Assembly (NCBI RefSeq): GCF_900110295.1
Contig: NZ_FODF01000002.1
Coordinates: 62,001-126,000 of the forward strand
Source of the DNA: Peptostreptococcus russellii
Lineage (GTDB): Bacteria; Bacillota; Clostridia; Peptostreptococcales; Peptostreptococcaceae
DNA: 64,000 nucleotides
Reading direction: 5' to 3'
Both the position numbers and the translations under genes were made by a program. Below, piece after piece: positions 1 through 64,000 of this stretch (position 1 is the first letter of the stretch; every line of letters begins with the position of its first letter). The notes under the pieces are model-generated. The model worked only from the letters and a program-made list of their open reading frames with translations. It had not been told where the DNA came from and made no database searches.

Positions 1-196
1 TTAAAATGAAACTATACTATGAGTGTTTTATACCTTTAACTTCATTTCACTTATAGTTATTTTTTTTATTGTTTTCAAAGAATACCTTATATAAAGTAGA
101 TTTGATATCACTTTAATATAGTAACCACTTTATATTCACAGAATAACTTTAATAGAATAATTTATCTATTTAAATATACACATATTTCATAAAAAA

Positions 197-222
197 TAAA
201 ACCCCCTTATTAAGGGAGTTTA
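197..222 (-). terminator. Intrinsic terminator after the TDT transporter gene
   Basis: Read leftward, a G/C-rich stem (CTCCCTTA paired with the AAGGGGG side around a three-base loop) directly follows the stop codon and is followed by TTTTATTTTTT. It ends the transporter transcript. Positions 1-196 beyond it are AT-rich; I see no gene there. Confidence 0.75.
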
Positions 223-1359
223 ATCTAACAAATCAGATATTTCATCTATATCGTCATCTTCAAATAAAGTTTTCGTTTGCCCAAAATCTGTTTTAACCTT
301 AGTTAAATTGGATTTCTCTAACATACTATCCTTTTTAGAACCGTATTTTTTATTTCTAACTGCTAACATTTTTTCCTTTATTTTCTTTTCTCTAATTCTT
401 TTCTCATTTATTGCCTTATCATGTAACTTCTTCTTATGTACCTCTGGATCTTCAAGAGTATTAATGAAATATGCTAATAACACTATCGAACAAACAACAA
501 ATGCCAAGACATATTCAAAATAAAGTAAGGATTCTACAAAATAATTTCTCATCTTAACCATAGCTAGGTACTTATTAAAATACATAGATGAGTAAACAGA
601 TATTACTATTGCTACTGTATAGCATGACCAACTTGGATAAAATCCCATAAATAAATGGATAAGCATATCTATAATAACTACTAATAATAAAATCTGAATA
701 GCTATGAACATAGCCCACATAACTTTTGAAGATGCTGGTTCATTAATACTTACCATGGCAGGAACAATTATTCCTAAAGGCACACATATTAGAGAGAAAA
801 TCGGCTTGGCTGCCTGAGTACTCCCCATAATTTTCAATCTTGCCAATACAAATGGCAGTATTAACAGAGAAACGAATACTGTAAACTTTAGTACCGATCT
901 ACCAAAAACAATCATTCCAAAATCATTACATGTTATAGCTGCTATACCTATTCCAGAATAGACTAGAAACCAGCTTGAAAATACATACTTAATCTTGAAA
1001 TTAAGCACATATTTAATCGTAAATACAATTAATATAACTGTATGAAGTATAACACCTATAATCCATATATATATATTTGCTTTTCCAAGAAAGCCTTTCA
1101 TCCATACTGATATAAGCATAAGTGACATACTAAAACTTGAAAACATCGATAAACCTGCCGGAGACTTTATTCCTTTATAGAATCCCCTCGGACTTAAAAC
1201 AATCTTTAATATTGTTATAATCAAAAGCATCATTGATATTATCATGCATATATCACTTAATAGTGGAATAATATCCTTTAATATATTACCTAGTATAACC
1301 CAACCAAGAGCTAAAACGGTAACTGGTAGAGGTAGCCTAGAAGTCAAATTTTTCAACAC
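220..1359 (-). CDS. TDT (SLAC1/TehA-like) family transporter with charged C-terminal tail
   Basis: This is a 379-residue multi-pass membrane protein with about ten hydrophobic segments. The N-terminal PLPVTVLALGWVILGN pattern, the SMFSSFSMSLML stretch near residue 70, SSWFLVYSGIG near residue 127 and FYPSWSCYT near residue 240 resemble the tellurite-resistance/dicarboxylate transporter family, whose members move small anions such as C4-dicarboxylates or sulfite. The substrate is not readable here. After the last membrane segment (about residue 300) comes an unusual tail of about 75 residues, first Lys/Arg/Glu-rich and then acidic at the very end. The start is taken at GTG 1359 behind AGAGGTGAT; TTG at 1356 is equally possible. 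It is monocistronic, with its own terminator. The family call rests on motif memory. Confidence 0.7.
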   Translation of the reverse strand: MLKNLTSRLPLPVTVLALGWVILGNILKDIIPLLSDICMIISMMLLIITILKIVLSPRGFYKGIKSPAGLSMFSSFSMSLMLISVWMKGFLGKANIYIWIIGVILHTVILIVFTIKYVLNFKIKYVFSSWFLVYSGIGIAAITCNDFGMIVFGRSVLKFTVFVSLLILPFVLARLKIMGSTQAAKPIFSLICVPLGIIVPAMVSINEPASSKVMWAMFIAIQILLLVVIIDMLIHLFMGFYPSWSCYTVAIVISVYSSMYFNKYLAMVKMRNYFVESLLYFEYVLAFVVCSIVLLAYFINTLEDPEVHKKKLHDKAINEKRIREKKIKEKMLAVRNKKYGSKKDSMLEKSNLTKVKTDFGQTKTLFEDDDIDEISDLLD

Positions 1360-1532
1360 TTATCACCTCTTCTAAATAATTTAACAATTACAATTATATC
1401 ACAGAATAGAATTTTGTTGTAATATTTTTGTAAACTATTGCTAGGCGAATGTTTTCCTTTAACTTTTATATTAGATAATCTCAACTTTCTTTATATTTTT
1501 ATTAACTATATTTCCTTATTATCTATTTTCTA

Positions 1533-1561
1533 TTGACTATATCATGTAAAAGTTATATCTT
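1533..1561 (+). promoter_or_regulatory. Sigma-A-type promoter of the HsmA-like gene
   Basis: TTGACT at 1533-1538 and TATCTT at 1556-1561 are separated by 17 bases, a good match to the vegetative promoter. An inverted repeat, AGTATT-N6-AATACT at 1577-1594, lies just downstream between the promoter and the gene and could be a repressor site. Confidence 0.6.
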
Positions 1562-1626
1562 AGATGTGTGTTTTTAAGTATTCTAAGTAATACTATATCT
1601 ACAATAAATTTAAAAGGAGGTATACG

Positions 1627-2004
1627 ATGTCTAAATTGTTAATTTTTGCCATTCTGTTTATAACATCTGCATTGATATTTTATACTATTGGTGTATTCGC
1701 GGAAAAGAAAAAAGGAACATTGCTTCCATGGCATGTTGTGATTTTCTGGTGTGGATTTGTATGTGATACAGCTGGTACAACTATTATGAGTAAGATTGCT
1801 GGAACAGGCTTTGAAATGAATATTCATGGTGTTACTGGGCTTATTGCTCTTTTACTTATGGCTTTTCATGCTATATGGGCTACAGTTATACTTATTAAAA
1901 ACAATCAGCACTCCCGTCAAATCTTCCACAAATTTAGTATAGTGGTATGGTGCATATGGCTTATACCTTATTTTATAGGCGTTTTTATAGGAATGACAAG
2001 ATAA
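1627..2004 (+). CDS. HsmA-like small membrane protein (TIGR03987-type)
   Basis: The 125-residue protein has four predicted membrane helices (about residues 4-24, 36-56, 66-88 and 101-122) and conserved histidines in or near them (H37, H64, H78, H97, H102). It resembles the family that includes HsmA of Clostridioides difficile, a membrane protein reported to bind heme and protect against oxidative stress. Heme binding here is inference from family resemblance and the helix histidines. The ATG follows a strong AAAGGAGG site. It is a single-gene unit between a good promoter and a strong terminator. No adjacent HsmR-type regulator is visible. Confidence 0.6.
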   Translation: MSKLLIFAILFITSALIFYTIGVFAEKKKGTLLPWHVVIFWCGFVCDTAGTTIMSKIAGTGFEMNIHGVTGLIALLLMAFHAIWATVILIKNNQHSRQIFHKFSIVVWCIWLIPYFIGVFIGMTR

Positions 2005-2022
2005 TTGAAGAAATATATAAGC

Positions 2023-2061
2023 AAAGACAGTCAACTGAAATTTCAGAATGACTGTCTTTTT
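2023..2061 (+). terminator. Terminator after the HsmA-like gene
   Basis: AAAGACAGTCA at 2023-2033 pairs with TGACTGTCTTT at 2049-2059, followed by more T. The stem is strong and symmetric. Confidence 0.85.
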
Positions 2062-2100
2062 ACTTTAAATAATATCTTATTTTATTGCTTATTTAAAATA

Positions 2101-2134
2101 ACAAAAAACCCTTATACCAAATGATATAAGGGTC
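2101..2134 (-). terminator. Terminator of the rpsU-yqeY transcript
   Basis: Read leftward, ACCCTTATA and TATAAGGGT form a nine-base-pair stem followed by TTTTTTG, just after the yqeY stop codon. It marks the end of the large chaperone/translation gene cluster. Confidence 0.8.
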
Positions 2135-2141
2135 CAACTAA

Positions 2142-2582
2142 TTACAAATTCTTTTTCACAAGTTCATTAATTTTTCTGCCATCAGCACGACCTGCTGTCT
2201 TTGGCTTGATAGTAGACATAATCTTTCCCATATCCTTCATAGAAGTAGCTCCTACTTCAGCTATGGTCTGGATTACAATTTGCTCTAATTCATCTTCGCT
2301 TAATTGTTGAGGTAGGTATTCTTCCAAAACTTGTATTTCAGATTTTGTTTCTTCAATCAGATCTTCTCTACCAGCTTTTTCAAATTCAACTAAAGAGTCT
2401 TTTCTTTGCTTTAGCTGTTTAGATATTATGTCTATAACACCTTCATCACCAAGCTCTTGACGGTTATCCACCTCATACTGCTTTATAGCGGCTCTGATTA
2501 ATGTAATTACAGACTTTCTGACTGTATCTTTGTTTTTCATAGAAGACTTTAGATCTTCTTGTAGTTTTTCTTTAAGGGACAT
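2142..2582 (-). CDS. yqeY: GatB/YqeY domain protein
   Basis: The 146-residue protein matches the YqeY family: an N-terminal helical part (SLKEKLQEDLKSSMKNKD) and a GatB/YqeY domain ending in GRADGRKINELVKKNL, where the GRADG motif is typical. GatB's related domain helps bind tRNA in the amidotransferase, but the stand-alone protein's exact role is unsettled. The ATG at 2582 is chosen because AGAGG sits eight bases upstream; the GTG three codons earlier overlaps that site. It lies 22 bases after rpsU and is very likely co-transcribed with it, the usual Firmicutes arrangement. Confidence 0.9.
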   Translation of the reverse strand: MSLKEKLQEDLKSSMKNKDTVRKSVITLIRAAIKQYEVDNRQELGDEGVIDIISKQLKQRKDSLVEFEKAGREDLIEETKSEIQVLEEYLPQQLSEDELEQIVIQTIAEVGATSMKDMGKIMSTIKPKTAGRADGRKINELVKKNL

Positions 2583-2604
2583 CCCCTTCACCTCTTCTTA
2601 ATTA

Positions 2605-2784
2605 CTATCTTTTTGCGTTTTTTCTTCTAGCAGCTTCTGCCTTTTTCTTACGCTTAACACTAGGCTTGTCATAGTGTTCTCTTTTTCTAACTTCTGACAT
2701 TATGCCAGACATAGCACACTGACGCTTAAATCTTCTAAGCGCGCTATCTAATGATTCATTTTCTCTTACTCTTACTTCTGACAT
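2605..2784 (-). CDS. rpsU: 30S ribosomal protein S21
   Basis: A 59-residue basic protein beginning [19 protein letters not shown], the hallmark of bS21, with a Lys/Arg-rich C-terminus ([13 protein letters not shown]). S21 binds near the 3' end of 16S rRNA in the 30S subunit. The start at 2784 is set by GGGAGGTG seven bases upstream; the reading frame continues 13 codons further upstream, but that part is leader. It has its own promoter and precedes yqeY. Confidence 0.96.
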
Positions 2785-2852
2785 CTGTTTCACCTCCCTA
2801 CAACTTAGCGATTTATTAAACAAGAGCTAAACTCTTAGTTTAACACCATAAT

Positions 2853-2881
2853 ATTATAATCTAATTTTTTAAATTTATCAA
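2853..2881 (-). promoter_or_regulatory. Promoter in front of rpsU
   Basis: On the minus strand TTGATA (2876-2881) and TATAAT (2853-2858) are spaced by exactly 17 bases. The leader that follows contains a small hairpin, AAAC.AAGAG with CTCTT.GTTT, near 2818-2842. This lets rpsU-yqeY be expressed independently of the upstream heat-shock promoter. Confidence 0.75.
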
Positions 2882-2989
2882 GTGTTTTATATAATATTTT
2901 TTAATAACTATCATATTTTTTCTTTAACTGCCATCAGGTCGTTTTTATTTTAATTTTTATTGAATTAACAATGTTTTTAAAAACTCTAA

Positions 2990-3334
2990 CTAATCTGTTA
3001 CCAGCTTTGTTAGGGGCTTCCCCGCCAACAAGTGATAGTGAATATGTAGAACTTCCTGTCCACCGTGTTCACCACAATTATTAATTACTCTATATCCGTC
3101 TTCTGCAAAGCCTTCTTGCTTTGCTATTTTTCTAATAGCCTTGTGTATATCAGATACTATATCCATTTCTTCAAAAGGTATAGCTTCAAGACTTTCATAA
3201 TGCTTTTTAGGAACTACTAGTATATGAACTGGTGTTACAGGGTTCATATCTCTAAAAGCCGCTACATTTTCATCTTCATACACCATATCTGTTGCTATTT
3301 CACCATTTGCTAGTTTACAAAATATACAATCCAT
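2990..3334 (-). CDS. HIT family nucleotide hydrolase/transferase
   Basis: This 114-residue protein has the histidine triad HIHYHLL near its C-terminus and a CIFCKLANGE start, where the two cysteines belong to a zinc site common in the Hint branch. Hint proteins cleave adenosine 5'-phosphoramidates and similar bonds. The start is placed at ATG 3334, because the AGGAG site lies nine bases before it; the ATG three codons upstream abuts that site. Its length is normal for the family. It sits between the YbjQ-like gene and rpsU on the same strand. Confidence 0.93.
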   Translation of the reverse strand: MDCIFCKLANGEIATDMVYEDENVAAFRDMNPVTPVHILVVPKKHYESLEAIPFEEMDIVSDIHKAIRKIAKQEGFAEDGYRVINNCGEHGGQEVLHIHYHLLAGKPLTKLVTD

Positions 3335-3463
3335 TGTTCTCATCTCCTAGTCATCTATTTACTTATATTATAACACTATTTTGTTTTTTTACCAAATATT
3401 AACAATTGTAATTATACTTGTTCTTACTAAAAAACTCTTAATCTTTAAAAAACATTTAAGCTC

Positions 3464-3784
3464 TTACTTTAAAGTAACTGCAGTTCCTGAACAAGTAACC
3501 ATTAACATGCTATTTTCTGCACCTAAAACTTCATAGTCCATTTTAACGCCTACAATGGCATCTGCACCCATTGAAGATGCTCTTGCTATCATTTCATCAA
3601 TAGCCTCTTCTCTAGACTTCATAAGCTCATCTTCATAGCCCTGACTACGTCCTCCGAAGAAGTCTCTGAAGCTTGCACCAATATCCTTAAAAAAATTAAC
3701 TCCTGTTACAACTTCTCCAAAAACTATTCCTTTATAAGATTCTATTTCTTTTCCTTCTACACTAACCGTTGTTGTTACTATCAT
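3464..3784 (-). CDS. YbjQ/UPF0145 family heavy-metal-binding-like protein
   Basis: A 106-residue protein of the YbjQ family, recognisable from the [20 protein letters not shown] core and the [13 protein letters not shown] segment. The family forms pentamers; its biochemical function is not established. The start is ATG 3784 behind GGGAGG; the upstream in-frame part overlaps the 3' end of mtaB. It sits between mtaB and the HIT gene on the same strand. Confidence 0.88.
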
Positions 3785-3813
3785 AGTATCCTCCCGAATA
3801 TGTATTTTCTTAA

Positions 3814-5109
3814 TTATACTACTTCTCCTATACAAAAATCATCTTTTACTTCCTTGATTACTGTATCTACAAACTTATCCCTTATATCCGTATCTGACTT
3901 GACCTTTATTCTCATATAGTTATCTGTTAAACCTTCATAGTATCCTTCATTATTTTTTTCTTCAAAAAGAACTCTCATTGTCTTTCCAATGTAGTCCTTG
4001 GCAAATTCTTTAAAATTCTTTGTAGAAAGAGCCAACAATGTAGAACTTCTTAGATTTTTCATCTGAGGATCTACCTGATTTTCCATAGAAGCTGCAGGTG
4101 TACCCTTTCTTGGAGAATACTTAAATACATGAGTATGCATTAACTTTATTTCCTTTAAAAATTCAAGAGTCTCTGAAAATTCTTCATTTGTTTCCCCTGG
4201 GAAGCCAACTATTACATCTGTTGTAATAGCAACATTTTCTATATTCTTTCTTAATATATCTACTATCTCTTTATATTCTTCTGCAGTATATCTTCTATTC
4301 ATTCTCTTAAGAGTTGCATCGCATCCACTTTGAAGAGATAGATGATAATGGGGAACTAATTTGTCTATCTTTTTTATTTCGTCTACAAATTCTTCGGTAA
4401 ATAAAACTGGCTCAACAGAACTTAGTCTAATTCTCTCTATACCATCTATTTGAGCCACTGCCTTTATAATAGTTAAAAGACTAGAACCATCTTTTAAATC
4501 CTTTCCATAAGATGCAACATGTATACCTGTAAGAACTACTTCCTTATATCCCATGTTTGCAAGATTAGAAACTTCATCTATAATACTATTTAAATCTCTA
4601 GAACGTATCCTGCCCCTTGCATATGGAATAATACAATATGTGCAGAATCTATCACAACCATCTTGCACTTTTATAAAGGCTCTAGTTTTACCATTTGTTT
4701 GAGATATTTCTATTTCTTCAAATTCCTTTACCTTCATTATGTCATCTACTGTGCTCAATTTAGTATTACAATCTATTGACTCTACTTTCTCAACTATTGT
4801 TCTTCTATCATTTGTACCCATTACAAGATTTACATCATCTATTTCTAATATTTCTTCTGGTGAAACCTGTGAATAACAGCCTACAACTGCTATTATTGCA
4901 TTTGGATTTTTATTTTTTACTCTTCTTATATATTGTCTTGATTTTCTATCAGACATATGTGTAACAGTACATGTATTAATTACATACACATCTGCATATT
5001 CTTCGCTATCTACGCCTTCGTAGCCTTTTTTTTCAAACATTTCCAGCATGGCTTCTGTTTCATATTGATTTACCTTGCATCCCAATGTATAAAATGCCAC
5101 TTTCTTCAA
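3814..5109 (-). CDS. mtaB: tRNA t6A37 methylthiotransferase (MtaB)
   Basis: A 431-residue radical-SAM methylthiotransferase that converts t6A37 to ms2t6A37 in tRNAs reading ANN codons. An N-terminal UPF0004 domain ([13 protein letters not shown], with further Cys in NTCTV and VVGCYSQ) binds one [4Fe-4S] cluster, the central CDRFCTYC motif binds the radical-SAM cluster, and a TRAM-like RNA-binding domain ends the protein. The shorter CKVNQYE signature and absence of extra domains fit the MtaB (YqeV) branch rather than MiaB or RimO. The start is TTG 5109, seven bases after AGGAGG. It follows rsmE in the conserved order; 171 bases separate the two and hold no gene. Confidence 0.93.
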
Positions 5110-5280
5110 ACTAAACTCCTCCTGTCTTAACTTTTCCCTAAACCTTATACCCTTATAATGTTTAGCCTATTATCTAACTTAATTTATCTATATTTTTGAC
5201 CAACTATATTTTTAATTAATATATACACTATTACTATTTAATTGTAATTTTCCATTAAATTGTCAACTACAACCTTTTAT

Positions 5281-6060
5281 TTAAAAGCTATTGCCTATAT
5301 CTCCTAGTTCATACATAGTTATTACAGTTGATGCTATTGATGCCGTCTCTGTTCTAAAAATTCTAGGTCCCATTGTTACTGAAGATATATTATTGCCCTT
5401 TATTATAGAATTTTCTTTTTCAGTAAAACCACCTTCTGGTCCTATAAAAATTCCTACTCTTAGCTCATCTTTTTTCTCTGCTATGCTTTTTACTTCATCT
5501 GAAGATAAAAACTCTTTTATTCCAAGAGATCTTTCTTCCTCGTATGGCGACATATTAATGTCATTTGATTTCATATCCTCAATTGCTTCTTTAAAAGTCA
5601 TTATACCACTAAGTTTTGGAACTATTCCTCTTTTAGATTGTTTCGCTGCCTCATAAATTATTCTTTCCCATCTTTCTAGTTTTTTATCAGCCTTTTTATC
5701 TTTTAGATTGACAACTGTTCTTTCTGTATTTACGAGTATAATTTCTGACACTCCGCATTCTGTTAATTTTTGAAGAATGATATCCATTTTTGTGCTTTTA
5801 GGCAAACCTTGGTATAATCTAACCTTAACTTTACTTTCTCTTAGAATATCCACACTTTCTAATATATTGAGCTCTACTGACTCTTTATCAAAATCGACTA
5901 TTTCACAAATATATTCCTTATTATTTCCGTCGCAAACTTCTATTTTATCGCCACTAGAATATCTCAAAACCTTAGTTATATGCTTTACGTCTTCCCCTAA
6001 TATTTTCAGTTTCTTATTATCAAGATCTATATTATCTGCTTCAACAAAAAATCTATCCAT
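5281..6060 (-). CDS. rsmE: 16S rRNA m3U1498 methyltransferase
   Basis: A 259-residue SPOUT-class methyltransferase that N3-methylates U1498 of 16S rRNA. An N-terminal PUA-like domain (MDRFFVEADNI) precedes the knotted SAM-binding domain with IFIGPEGGFTEKE and a C-terminal MGPRIFRTETAS loop, all typical of RsmE. The ATG lies ten bases after the prmA stop, so the two are co-transcribed. Confidence 0.95.
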   Translation of the reverse strand: MDRFFVEADNIDLDNKKLKILGEDVKHITKVLRYSSGDKIEVCDGNNKEYICEIVDFDKESVELNILESVDILRESKVKVRLYQGLPKSTKMDIILQKLTECGVSEIILVNTERTVVNLKDKKADKKLERWERIIYEAAKQSKRGIVPKLSGIMTFKEAIEDMKSNDINMSPYEEERSLGIKEFLSSDEVKSIAEKKDELRVGIFIGPEGGFTEKENSIIKGNNISSVTMGPRIFRTETASIASTVITMYELGDIGNSF

Positions 6061-6070
6061 TATAACCTTC

Positions 6071-7018
6071 CTATCTGGCTAATATACAAGCCCATTCACC
6101 CTTTTTCTGAACTTCTACTACTTCAAATCCATTTTCTTTAAGAGCTTCTGTTACTTCATCTATCTTGGCAAGTATAATTCCTGAAGATATAAAGATTCCA
6201 TCTTTTGGCAAAAAGTCTCTTACATCCTTAGAAAGTAAAATCACAATATCTGCCATTATATTTGCAACTACTATATCTGGCTTTATAGATTTATCTATAT
6301 CGTCAGCTAAATTTCCCTTTACTGCCTTCATTACATTATCGACACCATTTTTAACTACATTTTCATTAGCAACCTTAACTGCCACTTCATCTATATCTAT
6401 TCCTAAAACATTTTTGGCACCTAGTTTTGAGGCTACTATTCCAAGTATGCCACTTCCACATCCTATATCAAATACTGTTGAATCTTTTTTCACATATTTT
6501 TCTAAGTTTGCAACACACATACTCGTAGTTTCATGATTACCTGTTCCAAATGCCATACCTGGATTCATTTCTATTACAAGGTCACTATCATTTGCCTCGT
6601 ATTCTTCCCATTCAGGCTTGATCACTATATTATCACCTATTCTAGTAGGTTTATAATATTGCTTCCAATTATTAGCCCAGTCATCCTCTCTTACTGAGTC
6701 TGTATATACTTTACCGTTACCAATATCTAATCCAAATTCTGTAAGATTCTTCACTTCTTCTGTTACTGCCTTAATAAATTCCTTAACATTCTTTTCATCT
6801 GATATGTATGTCTTAATTTTTACTACATCATCTTCTGATTTTTTAAGCATATTTTCATCTACATAATCCCAATCATAATCATTTATTTTTTCTGGATTTA
6901 AATCCTTTGGATCTTCTATCATAGCACCTTGTGCACCATTCTCAAATAAAATATTTGTTACTGCTTCTACAGCCTCTGTAGTAGTTTCAATTGTTACTTC
7001 CGTCCATAAATCGCTCAT
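6071..7018 (-). CDS. prmA: Ribosomal protein L11 methyltransferase
   Basis: This 315-residue SAM-dependent enzyme trimethylates ribosomal protein L11. The SAM-binding core is clear: GTGNHETT and then VFDIGCGSGILGI near residues 170-190, followed by VVANIMADI, the catalytic-loop region. The N-terminal about 100 residues form the L11-recognition domain. The length is as expected. It follows dnaJ after a 318-base gap that holds a terminator and a large nested palindrome. Confidence 0.95.
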   Translation of the reverse strand: MSDLWTEVTIETTTEAVEAVTNILFENGAQGAMIEDPKDLNPEKINDYDWDYVDENMLKKSEDDVVKIKTYISDEKNVKEFIKAVTEEVKNLTEFGLDIGNGKVYTDSVREDDWANNWKQYYKPTRIGDNIVIKPEWEEYEANDSDLVIEMNPGMAFGTGNHETTSMCVANLEKYVKKDSTVFDIGCGSGILGIVASKLGAKNVLGIDIDEVAVKVANENVVKNGVDNVMKAVKGNLADDIDKSIKPDIVVANIMADIVILLSKDVRDFLPKDGIFISSGIILAKIDEVTEALKENGFEVVEVQKKGEWACILAR

Positions 7019-7131
7019 AAGAACCTCCTGCTTTGCTATTTAATATATCTAAAAGCTAATTTTTATTTTTCTTTTCTAGTAATAAATAACTATTTTACTT
7101 TTTTATATCCTTACTATTATATCATTTTTAC

Positions 7132-7170
7132 GAAAAAAATGCGACTTCAATATCTATAATTGAAATCGCA
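7132..7170 (-). terminator. Terminator downstream of dnaJ
   Basis: On the minus strand TGCGATTTCAAT pairs with ATTGAAGTCGCA (one G-U pair) and is followed by TTTTTTTCG. It would end the hrcA-grpE-dnaK-dnaJ transcript and separate heat-shock control from prmA onward. Confidence 0.8.
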
Positions 7171-7193
7171 CTAATGCTCTACGGAATCTGTAA

Positions 7194-7282
7194 GGCACAG
7201 CTTTATATAATCAAAAGATAACTCTTCTTTTGATTATATCTTGACTTGTATTTAAAATATATTTTTAGCTAGATACTGTGCC
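7194..7282 (-). repeat. Nested palindrome in the dnaJ-prmA gap
   Basis: An outer inverted repeat (GGCACAG at 7194-7200, CTGTGCC at 7276-7282) encloses a perfect 14-base-pair inner repeat (7205-7218 with 7226-7239, loop of seven). Transcribed leftward it lies in the 3' untranslated part of dnaJ and ends just before the terminator. It may be a stable 3' UTR structure or a small RNA; no known RNA family is recognised. Confidence 0.55.
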
Positions 7283-7336
7283 ATATATTTACGCTGTCTC
7301 ATTTCTTACGTTTAATATATTTTTTTACAAAATTCC

Positions 7337-8506
7337 TTATTTGTTGAAAAAATCCTCCACCTTCTGTCCGAAAGATTTCTTATTTTCTTTAACTTTTTGT
7401 CCGCTCTCACCTGCAAACTCTCTTAATAGCTCCTTCTGCTTTTCTGAAAGCTTCTTAGGAACTTCTACATTTACCTTAACATACTGGTCTCCTCTTGAAC
7501 TTGAGTTCATTCTCTGGACACCTTTACCTCTAAGTCTAAATACAGTTCCTGTTTGAGTTCCTGCAGGGATTGAATATTTGACATCACCATCTATTGTTGG
7601 AACCTGTATATCATCTCCAAGAGCTGCCTGAACAAATGTTATAGGCATATCTACATATACATCATATCCATCTCTCTGGAAAATCTTATCTGGCTTTACA
7701 TTAACTACAATATATAGGTCTCCTCTTGGAGCTCCAGGATCTCCAAATTCACCCTGTCCTGAAAGTCTTATTACCTGTCCATCATCTATACCGGCTGGAA
7801 TATCAACTTCTACAGTTTTAGTCTTTCTTACTGATCCACTTCCTCCACACTTGCCACATGGACTCTCAATTTCTTCTCCTGTACCGTTACAGTTAGGACA
7901 AGATCTCTGAGATGCCATATTTCCAAATGGAGTCTGCTTTACTTCTCTTATTACACCTGATCCACCACACTGTGAACAAGTCTTTTTGCTTGTTCCTGGT
8001 TTGCATCCAGTTCCGTGGCAGTTTTCACATTCTTCACTTCTATTTACTTTTATATCTATTTTCTTACCAAATGCTGCATCCTTGAAATCAATTGTTACAG
8101 ACTGCTTTATATCGGCACCTGGTCTAGGTCCTCTTCTAGTAGAAGATCCAAATCCACCGAAACCGCCGAAGCCTGAGCCTCCGCCGCCTCCAAATATATC
8201 ACCGAATATATCACCAAAGATATCTTCAAAGCCACCTGCGCCTCCAAAGCCGCCAGCGCCTCCGAAACCACCTTGACCATTTACAGCATCTGCACCATAC
8301 TGGTCATAAATGTTTCTCTTTTCTTCATCAGAAAGAACCTCATATGCTTCATTAATTTCTTTAAATTTTTCTTCAGCTTCTTTATCGTCTGGGTTCTTGT
8401 CTGGATGATACTTCATCGCTAACTTTCTGTAAGCCTTTTTAATTTCTCTATCGTCAGCAGTTTTTGATACACCTAAGATATCATAATAATCTTTATTTGC
8501 ACCCAA
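7337..8506 (-). CDS. dnaJ: Chaperone DnaJ (Hsp40)
   Basis: A type I Hsp40 co-chaperone of about 389 residues that stimulates the ATPase of DnaK and delivers unfolded clients. It has the J domain with YHPDKNP, a Gly/Phe-rich linker with [11 protein letters not shown]-type repeats, four CxxCxGxG zinc repeats ([32 protein letters not shown]), and the C-terminal substrate domains. The start is set at TTG 8506, eight bases after AGG in AGCAGG; the GTG at 8515 overlaps that site. It lies 124 bases after dnaK, separated by a strong hairpin. Confidence 0.96.
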
Positions 8507-8532
8507 AATAAACACCTGCTTTCTTTTTAATT

Positions 8533-8568
8533 AACAATAGCTTGTGGTTAATACCACAAGCTATTGTT
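8533..8568 (-). repeat. Strong hairpin between dnaK and dnaJ
   Basis: A perfect 16-base-pair inverted repeat with a four-base loop (8533-8548 with 8553-8568). There is no clean run of T after it in the direction of transcription, so it is more likely an attenuator or mRNA stability element than a full terminator, setting the DnaK to DnaJ ratio. Confidence 0.65.
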
Positions 8569-8630
8569 TTGTATCAACACTCTTTAAATTATATTCTAAA
8601 GCTATTTGAATGTCTATACTATTTTTCTTA

Positions 8631-10469
8631 TTACTTGTCGTCTACTTCTGTAAAGTCAGCATCTACAACATTGTCATCCTTTGGTCCTTCAGACTGAGCA
8701 CCTTCTGCTCCTGCCTGCTGAGCTGCCTGAGCCTGTGAATACATTTCCTGAGAAATCTTCTGGAACTTGTTCATAAGTTCATCTACTGCAGCCTTTATTT
8801 CTTCTGCTGAAGAATCTTCCTTATCCTTAACTTCTCTTACCTTCGCTATAGCAGCTTCTATATCAGATTTTTCATTTGCTGGAACCTTGTCTCCTAATTC
8901 TTCAAGAGTCTGTTCAGTCTGATATGCAACTGATTCTGCATGGTTTACAGCTTCAATTCTTTCCTTCTTCTTCTTGTCAGCTTCTGCATTTGCTTCAGCT
9001 TCCTTTACCTTCTTTTCTATTTCTTCTTCTGACATATTTGTGTTAGAAGTTATTGTTATCTTCTGTTCCTTACCTGTTCCTAAATCCTTAGCAGTAACGT
9101 TAACTATACCATTTGCATCTATATCGAAAGTTACTTCTATCTGAGGTACCCCTCTCTTTGCTGGTGGTATATTAGTTAACTGGAATCTACCTAAAGTAGT
9201 ATTGTCATAAGCCATTGCTCTTTCACCCTGAAGTACATGTATATCAACTGCTGTCTGGTTATCTGCTGCTGTTGAGAATACCTGAGACTTCTTTGTAGGT
9301 ATTGTTGTATTTCTTTCTATAATCTTAGTAAATACATTACCTAATGTTTCAATACCTAGTGATAATGGAGTAACGTCTAGAAGTAATATATCATTTACCT
9401 CACCTGTTAATACACCTGCCTGTATTGAAGCACCTGCTGCAACACATTCATCTGGGTTTATTCCCTTATGAGGATCCTTTCCTATAAAGTCCTTAACTGC
9501 ATCTTGTACTGCTGGTATTCTTGTAGAACCACCTACTAGTAATACATCATCTATATCACTCTTAGAAAGGTTAGCATCTGCTAAAGCCTGCTTAGTTGGT
9601 TCCATAGTCTTAGCTACCAGTCCAGCTGTTAATTCATTGAACTTAGCTCTTGTTAAATCCATATTTAAGTGCTTTGGACCTTCTGCAGTTGCAGTTATGA
9701 ATGGAAGGTTGATATTTGTTGACATTGTTGAAGAAAGTTCCTTCTTAGCCTTTTCAGCAGCTTCTCTTAATCTCTGAAGTGACATCTTGTCCTTTCTTAG
9801 GTCAACGCCTTCTGCCTTTTCAAATTCTTCTGCTAAATAATCTACTAGTATATTGTCGAAATCGTCTCCACCTAGTCTATTGTTACCAGCTGTTGCAAGA
9901 ACTTCAAATGTTCCATCTCCTATTTCTAGTATAGATACGTCAAATGTACCTCCACCCAGGTCAAATACTAATATCTTCTTTTCCTGATCTAGCTTATCCA
10001 TACCGTAAGCAAGTGATGCAGCTGTTGGTTCATTTATTATTCTCTTAACATCTAGTCCTGCTATCTTACCAGCGTCCTTTGTTGCCTGTCTCTGAGCATC
10101 TGTGAAATAAGCAGGTACTGTTATTACAGCTTCTGTTACCTTTTCTCCTAGATAACTTTCCGCATCTGCCTTTAACTTCTGTAGGATTATTGCTGATATT
10201 TCCTGAGGAGTATAATCCTTACCATCTATATTTACTTTATAATCAGTACCCATATGAGTCTTTATTGATGTTATTGTTCTATCTGCATTAGTTACTGCCT
10301 GTCTCTTTGCAGGTTCACCTACTAATCTTTCTCCGTCCTTAGTAAAAGCTACTACTGAAGGAGTTGTTCTCATACCTTCGTTATTTGGTATTATTACAGG
10401 TTCTCCACCTTCTAATACTGCTACACATGAGTTTGTTGTACCTAAATCTATACCTATTACCTTTGACAT
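8631..10469 (-). CDS. dnaK: Chaperone DnaK (Hsp70)
   Basis: A 612-residue Hsp70. The start [18 protein letters not shown], the second phosphate loop [12 protein letters not shown], the adenosine motif [10 protein letters not shown] and the linker [10 protein letters not shown] are all present, followed by the substrate-binding domain and a Gln/Ala-rich lid ending in DADFTEVDD. The start ATG at 10469 is preceded by GGAGG. ATP-driven folding with DnaJ and GrpE is its role. It lacks nothing expected of the Gram-positive type. Confidence 0.98.
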
Positions 10470-10533
10470 AATATCTACCTCCAATATTTTAGTTTATTTT
10501 TTTCCATTTTAATTTTAATTCTATATTTTAATC

Positions 10534-11103
10534 TTAGCAGGAAACTCTTACCATTGTTGCTCTAAGAATTTTATCGCCTAAAGAATATCCCTTTTGCATT
10601 ACCATTGTAATTTTTCCTTCTTCATATTCTTCACTAGGCTCCTGCATTACTGCCATATGCATATTGTGATCAAAGTCACTTCCTATTTCTGCTGGTATCT
10701 CTTTCATTCCTGCATCAGAAAGTGCATCCATCATTTGTTTGTAGACCATTTCCACTCCTGTATATAGAGGATTTTCCTTGTCTTCAAAAGAATCAAGAGC
10801 CCTTTCCATATTATCTATTACAGGAATAAGGCTAGTCATCACCTTTTCATTAGCATATAATCCAATTGTGCTCTTTTCTTCTGCTGTTCTTCTTCTATAA
10901 TTTGCATACTCAGCATTTATTCTCATATATGCTTCTTCTTGCTCTTTCAACTTACCTTCAAGACTCTTTATCTTAAAGGCAGGTTCACAATCTATATTTT
11001 CATCATTGCCCTCTACCACCTCTTCTACTGTTTCTTCTGTATCAGTTTCTTCCTGAGAACAATTCTTCACTTCCTTTTCATCTATATTTTCCATCTTTTC
11101 CAT
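10534..11103 (-). CDS. grpE: Nucleotide exchange factor GrpE
   Basis: About 189 residues: an acidic, variable N-terminus rich in Glu, a long coiled coil (residues about 50-100, with AEYANYRRRT), then the conserved DNMERAL segment and C-terminal beta domain (DHNMHMAV, GKITMVMQKGYSLGDKILRATMV). GrpE dimers release ADP from DnaK. The start is uncertain: ATG 11103 has AAGGA close upstream; TTG 11118 has AGGGG eight bases upstream. It sits in the hrcA-grpE-dnaK operon. Confidence 0.94.
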   Translation of the reverse strand: MEKMENIDEKEVKNCSQEETDTEETVEEVVEGNDENIDCEPAFKIKSLEGKLKEQEEAYMRINAEYANYRRRTAEEKSTIGLYANEKVMTSLIPVIDNMERALDSFEDKENPLYTGVEMVYKQMMDALSDAGMKEIPAEIGSDFDHNMHMAVMQEPSEEYEEGKITMVMQKGYSLGDKILRATMVRVSC

Positions 11104-11145
11104 TTTTTCCTTATCCAAAACATACACCCCTTTTCAAGCTGCTCG

Positions 11146-12162
11146 TTATTTATTGTTAAGAAGCAGACTCATATAATTTAATATTGAATATACTTTAGAA
11201 TAATCCATCCTTGTGGGCCCTATGAAACTAATCTTACCATGAAGATTATCAGAAACATTATATGTTGCTGTAACAATACTTAAATCAGTACTTAATTCAT
11301 CTCCATCATTACCTATTACTATATTAAGATTATCCTTTTGTATACCTTTTGCACCAATCATTTTTGCTATGCTTTCTTTTTCTTCCAACATATTCAAGAA
11401 AGATCTTGCTTTTACCATATCATTAAATTCTGGGTAATTGAATATATTGGTAGCACCTGTCATTGACATCTTGTATTCATCACCATCTACTACATTATTC
11501 AATAAATACACAAGGTCATCTACTATTTCAGAGTACTCACCGATTTCAAATTTTATATAAGAAATCATATCCTCATCTAAATCCCCTATCTTCATCCCCT
11601 CAAGTTTGCTTGAAAGATGAGAAGATATTACATTGAGCTTTGCTTGTGGAAGTTCAATTGTTGTTTCGAACTCTCTACTCTTTATTTCGCCTTCTTCCGA
11701 TACTACTATTAAAAGTATTTTATCAGCTGATAGACTAACTAACTGAATGTATTTTATCCTATGGGACTCAACGCCTCTATCATAAACAGCTATTGTTGTA
11801 TAGTTTGTCATGCTGGATAATATCCTGGACAACTCCGAAATGAAATCATCTGCCTTTTCAAAATCATTTCTTATACATCTCTGAAGTATCTCCTTTTCAT
11901 GATCTTCTAATTCATGATCACTCATAAGTGAATCAACATATAGCTCATAGCCTTTCTGTGTCGGTATTCTTCCCGCTGAAGTATGTGGCTGTATCAAGTA
12001 GCCCATTTCTTCAAGATCTGCCATTTCATTTCTTATAGTTGCTGCTGAAATGCCGAGATTGTATTTCTTCGATATGGTTCTTGATCCAACTGCTTCAGCA
12101 GTTTCAACATAGTCCTTAACTATGGCCTTAAGTATATTTAATTGTCTATCTGTAAGATCCAT
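11146..12162 (-). CDS. hrcA: Heat-inducible transcription repressor HrcA
   Basis: A 338-residue repressor with an N-terminal winged helix (LTDRQLNILKAIVKDY, then TIRNEMADLEEMGYL) and a C-terminal GAF-like dimerisation domain (FIGPTRMDYSKV). It binds the CIRCE operator and is refolded to activity by GroEL, shutting off chaperone genes in unstressed cells. The start is ATG 12162 behind GAAGGTGAT. The gene is first in the operon and autoregulated through the CIRCE element immediately upstream. Confidence 0.97.
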   Translation of the reverse strand: MDLTDRQLNILKAIVKDYVETAEAVGSRTISKKYNLGISAATIRNEMADLEEMGYLIQPHTSAGRIPTQKGYELYVDSLMSDHELEDHEKEILQRCIRNDFEKADDFISELSRILSSMTNYTTIAVYDRGVESHRIKYIQLVSLSADKILLIVVSEEGEIKSREFETTIELPQAKLNVISSHLSSKLEGMKIGDLDEDMISYIKFEIGEYSEIVDDLVYLLNNVVDGDEYKMSMTGATNIFNYPEFNDMVKARSFLNMLEEKESIAKMIGAKGIQKDNLNIVIGNDGDELSTDLSIVTATYNVSDNLHGKISFIGPTRMDYSKVYSILNYMSLLLNNK

Positions 12163-12198
12163 AGCATCACCTTCTTTCAAACCTGAACCTTACTGTTG

Positions 12199-12225
12199 TT
12201 ATCACTCATTGATTAGGAGTGCTAA
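12199..12225 (-). promoter_or_regulatory. CIRCE operator (HrcA-binding site)
   Basis: On the minus strand it reads TTAGCACTC-N9-GAGTGATAA; the canonical element is TTAGCACTC-N9-GAGTGCTAA, so there is a single mismatch in the right arm. It lies just downstream of the -10 box, so bound HrcA would block transcription of the operon. Confidence 0.95.
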
Positions 12226-12240
12226 AAACTTTCTAATATT

Positions 12241-12269
12241 GTTATATCATGTATTAATTTTATTGTCAA
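12241..12269 (-). promoter_or_regulatory. Sigma-A promoter of the hrcA operon
   Basis: TTGACA (12264-12269) and TATAAC (12241-12246) on the minus strand, 17 bases apart. This is a near-perfect vegetative promoter immediately upstream of the CIRCE element. Confidence 0.9.
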
Positions 12270-12302
12270 CTATATTTTTCAATTTTTTTCAAAAAAATAT
12301 AA

Positions 12303-12372
12303 AAAAAACACATCATTAAATAAAAAATAGCAGTTACTCTCTGTTATTAAAACTTAACGATGTGTTTTTTCT
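12303..12372 (-). terminator. Long terminator hairpin after the ECF S gene
   Basis: AAAACACATC near 12305-12314 pairs with GATGTGTTTT near 12359-12368, with an inner stem (AATAGCAG with CTGTTATT). Runs of A and T flank both sides, so it can act in either direction and insulates the ECF gene from the hrcA promoter. Confidence 0.7.
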
Positions 12373-12479
12373 TTTATTTATATTTTCTATTAACTATTTT
12401 TCACATTATTTTTTTAGAATTTATTTAAGATATTATTTTAATAAAAAAGTGCTATTTTAAATTCAATCTATTACTTTTA

Positions 12480-13037
12480 TTATTTTCTTTTAAATTGTGC
12501 TAAAAAAGATTTCGGCATTTTTGAAATAAATAGAACAACCATAATACAAGACACCGGCTTGTCTACCAAATTGCTCAAAATTCTAGGTATAAACGCTGCT
12601 GTAAATATTTCCTGACCTGACTGAATAAGCATACCAACTAAAATGTCCGCTCCACTTCCACTTAGACCACCAAACATAAGAACTGCTATAGGAGTTCCTA
12701 TTAATGGACATACAACTGCTAATATTATACCTGTTATTATTGCTTCCTTATAACCAAATTTCTTTTTCTTTGCTACATAACCTACTATTAGTCCTACTGC
12801 CATATTTACAAGGGCAAATGGTATATTTGTTGGCGATGTAGTTACACCAAGAACTAAGTTGGTTCCTCCACCTATCAGCATCCCCCAGAAAGGTCCTAAT
12901 ATTACTGAGCCCAAAATTGTACCTACTGTATCTAGAAATAAGAAAGGTATATTTAACATACTCACAAATGTTCCAAAAACGATATTTACTACAATACAGA
13001 TGGCACTAAAAGTTATTTTTCTAGTACTAGAATTCAT
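12480..13037 (-). CDS. ECF transporter S component, CD3073-like
   Basis: A 185-residue membrane protein with five or six hydrophobic helices and the small-residue pattern DTVGTILGSVILGPFWG followed by GGGTNLVLG, characteristic of substrate-binding S components of energy-coupling factor transporters. The shared EcfA/EcfT module is not here. The substrate is unknown. In C. difficile a family of this kind (CD3073) is paired with a TudS-like desulfidase (CD3072), exactly the divergent neighbour seen here, which suggests a sulfur-containing nucleobase or similar compound. The start is ATG 13037 behind GGAGG. The CD3073 assignment is from memory of family names plus context. Confidence 0.75.
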   Translation of the reverse strand: MNSSTRKITFSAICIVVNIVFGTFVSMLNIPFLFLDTVGTILGSVILGPFWGMLIGGGTNLVLGVTTSPTNIPFALVNMAVGLIVGYVAKKKKFGYKEAIITGIILAVVCPLIGTPIAVLMFGGLSGSGADILVGMLIQSGQEIFTAAFIPRILSNLVDKPVSCIMVVLFISKMPKSFLAQFKRK

Positions 13038-13195
13038 AAAAACCTCCAAAATATTAATATAACTATAGATTATCATAATTATATTAATTCTTTAAATACT
13101 TTATTTCTATAGATATATTTGATTGAATAGTTTATACCTATATATCTTTTAAATAGTGCTTTTTAATGCTAAAATCTCATTAGGAGGTTGCATAG

Positions 13196-13738
13196 ATGAA
13201 CAAAAAACTAATAGTACTTTCACATTGTATACTTAACTCCTACTCAAAGGTGGAAAGTTTTCAAGAAAAAACTCCATTCCACAAGTTAGCGATAGATCTT
13301 TTAAATGAAGGCTATGCTATTATACAGCTACCCTGTCCTGAAAACATCATATATGGTCAGAGAAGATGGGGTCATGTTAGAGAACAGTTTGATACACCTT
13401 TTTATAGAGAACAATGTAGGGAATTACTTAAGCCCTATATTCTTCAGATTAAAGACTATGTAAACAATGGTTTTTCAATAGAAGGTATAGTTTCTATTGA
13501 AGGTAGTCCAAGTTGTGGAAACAGTCTAACATGCAGTAGCAAAAAATGTTTTGGAGAATTTTCTTCTAATCCTAATTTATCTCAATGTTTGTCAGATATT
13601 AAAATGGTAAAAGGACCAGGAGTATTTATGGAGGAAGTTGTAAAGCTGCTTAAAGAAAATAATATTAAGATAGATATCTTAGAGCTTGAAGAAGATAAAT
13701 ACACTTCCTTGGATGACTTAAGAAAGTCTTTATTCTAG
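13196..13738 (+). CDS. TudS-related putative desulfidase (CD3072-like, DUF523 superfamily)
   Basis: A 180-residue protein with spaced cysteines in SHCILN (C11), PCPE (about C45), GSPSCG (about C106) and CSSKKC. TudS enzymes use a cysteine-ligated [4Fe-4S] cluster to remove sulfur from thiouracil; the C11, C45 and C106 positions match the three cluster ligands of the DUF523 fold. It is a bit longer than minimal DUF523 proteins and carries extra cysteines. ATG 13196 follows AGGAGG. It is divergent from the ECF S component, with 158 bases between them for promoters. Substrate and activity are inferred. Confidence 0.78.
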   Translation: MNKKLIVLSHCILNSYSKVESFQEKTPFHKLAIDLLNEGYAIIQLPCPENIIYGQRRWGHVREQFDTPFYREQCRELLKPYILQIKDYVNNGFSIEGIVSIEGSPSCGNSLTCSSKKCFGEFSSNPNLSQCLSDIKMVKGPGVFMEEVVKLLKENNIKIDILELEEDKYTSLDDLRKSLF

Positions 13739-13810
13739 TTCAACCTCTCAGATTAACTCTTTTTTTCTTAAGTAAGCAACTTACTAAAACCTATTTGTAT
13801 AACTAATAAT

Positions 13811-13838
13811 AAAAAGGTCCCTTTAAAGGGACCTTTTT
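13811..13838 (+). terminator. Bidirectional terminator
   Basis: AAAAAGGTCCCTTT pairs with AAAGGGACCTTTTT in a perfect symmetric stem. It lies between the convergent desulfidase and DUF454 genes and can serve both. Confidence 0.9.
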
Positions 13839-13913
13839 ATTATCTTCATTTATTCCAAGCTTTTTAATTTTATTTTTAGACTTTTTTCCTTTTAAATATG
13901 CCTTTTGCATTCT

Positions 13914-14309
13914 TTAAGATACATCCTCAGAAATGTACTCGCTCTTTTTACTATCCTTTGTTTTGATAACTGCTATAAAGTAATAATATTTTACTAAAAT
14001 AAGTGCAATTATAGTCAATCTCATAGCCAATATATTATATTTATATATAACAAATAATAGCATCACTGTGGTTATAGAAAGAATCTTAATTTTTGTTTCA
14101 AGTGTCATAGATTTTTCCTTTTCAAAACTTTCCAAATGCTTTTTATATATTTTTGTTGAAATAAACCACTTATAAAACTTATCCGAACCTTTTGCAAAGC
14201 ACCACGATGATAATAAAAGAAAAGGCACTGTTGGAAGTACTGGAAGAAATATACCAATCATTCCAAGCAAAAGCGAAATAAATCCGATTATTACAAGAAC
14301 TACTCTCAC
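13914..14309 (-). CDS. YbaN/DUF454 family membrane protein
   Basis: A 131-residue inner-membrane protein. The N-terminal GFISLLLGMIGIFLPVLPTVPFLLLSSWCFAKGSD-type region (two helices with a central Pro-rich turn) is the DUF454 signature, followed by two more hydrophobic segments near residues 75-115. The family function is unknown. ATG 14309 follows an AAAGGAGG site. It appears to be a single-gene unit facing the desulfidase gene across the shared terminator. Confidence 0.85.
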   Translation of the reverse strand: MRVVLVIIGFISLLLGMIGIFLPVLPTVPFLLLSSWCFAKGSDKFYKWFISTKIYKKHLESFEKEKSMTLETKIKILSITTVMLLFVIYKYNILAMRLTIIALILVKYYYFIAVIKTKDSKKSEYISEDVS

Positions 14310-14714
14310 AATCTACCTCCTTTAAAAGCTTTTTTAATTTATAAATATCCTTTCATTTAAAACTCTAATATTATACGATATTGAAATTTTTACGATTTTT
14401 TTATTTTTACCTCATTCTTAATTCATCTAAGATATAAATATTTTTAATTATTGATTTTTTGACAGGCCTATATTTTCTATATACCCATACATTAACTAAT
14501 AAACTCTTTTTACGATTTTATTTTCTTTTATTTCAAAAATGAAGATGTATTTCTTATTTAAAATTTGTATTTTCTCATTTTTTATATTAATATCTTAATT
14601 AAATTAATAATTATTTATATATTTTTTACAAAACATTGTTCACTTTTTCACTAATATTTTCTAAAAAAATACTCAAAAAATACTCAGTTAATTTTACTTT
14701 CTAATTTTTTTCGT
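14310..14714. other. Long AT-rich gap between DUF454 and grdD
   Basis: About 400 bases of very AT-rich sequence without a credible gene. It presumably contains the DUF454 promoter. I see no repeat family or known RNA in it. Confidence 0.6.
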
Positions 14715-14763
14715 TAAAAAAATAGCCTGCTAGAGGACAAAAGTCCTCCCACAGACTATTTGG
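14715..14763 (-). terminator. Terminator of the glycine reductase operon
   Basis: Read leftward, AAATAG.CTG pairs with CAG.CTATTT and an inner GAGGAC pairs with GTCCTC around a short loop, followed by TTTTTTTAACG. It sits 15 bases after the grdD stop codon. Confidence 0.9.
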
Positions 14764-14777
14764 AAAAATATTTATGA

Positions 14778-15920
14778 TTATTTTACAAAATCATTGTTTT
14801 TTAATATTTCTTCAGCCTTAGCAAAGTTTGCTTCAGATATTAGTATTACTGGACCTGTACAGCCCATTCCACTTTCTGCGTATATAGATTCTTTCCATAG
14901 AACCTGTACAGCATCTTCAAGGTCTAATATATCTATACCTGCTATTGCCTCAGTAACTACTTCCTTAGGTGGAGCTATAACTTCTTCTACAGCTTCCTTA
15001 GGAGCTTTTTTAGCCTTTATAGCTTCTATTTCCTTATCAAGTCCTGCCTTTATAGCACTCTTGAATTCATTTCTAGCTACTTCATTAACTTCTCCCTTTA
15101 CTATGTCATATGCATATTTTAGGGCATTAGCAACTACTGGACTTCCACTTGCTCTAGATAGGATCAGAACTCTTCTATCGTAGTCTTCTCCTATACCTGG
15201 TCCATATCCGTAACCCTGAGCTTCAAAGTCTCCTCCTGTATTAAATGAAGAGAATACTTTCATTAAAAGATTTCCTGTTAAAGTATCAGTAACCATAACA
15301 TCTGGAACACCTATTAATAAATCGTTACCTCTCATTACAGCTCCACCATCAGCTCTCATAGATTCTGCAAACTCAAATTCATATCCATTATCTTTTAAGT
15401 TTATAAGAATCTTTTCTACCTGTCTTGCACCGTCAAGATTTAATATACCTACAGTTGGCTTCTTTCTTCCGCACGCCTTAGCAGTAGCTATACCAGAAAT
15501 TGCATTTCTTACCATTGCCTCAACTCTATCAGTAGCTGAAGTACCTGTAGTAGTTGCTAGGAACATTTCACGACCCTTTCCAGGAGCAACTACTCTTCCT
15601 ACTGTTGAAACACCTATTGGGAAGTTATAATGCATTGTTACGCAGGCATCTATTTCCTTGGCATCTAATAGTTCTTCCATCTTACTGTACATTTCGTCTT
15701 CAGTGTCTACTTCATAAGACTTGAAGTCGTCGTCGCCCTTTCCAATAAGAACTATTTCAAACATTCCACTATTAGCTAATCTAGCACCTTCTATTAGATT
15801 TTCAGATCCATGTTCGCTTCCAAGTGTAGTTAAACCTACTCTAATTTTCTTTCCAAAGTTACCAGTTTCCATTGCCTCTGCAAGTTCTAGTAACGCATCA
15901 GATATTAATTTGTTAGACAT
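14778..15920 (-). CDS. grdD: Glycine reductase complex component C, subunit alpha (GrdD)
   Basis: A 380-residue PlsX-like subunit of protein C. Protein C receives the carboxymethyl group from selenoprotein A, forms an acetyl-enzyme and releases acetyl phosphate by phosphorolysis. The C-terminal Cys354 in ESGMGCTGP corresponds to the active-site Cys359 described for Eubacterium acidaminophilum GrdD. An Ala/Lys/Pro/Glu-rich linker (about residues 300-325) separates the PlsX-like core from this Cys segment. It follows grdC by 11 bases and is last in the operon. Confidence 0.97.
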   Translation of the reverse strand: MSNKLISDALLELAEAMETGNFGKKIRVGLTTLGSEHGSENLIEGARLANSGMFEIVLIGKGDDDFKSYEVDTEDEMYSKMEELLDAKEIDACVTMHYNFPIGVSTVGRVVAPGKGREMFLATTTGTSATDRVEAMVRNAISGIATAKACGRKKPTVGILNLDGARQVEKILINLKDNGYEFEFAESMRADGGAVMRGNDLLIGVPDVMVTDTLTGNLLMKVFSSFNTGGDFEAQGYGYGPGIGEDYDRRVLILSRASGSPVVANALKYAYDIVKGEVNEVARNEFKSAIKAGLDKEIEAIKAKKAPKEAVEEVIAPPKEVVTEAIAGIDILDLEDAVQVLWKESIYAESGMGCTGPVILISEANFAKAEEILKNNDFVK

Positions 15921-15931
15921 ATCTACACCCC

Positions 15932-17464
15932 CTATTCTTCTATCATGTCTAGGGCAATTTTTCTCATTGATTCTGCGATTATCTTTCTTATTTCATCCTT
16001 AGATATTGAAGATTCTTCTTCTACTGCACCTGGGTTTCTTTCTACTATGAAAGATATACCATCGAATAAGTTAGTCATTCTACCTAGGAATAAGCTACCC
16101 TTACCAACTATCATAGCTCTATTTCTATCACCACTTGTTAAGTCGTCAATTAAGAATCCTATATAAGGAACTCCTGATGGAATATGTCCCTGAGTAGGAG
16201 CCCATCCTGGAAGACCATGACCAGCTATAAAGCTCTTTAATTCCTTCTTGTCTATTTCGCCTCTCTTAGCAGCAAGAGCACCTATCATCTTGTAGTTTGC
16301 TTCTGGAACATTACCTGCACCAGCTGGCTTAGTGATGTCTGGATTCTGCATTTCAACAGAATAAACATCTACATCAGGTATCTTAAGTCCTGCTCTATCT
16401 AATCCCTGAGTAATTAATGAAGTCATAACTGCCTGTGGAGCTGAACCAGTACCAACTGTATGCTTACCAACAAGATCAGTTCTTATTATTGGATGAACTC
16501 CATCATTTTCAGAAATAAGTACAGCAAATCCTCCTACTACGTCTTCAAGAACTGGTAGACCCTTTTTAACATGATCCTTTGCGTTCATTCCAAGCTTAGC
16601 AGAAGCACCACCTGCTACTACCATTACATTTTTATGAACTCCAGCTTTTACTAAAGCAGCAGCACTTATTAATGCATGAGATGGTCCAGCACAGAAACCT
16701 CTTGTATCAGAACCACTTGCATTTACAAGACCAGCCATTTCAGCAATAGACTTGGCAAAGTTTCCTCCACCTCTCTGGTTCATGTCACCACAAGCTTCTT
16801 CAGAACACTCAATTACATAATCTATTTCTTCCTTTGCTATTTTAGAGCTTCTTAGTAATTCTAAAGCAGAAATTACACCAGATGCCTTAACAACAAGGTT
16901 TTCAAACATAGTATGTGCACTTAAATTAACATCCACATCATGAGCTCTCTTAACATAACCTACTAATTTATGATCATGATAAAGCCCCTGTACTACATGA
17001 TTTTCTATCAATTCTTCAGCACCAGATATGTCTTCTCCTTTTAGCAGATGGAAAAATGGTTCTAATTCTTTATAGTTTTCTTCTATTCTTTCTCTTATGC
17101 CGTTTACAAATTCTTCTGAAAGTTTTACTAGTTCAAAAGCATCACAAATCTGCATTAAAGCAAGAAACTCATCCTGAGGAACTATCTGACCGAATTTACC
17201 TTTTCTTTCACCCTTATATTCTATTTCACACCATGGAAGCTTCTTGTCAGCAAGAGCTTCTGGTCTTTCATTACCAATATATACCTGATTAGGTATGTAG
17301 TTAACTACTTCTTCATAGCTTCTAATTCTATCTCCTACTTCTTTAAGGAATTCTGAATCTGGGTTTATTTCTTGTTCAACAGTACAAGTAGTACCATTCT
17401 TTATTATCATATCAGGAGTATGTACTAAAACATATCCTGCTCCTCTGAATACTGGGAATGACAT
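15932..17464 (-). CDS. grdC: Glycine reductase complex component C, subunit beta (GrdC)
   Basis: A 510-residue protein related to beta-ketoacyl-ACP synthase III (FabH-like fold). GFCAGPSHALI holds the likely nucleophilic Cys258, and the C-terminal NIPSGVPYIGF and GKGSLFLGRMTNLFDG segments are typical of GrdC. With GrdD it converts the Se-carboxymethyl group into acetyl phosphate. ATG 17464 follows a GGAGG site. It is separated from grdB by 94 bases containing a strong hairpin. Confidence 0.97.
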   Translation of the reverse strand: MSFPVFRGAGYVLVHTPDMIIKNGTTCTVEQEINPDSEFLKEVGDRIRSYEEVVNYIPNQVYIGNERPEALADKKLPWCEIEYKGERKGKFGQIVPQDEFLALMQICDAFELVKLSEEFVNGIRERIEENYKELEPFFHLLKGEDISGAEELIENHVVQGLYHDHKLVGYVKRAHDVDVNLSAHTMFENLVVKASGVISALELLRSSKIAKEEIDYVIECSEEACGDMNQRGGGNFAKSIAEMAGLVNASGSDTRGFCAGPSHALISAAALVKAGVHKNVMVVAGGASAKLGMNAKDHVKKGLPVLEDVVGGFAVLISENDGVHPIIRTDLVGKHTVGTGSAPQAVMTSLITQGLDRAGLKIPDVDVYSVEMQNPDITKPAGAGNVPEANYKMIGALAAKRGEIDKKELKSFIAGHGLPGWAPTQGHIPSGVPYIGFLIDDLTSGDRNRAMIVGKGSLFLGRMTNLFDGISFIVERNPGAVEEESSISKDEIRKIIAESMRKIALDMIEE

Positions 17465-17500
17465 AATATTACCTCCAAATTAAATTTATATTAATATTAA

Positions 17501-17535
17501 TATTGGTACACCTAGACAAAGTAGGTGTACCAATA
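17501..17535 (-). repeat. Intercistronic hairpin between grdB and grdC
   Basis: A perfect 14-base-pair stem (17501-17514 with 17522-17535) with a seven-base loop. There is no T-run after it in the direction of transcription, so partial termination or 3'-end protection of the grdAB part of the mRNA is more likely than complete termination. Confidence 0.7.
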
Positions 17536-17558
17536 GTATTAACAGCTATAATCTTTTA

Positions 17559-18869
17559 TTAGTCTTCAAATACAGTCTGTCCGTCAACTTCAGTATTTAA
17601 TGCCTTTAGGGCTTTTTCAACTAACTTTCTTCTTAGAGCCTTTTCTTCATCATGATCTAAAGCAGGGTTTCCAAGAGGGTGAGGTATAGCTATTGTTGGA
17701 ACTATTCTGTTAGCACCAACTGTTAATGAAATAGGAACAACTGTACACATATGTACTACTGGTAGACCAGCTCTTTCTATTTCCTTTACCATCGTTGCAC
17801 CGCAACGAGTACAAGTACCTCACGTAGAAGTCATAATAACTGCATCTACTCCATCAGCTATTAACTTCTGTGCATATCCAGCAGCGAATGCCTTTGCAGA
17901 TGCAACAGCAGTACCATTACCAACAGTTGTGTAGAACTTGTTGTGTAATTCTCCTATTACGCCTTCCTTTTCAAGATCTCTTAATACATCTACTGGAAGA
18001 ACTCTGTCTGAATCTTCATTAGCATATGATGGGTCATATCCACCATGAGCTGTTTCCCAACCTTCTTCAGTAAGGTCCATTACACCAGTGATATCATATT
18101 CACCATACTTAGTAGCATTTGATGATTCTATTCTATCAGGGTTACCTTTTGGAACTATACCACCTGATGTACAAAGCGCGATCTTACACTTTGATAGGTC
18201 CTTAACTGCTGGATTTGGATCTACTCTATCGAAGTTTGGCATTGGATATTCTGTTACGAATTCTTCACCATTTATCTTCTTTATAAGCATATCAACAGCT
18301 CTCTTTGAACCTCTTTCTTCAGCGAAGTAGTTTACTCTTACACCCTTTTCGATGTATCCTTCTTCTGCTGGAGAACCTATTTCTTCGCCCTTAGCTAATT
18401 TAGCACCTAACTTAGCTATCTTTGGAAGAGCTTTTCTCATACCAGCTGCAGAATTTGCTGTTTCAACTATGTATAAATCTTTCTTATACATATCTGCACC
18501 TGGGTTTTCAACGTACATACCTGTTAAACAAGGTATATTTAATTCATTCTTAACAACGCTAGTAATTGTACCACAAGCAACACCGTATCTACCTGCATTA
18601 AATGCTGGTCCAGCTATAAATAACTGTGGATCAAATTCCTTAATCATTGCTAAAACTTCTTCACTTGCTTCATCTATATTTTCATTGAAATAACTATCAC
18701 CACAAACTACTGTAGCAACTATTTCAAATTCTTCACCTAATTTTTTGCCTAATTGCACACTAACTGGAGGAAGTTCTTTTAAAACCGCTGGTTCTACATC
18801 GGCCTTTTCTTCTCCACCTATTCCTGCAAAGAATTGGTTTACATAATGAACTACTCTAATCTTTGACAT
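17559..18869 (-). CDS. grdB: Glycine reductase selenoprotein B, subunit gamma (GrdB)
   Basis: A 436-residue substrate-specific subunit of protein B that, with the GrdE pyruvoyl subunits, binds glycine as a Schiff base and passes a carboxymethyl group to selenoprotein A. The frame holds one in-frame TGA at 17820-17822, read as selenocysteine U350 in the motif T-S-T-U-G-T-C-T-R-C-G, the UxxCxxC motif of GrdB. Downstream the frame stays open to 17559 with conserved sequence (MVKEIERAGLPVVHMCT). Simple gene callers would split this into two pieces. It starts 21 bases after grdA. Confidence 0.97.
17793..17807 (-). promoter_or_regulatory. Candidate SECIS hairpin of grdB
   Basis: Twelve bases after the TGA codon the mRNA reads CGTTGC-GGT-GCAACG, a six-base-pair stem with a G-rich loop. 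Bacterial SECIS elements lie at this distance, just 3' of the UGA, with G in the apical loop. SelB recognition is inferred. Confidence 0.65.
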
Positions 18870-18890
18870 TATTCTACCTCCTATAGAATT

Positions 18891-19367
18891 CTATAAATAT
18901 TTGCAGAATTCTTCTCTAATTTCTGACATTTCTTCAGCTATTTCATCACAATCTAAAACCATTTCCATCATTCCGATCTGTTCTTCATAAACATCTTCAT
19001 CGAACTGTTCCTTCATTGGTTCTTCAACAGCGTGGAATACGCTTAATCCTAATTCTACACCTGCTAGTGGTCCAGCAAAAGTTGGATCTCCTGCTGTAAC
19101 TGTTTCAGCTGCAAGACCTGCAGCTTCGGCTTCAGCGGCACCTAATAATACCACAACATTTTCAGCTCCGAATTTTTCGGCAGCTTCCTTAACTCTGTTC
19201 TGGTTTTCTAGGTCCATAGCCCCAGCAGCTGTTCAGACGAAACATTCAGTAGATGAGAACACTACTTCAGCGCCGTCAACTGTTTTTACACATTCTTCGA
19301 TAGCAGGACCTGGTATACCGTCTCTGTCACCGATTATTATAACTTTTTTATTCTGTAAAGTTGTCAT
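18891..19367 (-). CDS. grdA: Glycine reductase selenoprotein A (GrdA)
   Basis: A 158-residue selenoprotein, the small acidic carrier of the carboxymethyl group. Reading from ATG 19367 (behind GGAG), the frame has one TGA at 19233-19235, giving U45 in the motif [13 protein letters not shown], which matches GrdA (the known proteins have selenocysteine at position 44 in CxxU). Automatic calling begins at an internal ATG at 19217 and loses the active site. The selenide is reduced by thioredoxin from the same operon. Confidence 0.97.
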
Positions 19368-19420
19368 AACGATAATCTCCTTTTTCATTTATATTATATT
19401 GAATACTCTTTTATATTATC

Positions 19421-19450
19421 TTCAGATTAGTGTATTCCTTCCAATCTGAA
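19421..19450 (-). repeat. Hairpin between grdE and grdA
   Basis: TTCAGATT (19421-19428) pairs with AATCTGAA (19443-19450) across a 14-base loop in the 124-base gap. It is weaker than the grdB-grdC hairpin but in a comparable position between modules. Confidence 0.5.
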
Positions 19451-19491
19451 ACTTTTATTTATTGTTAAGATTTGTAAAATATGTCTTCTAA

Positions 19492-20778
19492 TTAGAATGT
19501 CTTAGCAGATAAATAACCAAATCCTGTTTCATTTGTTGCACCAGTTATAGTCTGAATTTCACATTCTATAGAACCATCTTCTCTTAATGAATGTTCATTA
19601 CCACCAGCTATGATGTTTACATATTCAACATGTCCTATTACTCTATCCATCTTTGGAAGAACAACATACTGATTTGCATTTCCACCAGTAACAACTGCAT
19701 CTGCCTTAGCATCTGCGTCTGCTAGTGACTGAGAAGCTCCGTCTCTACCTGCGTATTCATCTGTAACTATTACAGTTTTAACTCCTTGGTTTTCTATCTT
19801 TTTGCAGTTCATTATTAAGTCAGTATCCGGATTACCGAATCCTTCCTGTGAAACAATTGCTGCGTCTAGTCCTAGGTATTTACAAAGCTTAGATGACCAG
19901 TTAGAAGATCTTTCCTTATCAGCTAGATAAACATTTTCGTTTGTAATTATTACACCTAAGAAGTTGATGCTCTTTCCATGCTGAGCATATAATTCTTCTA
20001 TTACACCGTTGTTTAGATGTACATATGTTGGGTTCTTATCACAAGCAGAAACACAGTTTCCTGAAACTATAGCACCATCCATAATTTCTGTAGGATATAA
20101 TATAGTTGGAACTATCTGCTTAGCATCTACACCATATACATATGTATCATGTAGTAAGCCCTGAGTCTGTAGCATGTATACATATCCTACCTTTGGTAAT
20201 TCAGGATATTCTGCTATCTGTTCTAATAAAGGCTTAGTTTCAAAAGCCTGAACTTCTTCAGGTTCAAGATCTCTTGCTAATTCTCCAAGATATCTTGCAG
20301 CCTTAAATCCTAAGAATCTAACAGCCTTTTCATGATCGTGCTGCTTAACACCTTCCTTAGGTTCAGCTATTACTACTAGGTTCACTGTCTTTGAGAATGG
20401 AGTGTATTCTGCTCCAAGACCCTGCATGTCTATGATACCTTCCTGGAAACCAACTATTTTACCAGTTGTTACAACTGCCATTCCCTTTAGTACGTGAGTT
20501 CTTCCTTCACCAACAGTTTCAACTTTTGAAAGTACTCCTGGGAATATTCCACCGTTACCTTCTACTTTTACTCTTGGTTCAATTACATCCTTTACTGGTG
20601 TTATTCTTACACTTTCACCAGGTCTAGCAATGTCTAGATCAACTGTTGCAAGATGTTCATCTTCCCATATTGCATTGATCATTTCTTCTTTGTTTACATA
20701 TAAAACACCTTTATCTATCTTCGTAACATCAGAAAACTGTATGTCTTTAATGAAGATTTTGCCTATTTCAAGACGCAT
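19492..20778 (-). CDS. grdE: Glycine reductase component B, subunits alpha and beta proprotein (GrdE)
   Basis: A 428-residue proprotein that cleaves itself into two chains. The site is in VSGNCVSACDKN: cleavage before Cys242 creates the N-terminal pyruvoyl group that binds the amino group of glycine, and Cys242 is the residue reported for the characterised GrdE. The start ATG 20778 follows AGGAGG; the upstream in-frame extension is leader. Together with GrdB it forms protein B, specific for glycine in a cluster that also encodes TrxAB. Confidence 0.97.
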   Translation of the reverse strand: MRLEIGKIFIKDIQFSDVTKIDKGVLYVNKEEMINAIWEDEHLATVDLDIARPGESVRITPVKDVIEPRVKVEGNGGIFPGVLSKVETVGEGRTHVLKGMAVVTTGKIVGFQEGIIDMQGLGAEYTPFSKTVNLVVIAEPKEGVKQHDHEKAVRFLGFKAARYLGELARDLEPEEVQAFETKPLLEQIAEYPELPKVGYVYMLQTQGLLHDTYVYGVDAKQIVPTILYPTEIMDGAIVSGNCVSACDKNPTYVHLNNGVIEELYAQHGKSINFLGVIITNENVYLADKERSSNWSSKLCKYLGLDAAIVSQEGFGNPDTDLIMNCKKIENQGVKTVIVTDEYAGRDGASQSLADADAKADAVVTGGNANQYVVLPKMDRVIGHVEYVNIIAGGNEHSLREDGSIECEIQTITGATNETGFGYLSAKTF

Positions 20779-20856
20779 AGGGTTACCTCCTATAAAAAAT
20801 AATTTTGTATAATACACTTGATTAATATAAAAATAAATAATTTATCTTGACACAGT

Positions 20857-20878
20857 CAAGGATTGAAAACAACCCTTG
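20857..20878 (-). repeat. Hairpin 1 between trxA and grdE
   Basis: CAAGGATTG (20857-20865) pairs with CAACCCTTG (20870-20878) with one wobble pair and a four-base loop. It is the proximal of two stem-loops in the 177-base trxA-grdE gap. Confidence 0.5.
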
Positions 20879-20900
20879 TCTGACGTCAATTGTTGATGAA

Positions 20901-20929
20901 TTAAATAAGTAGATGCAATACTTATTTAA
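20901..20929 (-). repeat. Hairpin 2 between trxA and grdE
   Basis: TTAAATAAGTA (20901-20911) pairs perfectly with TACTTATTTAA (20919-20929) around a seven-base loop. It is located shortly after the trxA stop codon, a likely processing or attenuation point. Confidence 0.55.
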
Positions 20930-20955
20930 CTGTAAGTGGATAAACTATTTAGTTT

Positions 20956-21273
20956 TTAGTAAAACTTCTTTATCATGGCTTCGATGTTTGCTATATTAGC
21001 ATCATCCTTAGTTATTTCTTCAACCTTTTCGCCATCTTTATATATTGTCATTGTTGGTAGACCAAGTACCTTCTGCTTAATAGCAAGTCTTCTTGCCTTT
21101 GTTATATCCATTGAACAGAACTTAATCTTATCACCATACTGTTCAGCTAGCTTATGCACATCTGGCATTAATGCCTTACAAGGTTCACATCCTTCACTCC
21201 AGAAGTCAACGAATATATATCCTTCGCCCTGTAGTACTTCTTCTTCAAAGTTTGCTTTTGTTAATTCTAACAT
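20956..21273 (-). CDS. trxA: Thioredoxin of the glycine reductase system
   Basis: A 105-residue thioredoxin that supplies electrons to selenoprotein A. The active site is W-S-E-G-C29-E-P-C32-K, whereas ordinary thioredoxins have W-C-G-P-C; the tryptophan directly before the first cysteine is glycine and the glycine between the cysteines is glutamate. Such departures are known in glycine-reductase thioredoxins of amino-acid fermenters. The cis-proline loop (LGLPTMTIYKDG) is intact. It lies between trxB and grdE. Confidence 0.95.
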   Translation of the reverse strand: MLELTKANFEEEVLQGEGYIFVDFWSEGCEPCKALMPDVHKLAEQYGDKIKFCSMDITKARRLAIKQKVLGLPTMTIYKDGEKVEEITKDDANIANIEAMIKKFY

Positions 21274-21356
21274 TTCTATTACCCCCCATTTATTATTTTG
21301 CTGCTACTTTGTGTAGCTTGAAAGTTATATATTAAAATTATAAAACTTATCTAAAC

Positions 21357-22298
21357 TTAGAACTTTTCTGCTATATATCTTTCTGCCATAACTGCTGCTG
21401 TTGCACCATCACTTGTTGCAGTAACAACCTGTCTAACAACTTTCTGTCTACAATCACCTGCAACAAATACTCCAGGTATCTTTGTAGTTGTGTCATCTGT
21501 TGCTATGAAGTAACCTGCTTCATCACAGTCTAATACATCTCTATATAGTTCAGTCTGTGGTACATATCCTATAAATACAAAGCATCCGAAAGTTCCATCT
21601 TCTTCATCTGCAAAGTATTCAGTTATTTCACCAGTAATCTTGTTCTTAAATACTATTGATTCAAGTATTCCATCGCCCTTAACCTCTTCTACTACTGTGT
21701 CTAGTAAGAAATCGATCTTTGGATTTTCTTTTGCCTTATCAAGAGCTATTGGTGCACATCTAAATCCCTGTCTTCTATGAACTATAGTTACCTTTCTGGC
21801 AAACTTAGTTAGGTACTGTGCTTCTTCTATAGCACTATCTCCACCGCCGATTACGAATACTTCGAAATCTTCAAAGAAATCTGCATCGCATGTTGCACAG
21901 TAAGATACACCCTTACCAATTAATTCATCTTCTCCTGGGCAACCCATTTTTCTTGGATTTGCTCCTGTAGCTACAATAACTGCCTTAGTCTTATATTCTT
22001 TATCAGCAGTTTTAATTGTCTTTATATCTCCTTCAAAATCAAAAGAAACTACTTCTCCTCTTTCTATTTCACAACCGAATGCTTTTGCTTGTTCTACCAT
22101 TCTAGCTGTTAGTGTAGGACCACTTGCATTTTCTACTGATCCTGGATAATTATCTACCTGATGAGTTATTACTATCTGGCCACCATTTTTTTGTTTTTCT
22201 AGTATAAGAGTTTTAAGTTTTCCTCTTGCACCGTATAAACCTGCTGATAAACCAGCTGGCCCACCACCGATAATTATTAAATCATAAATATTTTCCAT
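21357..22298 (-). CDS. trxB: Thioredoxin reductase
   Basis: A 313-residue flavoprotein. An N-terminal FAD-binding GGGPAGLSAGLYGARG, the redox pair CATCD near residue 135, a second nucleotide-binding GGGDSAIEEA and the C-terminal FAD motif GVFVAGDCR are present. It reduces TrxA with NAD(P)H (the cofactor preference cannot be read directly). The start ATG 22298 follows GGAGG. It is second in the grd operon. Confidence 0.96.
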   Translation of the reverse strand: MENIYDLIIIGGGPAGLSAGLYGARGKLKTLILEKQKNGGQIVITHQVDNYPGSVENASGPTLTARMVEQAKAFGCEIERGEVVSFDFEGDIKTIKTADKEYKTKAVIVATGANPRKMGCPGEDELIGKGVSYCATCDADFFEDFEVFVIGGGDSAIEEAQYLTKFARKVTIVHRRQGFRCAPIALDKAKENPKIDFLLDTVVEEVKGDGILESIVFKNKITGEITEYFADEEDGTFGCFVFIGYVPQTELYRDVLDCDEAGYFIATDDTTTKIPGVFVAGDCRQKVVRQVVTATSDGATAAVMAERYIAEKF

Positions 22299-22440
22299 AA
22301 TGTACCTCCACACATATTTATAATGTTAATTGATTAACTAGATTTTTTTCAGAAAAGTTCGACTTAATTAAGTAATCAAGCAACTTTTTGTATATTAATG
22401 TATTATTAATATCAATCTAAATATTTTTTAAAGTTAAGGC

Positions 22441-22827
22441 CTACTCATTTATTATTCTTCTAACTGTTTTACTCATTAAATCGTAGTCAATTACTCTAAA
22501 ATCATCCTTTACCCTTTCAGTCCAATTCGGAGTAAGTTTATTTTTCTTAAATTTCTCCGCTGTCTGAATAGCATCTTCAATTAATCCCAATGAATTGAAA
22601 TCAAGTTTGCTACCCTCTTTCAATATTATTGTTCTATAAATTGTTTCATTAGGCTTTACACTTCCATAAAGTGGATGAGTCAACAACTCATAACCACCAT
22701 GTATCAAATCTCTTCCATGTTGAAGAACGCCTATATAATCTTCATCAAGAAATTCAACTTTTATTCCTTTGGCTAATAAATCTTCTTTAATTTCAATAAA
22801 TTTTTTATTATTTGTTATCAAAAGCAT
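22441..22827 (-). CDS. grdX: GrdX family protein
   Basis: A 128-residue protein of unknown biochemical function found as the first gene of glycine, sarcosine or betaine reductase operons. It starts with MLLITNN and has the conserved GRDLIHGGYELLTHPLYGS-like centre and a PNETIYRTII segment. The start is ATG 22827 behind AGGTGAT. Its position first after the riboswitch and before trxB supports the assignment. Confidence 0.9.
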   Translation of the reverse strand: MLLITNNKKFIEIKEDLLAKGIKVEFLDEDYIGVLQHGRDLIHGGYELLTHPLYGSVKPNETIYRTIILKEGSKLDFNSLGLIEDAIQTAEKFKKNKLTPNWTERVKDDFRVIDYDLMSKTVRRIINE

Positions 22828-23010
22828 TGTAATCACCTTTCATACACTATTTAATTTTAATGCATTATTTAGTCCGTACAAAACTTTTCCTAAACTTAAC
22901 AAATGTTTTCCTGTTAATTAAATAAATAAAACTTATTCTTTTGAAAACTCAGTATATTGTTGTTTATCCAGCAATATTAAATGTTGCTAATACAACATTT
23001 TTATGATTAT

Positions 23011-23045
23011 AAAAAGAGGAAATAAAGTTGTCCTTTATTTCCTCT
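23011..23045 (-). terminator. Riboswitch-controlled terminator before grdX
   Basis: On the minus strand AGAGGAAATAAAG pairs with CTTTATTTCCTCT (13 base pairs, five-base loop), followed by TTTTT. It lies directly downstream of the glycine aptamer and about 180 bases upstream of grdX, so it is almost certainly the expression platform. Confidence 0.9.
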
Positions 23046-23057
23046 GTCATCATTGTT

Positions 23058-23160
23058 TTCAGAGACACGTCCAATTCTACTACTTTTACCTGAGAAATTC
23101 ACAATGTTTCTTGACATGAAACATTACTTGTCCCTTCGGTGGCTAACGCTCTCTCATAGA
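23058..23160 (-). promoter_or_regulatory. Glycine riboswitch aptamer (gcvT type)
   Basis: The minus strand carries the conserved core: GAGAGAGCGTTAGCC, then ACCGAAGGGACAAGTAA, a variable stem (AATGTTTC with GAAACATT), TTTCTCAGGTAAAAG, and GAATTGGACGTGTCTCTG closing P1. This matches the glycine aptamer. Only one aptamer is seen. It stands between the operon promoter and a terminator, so glycine presumably allows transcription of the glycine-consuming operon. Confidence 0.93.
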
Positions 23161-23191
23161 ATCTTCTTCCGTCTTATTTATATGTTCAGTT

Positions 23192-23197
23192 ATTATA
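23192..23197 (-). promoter_or_regulatory. Likely -10 box of the grd operon promoter
   Basis: TATAAT on the minus strand, about 35 bases before the aptamer. No strong -35 hexamer is visible at the right spacing (ACTTAC at 17 bases is weak), so the promoter may need an activator. Confidence 0.5.
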
Positions 23198-23269
23198 CAA
23201 CTAACAACCATCTTGTAAGTTTATTGTACACACTTGATAATAAAAAATCAAGTCCTTATTCAAACAATT

Positions 23270-24412
23270 TTATAACATCAAGTCTAAAATTATGATATTT
23301 GAAATTTCTCTTCCAGACTGTGTCAATTTTATTACTTTTTTTGCATCGTCTTTATATATTTCAATATATCCTTTTTTTTCATATTTATCAATAGTTTTTT
23401 CGATAAATTTTTTCAATATTTCATTTTCAATTTCATCTATAAGTGAAAAATTTATCCCTTCATTCATCCTCAAGCCCAACATGATTTTCTCATTGAAAAT
23501 ATCCTTGTATGTTAATTGTTCTTCAAATTCCTTCGGGAAAACGTTGCTATTAGTAAGCTCCGCATATTTTTCTAATGTCTTGACATTTGTGTACCTTTTC
23601 CCATTTAGATAACCTGATGCAGACACTCCTATACCGAAATATTCCTCACATAACCAATATTTTATATTATGTTTACACTCCAAACTGTTCTTTGAAAAAT
23701 TCGATATCTCATATTGCTTGTATCTATTTTCCGCAAGATAATTTACAGTATATCTATACATTTTTACGAAGCTATTTTCATCAAAGTCAGTTATATCACC
23801 ATTTTCATATCTATTATAAAAATCTGTCCCCTCCTCAATAATCAAAGAATATGCAGATATATGTTCTGGATTTTTAGATACGATATATTCCAATGTTTCT
23901 TTCCAATCCTCCAAAGTTTGACCATAAAAAGCGAAAATAAGATCAACATTTATATTGTCAAAACCTACTTTTCTCGCATTGTCATAACTTTCCTCGAAAT
24001 CTTTTAAATTGTGTATTCTTCCCATAAACTTTAAATTTCTATCTTGAATTGCTTGAAGACCTATGCTCAACCTATTGACTCCAGCAGCCTTTATCACTTT
24101 CAGCTTTTCTATATCCAAAGTTCCAGGATTTGCCTCTATTGTGTATTCCTCAACGTTTTCTAAATTCACTTCAGATGAAATTATTTCAAATAATCTTCTA
24201 AGCTGTTCTAAATTAAGAATTGTAGGAGTACCTCCACCTATAAATATGGTTTTTATTACTTCATTTTTCATATTATACATCTTCATTTCACGCTCTAATG
24301 AATCTAGGTAGAAATCTATTTCATTTTTTATTGGAACATAAGATGTAAAATCACAGTAATTACACTTTCTAGCACAAAAAGGAATGTGCACGTACAAGCC
24401 CTTTTCTTTCAT
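23270..24412 (-). CDS. hemW: HemW-like radical SAM protein (heme chaperone)
   Basis: A 380-residue radical-SAM protein with LYVHIPFCARKCNYCDFTSY at the N-terminus, giving the CxxxCxxC cluster motif with an adjacent Cys-Asp-Phe of the HemW type, then IFIGGGTPTIL and VNRLSIGLQA. Proteins of this branch were once called HemN but act as heme-binding chaperones. The start is ATG 24412; the frame begins upstream with a TTG. In most Firmicutes hemW lies between lepA and hrcA; here the grd operon separates it from hrcA. Confidence 0.92.
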   Translation of the reverse strand: MKEKGLYVHIPFCARKCNYCDFTSYVPIKNEIDFYLDSLEREMKMYNMKNEVIKTIFIGGGTPTILNLEQLRRLFEIISSEVNLENVEEYTIEANPGTLDIEKLKVIKAAGVNRLSIGLQAIQDRNLKFMGRIHNLKDFEESYDNARKVGFDNINVDLIFAFYGQTLEDWKETLEYIVSKNPEHISAYSLIIEEGTDFYNRYENGDITDFDENSFVKMYRYTVNYLAENRYKQYEISNFSKNSLECKHNIKYWLCEEYFGIGVSASGYLNGKRYTNVKTLEKYAELTNSNVFPKEFEEQLTYKDIFNEKIMLGLRMNEGINFSLIDEIENEILKKFIEKTIDKYEKKGYIEIYKDDAKKVIKLTQSGREISNIIILDLML

Positions 24413-24570
24413 AACTTCCCAACCTTTCAATATACTTTTTTGTATTTATATATGTATAAAAATAGTTCTTACTTTCTTTTTTCACATTATATTATATTAT
24501 TTTTTAGACTTTAGCGATATATTTTATATAATTTATTTTTTAATATTTTTTAATTATTTATTTTACAAAA

Positions 24571-24600
24571 ATAAAGCTGTCGACAAAAAGCCGACAGCTA
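24571..24600 (-). terminator. Terminator after the nitroreductase gene
   Basis: AGCTGTCG pairs with CGACAGCT around a nine-base loop, and on the minus strand is followed by TTATTTTTG. It separates the lepA-cca-nitroreductase group from hemW. Confidence 0.8.
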
Positions 24601-24651
24601 ATATACTATAAAATTAATTTATCACATAAATAAATCTATGCAAAATAATTG

Positions 24652-25512
24652 CTATATATTACAATATCCAACTACTGTATAATCTGATGGAATTCCATAA
24701 TCTTTATCTAACTTATCAAATCCCCACTTAGAATCAAACATAGTTACATCAAGTATTACACCGAAGTAAAGCATTACAATACCAGCATCTATTCTGTTTA
24801 TATAACTTCCTTCATAATTTTCATTATTTATAGCAAGTATAACTCTACCGCCATCAACTATGAATCTCCATGGCTGCTTATTTAATGCTGATGGAGCCAT
24901 TCTAGCATATGAAAATGCGTCAAGAAGAGCTCTTTCTTCAAGAATTTCAGGTGTAGCAGAATTCCCCCACTTGTCTATAAACACCATTTCTTCAATTCCT
25001 ATTCTTTCAGAAACGTCCTGAGTTACTGAAACCTCTGACTTTGAATAGTTTTCTCCAGTCTTTGTTGCACCTTCTATCTTCTTATTAGATGCAGCATATC
25101 CTAATGCTATTAACGCAACTACTTCCTTATCAGATTCTATACCTAGAACAGACTTTACCATATTTCCATCTGAATATGATACCCAACAGCTATCAACTCC
25201 AAGGTCTCTAGCCTTTAGTATTGCTCTTTCACCTACATAACCAGCATTTTCTATACTCTGTGGATGATTTTCAGATAGTAGAATAAGATAGTTAGGTGCT
25301 TCTATCATAACACCCTGATAACCTGCTATTCCGTATAGTCTCTTATAGGCATCATCTCCAGCAAAGAACTTAGTTTCTATCTTTATTTCTGAAACTAATT
25401 TCTTGCAATCAGCTATAAAAGTTTCTATTTCAGAAAGTTTTTCTGTTTCTACAGCTGTTTCCTTAAAATTTCTTACTGATCTTCCATTAACTATCAATGA
25501 CTTATAGTCCAT
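24652..25512 (-). CDS. Nitroreductase family protein
   Basis: A 286-residue FMN-dependent oxidoreductase-like protein. The NGRSVRNFKE start, the central GRAILKARDLGVDSCWVS-like segment and PSALNKQPWRFIV near residue 210 match the nitroreductase fold. There appear to be two half-domains: the N-terminal half resembles a partial repeat of the fold, and the SARNKQPW-type flavin site is in the C-terminal half. The substrate is unknown. ATG 25512 follows GGAGG, 16 bases after cca. Confidence 0.82.
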   Translation of the reverse strand: MDYKSLIVNGRSVRNFKETAVETEKLSEIETFIADCKKLVSEIKIETKFFAGDDAYKRLYGIAGYQGVMIEAPNYLILLSENHPQSIENAGYVGERAILKARDLGVDSCWVSYSDGNMVKSVLGIESDKEVVALIALGYAASNKKIEGATKTGENYSKSEVSVTQDVSERIGIEEMVFIDKWGNSATPEILEERALLDAFSYARMAPSALNKQPWRFIVDGGRVILAINNENYEGSYINRIDAGIVMLYFGVILDVTMFDSKWGFDKLDKDYGIPSDYTVVGYCNI

Positions 25513-25528
25513 AATTTTACCTCCAAAA

Positions 25529-26818
25529 TTACATAATTTTATAATTTTTAGCAAAAGCTAATAGTTTTTCTTTCTCATTTTCTTTAGGATTAAGTATCAC
25601 ATACTCAAGCATTGCATTAAGAAGAATACCTACAGCTGCTCCCTTAGCAATATCGTTTTCTATGATGTCCTTTCCATTTAAGTCAAGTTGAGACGTGGAA
25701 AAACATTCTCCTGATTCTATTATATCATTAAATTCACTAAAACATACAGTTGGATTGCTATTTTTTTCAATAAACCTTGAATATATAGCATATTTTGCCA
25801 ATAAAAGGTCTCCTGTATCCTTTAATATATACTTAATCATAACTTTTCTTTCTTTTGTTGACATATTTTCATCAGTTATATGATCATAAATATTCATTTT
25901 TAAAATACTATGAAGCTTTGATGTCATATCGATATCCTTTCGTGAATATCTTAACTTCCTTAAAATGTTCTTAAGGTTACAAACATCGAGTTTTTCCAAA
26001 ATAAATGCTCTTTTTAAGGCATTTATCAATTCTTTTTCATTTTTTTTATAAAGATTATATTCCCTTAAAAATCCGTCTACTTTTTTTGCTATTTTAAGAT
26101 TATTTTTTTCAAGACTAACTCCGAATAGGTATTCGGAAATATCCATTTTATTTAGTAAAAATAAGCTCTCTGGATCAAATTTTATGGTCTCTTCTAGCTC
26201 TTTATTTATTCTTTCAATTGATATTTTTTTAATATTACTTGCATTTTTTAGAATAGACTGAAATGTTTTTTCTTCAATTTTAAAGCCTAGTTTTGCAGAA
26301 AAACGTACGGCTCTTATCATTCTAAGGGCGTCTTCGTTAAATCTTTTGTTCGGATTTCCGACACATCTGATAAGTTTATTCTCTATATCGTCCATTCCAC
26401 CAAATTTGTCTACAAGTCCTATCCTCTTATTATATGCCATAGCATTAATAGTAAAATCTCTTCTTGAAAGATCATCTACTATATTCTTACTAAATTCTAC
26501 CTTTTCAGGATGCCTCATATCTACATATTCACCATCTATTCTATATGTAGTAAGTTCATAGGCTACTTTATTTATCATTACAGTTACAGTTCCATGCTCT
26601 ATACCAGTCGGAATTGTTTTTCTAAATATCCTCATTACTTCATCTGGTTTAGCATTTGTAGCTATATCCCAATCATTAGGCTTTCTTCCCATTATAGTAT
26701 CTCTTACACAACCACCTACAACAAAGCCCTCATAACCATTTTTCTCTAATTCTTCAATTATAAAGTTTGCTCCGGAATCAATCTCCGGAGCAAATATCTT
26801 TTCTAACTTATTATTCAA
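25529..26818 (-). CDS. cca: CCA-adding tRNA nucleotidyltransferase
   Basis: A 429-residue class II CCA enzyme that builds or repairs the CCA end of tRNAs. The head domain has FVVGGCVRDTIMGRKPNDWDIAT, where the DxD pair binds metal, then RRDFTINAMAYN and RFNEDALRMIRAVRFSAKLGF. The preferred start is TTG 26818 (behind GAAGGTG); an ATG at 26839 would overlap the end of lepA. The frame's further upstream extension lies inside lepA and is not real. Confidence 0.93.
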   Translation of the reverse strand: MNNKLEKIFAPEIDSGANFIIEELEKNGYEGFVVGGCVRDTIMGRKPNDWDIATNAKPDEVMRIFRKTIPTGIEHGTVTVMINKVAYELTTYRIDGEYVDMRHPEKVEFSKNIVDDLSRRDFTINAMAYNKRIGLVDKFGGMDDIENKLIRCVGNPNKRFNEDALRMIRAVRFSAKLGFKIEEKTFQSILKNASNIKKISIERINKELEETIKFDPESLFLLNKMDISEYLFGVSLEKNNLKIAKKVDGFLREYNLYKKNEKELINALKRAFILEKLDVCNLKNILRKLRYSRKDIDMTSKLHSILKMNIYDHITDENMSTKERKVMIKYILKDTGDLLLAKYAIYSRFIEKNSNPTVCFSEFNDIIESGECFSTSQLDLNGKDIIENDIAKGAAVGILLNAMLEYVILNPKENEKEKLLAFAKNYKIM

Positions 26819-26831
26819 ATAAACACCTTCT

Positions 26832-28637
26832 TTAATCATCCAGTTTAAGAACTGACATAAACGCCTTCTGTGGAACTTCAACGTTACCAATCTGACGCAT
26901 TCTCTTTTTACCTTCTTTCTGCTTTTCAAGAAGTTTTCTCTTTCTTGATATATCCCCACCATAGCACTTAGCAAGCACGTCTTTTCTATAAGCAGCTACT
27001 GTTTCTCTAGCTATAATCTTATTTCCTACAGCTGCCTGTATAGGTACAGGGAACTGATGTCTTGGTATTTCTTCCTTTAATTTTTCACACATTGCCTTAC
27101 CTCTAACATAGGCCCTAGACTCATGTATAATAAAGCTCAAAGCATCTACTTGTTCCTTATTTATCAATATATCCATTTTAACTAGATCAGAAGGTATATA
27201 ACCCTTCATTTCATAATCTATAGAACCATAACCTCTTGTTCTTGACTTCAATGCATCAAAGAAATCATAAATTACTTCATTAAGAGGTAGCTCATAGTGA
27301 AGCATAACTCTAGTCTCATCCATGTATTCCATATCCTTCATAGTTCCACGTCTTTCCTGGCAAAGCTCCATAACCACACCCACATAATCTTTTGGAACTA
27401 TAATATCACTGTTGACTATTGGTTCTTCTATCATCTCTATTTCAGATGGATCAGGAAGATTTGTTGGGTTCTGAATCATTACTACTTCTCCATCAACCTT
27501 TGTTACCCTATAGATAACAGATGGTGCTGTAGTAATAATATTAAGATCAAATTCTCTTTCTAATCTTTCCTGAATTATCTCCATATGAAGAAGACCTAAG
27601 AATCCACATCTAAAACCAAATCCTAAAGCCGCAGAAGACTCTGCTTCAAATTCAAGAGCAGCATCATTTATCTGAAGCTTTTCAAGGGCATCTCTTACAT
27701 TCTCATACTTTTCTCCTTCACCTGGATAAATACCACAATAAACCATTGGAGTAGCTTTTTTGTAACCTGGAAGTGGAGAATCTGTTCTATTCTCTGCATC
27801 TGTAATAGTATCCCCAACTCTACAGCTTCTAATATCCTTTATACTTGCAGCAATATAACCAACATCACCAGCTGTAAGGTCTGAAAGTTCAGTAGGTCTA
27901 GGTGCCATCACACCCACTTCAGTAACCTCAAACTTTTTCTTACTGTTCATCATTTCTATTATCATGCCCTTTTTAACAGTTCCTTCAAATACTCTTACAT
28001 AGGCAACAACACCCTTATAGGCATCGTAGTAAGAGTCAAAAATTAAGGCCTTCAAAGGAGCATCTGGATCTCCCGTTGGCGCTGGAACATTTTTTACGAT
28101 GTCTTCAAGAACATCTTCTATATTTATTCCATTTTTAGCCGAAATTAAAGGTGCGTCTGAACAGTCAAGACCAATAAGATCTTCTATTTCTCCCTTTACA
28201 AAATCTGGTCTAGCACTTGGAAGATCTATTTTATTAACTATTGGAAGAATCTCCAAGTCTTGTTCTAAAGCAAGATAGACATTTGCCAATGTCTGTGCCT
28301 CAACCCCTTGTGCTGCATCTACAACCAGTAAAGCACCTTCACAAGCTGCCAAACTTCTTGAAACCTCGTAGTTAAAGTCTACATGCCCTGGAGTATCTAT
28401 AAGGTTTAAATGATAAGTTTCACCATCTTTTGCCTTATATAATAATCTTACGTTCTGTAACTTTATAGTAATACCTCTTTCTCTTTCAAGATCCATATTA
28501 TCCAGAAGCTGAGACTTCATTTCTCTATCCGCAACTAGTCCGGTATTCTGAATTAATCTATCTGCAAGAGTTGATTTACCATGATCTATATGAGCGATTA
28601 TACTAAAATTTCTCGTTCTACTCTGTCTATTTCCCAC
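26832..28637 (-). CDS. lepA: Elongation factor 4 (LepA)
   Basis: A 601-residue translational GTPase. [20 protein letters not shown] (P-loop), DTPGHVDF, and NKIDLP are the G motifs, followed by the EF-G-like domains and the unique LepA C-terminal domain ([22 protein letters not shown]). It acts on stalled ribosomes and in 30S assembly. The start is GTG 28637, about ten bases after AGGAGG. It is the first gene of a leftward group with cca and the nitroreductase. Confidence 0.97.
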
Positions 28638-28759
28638 TTATAAACTCCTCCTTTTTAAAATTTACATAACTATACACTTTATATTTTACTTTAAAAATCC
28701 TATATCGTAAACATTAGAAAGTGATTTATTAATTTTTTTACTAAATTTCAACTTTTTAC

Positions 28760-28788
28760 TTGATTTTTGTATTTAACTCTGTTAAAAT
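28760..28788 (+). promoter_or_regulatory. Promoter of rpsT
   Basis: TTGATT at 28760-28765 and TAAAAT at 28783-28788 with 17 bases between. The TTGATTTTT -35 region is nearly the same as that in front of rpmB at 58716. Confidence 0.75.
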
Positions 28789-28838
28789 TATGTATGTTGA
28801 TTATGAATTTAGACATAGATAACAGGGAGGTGAAATGA

Positions 28839-29105
28839 ATGGCAAATATTAAATCTGCAAAGAAGAGAATCGGTGTAATTGAAAAGAAAACTGCTCAGAA
28901 CAGAGTAAGAAAGTCTCAGATAAAGACTGCTATTAGAAGATTTGATGAAGCCGTAGCCGCTGGAAACAAGGACGAAGCTCAGGCTAAGTTCCAGGCTGCT
29001 CAGAAGAGAATATATCAGGTTGCTTCAAAGGGAACTATCCATAAGAATGCTGCTGATAGAAAAGTATCAAAGCTTGCTAATAAGTTAAACTCTATGAACG
29101 CTTAA
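28839..29105 (+). CDS. rpsT: 30S ribosomal protein S20
   Basis: An 88-residue basic, helical protein beginning MANIKSAKKRIGVIEKK, typical of bS20, with GTIHKNAADRKVSKLANKLN at the end. It binds 16S rRNA early in 30S assembly. It is alone, divergent from lepA, and has its own promoter and terminator. GGGAGGTG lies upstream of the ATG. Confidence 0.97.
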   Translation: MANIKSAKKRIGVIEKKTAQNRVRKSQIKTAIRRFDEAVAAGNKDEAQAKFQAAQKRIYQVASKGTIHKNAADRKVSKLANKLNSMNA

Positions 29106-29207
29106 TTATGCGAAACAATTTGATATCGACGGGTATCATTTATAATTGTGACTACGCAATATATAGATTATATCTTGTGTGTCAAACGTTTGAAAATACT
29201 AGATAAG

Positions 29208-29242
29208 GGATGGGCTTCCACATGGAAGCTCATCTTTTTTCT
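29208..29242 (+). terminator. Terminator of rpsT
   Basis: GATGGGCTTCC pairs with GGAAGCTCATC around ACAT, followed by TTTTTT. The 100 bases between the rpsT stop and this hairpin hold no gene. Confidence 0.88.
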
Positions 29243-29265
29243 AGTATAAAAATATAAACTTTCTA

Positions 29266-29306
29266 CAAAAAAAGAATGCCATAAATATTATTTATCAACA
29301 TTCTTT
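29266..29306 (-). terminator. Terminator of the comEC-holA unit
   Basis: Read leftward, AAAGAATG pairs with CATTCTTT with an inner ATAAATA stem, followed by TTTTTTTG. It lies just after the holA stop. Confidence 0.75.
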
Positions 29307-29317
29307 AGTGTATTATT

Positions 29318-30349
29318 TTATCTACAATATTTAGCAATAAGTATCTCCGCTGCCAAGCTATCTTCCATTAGCCCCTGTTTTATCTTATAATCATAATCTG
29401 AAATATAGTTCACTATACTCAAAAGATTATCTTCATCATAATTTCTAGCCTGTCTTACAACCTTATTAAAAGTATAAGGATGCATTTTTAAAGTATCTTT
29501 TATCAGATTATGTGGCATTCTCTCTTCTTGCAAAGATTTTACTTGCATTATATGATTAAATTGTTTAGACAGCATAGCAAATATGCCGAGAATTGACTCT
29601 CCGCTTTCTATCATATCTGTAAGTATTTTATATGATCTTTTTGCATTCTTACTGCCTATCATATCAATAAGCTGAAAAATATCATTTTCAACTCTTGAGT
29701 TCATAAGATTTCTTATAATATCTTTTGTAATTGCTTCTTCATCACCTACATAAGAACATAACTTGATAATCTCTTGTTCAACATCATTAAGTGTCATTTC
29801 AGAAGTTCTGTCCCTATATCCCGTTGTTTCTATAAAATAAGTTACATCTGAATTGCTTATTTTGACCTTTCTTGAATCAAACTGTCTCTTACACCAGTTA
29901 AGTAAAGACATATCATCTAATTTTTTCATTTCGCAAACTCTTCCAAGTTTGTTTATAGCTTTATATATTGCCTTTCTTTTATCTATATCTCCATAGTTAA
30001 TAAATAAAAGTACAGTTGTTGCCGATATATTTTCAAGGGCCTTTATAAGTTCTTTTTCATCAGAATCAGTAAAGTTTTTCTTTTTACCCTTTAAAAGTTC
30101 AAAATCCTTTACTATTATGTATCTTCTTTCATCCATAAAAGGAAGCGTCTCTATAGATGACCTGAATTCTTCTAAGTTAGTCTCTTTTCCATCAATCACA
30201 CTTAAATTGAAATCCATCATTGCAGGATTTACTAAAGTTTTAAATTTTTCTTGTATTTCTTCTATTAAAAAAGTTTCTTTTCCATATATCAGATAAATCT
30301 GTTTAAGATTTCCACTTTCTAATTCCTCAAGAAGTTTTTTTCTTTCCAT
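29318..30349 (-). CDS. holA: DNA polymerase III subunit delta
   Basis: A 343-residue clamp-loader subunit. The N-terminal IYLIYGKETFLIEE and RYIIVKDFELLKG segments and the middle DRTSEMTLNDVEQEIIKL region match HolA (YqeN). It opens the beta clamp with the tau and delta' subunits. ATG 30349 follows GGAGG. It is 75 bases downstream of comEC and probably co-transcribed. holA, comEC and rpsT are usual neighbours of lepA. Confidence 0.93.
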   Translation of the reverse strand: MERKKLLEELESGNLKQIYLIYGKETFLIEEIQEKFKTLVNPAMMDFNLSVIDGKETNLEEFRSSIETLPFMDERRYIIVKDFELLKGKKKNFTDSDEKELIKALENISATTVLLFINYGDIDKRKAIYKAINKLGRVCEMKKLDDMSLLNWCKRQFDSRKVKISNSDVTYFIETTGYRDRTSEMTLNDVEQEIIKLCSYVGDEEAITKDIIRNLMNSRVENDIFQLIDMIGSKNAKRSYKILTDMIESGESILGIFAMLSKQFNHIMQVKSLQEERMPHNLIKDTLKMHPYTFNKVVRQARNYDEDNLLSIVNYISDYDYKIKQGLMEDSLAAEILIAKYCR

Positions 30350-30424
30350 AATTTTCCTCCACATATAGAGTTTCCCTATTATTATATCATTTGATGCCTT
30401 ATTATACAAGGAAAAGCAGCCATA

Positions 30425-31687
30425 TTATATATTCTTTTCCCCTTCTTCAAGATATAATTCTTTTCTTATCGTCGCTATGTAAAGAAAAATATTTATAGAA
30501 ATCAGTATAAAATAATAAATAATAATGTATTTAAAATCTATTTTTTTTACTACTATATTGGAACATCCAAAATTACCTATCTTTTTTAAAAATAATAGCA
30601 TAAAGTCTATACAGGCATTATTGATAAAAGATATATAATAACTCAATCCAGGTATAAAAAAATACGAAAATAAAGAAATAAGATCAAAAACCATAATTAA
30701 AGCTGTAAATGGTATAGCTATAATATTTGCCATAAAAGATACCAATGAAACTTCCTTAAAAATATAAAGAACTAATGGGGCAGTTCCTATAATTATTGCA
30801 AGAGATGATGCTAGTACTTTCCCATACACAATTTTATCGAGGTATTTGCTTAAAATTGAAATAGAAACAATTGATATAAAACTTAGTTGAAAGGAAAGAT
30901 TATATATTATATAGGTATTTTGTAAAATCATAAAACTTGCTATAAAAGATAGTACATTTAAGATATCCAACCTTTCATCTATAAAAAATCCTATGTAAGA
31001 AAATATAAATAGATCTACTGCTCTTCTTACTGAGGGGCTATTTCCTATAAGCTCACTATATAACTCCATAAAAAATATAAAGGCAATAAACTTTAATGGG
31101 CTATTTATTTTACCAGTTAAAAGAACTATTATTCCAAGTATTATTGTAATATGAAGTCCGGATATTGCCATAATATGACTTGTCCCTGAATCCATAAAAA
31201 TATAGGAAGTTTTTTTATCTATGGCGCTTTTGTCAGCAATTACAATTGCATTTAGTATTCCAGAGTTTTCTTTATATAAATAGTCATTTGTACTTTTTAT
31301 ATATTGTCTTAAATCTCCTATTTTTTCATAAAAAATACTAACACCTATAATTCTATATTTTTTCATAGTTATGACTCGCCTTATTCCTTTGCTTTTCAAA
31401 TACCTTCCATAATCAAAATCTTTTATTCTCATATTATTCATATCTTCTTCTTTTCCAAATACTTCTAATATATCGCCTGTTTTGATATTTTGATTTCTTT
31501 TTTTATTTACTAAAAGGGTGTCTCCTATAAGGTATTCTGAGGAATATTTTTTAGTTTGAGTATATCTAACCGTTCCATCTAGTAGAAGCTCTCTATTCTT
31601 TAAATAGGACTGTTTAAAGCTACTATTAATCAGGACTGCATATATAATTGTAAAAATTAAAATCAATACTCCTTTTCTTCTAACCAC
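30425..31687 (-). CDS. comEC: ComEC/Rec2-type membrane channel protein, short form without the nuclease-like domain
   Basis: About 420 residues with an N-terminal helix, an OB-like extracellular domain (DUF4131 region, residues about 30-120), then the Competence domain with MDSGTSHIMAISGLHITII, SPSVRRA and eight or so membrane helices. This is the DNA-uptake channel type. Full-length ComEC proteins are usually 700-800 residues with a C-terminal metallo-beta-lactamase domain; here the protein ends after the membrane part. A stand-alone ComEC-like beta-lactamase domain is encoded 2.7 kb away. The start is GTG 31687 behind AAGGAG. Confidence 0.9.
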   Translation of the reverse strand: MVRRKGVLILIFTIIYAVLINSSFKQSYLKNRELLLDGTVRYTQTKKYSSEYLIGDTLLVNKKRNQNIKTGDILEVFGKEEDMNNMRIKDFDYGRYLKSKGIRRVITMKKYRIIGVSIFYEKIGDLRQYIKSTNDYLYKENSGILNAIVIADKSAIDKKTSYIFMDSGTSHIMAISGLHITIILGIIVLLTGKINSPLKFIAFIFFMELYSELIGNSPSVRRAVDLFIFSYIGFFIDERLDILNVLSFIASFMILQNTYIIYNLSFQLSFISIVSISILSKYLDKIVYGKVLASSLAIIIGTAPLVLYIFKEVSLVSFMANIIAIPFTALIMVFDLISLFSYFFIPGLSYYISFINNACIDFMLLFLKKIGNFGCSNIVVKKIDFKYIIIYYFILISINIFLYIATIRKELYLEEGEKNI

Positions 31688-31965
31688 AGCCAAACTCCTT
31701 CCGAATATTCAAACTAATCCAAAACTTCAAAGCCAGACCTCTCAAGTATTAGACATGTATTTTATAGTAATTTTATAAAAAACTCTTCCATAATATATGT
31801 CTAAAAAATATATACTAAAAATAAAAGCCTTTATGAAATGTCTTCATCTAAAATATAGACACTTCTAACATAATATAAGTATTAAATAAGTATATCTTTA
31901 TAGATTCTAAATGCCTATTCTTTATCCAATAATAAAAATTTCCTTACATATAATTTTTACAAAAA
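31688..31965. other. Gap between comEC and the GNAT gene
   Basis: About 280 AT-rich bases. Likely holds the comEC promoter and ends in the GNAT-operon terminator. No gene or RNA recognised. Confidence 0.55.
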
Positions 31966-31997
31966 AAACAACAGCATCTATTAAGATGCTGTTGTTT
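31958..31997 (-). terminator. Terminator after the GNAT gene
   Basis: AAACAACAGCATC (31966-31978) pairs with GATGCTGTTGTTT (31985-31997) around six bases, and on the minus strand is followed by a T-rich run (TTTGTAAAAA region). A strong 13-base-pair stem. Confidence 0.85.
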
Positions 31998-32018
31998 AAA
32001 CACATTTTATTTTATATT

Positions 32019-33197
32019 CTATACATATTCATTTATATGATTTATAGTATTAGTATCATAAATTGATTCTAATAACTCTCTCATTTCTATAATACAAACT
32101 ATCTTTCTTTCTCTCATAAAGTCTACATCTTCAACCTTCATATAGCCAAAGAACATAGCAGAAAGTTCATTTATCGTAAAAATATCAATATCTTCTAGTT
32201 CATATAAATCTCCTATTTTTCTAACTCTTACCTTATTTAATTCTTTATAGAACTCAAATATACCATTATTTTCATCTATATATTTATCTTCAACTGCTAT
32301 TTTAAATGCTTGAAAGTCTTCATCACATACTATATCTAATTTTTCAATTAGCTTTTCAAAATTTATTACTCTTCCCATCATAAAAGGCTTTATTTCAAAT
32401 TGAGAATCCTTAGGATTGTCAAGCATATGCCTTAAAGGATCACTTATTGCAGAATAAATCTCAACCTTTTTTACTTGTGTGTTGTGATTATATATAAATC
32501 TTAAAATAGATTTGTAAGACTCTATACTCTTATAATAACACTCTCTTACTATCATTTCATTATCTTCAAATGAATAAGCAATATATCCCTCAGGACAAGA
32601 TTCTATATAATTAATATAAATATAAGCACCATCTGTATCCATTTCATCTATAAATTGTTCAAAATATTTCTTATTCCTCATAGCATATCCGTTAAATAGG
32701 GATTGTGAATATCTATATATTTCCTCTAAATCCTCTGCTTTTTTTGCTTTTTTAAATTCACCTGAAATCTTAAATTTTCTAAGATCATCAACATCTAGAT
32801 TTTGTACTAACATATCGTAACAATTTTCAAATCCGTATCTTCTATAAAGTCTGAAATCTATAGGCATTAAGATTCCCACCTCTTGACCAGATTCATACAT
32901 ATGTCTAAGGGAGTATTCCATCAACTCTTTCATTTTTCCACTTCCCCTTACTTCAGGAAGTGTGGATACGCCCACAATATATGACACATCAAACTTTTTA
33001 AAGTTTAAACTCAAGCTATGTTGATTCATATGAATTGATGAAACAGCCCTACCTTGATCATCTAGTAATATAGTGTTCTCTGGACTGAACTTATTTTCAA
33101 AATAAAAATCTACATACTCTGGACTATCATTAAAACAGTATTCCCATAACTCTCTTATGTAATCAATATCTTCTTTGTTACAAAATCTTATCTTCAT
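32019..33197 (-). CDS. Eis-like GNAT N-acetyltransferase
   Basis: A 392-residue two-domain acetyltransferase. The N-terminal GNAT core has VSTLPEVRGSGKMKELMEYSL, the acetyl-CoA-binding segment, and RLYRRYGFENC; the long C-terminal half resembles the second GNAT-like and sterol-carrier-like domains of Eis-type enzymes. The acceptor substrate is unknown. It follows the DUF2156 gene by 15 bases, so the two are co-transcribed and may act together on a lipid or peptide. Confidence 0.85.
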   Translation of the reverse strand: MKIRFCNKEDIDYIRELWEYCFNDSPEYVDFYFENKFSPENTILLDDQGRAVSSIHMNQHSLSLNFKKFDVSYIVGVSTLPEVRGSGKMKELMEYSLRHMYESGQEVGILMPIDFRLYRRYGFENCYDMLVQNLDVDDLRKFKISGEFKKAKKAEDLEEIYRYSQSLFNGYAMRNKKYFEQFIDEMDTDGAYIYINYIESCPEGYIAYSFEDNEMIVRECYYKSIESYKSILRFIYNHNTQVKKVEIYSAISDPLRHMLDNPKDSQFEIKPFMMGRVINFEKLIEKLDIVCDEDFQAFKIAVEDKYIDENNGIFEFYKELNKVRVRKIGDLYELEDIDIFTINELSAMFFGYMKVEDVDFMRERKIVCIIEMRELLESIYDTNTINHINEYV

Positions 33198-33212
33198 AGT
33201 ATGACCCCTTTT

Positions 33213-34118
33213 TTATACTTCTCTTACTGTGTACTTTTCTACAAATCTTTCAGGATAATATGACATCTTTGCCTTTCTAAGTCCTTCTACACCCATATCC
33301 TCTTCTCTGTTGACCCATTCAACATCCGGGAATACGTCAATTAAAAACATCTTATTGATATATGGATATAGACCTCTTATATCTGCATTTGCCTTTTCTA
33401 TATGTATAAGAGCCATATTGTCATTTATTTTTTCTCCCATACTAAAAGCTTCTAATTTTCCATCTATAAACACACCGTATATCTTTAATTTATCACTTAT
33501 TTTGTCATAATTATCAAAAAGCTTCTTCATTCCTACAAATTCATCATCTATACTTTCTTCATAGTCCTTGTCACCTGACTTTGTTTCATTCCAAGATCTC
33601 AATAATTCAAAGCATTCAGGGAAATCTTCCTTTGTAAGCAATCTTCTCTCTACTCTGCCTTCATACTCTCTATTAAAGAAGTTAAGATGATTTCTTTTAT
33701 TGCTTAGCTTTCTTCCCTTTACAGTTCTCATCTTTTCTGCATCGTATACATAGTCAAAAATATCTCTTTCTGCTGTATACTCAAATTTTCCTGGATACAT
33801 CTTCTTTAATGTTTCTACAACATCTTTATCTATACCTCTGAAGTAAATTTTATGCTTGTCCTTGTCAAACCAATTTATTACAAACTCTATCGCTTCTGGT
33901 ATCTTCTCCTTTGGTGCAAGGGGAAGTATAGAGAATACCTCACCATTGTGTTCACCTACAAGTACTGCAAATCCATCTCCTATATGATAACAAGTCTTGT
34001 ATGAGTGCTGCCACATAAACAATGTATTAAAGCAATACTCACAGGCTTCATAATCAACCATTTCGAAATATTTATCGAGCACATCCTTAGCCTCTATATT
34101 TATTTCTTTAAAATCCAT
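33213..34118 (-). CDS. DUF2156 (phosphatidylglycerol lysyltransferase-like) protein
   Basis: A 301-residue soluble protein with two GNAT-like lobes and GRKLSNKRNHLNFF near residue 135, the core of DUF2156. The C-terminal half of MprF, which transfers lysine to phosphatidylglycerol, belongs to this family, but this protein lacks membrane helices. Its substrate is unknown; acyl or aminoacyl transfer is inference. It is first in a two-gene unit with the Eis-like acetyltransferase. Confidence 0.85.
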   Translation of the reverse strand: MDFKEINIEAKDVLDKYFEMVDYEACEYCFNTLFMWQHSYKTCYHIGDGFAVLVGEHNGEVFSILPLAPKEKIPEAIEFVINWFDKDKHKIYFRGIDKDVVETLKKMYPGKFEYTAERDIFDYVYDAEKMRTVKGRKLSNKRNHLNFFNREYEGRVERRLLTKEDFPECFELLRSWNETKSGDKDYEESIDDEFVGMKKLFDNYDKISDKLKIYGVFIDGKLEAFSMGEKINDNMALIHIEKANADIRGLYPYINKMFLIDVFPDVEWVNREEDMGVEGLRKAKMSYYPERFVEKYTVREV

Positions 34119-34412
34119 TAAAACATCTCCTTATATATTATTAAAATACTATTCTTATCTTAATTTTTTCTAATCTTATTTTATAATTTCCCTTTAATGA
34201 CTATATTACTCTAGCCAATAATTTAAGGGTAATCACTATATAATAATATACCCTTTTAAGAGAAATGTAAACATCAAGATTACAGATATCGTTTACATGA
34301 ATATCTAATTATCTCTATATAATATTAGATTATTATATATTTACTTATTTTCATTTAATTTTATATGGTTTTTATATTAATTTTTATCAAATAGGAGGTT
34401 TTTTTAAATTCC
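34119..34412. other. Divergent promoter region
   Basis: 294 AT-rich bases between DUF2156 and the lipoprotein gene, presumably with promoters for both. No gene recognised. Confidence 0.5.
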
Positions 34413-35240
34413 ATGAAAAATAAACTTTTTTCTATTATTGTATTATTTGTTTTTTCTATACTTCTTGTCTCTTGTAGAGAAAATGCAAATGAATTAAAAC
34501 TCGATATTATAGATGTAGATCAAGGTGATTCCATTCTTGTAATAACTCCAGAAAAGAAAAGTCTTCTTATAGATTCTGGAGAAGAAGATTTCTCACGCTC
34601 AGTTATTAGAGATTTAAAGAAAAATAGAGTTAAAAAACTAGACTATGTTATAGGAACTCATTCAGATTCTGATCATATAGGTGCAATGAGTGATGTTTTA
34701 AAAGAAGTAGGTGCTGATAAACTTATACTTTCTAAAGACAATATTTTAAAAACAGAGCTAAATAACTTAATTTCTACAGCTGAATCTATGAATGTAAATC
34801 TAAATAGGGTTGAATCTGGCGACATTTTAAAGATAGATAAAGATACTGTCATATATATACTATCTCCATCTAAAATAAGTCAAGATCCTAATAAAAATTC
34901 AATTGTTTTTCTCCTTAAATTTAAAAATCATTCCTTGATTTTTACAGGAGATGCAGATTCTGAAATAGAAAACAAAATTCTTCAAAAGTACAAGCTCGGA
35001 CACTGTGAATTCTTAAAAGCCGGACATCACGGTAGTAAGACTTCATCATCTGAAAAATTTATAAGAACTTTAAGACCAGATATAACAGCTATATCCTGTG
35101 GATACAAAAATAGATATGGGCATCCATCTAAGGACACCCTTGATACTCTATCCAAATATAACTCTAAGATTTTTCGCACAGATATCTCTGGCACTCTTCA
35201 CTTTTATTTTAATGACCAGGGAGTTTTTTTATCAAAATAA
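34413..35240 (+). CDS. ComEC-type metallo-beta-lactamase-fold lipoprotein
   Basis: A 275-residue protein. A lipobox (LLVSC) at residues 17-21 follows a hydrophobic signal, so it is likely anchored outside the membrane. The mature part begins LDIIDVDQGDSILVITPEKK and has YVIGTHSDSDHIGAM (the zinc-ligand motif), IFTGDADSE and FLKAGHHGSKTSSS, exactly the motifs of the C-terminal domain of ComEC. It probably hydrolyses a nucleic acid or phosphoester outside the cell. AGGAGG lies 14 bases before the ATG, longer than usual. Confidence 0.9.
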   Translation: MKNKLFSIIVLFVFSILLVSCRENANELKLDIIDVDQGDSILVITPEKKSLLIDSGEEDFSRSVIRDLKKNRVKKLDYVIGTHSDSDHIGAMSDVLKEVGADKLILSKDNILKTELNNLISTAESMNVNLNRVESGDILKIDKDTVIYILSPSKISQDPNKNSIVFLLKFKNHSLIFTGDADSEIENKILQKYKLGHCEFLKAGHHGSKTSSSEKFIRTLRPDITAISCGYKNRYGHPSKDTLDTLSKYNSKIFRTDISGTLHFYFNDQGVFLSK

Positions 35241-35258
35241 GCACACTATTTTTGAATA

Positions 35259-35966
35259 CTACTTTATTATTTCTCTTACTATATATGATGCAATAGCCAA
35301 ACCTGCAGCCGAAGGTACAAAAGACATACTTCCATTTACTCTTTTTACTTTATCTCCTTCTTTAAATACAGCTGTTTCCCTTGGTTTTTCTTTAGAATAT
35401 GCCACTTTTAATTTTTTGACTCCTCTTTTTTTTAGCTCCCTTCTTAAAACCTTAGCCAAGGGACACATCTCCGTCTTGTAAAGATCTGTTATTTCTATCA
35501 TTGTAGGGTCCAATTTATTTCCCATACCCATACTACTTATAATGTTTAAGTCTCTTTTGTAACACTCTTCAATTAAATGTATTTTAGACTTCATCATATC
35601 TATTGCATCTACTACAAAATCATAATTTCCTTCTAATAACTCTTCTGATGTCTTTTCATCAAATAACATCCTTTTAGCGTTTATATTTATATCTGGATTT
35701 ATATCTTTTATTCTTTCTTTCATTACATCTACCTTATATCTACCAATAGTAGAATGTAATGCTGGTATCTGTCTGTTTATATTTGTTATATCTACATCAT
35801 CGAAATCAACTATTGTAAGATTTCCTATTCCTGCTCTTACAAGAGCTTCAACAACATAGCTCCCTACTCCACCAACACCAAAAACAATTACATTGGCAGC
35901 TGCAAGTTTATCAACACCTTCTTTTCCTATTACAATTTCTGTTCTTTGACTGAATTTTTTATCCAT
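35259..35966 (-). CDS. tcdA: tRNA threonylcarbamoyladenosine dehydratase (TcdA)
   Basis: A 235-residue E1-like enzyme that cyclises t6A37 of tRNA to ct6A. It has the nucleotide-binding GVGGVGSYVVEALVRAGIG, the RQIPAL segment and SSMGMGNKLDP. Shorter than some family members but complete at both ends. It faces the lipoprotein gene with only 18 bases between stops. MtaB at 3.8 kb acts on the same t6A37 base. Confidence 0.9.
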   Translation of the reverse strand: MDKKFSQRTEIVIGKEGVDKLAAANVIVFGVGGVGSYVVEALVRAGIGNLTIVDFDDVDITNINRQIPALHSTIGRYKVDVMKERIKDINPDININAKRMLFDEKTSEELLEGNYDFVVDAIDMMKSKIHLIEECYKRDLNIISSMGMGNKLDPTMIEITDLYKTEMCPLAKVLRRELKKRGVKKLKVAYSKEKPRETAVFKEGDKVKRVNGSMSFVPSAAGLAIASYIVREIIK

Positions 35967-36260
35967 TATTTTCTCCTTAACAATATTTCTTATATGTGAA
36001 ATATACTTCCTTCTATTTTTTATTATTTATTAGTAAGCTAAGATATGCACAAGTTATATCTTTTCAATAAATATTCATATACCTTGATTCATTATAATTC
36101 TCATCATACTTTATTGTCAACATTGAAAACAAGGGATTTTTTTCTTAAAAGTGCTTTATCAATTGAAAAGAATTGAAAGATTTTGTATAATTAGAGTAGG
36201 GTAAAATATTCAAATTTATATTTATAATAATATTTATATTTTTAAACAAAAATAATCATA
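35967..36260. other. Divergent promoter region
   Basis: 294 AT-rich bases between tcdA and the SH3b gene. TTGTATAATTAGAGTA near 36183 may be part of a rightward promoter. No gene recognised. Confidence 0.45.
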
Positions 36261-36275
36261 GTGGAGGAAAGTGTT

Positions 36276-37157
36276 TTGAAAACTGATAATAATTTTTATG
36301 ATGATTATGAAGATTATGATGGTGATAAGAAAAAAAAATATTTTATCATAGGCGGAATAATTATTTTAGTAATTGCACTTATTGTAGCTGGTTTTTTTCT
36401 TAAAAAGAAAGTAGAAATATCGTCACTTGAGAAGAAAGCACAAAGTCTTGTTGAAATGGAAGACTATGATGAAGCTCTAAAGGTATATTCAGACCTATAT
36501 ACTAAAACAGGAGATGTAAAATACAAATCAAGTAGAAATCAAGTTTCTATCAAAAAAGAAGTAAAAGATACACTTAAAGATGCCAAAGAGCAGGAACAAA
36601 AAGGTGATCTTGTAAAGGCAATAGTTCTATACAAAGCGGTTCCAAAGGAGGACGCAAAAAACTATCAGTATGCATCTGCTCAAATCGATTCTTTAAAGAA
36701 GGAAATTGTAAGAAAGGCTAGCTCGATGATCGATTCAGGAAATACATCAGAAGCAAGTAGCATCCTTTCAGATTATATATCTGTAGTCCCTGATGATAAG
36801 AAGGCAATAGAGCTTTATAAGAAAATTTCTGGTAAAAGCGATAAAGAAATTGAAAAGGTAGTAGTTGAAAAAAATGTTCCTGTTGTAATTTCAGACAATA
36901 ATGCAAGCAGTTCTAATTCTAGTCCTAGCCAAGCAAATCAAACAGCAAGTGCAATCAACGGTAGCTATCAGTATATCACTTCAGCTCAGGCTAATGTAAG
37001 ATCTGGTCCAAGTAAGGGTTCATCTGTTGTAGGAACTCTTTCAAGAGGCGATGAAGTTTATATTTACGATACTTATGTTGAATCGGAAAGTAGAATATGG
37101 TGCAAAATAGATGGTGGATGGATTTCATACAATACTATGAATAATACAATCAAATAA
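36276..37157 (+). CDS. Membrane-anchored TPR-like protein with C-terminal SH3b domain
   Basis: A 293-residue protein starting at TTG 36276, eight bases after GGAGG; the GTG upstream overlaps that site. A short acidic cytoplasmic N-terminus (DDYEDYDGDKKKK) precedes one membrane helix (about residues 25-43), then helical repeats resembling TPRs (EKKAQSLVEMEDYDEALKVY and later copies), a Ser/Asn/Gln linker and a bacterial SH3 domain (QANVRSGPSKGSSVVGTLSRGD). The SH3b domain faces outside and likely binds peptidoglycan. No enzyme domain is visible. A single-gene unit. Confidence 0.8.
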   Translation: MKTDNNFYDDYEDYDGDKKKKYFIIGGIIILVIALIVAGFFLKKKVEISSLEKKAQSLVEMEDYDEALKVYSDLYTKTGDVKYKSSRNQVSIKKEVKDTLKDAKEQEQKGDLVKAIVLYKAVPKEDAKNYQYASAQIDSLKKEIVRKASSMIDSGNTSEASSILSDYISVVPDDKKAIELYKKISGKSDKEIEKVVVEKNVPVVISDNNASSSNSSPSQANQTASAINGSYQYITSAQANVRSGPSKGSSVVGTLSRGDEVYIYDTYVESESRIWCKIDGGWISYNTMNNTIK

Positions 37158-37165
37158 TACAAATT

Positions 37166-37225
37166 AAAATACCCTCTATTAAAGAAGATTCTTCTTTGTG
37201 TCTCCTTTAATAGAGGGTATTTTTA
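37166..37225 (+). terminator. Terminator after the SH3b gene
   Basis: AATACCCTCTATTAAAG pairs with CTTTAATAGAGGGTATT, followed by TTTTA. The loop contains a smaller AAGAAG/CTTCTT stem. Confidence 0.88.
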
Positions 37226-37298
37226 TATATAGGCTATGTTATAAGAAAAGCGACAAACCTAATAGTTTGCCGCAATCTTTAAGGACCGTATATTAATA

Positions 37299-38072
37299 CT
37301 ATTTTTCTTTATTATACTTGCTTTCTGCTATTAAAGAAACTCCTAAAGCACCTGCATACCTTCCATCTTCAGATGTATTAACAGGCAACTTTATTTTCTT
37401 TGAAAGAGAGTCAGCAAAAAACTTGCTGTGACTCAATCCTCCTGTAAGCACCACATATTCAGAATTTGCAAACTTACTGAATAGTTGTGCCACCTTACCA
37501 GCTACCGAATCTACTACTCCTGCAGCTATATCTGCTCTACTTCTACCTTCTCCGATATAGTTTATAATTTCGGATTCAGCAAATACTGTACATAGAGAGC
37601 TTATCGGCAGTATTTCACCTTCCATAGCTAGGTTGAACAAATCATCTATGCTTACTCCAAGTCTATTTGCCATAACTTCGATAAATTTCCCTGTTCCAGC
37701 GGAGCACTTGTCATTCATTAGGAAATCCGATACAAAACCATTTTCAATTTTTATGATTTTCGTATCCTGTCCACCAATATCTACTATTGTGCAATTCTTA
37801 CCTACCATTTCATAGCCACCTTTTCCATGGCAAGTAATTTCAGTAACTACATAATCTGCAAAATCTACGGCTACTCTTCCATAACCTGTAGCTCCTACTA
37901 TTACCTCATCACTTTCAACATCTATTTCATCTTCCATTAATCTCTCTACTATTGTACTTGCAGTTTCCTTACTGCTCCAACCTGTAGGTATTACAAACTT
38001 AGATGTTGAATCTTCTTTTCTAGCCACAACTTTAGATGCTGTTGAACCAATATCTATCCCTACATAAATCAT
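37299..38072 (-). CDS. 2-hydroxyacyl-CoA dehydratase-type activase (BadF/BadG/HgdC family)
   Basis: A 257-residue ASKHA-fold ATPase that injects one low-potential electron into a partner protein. It has IYVGIDIGSTASKVV, VDIGGQDTKIIK, MNDKCSAGTGKFIEVMANRL with the first cluster Cys, and ISSLCTVFAESE with the second; each subunit supplies two cysteines to a [4Fe-4S] cluster shared across the dimer. The start is ATG 38072 behind GGGAGG. It is third in an operon after the double-cubane protein and DUF3343, so its partner is probably the double-cubane protein. Confidence 0.93.
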   Translation of the reverse strand: MIYVGIDIGSTASKVVARKEDSTSKFVIPTGWSSKETASTIVERLMEDEIDVESDEVIVGATGYGRVAVDFADYVVTEITCHGKGGYEMVGKNCTIVDIGGQDTKIIKIENGFVSDFLMNDKCSAGTGKFIEVMANRLGVSIDDLFNLAMEGEILPISSLCTVFAESEIINYIGEGRSRADIAAGVVDSVAGKVAQLFSKFANSEYVVLTGGLSHSKFFADSLSKKIKLPVNTSEDGRYAGALGVSLIAESKYNKEK

Positions 38073-38086
38073 ATTACACATCCTCC

Positions 38087-38344
38087 CTAACAATATCTAT
38101 CTCTATTAGGATTGATGTCCCTTTCTATAGATTCTATTGTTATTATTTCGATATCATTTTCTTCAACTACTCTTCTTACTTCATCTAGTTCATTTTCTTC
38201 AACTATGAGAGATATACCACAACACTTACTCAAAGATCTAGGTGTTGGAGATATCATTGACTGAAGTCCATTTTCCTTTAATTTAGAATTTAACTTCAGA
38301 CCATTCTCATGGTTGTTAAATAAAACGTAAAAAACTTTTTCCAT
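38087..38344 (-). CDS. DUF3343 protein, putative Se/S carrier-like
   Basis: An 85-residue protein with the MISPTPRSLSKCCGISLIVEEN-type core (here two adjacent cysteines, C41-C42, at the family's conserved Cys) and a C-terminal Cys85. Comparative genomics has tied DUF3343 to selenium use in bacteria, and annotations call it a putative Se/S carrier; this is not biochemically proven. It is between the double-cubane protein (13 bases upstream) and the activase, so all three are one transcript. Confidence 0.85.
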   Translation of the reverse strand: MEKVFYVLFNNHENGLKLNSKLKENGLQSMISPTPRSLSKCCGISLIVEENELDEVRRVVEENDIEIITIESIERDINPNRDRYC

Positions 38345-38356
38345 TTCTTACACTAA

Positions 38357-39631
38357 CTACCTTTCTAGCATTTCTATAAATGCTCCAACTCTTGTTCTCA
38401 ACTGCTGAACATCAGAGTCAGTATAATCTGTTTCAATTCCAAGTACAGGAATACCAGCTTCCTTTAAAGCTCTTTCTACTAAGAATCCTTCTGTGTCATA
38501 TAGATTACAGAACTTAAGATTTATATCTATAACGCCATCTATATCATATTCCTTGCAAAGTCTTAATATATCATCTATTCTACCCTGATTAGGAGTAAAG
38601 CATGCACAGTTTATTCCCATATATCTTTCTGCTAATGCATCTATCTGTTCTTCAACAGTATCCTTAGTTTCGTCAACTAATCTTTCAAAATATCTTGTAC
38701 CAGTACACATTTCTTCACAAACAACCGCTCCACCAGAAGTTTCTATTATATTGTGCATCTTCCAGTTTGGTATTGCAAGAGGTGTACCTGCAAGAAGTAT
38801 TCTCTTTGTTCCTTCTGGGAATACACTTACTCCCTCTTCCACTCTCTTTTCAAGTTCATCACATAACTTATTTGTCATTTCAGCAAATCTAGTTGGATCA
38901 TCATAGAAAGCTATCTGAGAAATTAACAGACAGTCTTTTCCTGAAATAGGTATATTCTTATTCTTTCTGAATGAATATAGTCTATCAAGAGCACGTCTCT
39001 TGTTGTTTATTAATTTTATAGAATCTGCAAGTTTTTCTGCAGTAACTTTATTACCCGTAAAGTCTTCAACCTTATTCTTTAGCTCAGTTATTTCTTCAGC
39101 CCAAGCCTTGTAATCCTTGCTTCTCTTCATCTGTGGAAGATCCATTACATACATAGGAACATCTTCTCCAAGAATTTCCCACGCCTTCTTCTTGCCATCA
39201 CAAGTAGTTTCACCTATATACATATCCGCTATCTTAAAGAATGGACATGTACTGTCTAATCTCGCTCCTACTGATGCCTTTATTAATGGACATGTATTAG
39301 TTGGAAGAACCTTTTCCCCTCCTGGAACCCAGAACTGGGAACCGCCACATAAACCTGTTGCTATGCCGTCTGCAGCAAATATAACTTCATCTGGAACATA
39401 CACACAGAATGTACCGAATACCTTCTTTCCATCCTTCTGAGCCTGTACTAATTCAGCTGGTCTTACCCCATGTATTTCAGATACAACAAAGTCGAAGTAC
39501 CCCATATTCTCAGGTCTATTCTTCTGAGATAAATAAACATCTGTAAATGCCATCGGAAGCACTTCACATAGCTGATCATGAGTCTCAAGATCCATTCCTA
39601 ATTCTTTCCACATTTCTCTGTAATCTGCCAT
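38357..39631 (-). CDS. Double-cubane-cluster anaerobic reductase (2-hydroxyacyl-CoA dehydratase family)
   Basis: A 424-residue single-subunit homologue of 2-hydroxyacyl-CoA dehydratases. Cysteines in GTFCVYVP, ATGLCGGSQF, TNTCPLIK, STCPFFK, VVCEEMCTG, INCACFTPN and LKFCNLYDTEG are in positions expected to hold the [8Fe-9S] double cubane described for DCCP of Carboxydothermus. Those enzymes reduce small, hard-to-reduce substrates with electrons from an ATP-dependent activase, which is encoded two genes downstream. The physiological substrate is unknown. ATG 39631 follows GGGGAGG. Confidence 0.88.
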   Translation of the reverse strand: MADYREMWKELGMDLETHDQLCEVLPMAFTDVYLSQKNRPENMGYFDFVVSEIHGVRPAELVQAQKDGKKVFGTFCVYVPDEVIFAADGIATGLCGGSQFWVPGGEKVLPTNTCPLIKASVGARLDSTCPFFKIADMYIGETTCDGKKKAWEILGEDVPMYVMDLPQMKRSKDYKAWAEEITELKNKVEDFTGNKVTAEKLADSIKLINNKRRALDRLYSFRKNKNIPISGKDCLLISQIAFYDDPTRFAEMTNKLCDELEKRVEEGVSVFPEGTKRILLAGTPLAIPNWKMHNIIETSGGAVVCEEMCTGTRYFERLVDETKDTVEEQIDALAERYMGINCACFTPNQGRIDDILRLCKEYDIDGVIDINLKFCNLYDTEGFLVERALKEAGIPVLGIETDYTDSDVQQLRTRVGAFIEMLER

Positions 39632-39877
39632 TAATATTTCCTCCCCTAATATGAAATAATATTATTATCTAAGAAGGTTAAAAAATTAATAATTATTTTT
39701 CACACTTCTATCTTTATATTAACATATAAAAAAGTTTTTATGGATAATTTTTATATGCTATAAGTTTTAATAATAGTTGTGTGTTTGACTATAGCTTTTA
39801 TCTATTATTTTTCTGACTTTTTAAACGATTTTTCTTTTAAAAACCTTACTTCTTTTATATTATATAAGTCCTTTTAT
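39632..39877. other. Promoter region of the double-cubane operon
   Basis: 246 AT-rich bases between the fusion gene's stop and the double-cubane gene. No clear terminator for the fusion gene, so some read-through is possible. No RNA gene recognised. Confidence 0.45.
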
Positions 39878-41719
39878 TTATATACATATATTTTCTTCAA
39901 CGGATTTAATAATATAGTCTATATCGTATTTGTTATTGAAATAACCTATAGAAAATCTAATACTTCCATTTGGAAAAGTGTCCTCTGCCATATGTGTGCA
40001 AGGTGAACACTGTATTCCAACTCTAGTCATAATATGATTGATCATATCTAGATTAAATGCTACCATTGCATCATCTTGTCCACTTATTATTACAGAACAA
40101 AATGAACCACTACCCCTAGCATCTACATTTTCTATTTTAGAAAGACCTTCTCTAAGCTTTTTGCCCAGGATATGTTTCTTTTCTATTATTTTATCTAATC
40201 CAACATAATCTATAAAATCTAAAGCCGCCCCTGTTCCTATAATTGCTGGTAAATTCATGGTACCTGCTTCAAATTTATCCGGTATCATTAAAGGCATACT
40301 AGGACTATTGGATTGACTTCCTGTTCCTCCGTATATCAATGGATCTATTTCTTTTGCGATTTCATTATTTATAATCAAATGCGCTAGGCCTTCCGGTCCC
40401 ATTAATCCGATATGAGATGATACTACTATAGCATGAGCTTTGAGTTCTTCTACATTTATTTCACGCTCGCAAGCTGCCTGAACTGCATCTATAAAAAAAA
40501 TAATATTTTTTCTAGCACATACTTTGCCCACTTCTATAGCCTTTCTATTATAAAAACCTGTAATATTATCTACTAAAGTCAAAAATACTACTTTTGTCTT
40601 ATCGCCGATTAAGTTTTCAAAATCAGAAATCTTATACTCATATTCTAATAAATCTTTTAAATCGTCTCCACTATTTTTTGAATCTAAATTTTCATTACTT
40701 CCTAAAATAAAACTTTTTATCTCTGCCTTTCTAGACTTAGATATAAGAAGTTTATCCCTGTTATTATTATCACTACTTGAAGACCATACCTTTATATTGA
40801 TGCCTTTTTTTTCAAGATACTGCAAAGTTCTCCATGTAGAGTTATGCATTCTATCATCTACTATTATCTCATCACCTTCTTTTAATACTCCTCTTAAAAT
40901 AAGGTTTATAAGTTCTGTTGCAGAAGATCCGAAAACACAATTATATCCCTTAGGCGAATTCGTAAATTTAAGCATCTTATCTCTTACATCTATAACTTTT
41001 GAAGATAGTTTATAGGCCTTCATATATGTCCCTCTATTTATACTAAAAGATTCATTATCAATAAACTCCGACATACTTTTGGCAAGATTGGGAGCTTTTG
41101 GAAAAGAACTTGAGGCATTATCTATATAAATTTCTTTACATATTACTTTTCTTAGAGAATCTAAATCAATCTTTGTATGAAATTCTCCATTTTCGCCACA
41201 TGGATCCACTTGTAACTTTTCTAATTTATCTATGAAGCTTTGCTCATAAACTTGACCAATTAAATCTTCTGATAGTGTGCTTTCATCTATTTTTACAATA
41301 TTTGCCTTTATGGATGTAGATATAAACTCTTTGGCAATACTTTTTCTATCTTCAAATAACAATGGGTGTATACACTCTATTCCTATATTCTGACATCTTC
41401 TATTGTTCCATTTAATATGTTCTACTATGTCTATATCTCCGAAAATACAAGCTTGTGCACCAAGTTTTTTAGCTTCAGACAATGCTTTTTCAAATTTTTC
41501 TTCATAGTCTTCTACATTTGTATCTGTAAAAATAAGTTCACATCTAAATATCTCTGCTGCCTTCTTAAAATACTCTCTTTTTATATTGTGAGTCCATGAA
41601 GATTCCTTATCTTCCTTACCAGATACAATAATAGCTACTATTCTATGACCCCTATCAAGCATTCTTTTAATTGCCAATGTTGAATCCTTACCACCACTAA
41701 AGGATGCTGCAAATTCCAT
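39878..41719 (-). CDS. Fusion of Dph6-like ATP pyrophosphatase and class-V aminotransferase (cysteine-desulfurase-like) with lysine-to-isoleucine change
   Basis: A 613-residue two-domain protein. Residues 1-190 form an N-type ATP pyrophosphatase with FSGGKDSTL (residues 7-15, P-loop) and EHIKWNNRRC, as in Dph6-like enzymes. Residues about 193-613 are a class-V aminotransferase fold of the EF2568 type: IDNASSSFPKAPN, SSATELINLIL, FIDAVQAA (D411 for PLP N1), EAGTMNLPAIIGTGAAL, catalytic-type Cys in GIQCSPCTH (C571 or C574), and IRFSIGYFNN (R588). The usual HKGLLGPQG becomes HIGLMGPEG: the PLP lysine is isoleucine I437, codon ATC at 40409-40411. It follows tRNA-Sec on the same strand. A role in selenium or sulfur transfer is inferred. 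Confidence 0.85.
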   Translation of the reverse strand: MEFAASFSGGKDSTLAIKRMLDRGHRIVAIIVSGKEDKESSWTHNIKREYFKKAAEIFRCELIFTDTNVEDYEEKFEKALSEAKKLGAQACIFGDIDIVEHIKWNNRRCQNIGIECIHPLLFEDRKSIAKEFISTSIKANIVKIDESTLSEDLIGQVYEQSFIDKLEKLQVDPCGENGEFHTKIDLDSLRKVICKEIYIDNASSSFPKAPNLAKSMSEFIDNESFSINRGTYMKAYKLSSKVIDVRDKMLKFTNSPKGYNCVFGSSATELINLILRGVLKEGDEIIVDDRMHNSTWRTLQYLEKKGINIKVWSSSSDNNNRDKLLISKSRKAEIKSFILGSNENLDSKNSGDDLKDLLEYEYKISDFENLIGDKTKVVFLTLVDNITGFYNRKAIEVGKVCARKNIIFFIDAVQAACEREINVEELKAHAIVVSSHIGLMGPEGLAHLIINNEIAKEIDPLIYGGTGSQSNSPSMPLMIPDKFEAGTMNLPAIIGTGAALDFIDYVGLDKIIEKKHILGKKLREGLSKIENVDARGSGSFCSVIISGQDDAMVAFNLDMINHIMTRVGIQCSPCTHMAEDTFPNGSIRFSIGYFNNKYDIDYIIKSVEENICI

Positions 41720-41767
41720 ACTATCCCCCCTAAATAAAATTCATTAAAATATTTTATTTTTTGCAAT

Positions 41768-41805
41768 AAAAAACTACTGATTTTAGTATAACATAAAATC
41801 AGTAG
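41768..41805 (-). terminator. Terminator after tRNA-Sec
   Basis: CTACTGATTTTA (41774-41785) pairs with TAAAATCAGTAG (41794-41805); on the minus strand it is followed by TTTTTT. It separates the tRNA gene from the fusion gene. Confidence 0.88.
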
Positions 41806-41819
41806 TAAAATTCATAATT

Positions 41820-41916
41820 TGGCGGGAATGCGTGAGAATCGAACTCACCCAAGAGGCTCCTAACCCCTCATACTAGTTTTGAAGACTAGAGGGCACACCA
41901 GCACCCATTCACCCCC
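41820..41916 (-). tRNA. selC: tRNA-Sec (UCA anticodon)
   Basis: On the minus strand a 97-base tRNA with CCA encoded. The anticodon arm CTAGT-CTTCAAA-ACTAG shows anticodon TCA; the T arm is GTGAG-TTCGATT-CTCAC; the acceptor stem is long (GGGGGTGA with GCATTCCC, two wobble pairs and one mismatch); the D stem has six pairs with a four-base loop (GGGTGC-TGGT-GTGCCC); and a long variable arm (about 20 bases) is present. These are the hallmarks of bacterial tRNA-Sec. It reads the UGA codons of grdA and grdB in this window. Confidence 0.95.
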
Positions 41917-42224
41917 GTAAATTTGTGTACTTCTTTAAGTGAGTACTATATAATAGTAGCATAAATATTGTTTTCCTTCAAGAGTTTTTCTAATTATATA
42001 ATACTTTTTATTTATATCTATTATAACATAAATCTATAAATACTACACTTTTTTAATAAAAAAGTTTTAAATACTATTTTCTTAAATAACTTTAGATATT
42101 TTTTCATATTTTTTGGAAATTTTATCCATCTACTATAAGTTTTTAAGCAACTTCTTGTATGACTTTCTAGACTAATGCTTTCAATCATATGAAACATCAA
42201 TATACTTATCAATATTATATAATA
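41917..42224. other. Gap between tRNA-Sec and ung
   Basis: About 300 bases. A 63-codon open frame at 42021-42212 on the minus strand has Lys/Phe-rich composition, no convincing ribosome site and no recognisable family, so I do not call it a gene. It likely contains the tRNA promoter. Confidence 0.5.
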
Positions 42225-42899
42225 TTAAATATTTTCTATTTGCCAATCAATTTTCTCCTTGCCCATTTCTTCAAGAATTTCATTTGCTTTTTTGAAGTGT
42301 CCACATCCGAAAAAACCTCTGTATACAGAAAGTGGACTTGGATGAGGCGCTTCCAAAATAATATGTTTATTTTTATCTATTATTTTTTTCTTACTTCTTG
42401 CATTTGCTCCCCATAATAAAAATATTACTGGATCCTCTCTATCGCTAAGATATTTAATTATATTATCAGTAAATATCTCCCAACCCATTCCCTTATGAGA
42501 GTTTGCATTATGAGCTCTTACAGTAAGAACTGTATTGATTAAAAGTACTCCTTGATCTGCCCATTTGACTAAATATCCATTATTAGGTATAAAGCAATCC
42601 AGTTCATCTTTTAATTCTTTATACATATTTTGAAGAGATGGTGGAGTCTGAACACCTGGTTTAACTGAAAAGGCTAAACCGTGAGCCTGTCCTACATTAT
42701 GATATGGATCTTGACCTATTATTACCACCTTTGTATCTTTATATGAAGTATATTTCAAAGCATTGAATATATCATACATATTGGGAAAAATTTCCTGAGT
42801 CGAGTATTCTTTTTTAAGAAATTCTCTTAGATTTTTATAATATTCTTTTTCAAATTCTCCTTTTAGTATCTCATCCCAATCATTTCCTATATGTACCAT
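42225..42899 (-). CDS. ung: Uracil-DNA glycosylase, family 1
   Basis: A 224-residue DNA repair enzyme. The water-activating motif [22 protein letters not shown] with Asp, and the minor-groove loop [17 protein letters not shown] with His, are complete. It removes uracil from DNA. ATG 42899 follows GGGGG. Its neighbours give no extra information. Confidence 0.97.
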
Positions 42900-43022
42900 G
42901 TTATCCCCCTATTTTCAAACCTTTTATTAATATATTTTCACTATATATTTGTCTTAATCATTTTAATATTTTAAGATATATATAGTTTATCTCCTTATAT
43001 TATAATATTATTTTTAAATATT

Positions 43023-43394
43023 TTATTTGACTATTACGTCATGTTCTTTTTTGTCTTTATTATCGCTGACTATCTTGATATTCACTCTATGAGGAAGACA
43101 TACTATACTCTCACCTGTTTTCTTGACAAAACCAGTTCTTACACAAACTTTATCTGGACAATTTGCATGAAGCATCTCAACTCCATTATCATGAATATAT
43201 ACTGTATTTTTGCCTTTTCCATTATTTATCTCAATTTTTTTATCCTCATTAATTGGTAATTCTTTGTAAAGTTTATTATTTACATATATCTCAACCCTAT
43301 CACTTTTACCAGAATTTAGAATTTTGTTACCCAAAATAGCTCCCAAGGCAATAATTATAACGCTTATAATCAAAATTATGTCTTTCTTTTTCAT
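43023..43394 (-). CDS. NusG domain II-containing membrane-anchored protein
   Basis: A 123-residue protein with one N-terminal membrane helix (residues 5-24) and an extracellular NusG-II domain (DUF1312). Four cysteines in NCPDKVCVRTGF and ESIVCLPHRV fit the conserved pattern (NCPdkxCv...C.P). The family often neighbours ApbE genes and electron-transfer systems, as here, where ApbE is divergent. The role is unknown. Confidence 0.85.
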   Translation of the reverse strand: MKKKDIILIISVIIIALGAILGNKILNSGKSDRVEIYVNNKLYKELPINEDKKIEINNGKGKNTVYIHDNGVEMLHANCPDKVCVRTGFVKKTGESIVCLPHRVNIKIVSDNKDKKEHDVIVK

Positions 43395-43493
43395 AGAATC
43401 TCCTTAAATTATGATATAATGTACTGTGTGCTTGTGCAGATTAGTCTACACCCTAAGTCACATTATAAATTATATCATATATGGGAGGATAAA

Positions 43494-44540
43494 ATGAAAA
43501 AGAATGGAAAAATCTTATTTCTGATTACAACGCTGATTTTGCTTACTGCCCTTATAGTATCTAATACCGTTTTTAAGAAGGGAACTTATTCCCAAACTAA
43601 CTACTATTTGGACACAGTAAATGAAGTTTCACTTATAAATATTAGAAAAAAACAAGCAGATAAGCTTCTTCCTGAGGTTGACAAAATAATATTGGATATC
43701 AATAATGAAATGAGTCTTCAGCTTCCTGGAAGCGAATTATCAAAAATAAATAAAAATGCTGGTATTAAAGCTGTAAAAGTAAGTGATGATATTTTTAATG
43801 TAATTGAAAAATCTGTTTATTACTCTAAGCTTACAAATGGCGAATTTGATATAGCAGTAGGTCCACTTACTTCTTTATGGAATATTGGCAATAAAAATGC
43901 AAGGGTTCCTTCTGAATCAGAAATTAAAAATGTACTGCCTTTGGTCAACTACAAAAATATAGTTTTAAACAAAGCTGAACGCACAGTTTATTTAAAGGAA
44001 AAAGGTATGAAGCTTGACCTAGGTGGAATTGCTAAGGGCTTTTGTGCAGATAAAATTGCTTCCTATCTTAAAAATAATGGAGTCAAAGATGCTATAATTA
44101 ACCTTGGTGGTAATATATATGTTTTAGGTAAAAACGATAGAAATAAAGACTTTTCAGTTGGAATACAAGACCCTGCAAAGGATTCAAGTAGCCCTATGGC
44201 AAATATAAAGGTTAGTAACAAGTCAATTGTTACATCTGGAATATACGAAAGATATCTAGAAAAAGACGGAAAGATTTATCATCATATGTTAAATCCTAAA
44301 ACTGGATATCCTTTTGACAACAATCTAAACAGTGTTACAATAGTCTCTGATAAATCTATAGATGGAGATGCACTTTCAACTTCCATTTATGGACTAGGTT
44401 TAAAAGAAGGATTTGAAAAAATAAAAAGCATTAAAGGTGTAGATGCTATTTTTATTACTAAGGACTCAAAAGTGTATATTACAGATGGTCTAAAAAACAA
44501 TTTTGAATTACTAAATAACAAATACCATCTTGTAAATTAA
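43494..44540 (+). CDS. apbE: FAD:protein FMN transferase (ApbE)
   Basis: A 348-residue periplasm-facing enzyme that covalently attaches FMN to threonine of target flavoproteins such as RnfG/NqrC. An N-terminal membrane anchor (residues 7-25), the core with LDLGGIAKGFCADKIA, INLGGNIYVLG, and the HHMLNPKTGYP motif are all present. No lipobox Cys is seen at the anchor, so it may be a membrane-tethered form. The start is ATG 43494 behind GGGAGG; the upstream extension is not real. The target protein is not in the window. Confidence 0.95.
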   Translation: MKKNGKILFLITTLILLTALIVSNTVFKKGTYSQTNYYLDTVNEVSLINIRKKQADKLLPEVDKIILDINNEMSLQLPGSELSKINKNAGIKAVKVSDDIFNVIEKSVYYSKLTNGEFDIAVGPLTSLWNIGNKNARVPSESEIKNVLPLVNYKNIVLNKAERTVYLKEKGMKLDLGGIAKGFCADKIASYLKNNGVKDAIINLGGNIYVLGKNDRNKDFSVGIQDPAKDSSSPMANIKVSNKSIVTSGIYERYLEKDGKIYHHMLNPKTGYPFDNNLNSVTIVSDKSIDGDALSTSIYGLGLKEGFEKIKSIKGVDAIFITKDSKVYITDGLKNNFELLNNKYHLVN

Positions 44541-44550
44541 TCATAAAAAT

Positions 44551-44582
44551 AGAAAACCTTGGGTAAATACCCAAGGTTTTCT
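44551..44582. terminator. Bidirectional terminator between apbE and nusB
   Basis: AGAAAACCTTGGGT and ACCCAAGGTTTTCT form a 14-base-pair stem with a four-base loop, with T runs on both sides. It serves the convergent apbE and nusB units. Confidence 0.9.
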
Positions 44583-44590
44583 TTATTTAT

Positions 44591-45091
44591 CTATTCTCCG
44601 ATTATACTTCCTAGTATACCATTTATATACTTATAAGCATTATCATCACAATATTTTTTAGCAAGTATTACTGCCTGATCACAAGCAACACCGTTTGGAA
44701 CTATTGCAGTGTACTTTATTTCTGCTATAGCTATTCTTAAAATAGAAACATCTACTTTAGGCAAAGTTTCAACTGTCCAATTTCTAGCATACTTATTTAT
44801 ATATTCATCTATTTCTGATATATTAGATTCAATAACTCTTGACATATCCATAAGGTATGAACCGTCAAGTACTACATCTCTATATGTTTCTAGCTGGTCA
44901 AATTCTCTACCACCATTTTCTATATGTATCTCCATTGCATCATCTTCGACTCCATCAAGAAATGTATCTAACTTCTGATATAAATCTTCCCAACCTGCTT
45001 CTAGCAGTTCATTCTGATACAAAAACTTCATGAAAAGTTCTCTTGATACAACTCTTCTTACTAGCAAATCATTAACTTTATTATTTTTCAT
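44591..45091 (-). CDS. nusB: Transcription antitermination factor NusB
   Basis: A 166-residue all-helical protein with RELFMKFLYQNELL near the N-terminus and VDVSILRIAIAEIKY plus NGVACDQAVILAKKYCDDNAYKYINGILGSI near the C-terminus, as in NusB. It acts with NusE in rRNA antitermination. Somewhat longer than E. coli NusB (139), with an insertion around residues 40-70. It overlaps the end of the asp23 gene by 11 bases, so translation is likely coupled. Confidence 0.93.
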   Translation of the reverse strand: MKNNKVNDLLVRRVVSRELFMKFLYQNELLEAGWEDLYQKLDTFLDGVEDDAMEIHIENGGREFDQLETYRDVVLDGSYLMDMSRVIESNISEIDEYINKYARNWTVETLPKVDVSILRIAIAEIKYTAIVPNGVACDQAVILAKKYCDDNAYKYINGILGSIIGE

Positions 45092-45422
45092 TATCCTTTT
45101 TATCTCTTTCCTTCTTAAGCTCTACGCTGACAACATGAACATTGACCTGAGATACTTTTAGTCCCGCCATTGTCTCAACTGCATTAACTATATTTTCTTG
45201 AACCTTGAAACAAACTTCAGGTATAACCTGACCAAATGTAACTGATAGTTCAACATCTATAGACGCCTTATCGCTGTCTATTTCAACTTTTATTCCATTG
45301 TTACCAAATAATTTATCCGTAAACGATGTAGACTTGTCTATTCCGTCAACTTCCAATGCTGCAAAACCAGCAATTGTCTGTATAACGTCATTTGATATCT
45401 TTATCTGACCCAAATTTTCCAT
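45081..45422 (-). CDS. Asp23/Gls24 family envelope stress protein
   Basis: A 113-residue protein of the Asp23/DUF322 family: IKISNDVIQTIAGFAALEVDGI at the N-terminus and IPEVCFKVQENIVNAVETMAGLKVSQVNVHV later. Family members attach to the membrane or envelope and respond to stress, but the mechanism is unclear. It immediately precedes nusB, as yqhY does in Bacillus. A second member is at 58227. Confidence 0.9.
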   Translation of the reverse strand: MENLGQIKISNDVIQTIAGFAALEVDGIDKSTSFTDKLFGNNGIKVEIDSDKASIDVELSVTFGQVIPEVCFKVQENIVNAVETMAGLKVSQVNVHVVSVELKKERDKKDNEK

Positions 45423-45550
45423 TTTACACCTCCATAAAATACTTACAATATTATACCATATTTTAAGCCTCTATGCTATTGAGTGTTTTAAAAAAATCAC
45501 TTAAAAGCAAAATTTTTATAATATTGTATATCTATAAGCCTTGTTGACTC

Positions 45551-47527
45551 TTACTTTTCCTTTATAAGACCGCATTTATATGCTGCCAACAAAGTCTTTA
45601 AATCTTCTACTTTTTCAGATAACTGTTTACCATCATTGGTATCCGCTATCATCCTTCTCTTTGTTCTATGCTCTACAAGAACAGTTGAAGATATTATATC
45701 AATTTCATTCTCTACTGCATCTTCCTTAGAAGTAAAAGGCTCATGTGATACTAATTGAAGAGTTCTTGAGTTATAAATTAATGTATATCCAGCCATACCA
45801 GTTTTGGACTGATACGCCCTAGAAAATCCACCATCTATAACGAATATCTTCCCCCCTGCCTTTACAGGTTTTTCTCCCTTTTTAAATTTAACAGGAACAT
45901 GACCATTTATAATATGATCTTCTTCAAAGTTCATATTAAATTCTTCAAATATATTCTTCAAAACATCCATATCTTCTCTTAAAATATAATATGGATTCTT
46001 ATTTTCTACATGAGTTTCCTTATCTTCTATAAAGTATCTTTCAAAAGTTGTCATCTCATCTTTTCCAAATAATGACGAGCATTTTCCTGTCCATAAATAC
46101 CAAAACATATCTAGACCATAGGCTCTTTTATTATCATCTTTTTCATAGTAACCTTCTCTTACAAGATTCTCCATCTTGTCTAGAAGAGCTCTTCCACTAT
46201 ATTTATTACCCTTTAGTTTCATTTCCATAAAACTTCCGTCATTATTTAGTGGAATACCGCCATGTATTAATAGATTTCCATTATATTTTAAATAAATACT
46301 TCCCTTTACAAATAAGAAGTTCACATGTTTTTGAAGCTTATCACTCATTCTAAATGATTTTACTAACTTTTCAACTATATCACATTCTTCTTGAGTTAGT
46401 CTAAAAGGATCCTTTGGATCTATTGTAGGGAAATTAGTATCTTTTAGTTTATAAACTTTTTCCTTTAAATTGATTGTTCCTTTTTCATAATCTATCTTAT
46501 CAAGAAGTAACCTGTGATTCATTCCATATTCTGGATGATTGTTTATTATTTCTCCTTCTAACTTAAACTGTATAATACTTATCGCCTTATGCATTTTTGC
46601 AATTAAAGGGATCTCTTGAGTATTAAATTCTGAATCTCCCATTTTAGGAAGAAATTCACTACAAGGATCGTCCTTATATGTTTTAAGTGCAAATGTTGCT
46701 AAAGGTAGCAAGTTTATACCGTATACATCTTCTACAATGTCTAGGTTAGCATATCTAGATGAAATCCTAAGGGCATTTGCTATACAAGTTTTTTCTCCTG
46801 CAGCTGCACCCATCCAAAGAATATCATGATTTCCCCATTGTATGTCCACACAGTGATGCTCCATAAGTCTATCTACAATAATATCAGGTCTTGGTCCTCT
46901 ATCGTAAATATCCCCTACAATATGTAATCTATCTACCACTAGCCTCTGTATAGCTGTACATATTGCAACTATAAAATCTTCTGACTGTCCCAGATTAATT
47001 ATCGTCTCAACTAGAGATTCATAGTATTCTTCTTTATGCTCACTTTTTCTGTGTTCATGAAGAAGCTCTTCTATTACATAGCTGTATTCAGCTGGTAATA
47101 GCTTTCTCACCTTAGATCTAGTATATTTACTTGAACAATATTTACAAAGTTCAACCAATCTATAGATGCTAATTCTATAAAAATCTTCTATATTTGCATC
47201 TGTCTTTTTAACAAGTTCCAATTTACTATGAGGATAATAGACTAAAGTTGCCAGAGTCTTTTTTTCTGAGTCCCGCATAGTATTTGAAAATAATTCGTCT
47301 ATTTTTCTTCTTATTACTCCTGAACCATTTTTTAATACATGTATAAAAGCTTCATGCTCTCCATGTATATCAGATAAAAAATGCTCCGTACCCTTAGGAA
47401 GATTTAATATTGCTTCTAAATTAATAATTTCAGTACTAGCCTTTGATATTGTAGGATACTGATTAGCCAGTAGTTTCAAATACTTCATCTTAGATTTTAA
47501 CTCCTCATATGAGTATTTTTCAGTCAT
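45551..47527 (-). CDS. fbp: Fructose-1,6-bisphosphatase, class III
   Basis: A 658-residue gluconeogenic phosphatase of the Firmicutes class III. The metallophosphatase motifs are present: [11 protein letters not shown] near residue 53, [12 protein letters not shown] near residue 201, [12 protein letters not shown] near 230, and [15 protein letters not shown] near 545. It is located 20 bases after plsX and probably co-transcribed. The ATG is preceded by GGAGGTATTATATC. Confidence 0.96.
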
Positions 47528-47547
47528 GATATAATACCTCCAAAAAT

Positions 47548-48549
47548 CTATTTTGCCTTACCTTCGACATATTTCTTTATTTCATCCATTACTTCTCCTT
47601 CATGGAATTTAATACCTTGGTATATTGCATTTTTAATAGATTTTGCATTAGAACTACCGTGTGCCTTAATCACTCCACCATCTACTCCTAAGAAAGGTGC
47701 ACCACCATAAGAAGTATAATCAAGTAGATCTTTTATTTCTTTTAATTCACTCTTCATTAATAAAGCCCCAATTTTTGACTTTGTAGTAGACATCATCGCC
47801 TCTTTAAGCTTTTTAAACAGTGATAAAACACTACCTTCTACTGTTTTTAAAACAATATTGCCGATAAATCCATCACATACTACAACATCGCATACTCCGT
47901 TAAGAATTTCTCTTGTTTCCATATTCCCAATGAAGTTTAAGCCCTCTACATTCTTTAATTCTTCAAAAGTTTTTTTAACGAGATCATTCCCCTTACCTTC
48001 TTCTGTTCCTATATTTGCAAGAGCTACCCTAGGAGAATCTTTTTTAAGGACTTTTCTAGCATATATGTCTGTCATAAATGCGAAATCCATGAGATTTTGC
48101 ACATCGCAATCAACATTGGCTCCAGTATCCGCCAGCATAGTGGAACCACCATTTATAGTTGGAAGAGTAGCACATATACAAGGTCTTGATATACCTTTTA
48201 TTCTCTTAATGATAAACACTCCCCCGCTTAGCAGTGCCCCTGTACTTCCTGCAGATATTACTATATCCGCTTCTTTATTTTTAACCATATTAAGTGCTAC
48301 AACCATTGAACTATCCTTTTTCTTTCTAATTGCATGGACAGGTTTTTCTTCATTTGTAATCACTTCTGTTGTATGAACTACAGATATCTTATTCTTGTCA
48401 TAACTATGCTTTTTAAGCTCTTCATTTATAGCCTTTTCATCGCCTGTTATAACAATATCAACTCCGTATTCATTAACAGCCATACAAGCACCTTCTACTA
48501 CTGCCTGTGGAGCGTTATCTCCGCCCATTCCATCTATGACAATCTTCAT
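47548..48549 (-). CDS. plsX: Phosphate acyltransferase PlsX
   Basis: A 333-residue enzyme that makes acyl phosphate from acyl-ACP for phospholipid synthesis. [20 protein letters not shown] is the hallmark start, and [12 protein letters not shown] and [17 protein letters not shown] follow. GrdD of the glycine reductase belongs to the same fold superfamily. It is the first gene before fbp; rpmF lies upstream, separated by a terminator. Confidence 0.97.
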
Positions 48550-48751
48550 ATAATTCCTCCCATCTCATATACTTTTGTATATACAGAAGTCTGTAATAGC
48601 TTTGCATTTCTTCTTGGCAAAAGTATTATAAATTATATTCAAAATACTTAGCCTCATAAAATATTCTTACATCACTATTTATTCTTTTATAAGCAATTAA
48701 TATCTATTAATTAAGCACAAACTCCTAATCCTATTATATCATAAATTTGCA

Positions 48752-48787
48752 TAAAAAATGTGAATGAGATAAGAATCTCATTCACAT
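48752..48787 (-). terminator. Terminator after rpmF
   Basis: ATGTGAATGAGAT pairs perfectly with ATCTCATTCACAT around four bases, and on the minus strand is followed by TTTTTTATG. It separates the DUF177-rpmF unit from plsX. Confidence 0.9.
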
Positions 48788-48819
48788 CATTTATCATTTT
48801 TAAATTTTCTAAAATCTAA

Positions 48820-48999
48820 TTAGTCAACAGATACAACTTCTTTTCCGTTGTAGCTTCCACAAGTCTGACAAACTCTGTGTGGTAACTTTGGTTCGTGGCA
48901 CTGAGGGCACTCAACGAAACCAGTTGGAACCATCTTTGAGTTAGCTGCTCTTCTCATATTCTTTTTAGATTTAGATGTTCTACGCTTTGGTACTGCCAT
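48820..48999 (-). CDS. rpmF: 50S ribosomal protein L32
   Basis: A 59-residue protein reading [17 protein letters not shown], the conserved start of bL32, then four zinc-type cysteines (CPQC and CQTC). It is short enough to be missed by ORF filters set at 60 residues. ATG 48999 follows GGAGGTG. It lies 17 bases after the DUF177 gene, the common order yceD-rpmF. Confidence 0.97.
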
Positions 49000-49016
49000 G
49001 AAGACACCTCCTTACT

Positions 49017-49535
49017 CTATTTTAACAATTCTTTTAGTTTAGCAAATCTAGGATCAATGTCATCGACATCTATGGAGTCTTCACACTTACAGTCTTCAGT
49101 ATTAAGATTTACCCCACAGCCTGAACATATTCCTTTACAATATTCGCTACATAGAATTCGTTGAGGCATATTAAAACATAAAGTACTTTCGATAATCTCC
49201 ATAAGGTTAACTTCTGATGAATCTATCTCAAATACATCCACATCTTCAAATTCACTCTCATCGTATTCTTCTCTCATTAGATAAGCTTCAATATTATATT
49301 CTACCGGAACTTTGACATCGGCTAGACACCTATTACAACTACCTAGAAAAACAAACTCAACTTTTGCCTTTAATAAGAAGTTCTGCCCAGCTTTTGATAT
49401 TTGTCCAGATAGATGAACCGGTGATACTAATTTGTACTCTACACCGGAAAATTCGAAACTTGAGACATTTTCGCTCAAATCGAAGTCTTTACTTCTTATT
49501 TCCTTATTATATAGAGATTCAATATTTAGCTTCAT
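49017..49535 (-). CDS. DUF177 (YceD family) protein
   Basis: A 172-residue protein. The C-terminal part has CSEYCKGICSGCGVNLNTEDCKC and the middle FLGSCNRCLADVKVPVEYN, both diagnostic of DUF177. The family accompanies rpmF in most bacteria and has been tied to 23S rRNA accumulation; its molecular role is unresolved. It is co-transcribed with rpmF. Confidence 0.92.
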   Translation of the reverse strand: MKLNIESLYNKEIRSKDFDLSENVSSFEFSGVEYKLVSPVHLSGQISKAGQNFLLKAKVEFVFLGSCNRCLADVKVPVEYNIEAYLMREEYDESEFEDVDVFEIDSSEVNLMEIIESTLCFNMPQRILCSEYCKGICSGCGVNLNTEDCKCEDSIDVDDIDPRFAKLKELLK

Positions 49536-49685
49536 AATTTATCACCTCTAAAAACATTACTTGTCTATTATACATACTCAAAAATTATTTGTCAAGCATT
49601 TTTGCCTTATACTTATTTTTTTTTGAGTTATTTTTCGGTAAAATATTTTCTATATTTATATATATTTACCAGTAGCTTTATTTTA

Positions 49686-50882
49686 CTACTTAGCAAGCTT
49701 TACAGTATCTCTTGCTATCATTAATTCTTCATTTGTTGGTATAAGAAGTACCTTAACCTTTGAATCTTCTGTAGATATTACAGTGTCCTTACCTCTTACA
49801 TTATTCTTTTCTTCATCTATATTTATTCCTAAGAATTCCATATCCTTACATATATCAGCTCTCATGCTTATACTGTTTTCACCAAGACCAGCAGTGAATA
49901 CAACTGCATCTACACCATTCATTTCTGCTGCATATGCACCTATGTACTTCTTAACTCTCTGAATATAAGCTTCTAAAGCATTTATAGCCTTCTTATCTCC
50001 ATTGTTTGCTGCATCTTCTATGTCTCTAAAGTCTGAAGATATACCAGTCATACCATATACACCTGACTGCTTGTTCATTAGCTTATCAACGCCGTCAGCA
50101 TCTAGGTTTTCCTTCTTCATTACAAATGGTATTATAGCTGGGTCTATATCACCACATCTAGTACCCATTATTAGACCTTCAAGAGGAGTTAATCCCATAC
50201 TTGTATCTAAACACTTACCATGATCAACAGCTGCTATTGAAGCACCGTTGCCTAAGTGACAAGTTATTATTCTAAGATCTTCAGGAGCCTTTCCTAACAT
50301 TTCAGCAGCTCTCTGAGTTACGTACATATGACTTGTACCATGGAAACCATATCTTCTTACTCCATACTTTGTATATAATTCATATGGAAGACCATATAAA
50401 AATGTCTTTTCTGGCATAGTCTGATGGAAAGCTGTATCAAATACAGCAACCTGTACTACGTCTGGTAATATAGCCTTACAAGCCTCAACACCCATTAAGT
50501 TAGCTGGATTGTGAAGTGGTGCAAGATCAGATACACCTTCTATAGCTGCTATTACTTCATCTGTTAATACAGCTGAAGAAGCGAACTTTTCTCCACCGTG
50601 AACTATTCTATGTCCTACAGCATCTATTTCCTTCATATCCTTTACTGCTCCAACCTTTTCATCAACAACTGCTGATAATACATGGTTGATTGCATCCTTG
50701 TGGTCCTTCATAGGAGTTTCTACTATGTGCTTACCATCTAGCCCTGGCTTTTCGTGCTTAAGAACAGAACCATCTATTCCTATTCTTTCAACTAGCCCCT
50801 TACATAGTACTGATTCATTAGTCATATCTATTAACTGATACTTTAATGATGAACTTCCACAGTTTAATACTAAAACCTTCAT
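49686..50882 (-). CDS. ackA: Acetate kinase
   Basis: A 398-residue kinase that turns acetyl phosphate and ADP into acetate and ATP. It has [44 protein letters not shown] and [14 protein letters not shown], all canonical. In this organism it can collect the ATP from acetyl phosphate made by the glycine reductase. The start ATG 50882 follows GGAGG. About 260 bases separate it from tmcAL. Confidence 0.98.
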
Positions 50883-51144
50883 TATAATGTTTACCTCCAT
50901 AAATATATTATTTATTATTAATAATCCAATGTTAATATATCACTTTTTAATCTAAATGTACACATTTTTAACATAAATTCTATATTTAGTTTATAAAATA
51001 TCAATGTTATACTGTATAGCTATTGCAAAACTTAAACGGCAAAAATTTCACCGTGCTTACTTTTAGATGATAACGTTAACATTTTTATCTTATTCAGTTA
51101 TCATTTTTAAACAACAACTGAAAATATTTTAAATACTTTAAATG

Positions 51145-52452
51145 CTATAACATATACCCCAGTGTTACAAAATCGGGTTCACCCTTTTTAAGAATACTGC
51201 GGTTTTGACTATAGTACTTCTGATAATATATATTAGAAGATTTGATATCAAAATCAAACATCTTTTTTAATATAGCATTATTTCTGTACTCATCCGACTT
51301 TTTAGCTTTTGCGGGTGACTTAATTATTAAAGCATTGGATTTATTTTTAATCTCTTTCAAAATTTCTGTTCCCTTTTTATTAAAAGCAAGGACTCTTATA
51401 TATGAAAGAGCTTTTAATCTTCTTATCTCTTTCATATCATCTTTATATATTCCTAAAAGAATATTAAACAAAGTTCTTCTTATTCTTGATGAGCTATACC
51501 TTGCCGACGTCAACTCTTCAACTAGCTCTTCAAAATTATAAGAAGTTGTAATATTTTTCCTTATGGAATTTTCTATTCCTTCATTTACTTCAAAATATTG
51601 TTCTAAGTTTTCTTCTTCTCTCAATATAGAGTAGCAAAGCTCATCAAAAAAATTTTCTGCATAGATAGGATAAATATCTTTTGAAAAATTTTTCTTTATT
51701 ACTTCTACACTTGTGCTTGGTAGATATTTTTCAAAACCTAAAATTTTTTCTTCTTCAATTTTTTCTATAGTATCCATTTCTCTATATCTTTTAGAAATTG
51801 TCTCTTTAACATTATAAAGACTCTTTCTTATTGAAGTCGCCGATTTAAAGTTGCCTTTTGCTTCAATGCTATTATGGTCTACTGCCTTTCTCAAAATAGA
51901 GACTGCTTCTATATTAGAATCTATTCTAAGCAGTTCTTTTAAATATTCTATTGCTAGAATATTATTTGACATTGATAAAAATTCACTATTATCAAGCTCT
52001 AAAATCTTTTCTATAGCACTTTGCCTTGCTATAGGAAATGGAAGCTTCTCTGCTAAATATTTTGATAGTATTTTTTCATATTCTTCATTTCTATAAACCA
52101 ATATCCTTGCAGTTTCTTTTAGTTTTTCAATATTTTCTTCTTCTGTTCCAAAACATATTGAGTCTAAACACCCAAGTGCATCTAGACTCAATATTGCTCC
52201 TCTTGCATAAAGTTCTGCTGTTTGAGTTGCAAAATAAGCTGGAATTTCAATTACCAAGTCTGCACCTGCAGATATTGCCATTTCAGCTCTGCTAAATTTG
52301 TCAAATATTGCAGGAGCTCCTCTTTGAACAAAGTTTCCACTCATTGCCACTACTAAATGAGATATATCTTTATGTCTTTTATATTCTTCAATCTGATATC
52401 TATGACCATTATGAAAGGGATTGTATTCAGCTACTATTGATCCTATTTTCAT
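51145..52452 (-). CDS. tmcAL: tRNA(Met) cytidine acetate ligase
   Basis: A 435-residue nucleotidyltransferase. GSIVAEYNPFHNGHRYQIEE near the N-terminus carries the HxGH motif, followed by MSGNFVQRGAPAIFDKFSRAEMA. The family (YlbM) activates acetate with ATP and acetylates C34 of elongator tRNA(Met) to ac4C. It neighbours acetate kinase, which makes its substrate, though both genes often occur near coaD/rsmD in Firmicutes. Confidence 0.95.
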   Translation of the reverse strand: MKIGSIVAEYNPFHNGHRYQIEEYKRHKDISHLVVAMSGNFVQRGAPAIFDKFSRAEMAISAGADLVIEIPAYFATQTAELYARGAILSLDALGCLDSICFGTEEENIEKLKETARILVYRNEEYEKILSKYLAEKLPFPIARQSAIEKILELDNSEFLSMSNNILAIEYLKELLRIDSNIEAVSILRKAVDHNSIEAKGNFKSATSIRKSLYNVKETISKRYREMDTIEKIEEEKILGFEKYLPSTSVEVIKKNFSKDIYPIYAENFFDELCYSILREEENLEQYFEVNEGIENSIRKNITTSYNFEELVEELTSARYSSSRIRRTLFNILLGIYKDDMKEIRRLKALSYIRVLAFNKKGTEILKEIKNKSNALIIKSPAKAKKSDEYRNNAILKKMFDFDIKSSNIYYQKYYSQNRSILKKGEPDFVTLGYML

Positions 52453-52464
52453 AATGTCACCATC

Positions 52465-53010
52465 TTAAAGCTTTCCTTTGTCTGATCTTACTTCTGCTAA
52501 TATTGATGATAAAGTAGCTTCAACGCTTTCTAACTTGTCTATTGAATATCCTCTTGCACCATCTCTAATATTTCTTGAATATTCCTGTGCTTCTCTAATA
52601 AGCTTTTCTGATCTAGCCTTTGCATCTTTCATTGTCTTACTTTCACTTACAAGCTCTTCTGCTCTCATTGTAGCTTCTCTCATCATAGTTTCCATTTCAC
52701 TATCTGCTTGCTTCTTTCTCAAAATTATATCTTCATTACACTCTTTTATACTCTGTTCTTTTTCTCTTTTTGCTTCTTCAACTATAAAGTTAGCATCATT
52801 TCTTGCTGATTCTAGTATAGAGTCCTGCTCATCAAGTATCTTTAAAGCAGTATCTAACTCATATGGCAAGCTTTCTTTTAAACTATCTAGTAAATCAAGC
52901 ATTTCATCTCTGTCTACACCGACTTTTTTTGATAAAGGAAGCTTTCCAGCTTCATTTAATATATCTTCTAACCTACCTATAAGGTCTATTACTCTGATAT
53001 CTTCGCTCAT
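52465..53010 (-). CDS. DivIVA-like coiled-coil protein
   Basis: A 181-residue protein, mostly helical with long coiled-coil parts (about residues 55-150) rich in Glu/Lys/Ala. The N-terminal VIDLIGRLEDILNEAGKLPLSKKVGVDRDEMLDLLDSL-type region resembles the DivIVA-like/ATP synthase B-like proteins often found next to coaD in Clostridia. Function unknown; a scaffold role is inference. ATG 53010 follows GGAGG; 12 bases to the next gene tmcAL. Confidence 0.75.
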   Translation of the reverse strand: MSEDIRVIDLIGRLEDILNEAGKLPLSKKVGVDRDEMLDLLDSLKESLPYELDTALKILDEQDSILESARNDANFIVEEAKREKEQSIKECNEDIILRKKQADSEMETMMREATMRAEELVSESKTMKDAKARSEKLIREAQEYSRNIRDGARGYSIDKLESVEATLSSILAEVRSDKGKL

Positions 53011-53076
53011 ATTAACCTCCAATTTAATTATATTTAATATAGTATTTCTTAAATAGTGCATTATATGCTACTAATT

Positions 53077-53568
53077 TTATAAAAGACCTCTTTTTTTCTT
53101 CAATTCTTCCAAAACACATTTAGGAACTAAATCTTCTATATTGGCATTAAACCTTAATACTTCTTTTATAAGTGAAGAGCTTATAAAAGAATACTTTGTA
53201 TTTGTAGGTATTATTACTGTTTCTATTCTATCATCAAGTTCCTTATTCATATGGGCCATTTGTAATTCATATGCAATGTCTGCAGATGATCTAATCCCTC
53301 TCACTAAAACTGTTATATCATTTTTCTTACAATAGTCTACTAGTAGCCCCTCAAAAAATACAACTTCTATATTTTTTATGTGATCTGTAGATTTTCTTAT
53401 TAACTCAAGTCTTTCTTCCATTGAAAAAAGCGCATTCTTATTTGGATTTATCAGAATACCAATTTTAAGTTCTCCAAACAACTTAGATGCCCTTTCTATT
53501 ATGTCTATATGACCATTTGTAATTGGATCAAAACTCCCCGCAAAAATTGCTTTTATAGGCTTACTCAT
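53077..53568 (-). CDS. coaD: Pantetheine-phosphate adenylyltransferase
   Basis: A 163-residue enzyme of CoA synthesis. KAIFAGSFDPITNGHIDIIERA (HxGH motif) and VRGIRSSADIAYELQMAHMN, with SSSLIKEV, are standard for CoaD. ATG 53568 lies within the end of rsmD, an eight-base overlap that suggests translational coupling. Confidence 0.97.
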   Translation of the reverse strand: MSKPIKAIFAGSFDPITNGHIDIIERASKLFGELKIGILINPNKNALFSMEERLELIRKSTDHIKNIEVVFFEGLLVDYCKKNDITVLVRGIRSSADIAYELQMAHMNKELDDRIETVIIPTNTKYSFISSSLIKEVLRFNANIEDLVPKCVLEELKKKRGLL

Positions 53569-54121
53569 TATCTTCCTCCAAACCATAAAATGTCAACATA
53601 GTAATCCCATACTTTCTTTCTTTATAAACGCAGAGATCCCCAACATCTTTCATTTTTATATCTGCATCGTGTTCCACGACTATAATTCCATCTTTATCTA
53701 AAACTCCACTTTCATCTATTGATTTAAGCACATCTTCAAATAGACCCTTATAGTATGGTGGATCTACAAAAATTAAGTCAAATTTCACTCCCCTTGAAGC
53801 TAAATTCTTAATTACTGACTTGTAATCCTCATTCATTATGTGACTTTTTTCATTAAACTTTGTCTTTTTTAAATTGCTTTTTAAGACTTGTACACTTTCC
53901 TTACTTTTGTCACAAAAGTAAACTTCTCTTGCTCCTCTGGATATACATTCTATTCCTAGAGCACCACTTCCCGAGAAGAGATCTAAAACAGTGCTGTCGT
54001 AAACCTGAGGAGAAATTATATTAAACATTGACTCCTTGACTCTGTCAGTGGTAGGTCTTATATCATTATTTGTAGGAGTATTCAACTTAAGTCCCCTTGC
54101 ACTTCCCGATATTACTCTCAT
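53561..54121 (-). CDS. rsmD: 16S rRNA m2G966 methyltransferase
   Basis: A 186-residue SAM methyltransferase. MRVISGSARGLKL is the standard start, followed by RPTTDRVKESMFNII, VLDLFSGSGALGIE and DPPYYKGL. Methylates G966 in 16S rRNA. Directly upstream of coaD, as in most Firmicutes. Confidence 0.96.
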   Translation of the reverse strand: MRVISGSARGLKLNTPTNNDIRPTTDRVKESMFNIISPQVYDSTVLDLFSGSGALGIECISRGAREVYFCDKSKESVQVLKSNLKKTKFNEKSHIMNEDYKSVIKNLASRGVKFDLIFVDPPYYKGLFEDVLKSIDESGVLDKDGIIVVEHDADIKMKDVGDLCVYKERKYGITMLTFYGLEEDNE

Positions 54122-54240
54122 TGTGACCTCCTTTTTTACACATATATCTTATTATATTTTATCATACAATGTACCTTTTAACTAGAGTTAAGTTATTTTA
54201 TAAGCTGTATCTTATATGTTTTTTTAAAATCTTAAATTAT

Positions 54241-56298
54241 CTAAAGAGAAATATTTTCACCTATAGATTTAAACATTTCTTCTATTTTATATTTTATTCC
54301 TTGATTTTCTTTTAATTCAAGAGCTGGGTCTTTAGAATAAATTTCCCTTGCTTCTTTCTGTACCATTCTCAATATTTTCATATGCTTAAATAAGTTTGCA
54401 ACCTTTAATTCTGGTAAACCATGCTGTCTTGTTCCAAAAAAGTCTCCCGGACCTCTTATTTCTAGGTCTTTTTCAGATATTTTAAAACCGTCATTAGTTT
54501 CTTCCATTATATCCATTCTTTGTTTACAAACTTTTGTCTTAGAATCATATATTAGTGTGCAGTAGGACTTTTCACTTCCCCTGCCGACTCTTCCTCTTAA
54601 CTGATGTAGCTGAGATAGACCAAATCTCTCTGCATTTTCAACTATCATCAAAGTTGCATTAGGAACATTAACGCCTACTTCTATAACTGTTGTAGAAACA
54701 AGTATATCCAATTCGTGGTTTTTAAAAGCCTCCATAATTTCATCCTTTTCCTTTGCCTTCATCTTCCCATGCAAAAGTCCTACTCTCAAATCTGGAAACA
54801 TCTCATTTGCTAGTTCTTCATATACTTCAGTTGCAGACTGAACTTCTAAAACTTCACTTTCTTCCACTAGAGGACAAACTATATAGGCTTGCCTTCCTTT
54901 TTCTATTTCAGATCGAACACTTGACATATAATATTTTTTTCTTTTATTTTTTTCAATCGCAATAGTCTCTATTGCTTTTCTTCCAGGTGGCAATTCATCT
55001 ATTATAGATATGTCCAAATCCCCATATAAAATAAGAGCCAAAGTTCTAGGTATGGGAGTTGCAGTCATTACCATAACATCTGGATTTTCAGACTTTGAAT
55101 TCAGTTTTCCTCTTTGCCTTACTCCAAAACGATGCTGTTCATCAGTTATTACCAATCCCAATTTTTTAAATTCAACTCTATCCTCTATCAAGGCATGAGT
55201 ACCTATCAAAATATCTATATCTCCTGCACTTAATCTTTCCAATATTTCTTGACCTTCTTTTTTTCTAGTACTTCCAGTCAATATCTCCACCTTAATATCT
55301 TTATCTCTAAAAAACTCAGTAAAACTTTCATAGTGCTGCTTTGCAAGTATTTCTGTAGGCGCCATATAAGCCCCTTGATATCCATTTAAAACAGCATTTG
55401 CAAGTGCTAGTTGGGCAACTACTGTCTTCCCACTTCCAACATCTCCTTGAACTAATCTATTCATAACCTTAGGAGACTTCATATCATCTATTATTTCATT
55501 TAAAGCTCTTTTTTGAGCCTTTGTAAGCCTAAAAGGAAGAGAATCTTCTATTTCATCTAATTTGGATCTATGTTCAAACTCAATACCTCTTACAGTGCTA
55601 TTTCCACCCTTTATAGAAAATAGTCCTAGCTGCATAAATAAAAACTCTTCAAAGATTAGTCTAAACATCGCAACTTTTAAATCTTCTTTTCTTATAGGAA
55701 AGTGCATACTTTTTATGGCAAAGTTTATATCACACATACTATACTTACTAATCAATTCTTTAGGTAGATACTCCTTTATTCTTACATCAGAGTTTTCAAA
55801 AACATTTCTTATTACTCCCATTACATCCTTGTTGCTGACTCCATAAGTCAAGGAATACACTGGAACTATTATTCCTGTATTCTTTTCTGTTTTTTCATAC
55901 TCAATTTCACAATTGTGCATTTCTACTTTGGAATTTCCTTCAATTTTTACAGTTCCAAAAACTCTTACTATATCTCCTACTCTAAATGTATTTCTTAAAT
56001 AAGCTCTATTAAAAAATATAAGGCTTGCCTTTCCCGTTTCATCGCTTACTTCAAACCTAGTAATAGTCAGTTTGTTAGCCTTTAAATTCACTATATTGTT
56101 TATTCTTACTTTAACTTTTACTTTTTCCGAATCTTCCAGTTGAAAAATTTTCTTTTCCCGACTCCTATCTTCAAACTGTCTCGGAAAATAATAAAGGGCA
56201 TCTTTTATAGTTTTGATTCCTAGTTTTGACATTTTCTCTGCCTTTTTAGGACCTACTCCTTTTATATATTGAATATTTTCATTTAATACACTATACAT
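54241..56298 (-). CDS. recG: ATP-dependent DNA helicase RecG
   Basis: A 685-residue replication-fork helicase. The N-terminal wedge/OB domain begins IQYIKGVGPKKAEKM, then Walker A GDVGSGKTVVAQLA, DEQHRFGVRQR (the DEQH box), MTATPIPRTLAL, and the C-terminal QLRGRVGRG. ATG 56298 follows GAGAGGG; the GTG five codons upstream is part of that site. It precedes rsmD by 119 bases. Confidence 0.97.
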   Translation of the reverse strand: MYSVLNENIQYIKGVGPKKAEKMSKLGIKTIKDALYYFPRQFEDRSREKKIFQLEDSEKVKVKVRINNIVNLKANKLTITRFEVSDETGKASLIFFNRAYLRNTFRVGDIVRVFGTVKIEGNSKVEMHNCEIEYEKTEKNTGIIVPVYSLTYGVSNKDVMGVIRNVFENSDVRIKEYLPKELISKYSMCDINFAIKSMHFPIRKEDLKVAMFRLIFEEFLFMQLGLFSIKGGNSTVRGIEFEHRSKLDEIEDSLPFRLTKAQKRALNEIIDDMKSPKVMNRLVQGDVGSGKTVVAQLALANAVLNGYQGAYMAPTEILAKQHYESFTEFFRDKDIKVEILTGSTRKKEGQEILERLSAGDIDILIGTHALIEDRVEFKKLGLVITDEQHRFGVRQRGKLNSKSENPDVMVMTATPIPRTLALILYGDLDISIIDELPPGRKAIETIAIEKNKRKKYYMSSVRSEIEKGRQAYIVCPLVEESEVLEVQSATEVYEELANEMFPDLRVGLLHGKMKAKEKDEIMEAFKNHELDILVSTTVIEVGVNVPNATLMIVENAERFGLSQLHQLRGRVGRGSEKSYCTLIYDSKTKVCKQRMDIMEETNDGFKISEKDLEIRGPGDFFGTRQHGLPELKVANLFKHMKILRMVQKEAREIYSKDPALELKENQGIKYKIEEMFKSIGENISL

Positions 56299-56396
56299 CT
56301 TTATCCCTCTCACTGTGCTGATTTATTTAAAATATATTTTTATTAACTACACTGAAAATATTATATCATATAGTAATTTTTTTTAAAATCCTTTAC

Positions 56397-56430
56397 AAAA
56401 AAGGAGAAGATACTATGCTCTTCTCCTCTA
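56397..56430 (-). terminator. Terminator after the FakA-like gene
   Basis: GGAGAAGA pairs with TCTTCTCC around eight bases, and on the minus strand is followed by TTTTTTG. It is about 110 bases beyond the stop codon of the FakA-like gene. Confidence 0.75.
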
Positions 56431-56543
56431 AATTCAATCATCTTCGACTTATATATCAATAATTAGTTATGTCTATTTTTATAAAGTCTCAATTTAAATA
56501 AATATTTTATCTTGCTTATTTTTTGAATATTATTTTACAAAAT

Positions 56544-58211
56544 TTATTCTACAGATATAAAGTAGTAATATAGTGGCTGTCCACCATAGTAAAGTTCTAC
56601 ATCAACATCTTCAAATTCCTCTTGTATTAATTCTGCAAAGGCTCTTGCTGAATCTTCTTCCACATTTTCTCCATAATAAAGAGTTACTATATCAGAATCT
56701 TCATCTACCATATCAGCAATTACATTCTTAGTTACTTCATCTACACTCTTTCCCGAAGATATAAGCTTCTTTCCTGTTATACCTATTACATCGCCTTCTT
56801 TTACTTCTATACCGTCCATAATAGTATCTCTTACTGCATATGTTATTTCACCTGACTTAATGTTTTCAAGTGCATCTGTGAAGCTTTCCATATTTGTATC
56901 TGCATCGGCTTCAGGGTCAAAAGTTACAAGACATCCTATACCCTGAGGTATATTCTTTGTAGGAACAACATATATATTCTTTTCAGAGATTTCCTTTGCC
57001 TGATTTGCAGCCATTATAACATTTCCATTATTTGGAAGTATAAATATATTATCTGCATTTATCATATTTACAGCATTCATAAAATCTTCTGTAGAAGGGT
57101 TCATTGTCTGTCCACCTTCTATCACTATATCAACACCTAATTTTTCAAATATCTCAGAAAGTCCACTTCCCATTGTTGTAGTGATGAAACCATACTTTTT
57201 CTTTTCTTCATTTACAACAAATCCATCTTCTTTTCCTACTTGAGCTACTTCTTCTTGCTCATCATCAGGTATTATTTGATTTTCATGCTGAACTCTCATA
57301 TTTTCTATTTTTATAGTCAATAATGGCCCATATTTAAGAGCTTCCTGAAGTACATTACCTGGTTCATTTGTATGAACATGAACCTTTACTACACCATCAT
57401 ATCCTACAACTACTAAACTATCTCCATAATTTAGCATTATATCTCTCATAGAATCAGAATCAATACTATCTGATTCTAATATAAATTCTGTACAGTATCC
57501 GAATTTTATATCTACATCTCTAGCACTATCACTCTTTGTACCAATATTTTCAGACTTCGCCTGTGTATCACTTCCTGCAGATAATAGTTCTACTTTTCTA
57601 CCCTTTAAAGCTGAAAGCATTCCTTCATACATACAAACTAGACCCTTACCACCTGAATCCACAACTCCAGCATCTTTTAAATTCTTTAGTAATTCTGGAG
57701 TTCTTTCAAGAGATGCATTGGCCTCTTCTACTACGCTTTCAAAAAACTCAACTATATCCTTATACTTCTTGGCATGCTTTACTGCGTATTCGCCTGATTC
57801 TCTTACAACAGTAAGAACGGTACCTTCTATAGGCTTTATAACTGCCTTGTATGCTGTGTCTGATCCTGACTTTAAAGCTTTAGCAAATGAATTAATATCC
57901 AACTCATTCTTGCCCTCTACAGACTTAGCAACACCTCTTATTATCTGTGAAAGTATAACTCCTGAGTTACCTCTAGCCCCCATAAGAGACCCTTTAGATA
58001 AAGCCTTGCCTATTTCTTCAATATTGTCTTCCTTTACCTTGTTAAGCTCCTTTAAAGCGGATGCTATTGTAAGCGACATATTTGTACCTGTATCTCCATC
58101 AGGAACAGGGAATACATTTAGCTTATCAATTAATTCTTTATTATTCTGAAGATTATTCGCACCCGAAATAAACATCTCCCTAAATAATTTGCCATCTATC
58201 TTTTGATTCAT
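56544..58211 (-). CDS. DAK2/DegV-type fatty acid kinase-like protein (FakA/YloV family)
   Basis: A 555-residue protein. The DhaL-type kinase domain begins NKELIDKLNVFPVPDGDTGTNMSLT (ATP and metal site) with GSLMGARGNSGVILSQI; the middle and C-terminal parts hold a DegV-like region (FITTTMGSGLSEIFEKLGVD, LPNNGNVIMAA). FakA phosphorylates fatty acids carried by FakB proteins. ATG 58211 follows GGGAGG and lies 15 bases after the Asp23-like gene, the conserved yloU-yloV arrangement. Confidence 0.9.
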   Translation of the reverse strand: MNQKIDGKLFREMFISGANNLQNNKELIDKLNVFPVPDGDTGTNMSLTIASALKELNKVKEDNIEEIGKALSKGSLMGARGNSGVILSQIIRGVAKSVEGKNELDINSFAKALKSGSDTAYKAVIKPIEGTVLTVVRESGEYAVKHAKKYKDIVEFFESVVEEANASLERTPELLKNLKDAGVVDSGGKGLVCMYEGMLSALKGRKVELLSAGSDTQAKSENIGTKSDSARDVDIKFGYCTEFILESDSIDSDSMRDIMLNYGDSLVVVGYDGVVKVHVHTNEPGNVLQEALKYGPLLTIKIENMRVQHENQIIPDDEQEEVAQVGKEDGFVVNEEKKKYGFITTTMGSGLSEIFEKLGVDIVIEGGQTMNPSTEDFMNAVNMINADNIFILPNNGNVIMAANQAKEISEKNIYVVPTKNIPQGIGCLVTFDPEADADTNMESFTDALENIKSGEITYAVRDTIMDGIEVKEGDVIGITGKKLISSGKSVDEVTKNVIADMVDEDSDIVTLYYGENVEEDSARAFAELIQEEFEDVDVELYYGGQPLYYYFISVE

Positions 58212-58226
58212 TACATATCCTCCCAA

Positions 58227-58577
58227 TTACTTGACTCTTATTCCCTGAACACTTACTGTTATCTGATTAACCTTTACTCCGGAATAAGTTTCGACTGTGT
58301 ACTTTATTCTTTCTATAATATTATTTGCAACAGTAGTGATGTTTGTACCATACTGTAATATTACAAATATCTCTATATCCACTTCTTTTTCATTTAATTC
58401 TACAATATTAACGCCCTTAGTTGCATTTTCGCCTTTTAATAGCTCTACTATTCCCTTTGATTTAGCTGAGAAGCCAACTAGACCATAGCTCTCCATAGCA
58501 GCTTTGTAAGTTAACTGGGCAAGTACGTGCTTATCTATTTCTATGTTTCCTAATTTATTGCCTATTACTGAGCTCAT
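58227..58577 (-). CDS. Asp23/Gls24 family protein (YloU-like)
   Basis: A 116-residue member of the Asp23 family with KLGNIEIDKHVLAQLTYKAA at the N-terminus and VEIFVILQYGTNI-type and VETYSGVKVNQITVSVQGIRV segments at the end. The gene pair with FakA-like YloV and the divergent rpmB is conserved in Firmicutes. The function is unknown. Confidence 0.92.
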   Translation of the reverse strand: MSSVIGNKLGNIEIDKHVLAQLTYKAAMESYGLVGFSAKSKGIVELLKGENATKGVNIVELNEKEVDIEIFVILQYGTNITTVANNIIERIKYTVETYSGVKVNQITVSVQGIRVK

Positions 58578-58715
58578 AAACTACCTCCTAATTTTCTGTA
58601 TATACAATTTAATATCCAAAAAGAACTTATTCAAATCTTTTTAAAAGAAATATTTATTGATTAAATCCTGTATCTTATATTATACAAAAAAAATAAGATT
58701 AATGCAATTTTTTAC

Positions 58716-58744
58716 TTGATTTTTCTATTTTACTATGATATCAT
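58716..58744 (+). promoter_or_regulatory. Promoter of rpmB
   Basis: TTGATT at 58716-58721 and TATCAT at 58739-58744 with 17 bases between. The -35 region closely resembles that of rpsT at 28760. Confidence 0.7.
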
Positions 58745-58792
58745 TAATTATGTTTTTAGGCTTAATATTTTAGTATTAAGGAGGTGTGCATA

Positions 58793-58981
58793 GTGTCAAG
58801 AGTATGTAGCGTGTGCGGAAAAGGTAGAGTATCTGGAAGTAAGGTATCTCACTCAAACAAGCATAGTAATAGAACTTGGTCAGCAAACTTAAGAAACGTT
58901 AGAGCTGTAGTAGACGGTACTCCAAAGAGAGTTGCTGTATGTACTAGATGTTTACGTTCAGGAAAAGTTGAAAGAGCTTAG
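58793..58981 (+). CDS. rpmB: 50S ribosomal protein L28
   Basis: A 62-residue protein reading SRVCSVCGKGRVSGSKVSHSN, the typical zinc-cysteine form of bL28, and ending in CTRCLRSGKVERA. The start is GTG 58793, six bases after AAGGAGGTG; the in-frame GTG three codons earlier is part of that ribosome site. It is divergent from the asp23-fakA pair. Confidence 0.97.
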   Translation: MSRVCSVCGKGRVSGSKVSHSNKHSNRTWSANLRNVRAVVDGTPKRVAVCTRCLRSGKVERA

Positions 58982-58994
58982 TTAGCTTAAATAG

Positions 58995-59023
58995 GCTATG
59001 GGTTGTAACCCATAGCTTTTTTT
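58995..59023 (+). terminator. Terminator of rpmB
   Basis: GCTATGGGTT pairs with AACCCATAGC around GT, followed by TTTTTTT. Confidence 0.9.
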
Positions 59024-59084
59024 ATTATTTTTTAAACTCACTTTTTATTAAAAAATAACTTTTATTTTTCTATTTTGCATATTA

Positions 59085-59116
59085 AAAGTACCTATGAAAA
59101 ATTTCATAGGTACTTT
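59085..59116 (-). terminator. Terminator of the two-component operon
   Basis: A perfect 15-base-pair stem, AAAGTACCTATGAAA with TTTCATAGGTACTTT, around two bases. It follows the sensor kinase stop codon by a few bases. Confidence 0.75.
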
Positions 59117-59120
59117 AATA

Positions 59121-61670
59121 TTAACCGATTAAATCATCATCTTTAATCTCTCTTTTCCCTTTTTTTGAAGGTTTTTTATTATCAACTTTATTATTTTTTT
59201 GATTCTTTTTATTTTTCATAAAAAAATCACAAGAATCTTTTTCTATTTGAAAACTTTTCATATCCGACTTTACAATTTCGGTATTTTTGTTCTCTAAATC
59301 TTTCTCTACTTCAAAATTTTCTTTATTAGACTCTGGTATTATGTATCTAGAAATATTTTTTTCTTCTTTTTCTTTCTTTTCTTCATATTTTTTCTTTATT
59401 TCATATGCTTTTTTAGTTTCACTATCCTTCTTAAAGCTTATCTCTGCCTTGAATAAGTCTCCATCAAGATAAAGCCTTAACTGTCCTCCTTGAGCTTCAA
59501 CATAACTTTTAGCTATTGATAAACCTAATCCTGAACCTTCTGTATTTCTAGATTTGTCTCCTCTTCTAAATCTCTCTAAAATATCCTCTACTTCATAGTC
59601 TATTTCAGTTTCTGATATATTCTTTAAAATAATATGAACATTGTTGTCATCTTCAAATATATCTATATAGGCTCTTGTACTAGCCATTGCATACTTGGAT
59701 ATATTTACTAACAAATTCTCAAATATTCTATAGGTTTTTTCTCCGTCTAACTTCAAAATTACCTTATGCTCTGGGAAATTTGTCTTAACAGAAATATCCT
59801 TATTTTTTAACTTATCACTTACTTCAAAGATAGTTTGTTTCATCAGCTCTACTACGTCAATATCATTAAACTCTAGCTTAATATTACCTGTTTGTGCCTT
59901 TGAAATTTCAAACATATCATCTATAAGGACTTTTAACCTTTCAGACTTCCTGTATATAGTATCTATATACTTTACAGCCTCCTCATTGGTCTCTACAGTC
60001 TTTAAGAGGTCTGTATAAGAAAGTATTGATGTCAGTGGAGTTTTAAGATCATGAGAAACATTTGAAATCAATTCACTTTTCATCTTCTGACTTTTGATCT
60101 CATCATCTACTGATTTTTTATACGCCTTTTTTATACTTGCAAGCTGCCTTTTTATTTCTTCATAGATACCTACATCTTCGGACATAATGTCCTTATCCAA
60201 ATTTCCATTTGCAATATCCTTAGTAAGATTTAAAAGATTTGCATAATCTTCTATAGCTTCATTTATCGTGTCTTTTACTATCTTTATAAATAAAAATAGC
60301 ATTAAAACATAAAATATAAATAATATGTCTACCATAGGATTATTATTTGTAAAAATAAGGACTACAAATATAAATCCTGAAAAAATAATTACTATTCCTA
60401 TTATAAATAGCCTATTGTATTTTTTCTTGAAATCTATACTTAAAAGATTCTTTACAGATTTATAAAGAGAGCGATATATCAGTCGTATAAATCTAATTAT
60501 CAAACTTTTATTTTTGAAATAACTTGAAAAACCTTCTTTAAATGCTATTTTTAAGAAAGTAACGCAAATAAATGCCATTAAGAATATTAAAAACCAGTAT
60601 CCTATATTAAGCAAATTTACTATTTGCTTTGCAATGGAAAGCTTGATTCCGTTTGCTATTATTAGGTTTAATAAATTTCCTGTAATAGTTTCTCTGACTA
60701 TTTTTATAGGTACATTATCGCTTAAAAGAGAATAATATAGATAGAAAAATACTCCCAAAATTATTTCAAAAGGAAATCTATATAGCCTTTCCATACCTCT
60801 AAAACTTCTCAATCTCTCTGTAGGGATCATAAGAGCTATAAGTGATATAACAATAATTATTGCCCTTGCAATAGTCTCTATTATCTTATATGACCTTCTT
60901 TCACTTTTATTGATAAAGTTACTTACAGAGTCATTACTTGTATAAAAGTTTGCATTTATATTCCTTGGTACTGCATATACAAACTTCATATTTCTTATAG
61001 GCTCTATTTTATAATTTGAAAAATCACTTGATGGTTCTCCATTTATAAAATACAAAGTTCCTATATTTTTACTTGCTTGTAAATCTAAAAAATAATTATT
61101 CATAGTCTCTTTATTTAGACCGTAACAATAAGTAACTTTTCCATCACCATTTTCATCATATTCAAAAACTATATAGTTCATAAATAATCTTTTTAGATCT
61201 TCTTTCTTAAAGTTTTTGAAATCATAGTTTGTCATAACTGTCTTAGTCTTTGTATTTTCACAATAATACTTTATATTACCATTGGATTCTGTTATAAAAG
61301 TATTGAGATTTTCAAAGCCAGCATTAAATGAATCTTTTATTCCTTGACTATCCATTTCACTTGAATAGTAGTCAACTTTTACATTGTCCACCATAGACTT
61401 AATTGTTTCCTCTGTTAAAAAAAGATCTGATGGCTTTATTAATTTATCTTTTTCATATTGATATTCCTTGTAATATAAATAGTAATTAGAATTGTATAAA
61501 TCCGACATATATGCTTCACTATCAAAAGGATTTGTATTGTCATTTCTTACTTTGACTTCAACATAGTGATATCTATAAATCATCACCAAAGAAAGAGCAA
61601 GCATAACTAACAAAACTAAAAAGGTGAAAATATTCCTTTCTTTTTTAGATTTTGTCAATCTTGTATCCAA
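59121..61670 (-). CDS. Multi-pass sensor histidine kinase with charged C-terminal tail
   Basis: An 849-residue membrane kinase. One N-terminal helix (about residues 14-32) is followed by an extracytoplasmic domain of about 230 residues with no recognised family, then a cluster of about seven helices (about residues 265-480), a linker, HisKA with SNVSHDLKTPLTSILSY (phospho-His near residue 541), and a HATPase domain ending in EGSGLGLSIAKSYVEAQGG. After the kinase core there is a low-complexity Lys/Glu/Asn tail of about 85 residues. The start is TTG 61670 behind GGGGAA. It overlaps the response regulator by 26 bases. The signal is unknown. Confidence 0.9.
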   Translation of the reverse strand: MDTRLTKSKKERNIFTFLVLLVMLALSLVMIYRYHYVEVKVRNDNTNPFDSEAYMSDLYNSNYYLYYKEYQYEKDKLIKPSDLFLTEETIKSMVDNVKVDYYSSEMDSQGIKDSFNAGFENLNTFITESNGNIKYYCENTKTKTVMTNYDFKNFKKEDLKRLFMNYIVFEYDENGDGKVTYCYGLNKETMNNYFLDLQASKNIGTLYFINGEPSSDFSNYKIEPIRNMKFVYAVPRNINANFYTSNDSVSNFINKSERRSYKIIETIARAIIIVISLIALMIPTERLRSFRGMERLYRFPFEIILGVFFYLYYSLLSDNVPIKIVRETITGNLLNLIIANGIKLSIAKQIVNLLNIGYWFLIFLMAFICVTFLKIAFKEGFSSYFKNKSLIIRFIRLIYRSLYKSVKNLLSIDFKKKYNRLFIIGIVIIFSGFIFVVLIFTNNNPMVDILFIFYVLMLFLFIKIVKDTINEAIEDYANLLNLTKDIANGNLDKDIMSEDVGIYEEIKRQLASIKKAYKKSVDDEIKSQKMKSELISNVSHDLKTPLTSILSYTDLLKTVETNEEAVKYIDTIYRKSERLKVLIDDMFEISKAQTGNIKLEFNDIDVVELMKQTIFEVSDKLKNKDISVKTNFPEHKVILKLDGEKTYRIFENLLVNISKYAMASTRAYIDIFEDDNNVHIILKNISETEIDYEVEDILERFRRGDKSRNTEGSGLGLSIAKSYVEAQGGQLRLYLDGDLFKAEISFKKDSETKKAYEIKKKYEEKKEKEEKNISRYIIPESNKENFEVEKDLENKNTEIVKSDMKSFQIEKDSCDFFMKNKKNQKNNKVDNKKPSKKGKREIKDDDLIG

Positions 61671-62355
61671 TTCCCCACACCACCTTTAGGTACTTTGGAT
61701 TTTTAGAATCCAACTCAATTTTTTCTCTAATATTTCTTATATGTACCATTACTGTATCTGTATTAATTGCACTTTCATTCCATACTTTTTCATAAATTTC
61801 TTCCGATGAAAATACTCTTCCAGGATTCCTCATCAATAGATTTAATATTTTGAATTCAATAGGTGTAAGTTTTACATTATTTCCATCAACTGATACCATT
61901 TTTGTATTTTCATTTAGCTCTAAGCCACCTATTACATATACGCCCTCTTGTTCTTCTGACTCGCTATTTTCAACTAGGTTAAGGTACTTTGTATATCTTC
62001 TAAGCTGAGAGTTTATTCTTGCAAGAAGTTCAAGTGGTTTAAATGGTTTGTTTACATAATCATCTGCTCCTATATTAAGCCCCATAATTTTGTCTACTTC
62101 TTCTGACTTTGCAGATAGAATTATTACAGGAAAATCATGTTTTTCTCTAAGCTTCATAATCATTGTAACTCCATCCATTACAGGCATCATTATATCTACT
62201 ATTGCAAGATGAATATCATTTTTTTCTATTGCTTCTAAACCTTCTTCTCCGTTATATGCCTTTACAACATTATAACCCTGATTAAGAAGATAGATTTCTA
62301 TTGCCTCTGCTATTTCTTTTTCGTCTTCTACTACCAATATATTGTATGGATTCAT
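61645..62355 (-). CDS. OmpR/PhoB-family response regulator
   Basis: A 236-residue regulator. Receiver domain: ILVVEDEKEIAEAIE, VDIMMPVMDGVTM with phosphoacceptor Asp about residue 53, SAKSEEVDKIMGL and the conserved Lys in YVNKPFKPLE. DNA-binding winged helix: VKLTPIEFKILNLLMRNPGRVFS and HIRNIREKIE. ATG 62355 follows GGGAGG. It is first in the unit, with the histidine kinase overlapping its end. It follows thiN by 75 bases. Confidence 0.95.
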   Translation of the reverse strand: MNPYNILVVEDEKEIAEAIEIYLLNQGYNVVKAYNGEEGLEAIEKNDIHLAIVDIMMPVMDGVTMIMKLREKHDFPVIILSAKSEEVDKIMGLNIGADDYVNKPFKPLELLARINSQLRRYTKYLNLVENSESEEQEGVYVIGGLELNENTKMVSVDGNNVKLTPIEFKILNLLMRNPGRVFSSEEIYEKVWNESAINTDTVMVHIRNIREKIELDSKNPKYLKVVWGIGYKIDKI

Positions 62356-62430
62356 AATAACCTCCCTTATTAAATAGTTATATAGTACTAAGGATATATG
62401 TAGATTTTCATCCACATATATCCCCTTTGA

Positions 62431-63096
62431 TTATTTTTGTTTCACTATAAGCAAACATCCATCTCTAACATTTATATGACATTCATCATTTAGCATTACA
62501 TTAGAAATACCTCTAGGAGTAGAATATTCTAAATCAAACTCCTCAAGAGGATACTCCAAATCTCTTAATGTAACCCCATTTGCATCTCCCTTAAAAGGAA
62601 TTACAGATACAATATCACCTTTTTTACCTTCTATTGCCATTTCATCATTTTCAAGTATATATATGTCTTCTGTTTCAGATATTATTCTAGGATATACTCC
62701 CTTTTTTAATATATAATATAGGAGACCAATATTGCTTAGCTCATGATCAATTCTTCCTCCAAGAGCTGCGTAAATATCTATACACATATTTCCTAGTTCA
62801 ATTGCTAGTATGATTCCAAGCTCAGAGTCTGTTTCATTTTTTTTACATGGATATTTATAGTATTCTATTCCATGTTCTTTAGACTTTTCAAATACTTCTT
62901 TGTCTATAGAATCTAGATCTCCTACTATGTAATCTGCCTTAATCCCCATTTTATAAAGATGGTTTGCTCCACCATCTATTGCTATTATGTGTGTATATCC
63001 TTTAGACAGTATTATACTTCTTAACTTTTCATAATCTTTAACTTCACCATTTAAAACCACACAGGCTCTATTCGTAGAAATAAATTTACCGTACAA
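62431..63096 (-). CDS. thiN: Thiamine diphosphokinase
   Basis: A 221-residue enzyme forming thiamine diphosphate from thiamine and ATP. IAIDGGANHLYKMGIKADYIVGDLDSI and YPCKKNETDSELGI, then AALGGRIDHELSNIGLL, match thiamine pyrophosphokinases. The start is uncertain (TTG 63096 with a weak ribosome site). It is nine bases after rpe, the conserved rsgA-rpe-thiN order. Confidence 0.94.
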   Translation of the reverse strand: MYGKFISTNRACVVLNGEVKDYEKLRSIILSKGYTHIIAIDGGANHLYKMGIKADYIVGDLDSIDKEVFEKSKEHGIEYYKYPCKKNETDSELGIILAIELGNMCIDIYAALGGRIDHELSNIGLLYYILKKGVYPRIISETEDIYILENDEMAIEGKKGDIVSVIPFKGDANGVTLRDLEYPLEEFDLEYSTPRGISNVMLNDECHINVRDGCLLIVKQK

Positions 63097-63105
63097 CTAC
63101 ACCAA

Positions 63106-63759
63106 CTACTTTCCTTCAGCAGCGTCTCTTAATCCCTTAACTGCCTTATTTATGTCATCTCCAAATATCGCTGAACCAGCAACTAATACATCGGCTCCAG
63201 CATCTACAATTTCTTTAATATTGTTGGCCTTTACTCCACCATCAACTTCTATAAGAACATTTAGATTTTTTTCTTCTATTAATGCCTTTAATTCCTTTAT
63301 CTTTTCAATTGTCTCAGGTATAAACTTTTGTCCACCAAAACCTGGATTTACTGACATTAAAAGTACCATATCTATATCACCTAAAACATGTTTAATTGTA
63401 TTTATAGGTGTTGCAGGGTTAAGAACTACACCCGCTTTCATTCCATGAGATTTGATATTTTGTATTGTTCTATGAAGGTGTATACACGCTTCTTGATGAA
63501 CTGTTATAATATCACAACCTGCATCTGCTAGAGCAGGTATAAAGTTATCTGGATCTGTTATCATAAGATGTGCATCAAATACCATATCTATATCTTTTCT
63601 AAGACTCTTTATTATAGCTGGTCCAAATGTAATGTTCGGTACAAAATGACCGTCCATAACGTCTAAATGAAGATACTCACATCCTGCATTTTCAACCTTT
63701 TTACAGTCCTCTAAAAGTGTGGCAAAATTTGCCGATAATATTGATGGTGCTAATTTCAT
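63106..63759 (-). CDS. rpe: Ribulose-phosphate 3-epimerase
   Basis: A 217-residue TIM-barrel enzyme of the pentose phosphate pathway. MKLAPSILSANFATL, HLDVMDGHFVPNITFGP (Asp/His metal ligands), MSVNPGFGGQKFIP and VDGGVKANN are all intact. ATG 63759 follows AGGAGG. It lies 31 bases after the rsgA stop codon. Confidence 0.97.
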   Translation of the reverse strand: MKLAPSILSANFATLLEDCKKVENAGCEYLHLDVMDGHFVPNITFGPAIIKSLRKDIDMVFDAHLMITDPDNFIPALADAGCDIITVHQEACIHLHRTIQNIKSHGMKAGVVLNPATPINTIKHVLGDIDMVLLMSVNPGFGGQKFIPETIEKIKELKALIEEKNLNVLIEVDGGVKANNIKEIVDAGADVLVAGSAIFGDDINKAVKGLRDAAEGK

Positions 63760-63790
63760 AATTTTTCCTCCTAGTTAAATCACAATGATT

Positions 63791-64000
63791 TTATAAATTT
63801 CTTTTTAGTTTCCCTTTTAAATTATTTATTTCATCTAATATTTGAAGATAGCTTTCATATCTTCTTTTTGATATATTTCCATCTTCAACTGCTTGTTTTA
63901 TACCACAAGCTGGTTCATTTTTATGTATGCACTTTGAACCAAATTTACAAGTTCTGTATTGTTCAAATTCAATAAAATATTCCTGTAGTTCTTCTACTTC
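63791..64000 (-). CDS. rsgA: Ribosome small subunit GTPase RsgA, C-terminal fragment (runs off window)
   Basis: The last 69 codons of a gene that continues beyond 64000. The fragment contains C-K-F-G-S-K-C-I-H-K-N-E-P-A-C-G, the zinc-binding Cys-Cys-His-Cys signature of the RsgA C-terminal domain, and ends ...KGKLKRNL before TAA. RsgA is a circularly permuted GTPase for late 30S maturation. The position just before rpe supports the call. Confidence 0.93.
   Translation of the reverse strand, partial: EVEELQEYFIEFEQYRTCKFGSKCIHKNEPACGIKQAVEDGNISKRRYESYLQILDEINNLKGKLKRNL

Follow-up and report, generated by a model that had tools for sequence, protein, structure and literature searches.

A single gene of Peptostreptococcus joins a PP-loop ATPase domain to a domain with the fold of a PLP-dependent desulfurase or selenocysteine (Sec) lyase, in which isoleucine stands at the position of the Schiff-base lysine. 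The locus raises two questions: what such a fold does with its lysine replaced, and whether the two halves of the protein serve one pathway or two. The gene lies in a stretch of 64,000 nucleotides (the window), and its parts are as follows.

39878..41719, minus strand: fusion gene, 613 aa, defined by its open reading frame and by Pfam and NCBIfam matches; architecture common to 7 of 9 Peptostreptococcus genomes
41150..41719, minus strand: N-terminal DUF71/PF01902 PP-loop domain, aa 1 to about 190, with SGGKDS and CGENGEFHT; Pfam and structure matches
39881..41137, minus strand: C-terminal EF2568/Sec-lyase-fold domain, aa about 195 to 613, retaining Cys571 and the larger part of the conserved pocket, with the lysine replaced
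40409..40411, minus strand: codon ATC for Ile437, at the Schiff-base lysine position by alignment with lysine-bearing sequences

The frame begins with ATG, and a GGGGGG run lies just 5' of this start. Pfam placed PF01902 at residues 1–183 and matched Aminotran_5 to two segments, with the better match at 361–602. The N-terminal half matched the solved DUF71 structures 3rjz, 3rk0, 3rk1, and 2d13, and the C-terminal half matched solved structures of SufS-type and other cysteine desulfurases. The NCBIfam model of EF2568-type enzymes (TIGR01977) scored 281.8 bits on the whole protein, below its curated cut-off of 377, and none of the eight isoleucine-bearing copies described below exceeded that cut-off. 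A preliminary description of the DNA had reported the frame, the fusion, SGGKDS, D411, C571, C574, R588, and Ile437 (ATC), and all of these were confirmed in the window. It had also taken both C571 and C574 to be catalytic-type cysteines; only C571 is conserved among the fusions, and C574 varies.

Seven of nine Peptostreptococcus genomes (G000–G008) carry the fusion, with linkers that differ in length. The lyase-fold domain occurs alone in G007 (385 aa, with no DUF71 half), and the DUF71 domain occurs alone in G004 (194 aa, with no isoleucine domain). Because the fusion recurs in seven of the nine genomes with variable linkers, the earlier concern that it might be an artifact of a lost stop codon between the domains can be set aside. 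A phage origin is likewise unsupported: when the fusion was used as a tblastn query, 32 of 50,697 phage records gave a match, none covering 80% of the query, and the five matches listed of these 32 were 22%–28% identical, mostly along the lyase half.

We compared position 437 in an alignment of the query with 121 matching open reading frames (BLAST E up to 1e-8; minimum length 200 aa). Its 13 isoleucine rows represent 8 distinct genes, all from Peptostreptococcus and some fetched twice, and its 109 lysine rows are all distinct sequences, more distant SufS-type paralogues included. Isoleucine was found in all eight Peptostreptococcus genomes that carry the domain, and lysine in each of the 109 other rows. 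The motif HKGLLGPQG of EF2568-type enzymes is replaced in the window protein by SSHIGLMGPEG. A sequencing error was also excluded, because the isoleucine is present in all eight genomes and is encoded by three different codons (ATT in five copies, ATC in two, and ATA in one). A 71-genome family search returned the eight isoleucine copies at 578–646 bits and the next best match at 362; among the 30 loci read, 8 have isoleucine and 22 lysine. A first contig scan with the single protein as query found no relative, and a wider scan gave 6 isoleucine copies (all from Peptostreptococcus) and 74 lysine copies among the best 80 of 129 relatives; because these 80 were the ones read, the restriction of isoleucine to Peptostreptococcus applies to the sequences read. 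The lysine was most likely replaced by isoleucine once in the genus and then fixed. We found no new alternative lysine in the PLP-site motifs of the isoleucine clade in the alignment. K208 does not vary in either group. The clade favors lysine at K514 (8/8, compared with 11/27 lysine-bearing relatives) and K515 (7/8, compared with 2/27), which are located in a C-terminal stretch.

The PLP-dependent lyase cycle should not run in the C-terminal half because the Schiff-base lysine is missing, and this half is most likely no longer a lyase. Most of the rest of its conserved pocket has been retained. Over 366 columns, in which the 8 isoleucine copies were compared with 27 of the 109 lysine-bearing rows, 39 columns are invariant in the lysine set, 74 in the isoleucine set, and 27 in both (hypergeometric P 1.4e-12 for the overlap). 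The same residue occupies 26 of these 27 columns in both sets, and the only one that has switched is Lys437 to Ile. The kept residues are D200, N201, K208, R229, R246, T268, N272, H292, N293, R297, N385, G388, D411, Q414, H436, G444, G464, G465, G467, P480, E484, G486, R566, C571, G585, and R588. We take the roles of Cys571, Arg588, and the other pocket residues from SufS biochemistry; the catalytic-type Cys571 and the substrate-type Arg588 are unchanged in all eight isoleucine copies. A further 12 columns that are invariant in the lysine set vary in the isoleucine set (T204, G360, S384, G417, L439, G441, G446, P476, T487, G495, L557, and P573); S384 is replaced in the clade by D, N, or E, and G417 by cysteine in seven copies and isoleucine in one. 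The clade also has cysteines of its own at positions 205 (6/8), 261 (7/8), 417 (7/8), and 541 (7/8), which may act as a thiol relay or have a structural role.

For the lyase half, dN was 0.34–0.57 in five species pairs (0.34–0.45 in the four pairs with dS of 1.3–1.8); dS was non-computable in the fifth pair and near saturation in the others, with dN below dS. Purifying selection has thus most likely acted on the catalytic-type cysteine and on the greater part of the conserved pocket. In a midpoint-rooted tree of 38 rows, the isoleucine domains form one clade (support 100/100) on a long stem (0.94), and their nearest relatives are the copies at L105 and L121, followed by those of G030 and G036. 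Between the window and P. russellii, the halves of the fusion are 56% and 59% identical, compared with 81%–90% for the adjacent UDG, double-cubane reductase, and activase genes, 66% for NusG_II, and 69% for ApbE. A separate pattern was seen in the two close species G003 (L060:9042-10874) and G008 (L055:8832-10763): the neighboring reductase is about 99% identical (dS 0.21), and the fusion halves are just 69% and 55% identical, with a dS of 1.76 for the lyase half and a non-computable dS for the PP-loop half. This looks like an in-place exchange of the fusion gene for a distant allele.

The gene stands in a compact set, all on the same strand, that begins with tRNA-Sec.

41820..41916, minus strand: tRNA-Sec (Rfam RF01852 match at 41824..41916)
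41773..41806, minus strand: terminator-like hairpin (13 pairs; consensus match only) that separates tRNA-Sec from the fusion gene
38357..39631, minus strand: double-cubane-cluster anaerobic reductase (DCCP; NF040772, 508.9 bits, cut-off 350)
38087..38344, minus strand: Se_S_carrier/DUF3343 small protein (PF11823)
37299..38093, minus strand: acyl-CoA-dehydratase-type activase (TIGR00241, over cut-off)
37250..37273, minus strand: terminator-like hairpin closing the gene set (consensus match only)

The RF01852 match bears out the report of a tRNA-Sec beside the fusion gene, where it lies directly upstream. We infer that the activase is the partner of DCCP. The order tRNA-Sec, isoleucine-domain gene, double-cubane reductase, Se/S carrier, and activase was found in all eight Peptostreptococcus genomes with selD, with the exception that G003 has one extra open reading frame after tRNA-Sec (L060:10876-12546, 556 aa), which encodes CW_binding_2 (cell-wall-binding) and C39-type peptidase domains and lies between tRNA-Sec and the fusion gene. 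The window's genome uses selenium, because it has selD (which itself contains TGA) and because the window contains a gene for a GrdB-type glycine reductase subunit (17782-18869) in which codon 350 is an in-frame TGA, with a SECIS_4 element after it. A glycine riboswitch aptamer (23068-23168, minus strand) lies upstream of the glycine reductase genes.

Lysine-bearing copies of the lyase head a matching gene order at L105 (with the activase), at L121 (where the contig ends past the carrier), and at L071 in G030 (with no activase seen), and the double-cubane reductases at these loci are 67%–80% identical to that of the window. In the available part of one study, DUF3343 and a gene set comprising Sec lyase, activase, and dehydratase subunit had been linked to selenium (PMC5322559), and in that of another the double-cubane protein was termed provisionally selenium-linked (PMC10418091).

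The window's genome also encodes two lysine-bearing EF2568-type paralogues that score over the cut-off; the neighbors are YedF and a carrier for one of them and YedE and a carrier for the other. Lyase activity is therefore probably supplied by these other genes. The presence of two intact paralogues, together with the fast overall evolution of the isoleucine domain, would also suit a regulatory or dimerization pseudo-enzyme that pairs with a lysine-bearing paralogue or senses PLP-amino-acid adducts and has no chemistry of its own. A scaffold, however, would not need Cys571 and Arg588, which are unchanged in all eight copies, and we regard this alternative, the best of those considered, as unlikely.

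The retained pocket allows another use of the domain, in which PLP or PMP is bound noncovalently and a PMP-type reaction proceeds with His292 and His436 in acid-base roles and with electrons from the double-cubane reductase. The model for such a reaction would be the lysine-less fold-type I dehydratases ColD and E1, in which the residue is replaced by histidine. H292, D411, Q414, H436, R566, C571, and R588 are all kept in 8/8 copies, and the double-cubane reductase is encoded by the next gene, both in favor of this reading. An aliphatic residue occupies the lysine position here, unlike the histidine of ColD and E1, and no amine source is evident; a reaction of this type is quite unlikely.

We next consider the N-terminal half, which had been described as an intact Dph6-like PP-loop ATPase. 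The PP-loop is intact, and SGGKDS is present in all eight Peptostreptococcus DUF71 copies, but the signature is that of the DUF71-B12 subgroup and not of Dph6. According to the available part of the defining study, the DUF71-B12 signature is ENGE[F/Y]H, that of Dph6 is EGGE/DxE, and the function of DUF71-B12 is itself a prediction (PMC3541065). The corresponding motif is CGENGE[F/Y]HT in seven of the eight copies and CGEKGEYHT in that of G001; thus ENGE[F/Y]H occurs exactly in seven and as EKGEYH in one. Where Dph6 has its motif, the window protein reads CGENGEFHT, and the Dph6 model TIGR03679 scored 81.2 bits against a cut-off of 197.3. Eight free-standing DUF71 copies carry a C-terminal tail motif (DGP[IL]F in seven and SGPLF in one), and this [DS]GP[IL]F tail is missing from all eight Peptostreptococcus copies.

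DUF71-B12 genes would be expected to accompany CbiB and to cluster with B12 transport or cbiB genes. DUF71 and CbiB agree in all nine genomes of the genus, and no such clustering was found among the neighbors scanned; the single CbiB match of the window's genome is on another contig, and Rfam at gathering level detected no cobalamin riboswitch in the window, its only matches being SECIS_4, tRNA-Sec, and the glycine riboswitch. Adjacent genes were scanned for the free-standing DUF71 copies at L062, L065, and L069, and a transporter link was seen only at L062, where DUF71 comes after ABC transporter genes (FecCD-type and ATPase components), possibly those of a corrinoid transporter. Across 81 genomes, 37 have both DUF71 and CbiB, 1 has DUF71 only (G037), 30 have CbiB only, and 13 have neither (Fisher P 0.0009, with the genomes treated as independent, uncorrected for kinship, and a sub-cut-off match in G027 scored as absent); the corresponding counts within the family are 35, 1, 8, and 5 (P 0.003). 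Both genes are absent from G031 and present in two genomes of the same genus.

Within Peptostreptococcus, the two halves track different pathways. DUF71 (PF01902), CbiB (PF03186), and CobS (PF02654) are each present in eight of the nine genomes, and the absentee is always G007, a selenium user that keeps the isoleucine domain. SelD over the cut-off, the Se_S_carrier family, a full-scoring tRNA-Sec (62–65 bits), and the isoleucine domain are likewise each present in eight, and the absentee is always G004, whose best selD (19.9 bits) and tRNA-Sec (34.9 bits) matches are both under the cut-offs and which keeps DUF71 alone. Each dissociation represents one species, and the G004 assembly consists of about 120 contigs. 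The proposed tie between the desulfurase-fold half and selenium is therefore supported: the domain is present in all eight genomes with selD over the cut-off and absent from the one without. G007 has no firm place in the lyase tree or in the trees of neighboring genes; one midpoint-rooted four-gene tree joined it with the window and P. russellii (83/97), and in the DUF71 tree G004 lies outside the seven fused copies (91/91). Given these trees, G007 and G004 may represent either pre-fusion states or later losses of one half.

Because the halves dissociate within the genus and the PP-loop motif is of the DUF71-B12 type, the protein is most likely a two-function fusion and not one adenylating chalcogen-transfer machine. 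The latter had been suggested in the preliminary description as a single thiolation or selenation enzyme. In such an integrated enzyme, the PP-loop half would adenylate a tRNA, a cofactor, or a corrinoid amide, and the isoleucine domain would give sulfur or selenium from Cys571. The gene lies next to tRNA-Sec and a Se/S carrier; this selenium neighborhood, the presence of the fusion in seven of the nine species, and the fast pace at which the two halves evolve in parallel could indicate that they cooperate. The separate occurrence of each half with its own pathway weakens this proposal, as does the DUF71-B12 motif, and we consider it quite unlikely. The long branches and low scores against EF2568 models might instead reflect a decaying lyase half that survives through its fusion to a needed ATPase, but 26 of the 27 shared invariant columns are kept, dN is below dS, and the frame is open in all eight species (one of them without the ATPase half), so that a pseudogene is rejected and decay, already disfavored, is highly improbable.

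The reading that we favor, with a probability of about one in two, is a genus-specific two-function protein that combines a DUF71-B12 ATPase for corrinoid salvage with a lyase-dead half belonging to the selenium operon. The N-terminal half would be a DUF71-B12-type PP-loop ATPase that serves corrinoid (B12) salvage. The C-terminal half would have as its ancestor the PLP-dependent cysteine desulfurase/selenocysteine lyase found elsewhere at the head of the operon of EF2568-type lyase, double-cubane reductase, Se/S carrier, and activase, and would act as a noncatalytic partner that accepts selenium or sulfur as a persulfide or perselenide on Cys571. With the lysine missing, Cys571 would most likely receive the chalcogen from an intact lysine-bearing paralogue or from the small carrier, and the domain might present it to the neighboring ATP-driven reductase for delivery to SelD. 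A PLP-independent sulfur or selenium carrier or relay, as first suggested, is the most natural interpretation of a kept cysteine beside a fixed replacement of lysine by isoleucine; the version in which the protein is an adenylating enzyme is not retained. In a sharper form of the relay, which is improbable as it stands, the lysine-less fold would be a chalcogen-holding substrate: the Cys571 perselenide would be reduced by the reductase and activase to selenide for SelD, and removal of the lysine would block the domain's own use of cysteine or selenocysteine.

If the C-terminal half has been put to another use in this way, it is an unusually clean natural case, as the cofactor-anchoring lysine is the sole switched column among those invariant on both sides. 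The role of the selenium operon, with its double-cubane reductase, activase, and DUF3343 carrier, is a predicted one, and the isoleucine-domain protein gives a way to approach it. The gene also carries a warning against guilt by fusion, as the patterns of gene loss within the genus suggest that B12 salvage and selenium use are each served by a different half. In the open-access literature we found nothing on point for a desulfurase pseudo-enzyme or a lysine-lacking desulfurase, for a PP-loop/desulfurase fusion with selenium, or for a Peptostreptococcus selenoprotein with a cysteine desulfurase; in the available part of PMC6522883, "pseudoenzyme" appears in a cited title about another protein.

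Three known systems resemble parts of this locus. The C-terminal half shares with EF2568-type desulfurases/Sec lyases (TIGR01977, NF040779) its fold family, the catalytic-type cysteine, the substrate-type arginine, and the conserved Asp, Gln, and His, and the lyases of this type at L105, L121, and L071 have the same operon partners as the fusion gene. The fusion clade differs from them in the replacement of Lys by Ile (8/8), in its scores below the cut-off, and in the fusion to DUF71 (7/8). With the DUF71-B12 subgroup of COG2102/PF01902, as described in the available part of PMC3541065, the N-terminal half shares SGGKDS, ENGE[F/Y]H (7/8), and agreement with CbiB (9/9 genomes), whereas it is joined to a lyase fold, lies in a selenium neighborhood, lacks the [DS]GP[IL]F tail, and reads EKGEYH in G001. 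Finally, table 1 of PMC5322559 lists a Slackia selenium cluster of Sec lyase, DUF3343, activase, and dehydratase subunit, in which the same kinds of genes are linked; in contrast to that cluster, the lyase of the present gene set lacks the lysine and has an ATPase domain at its N terminus.
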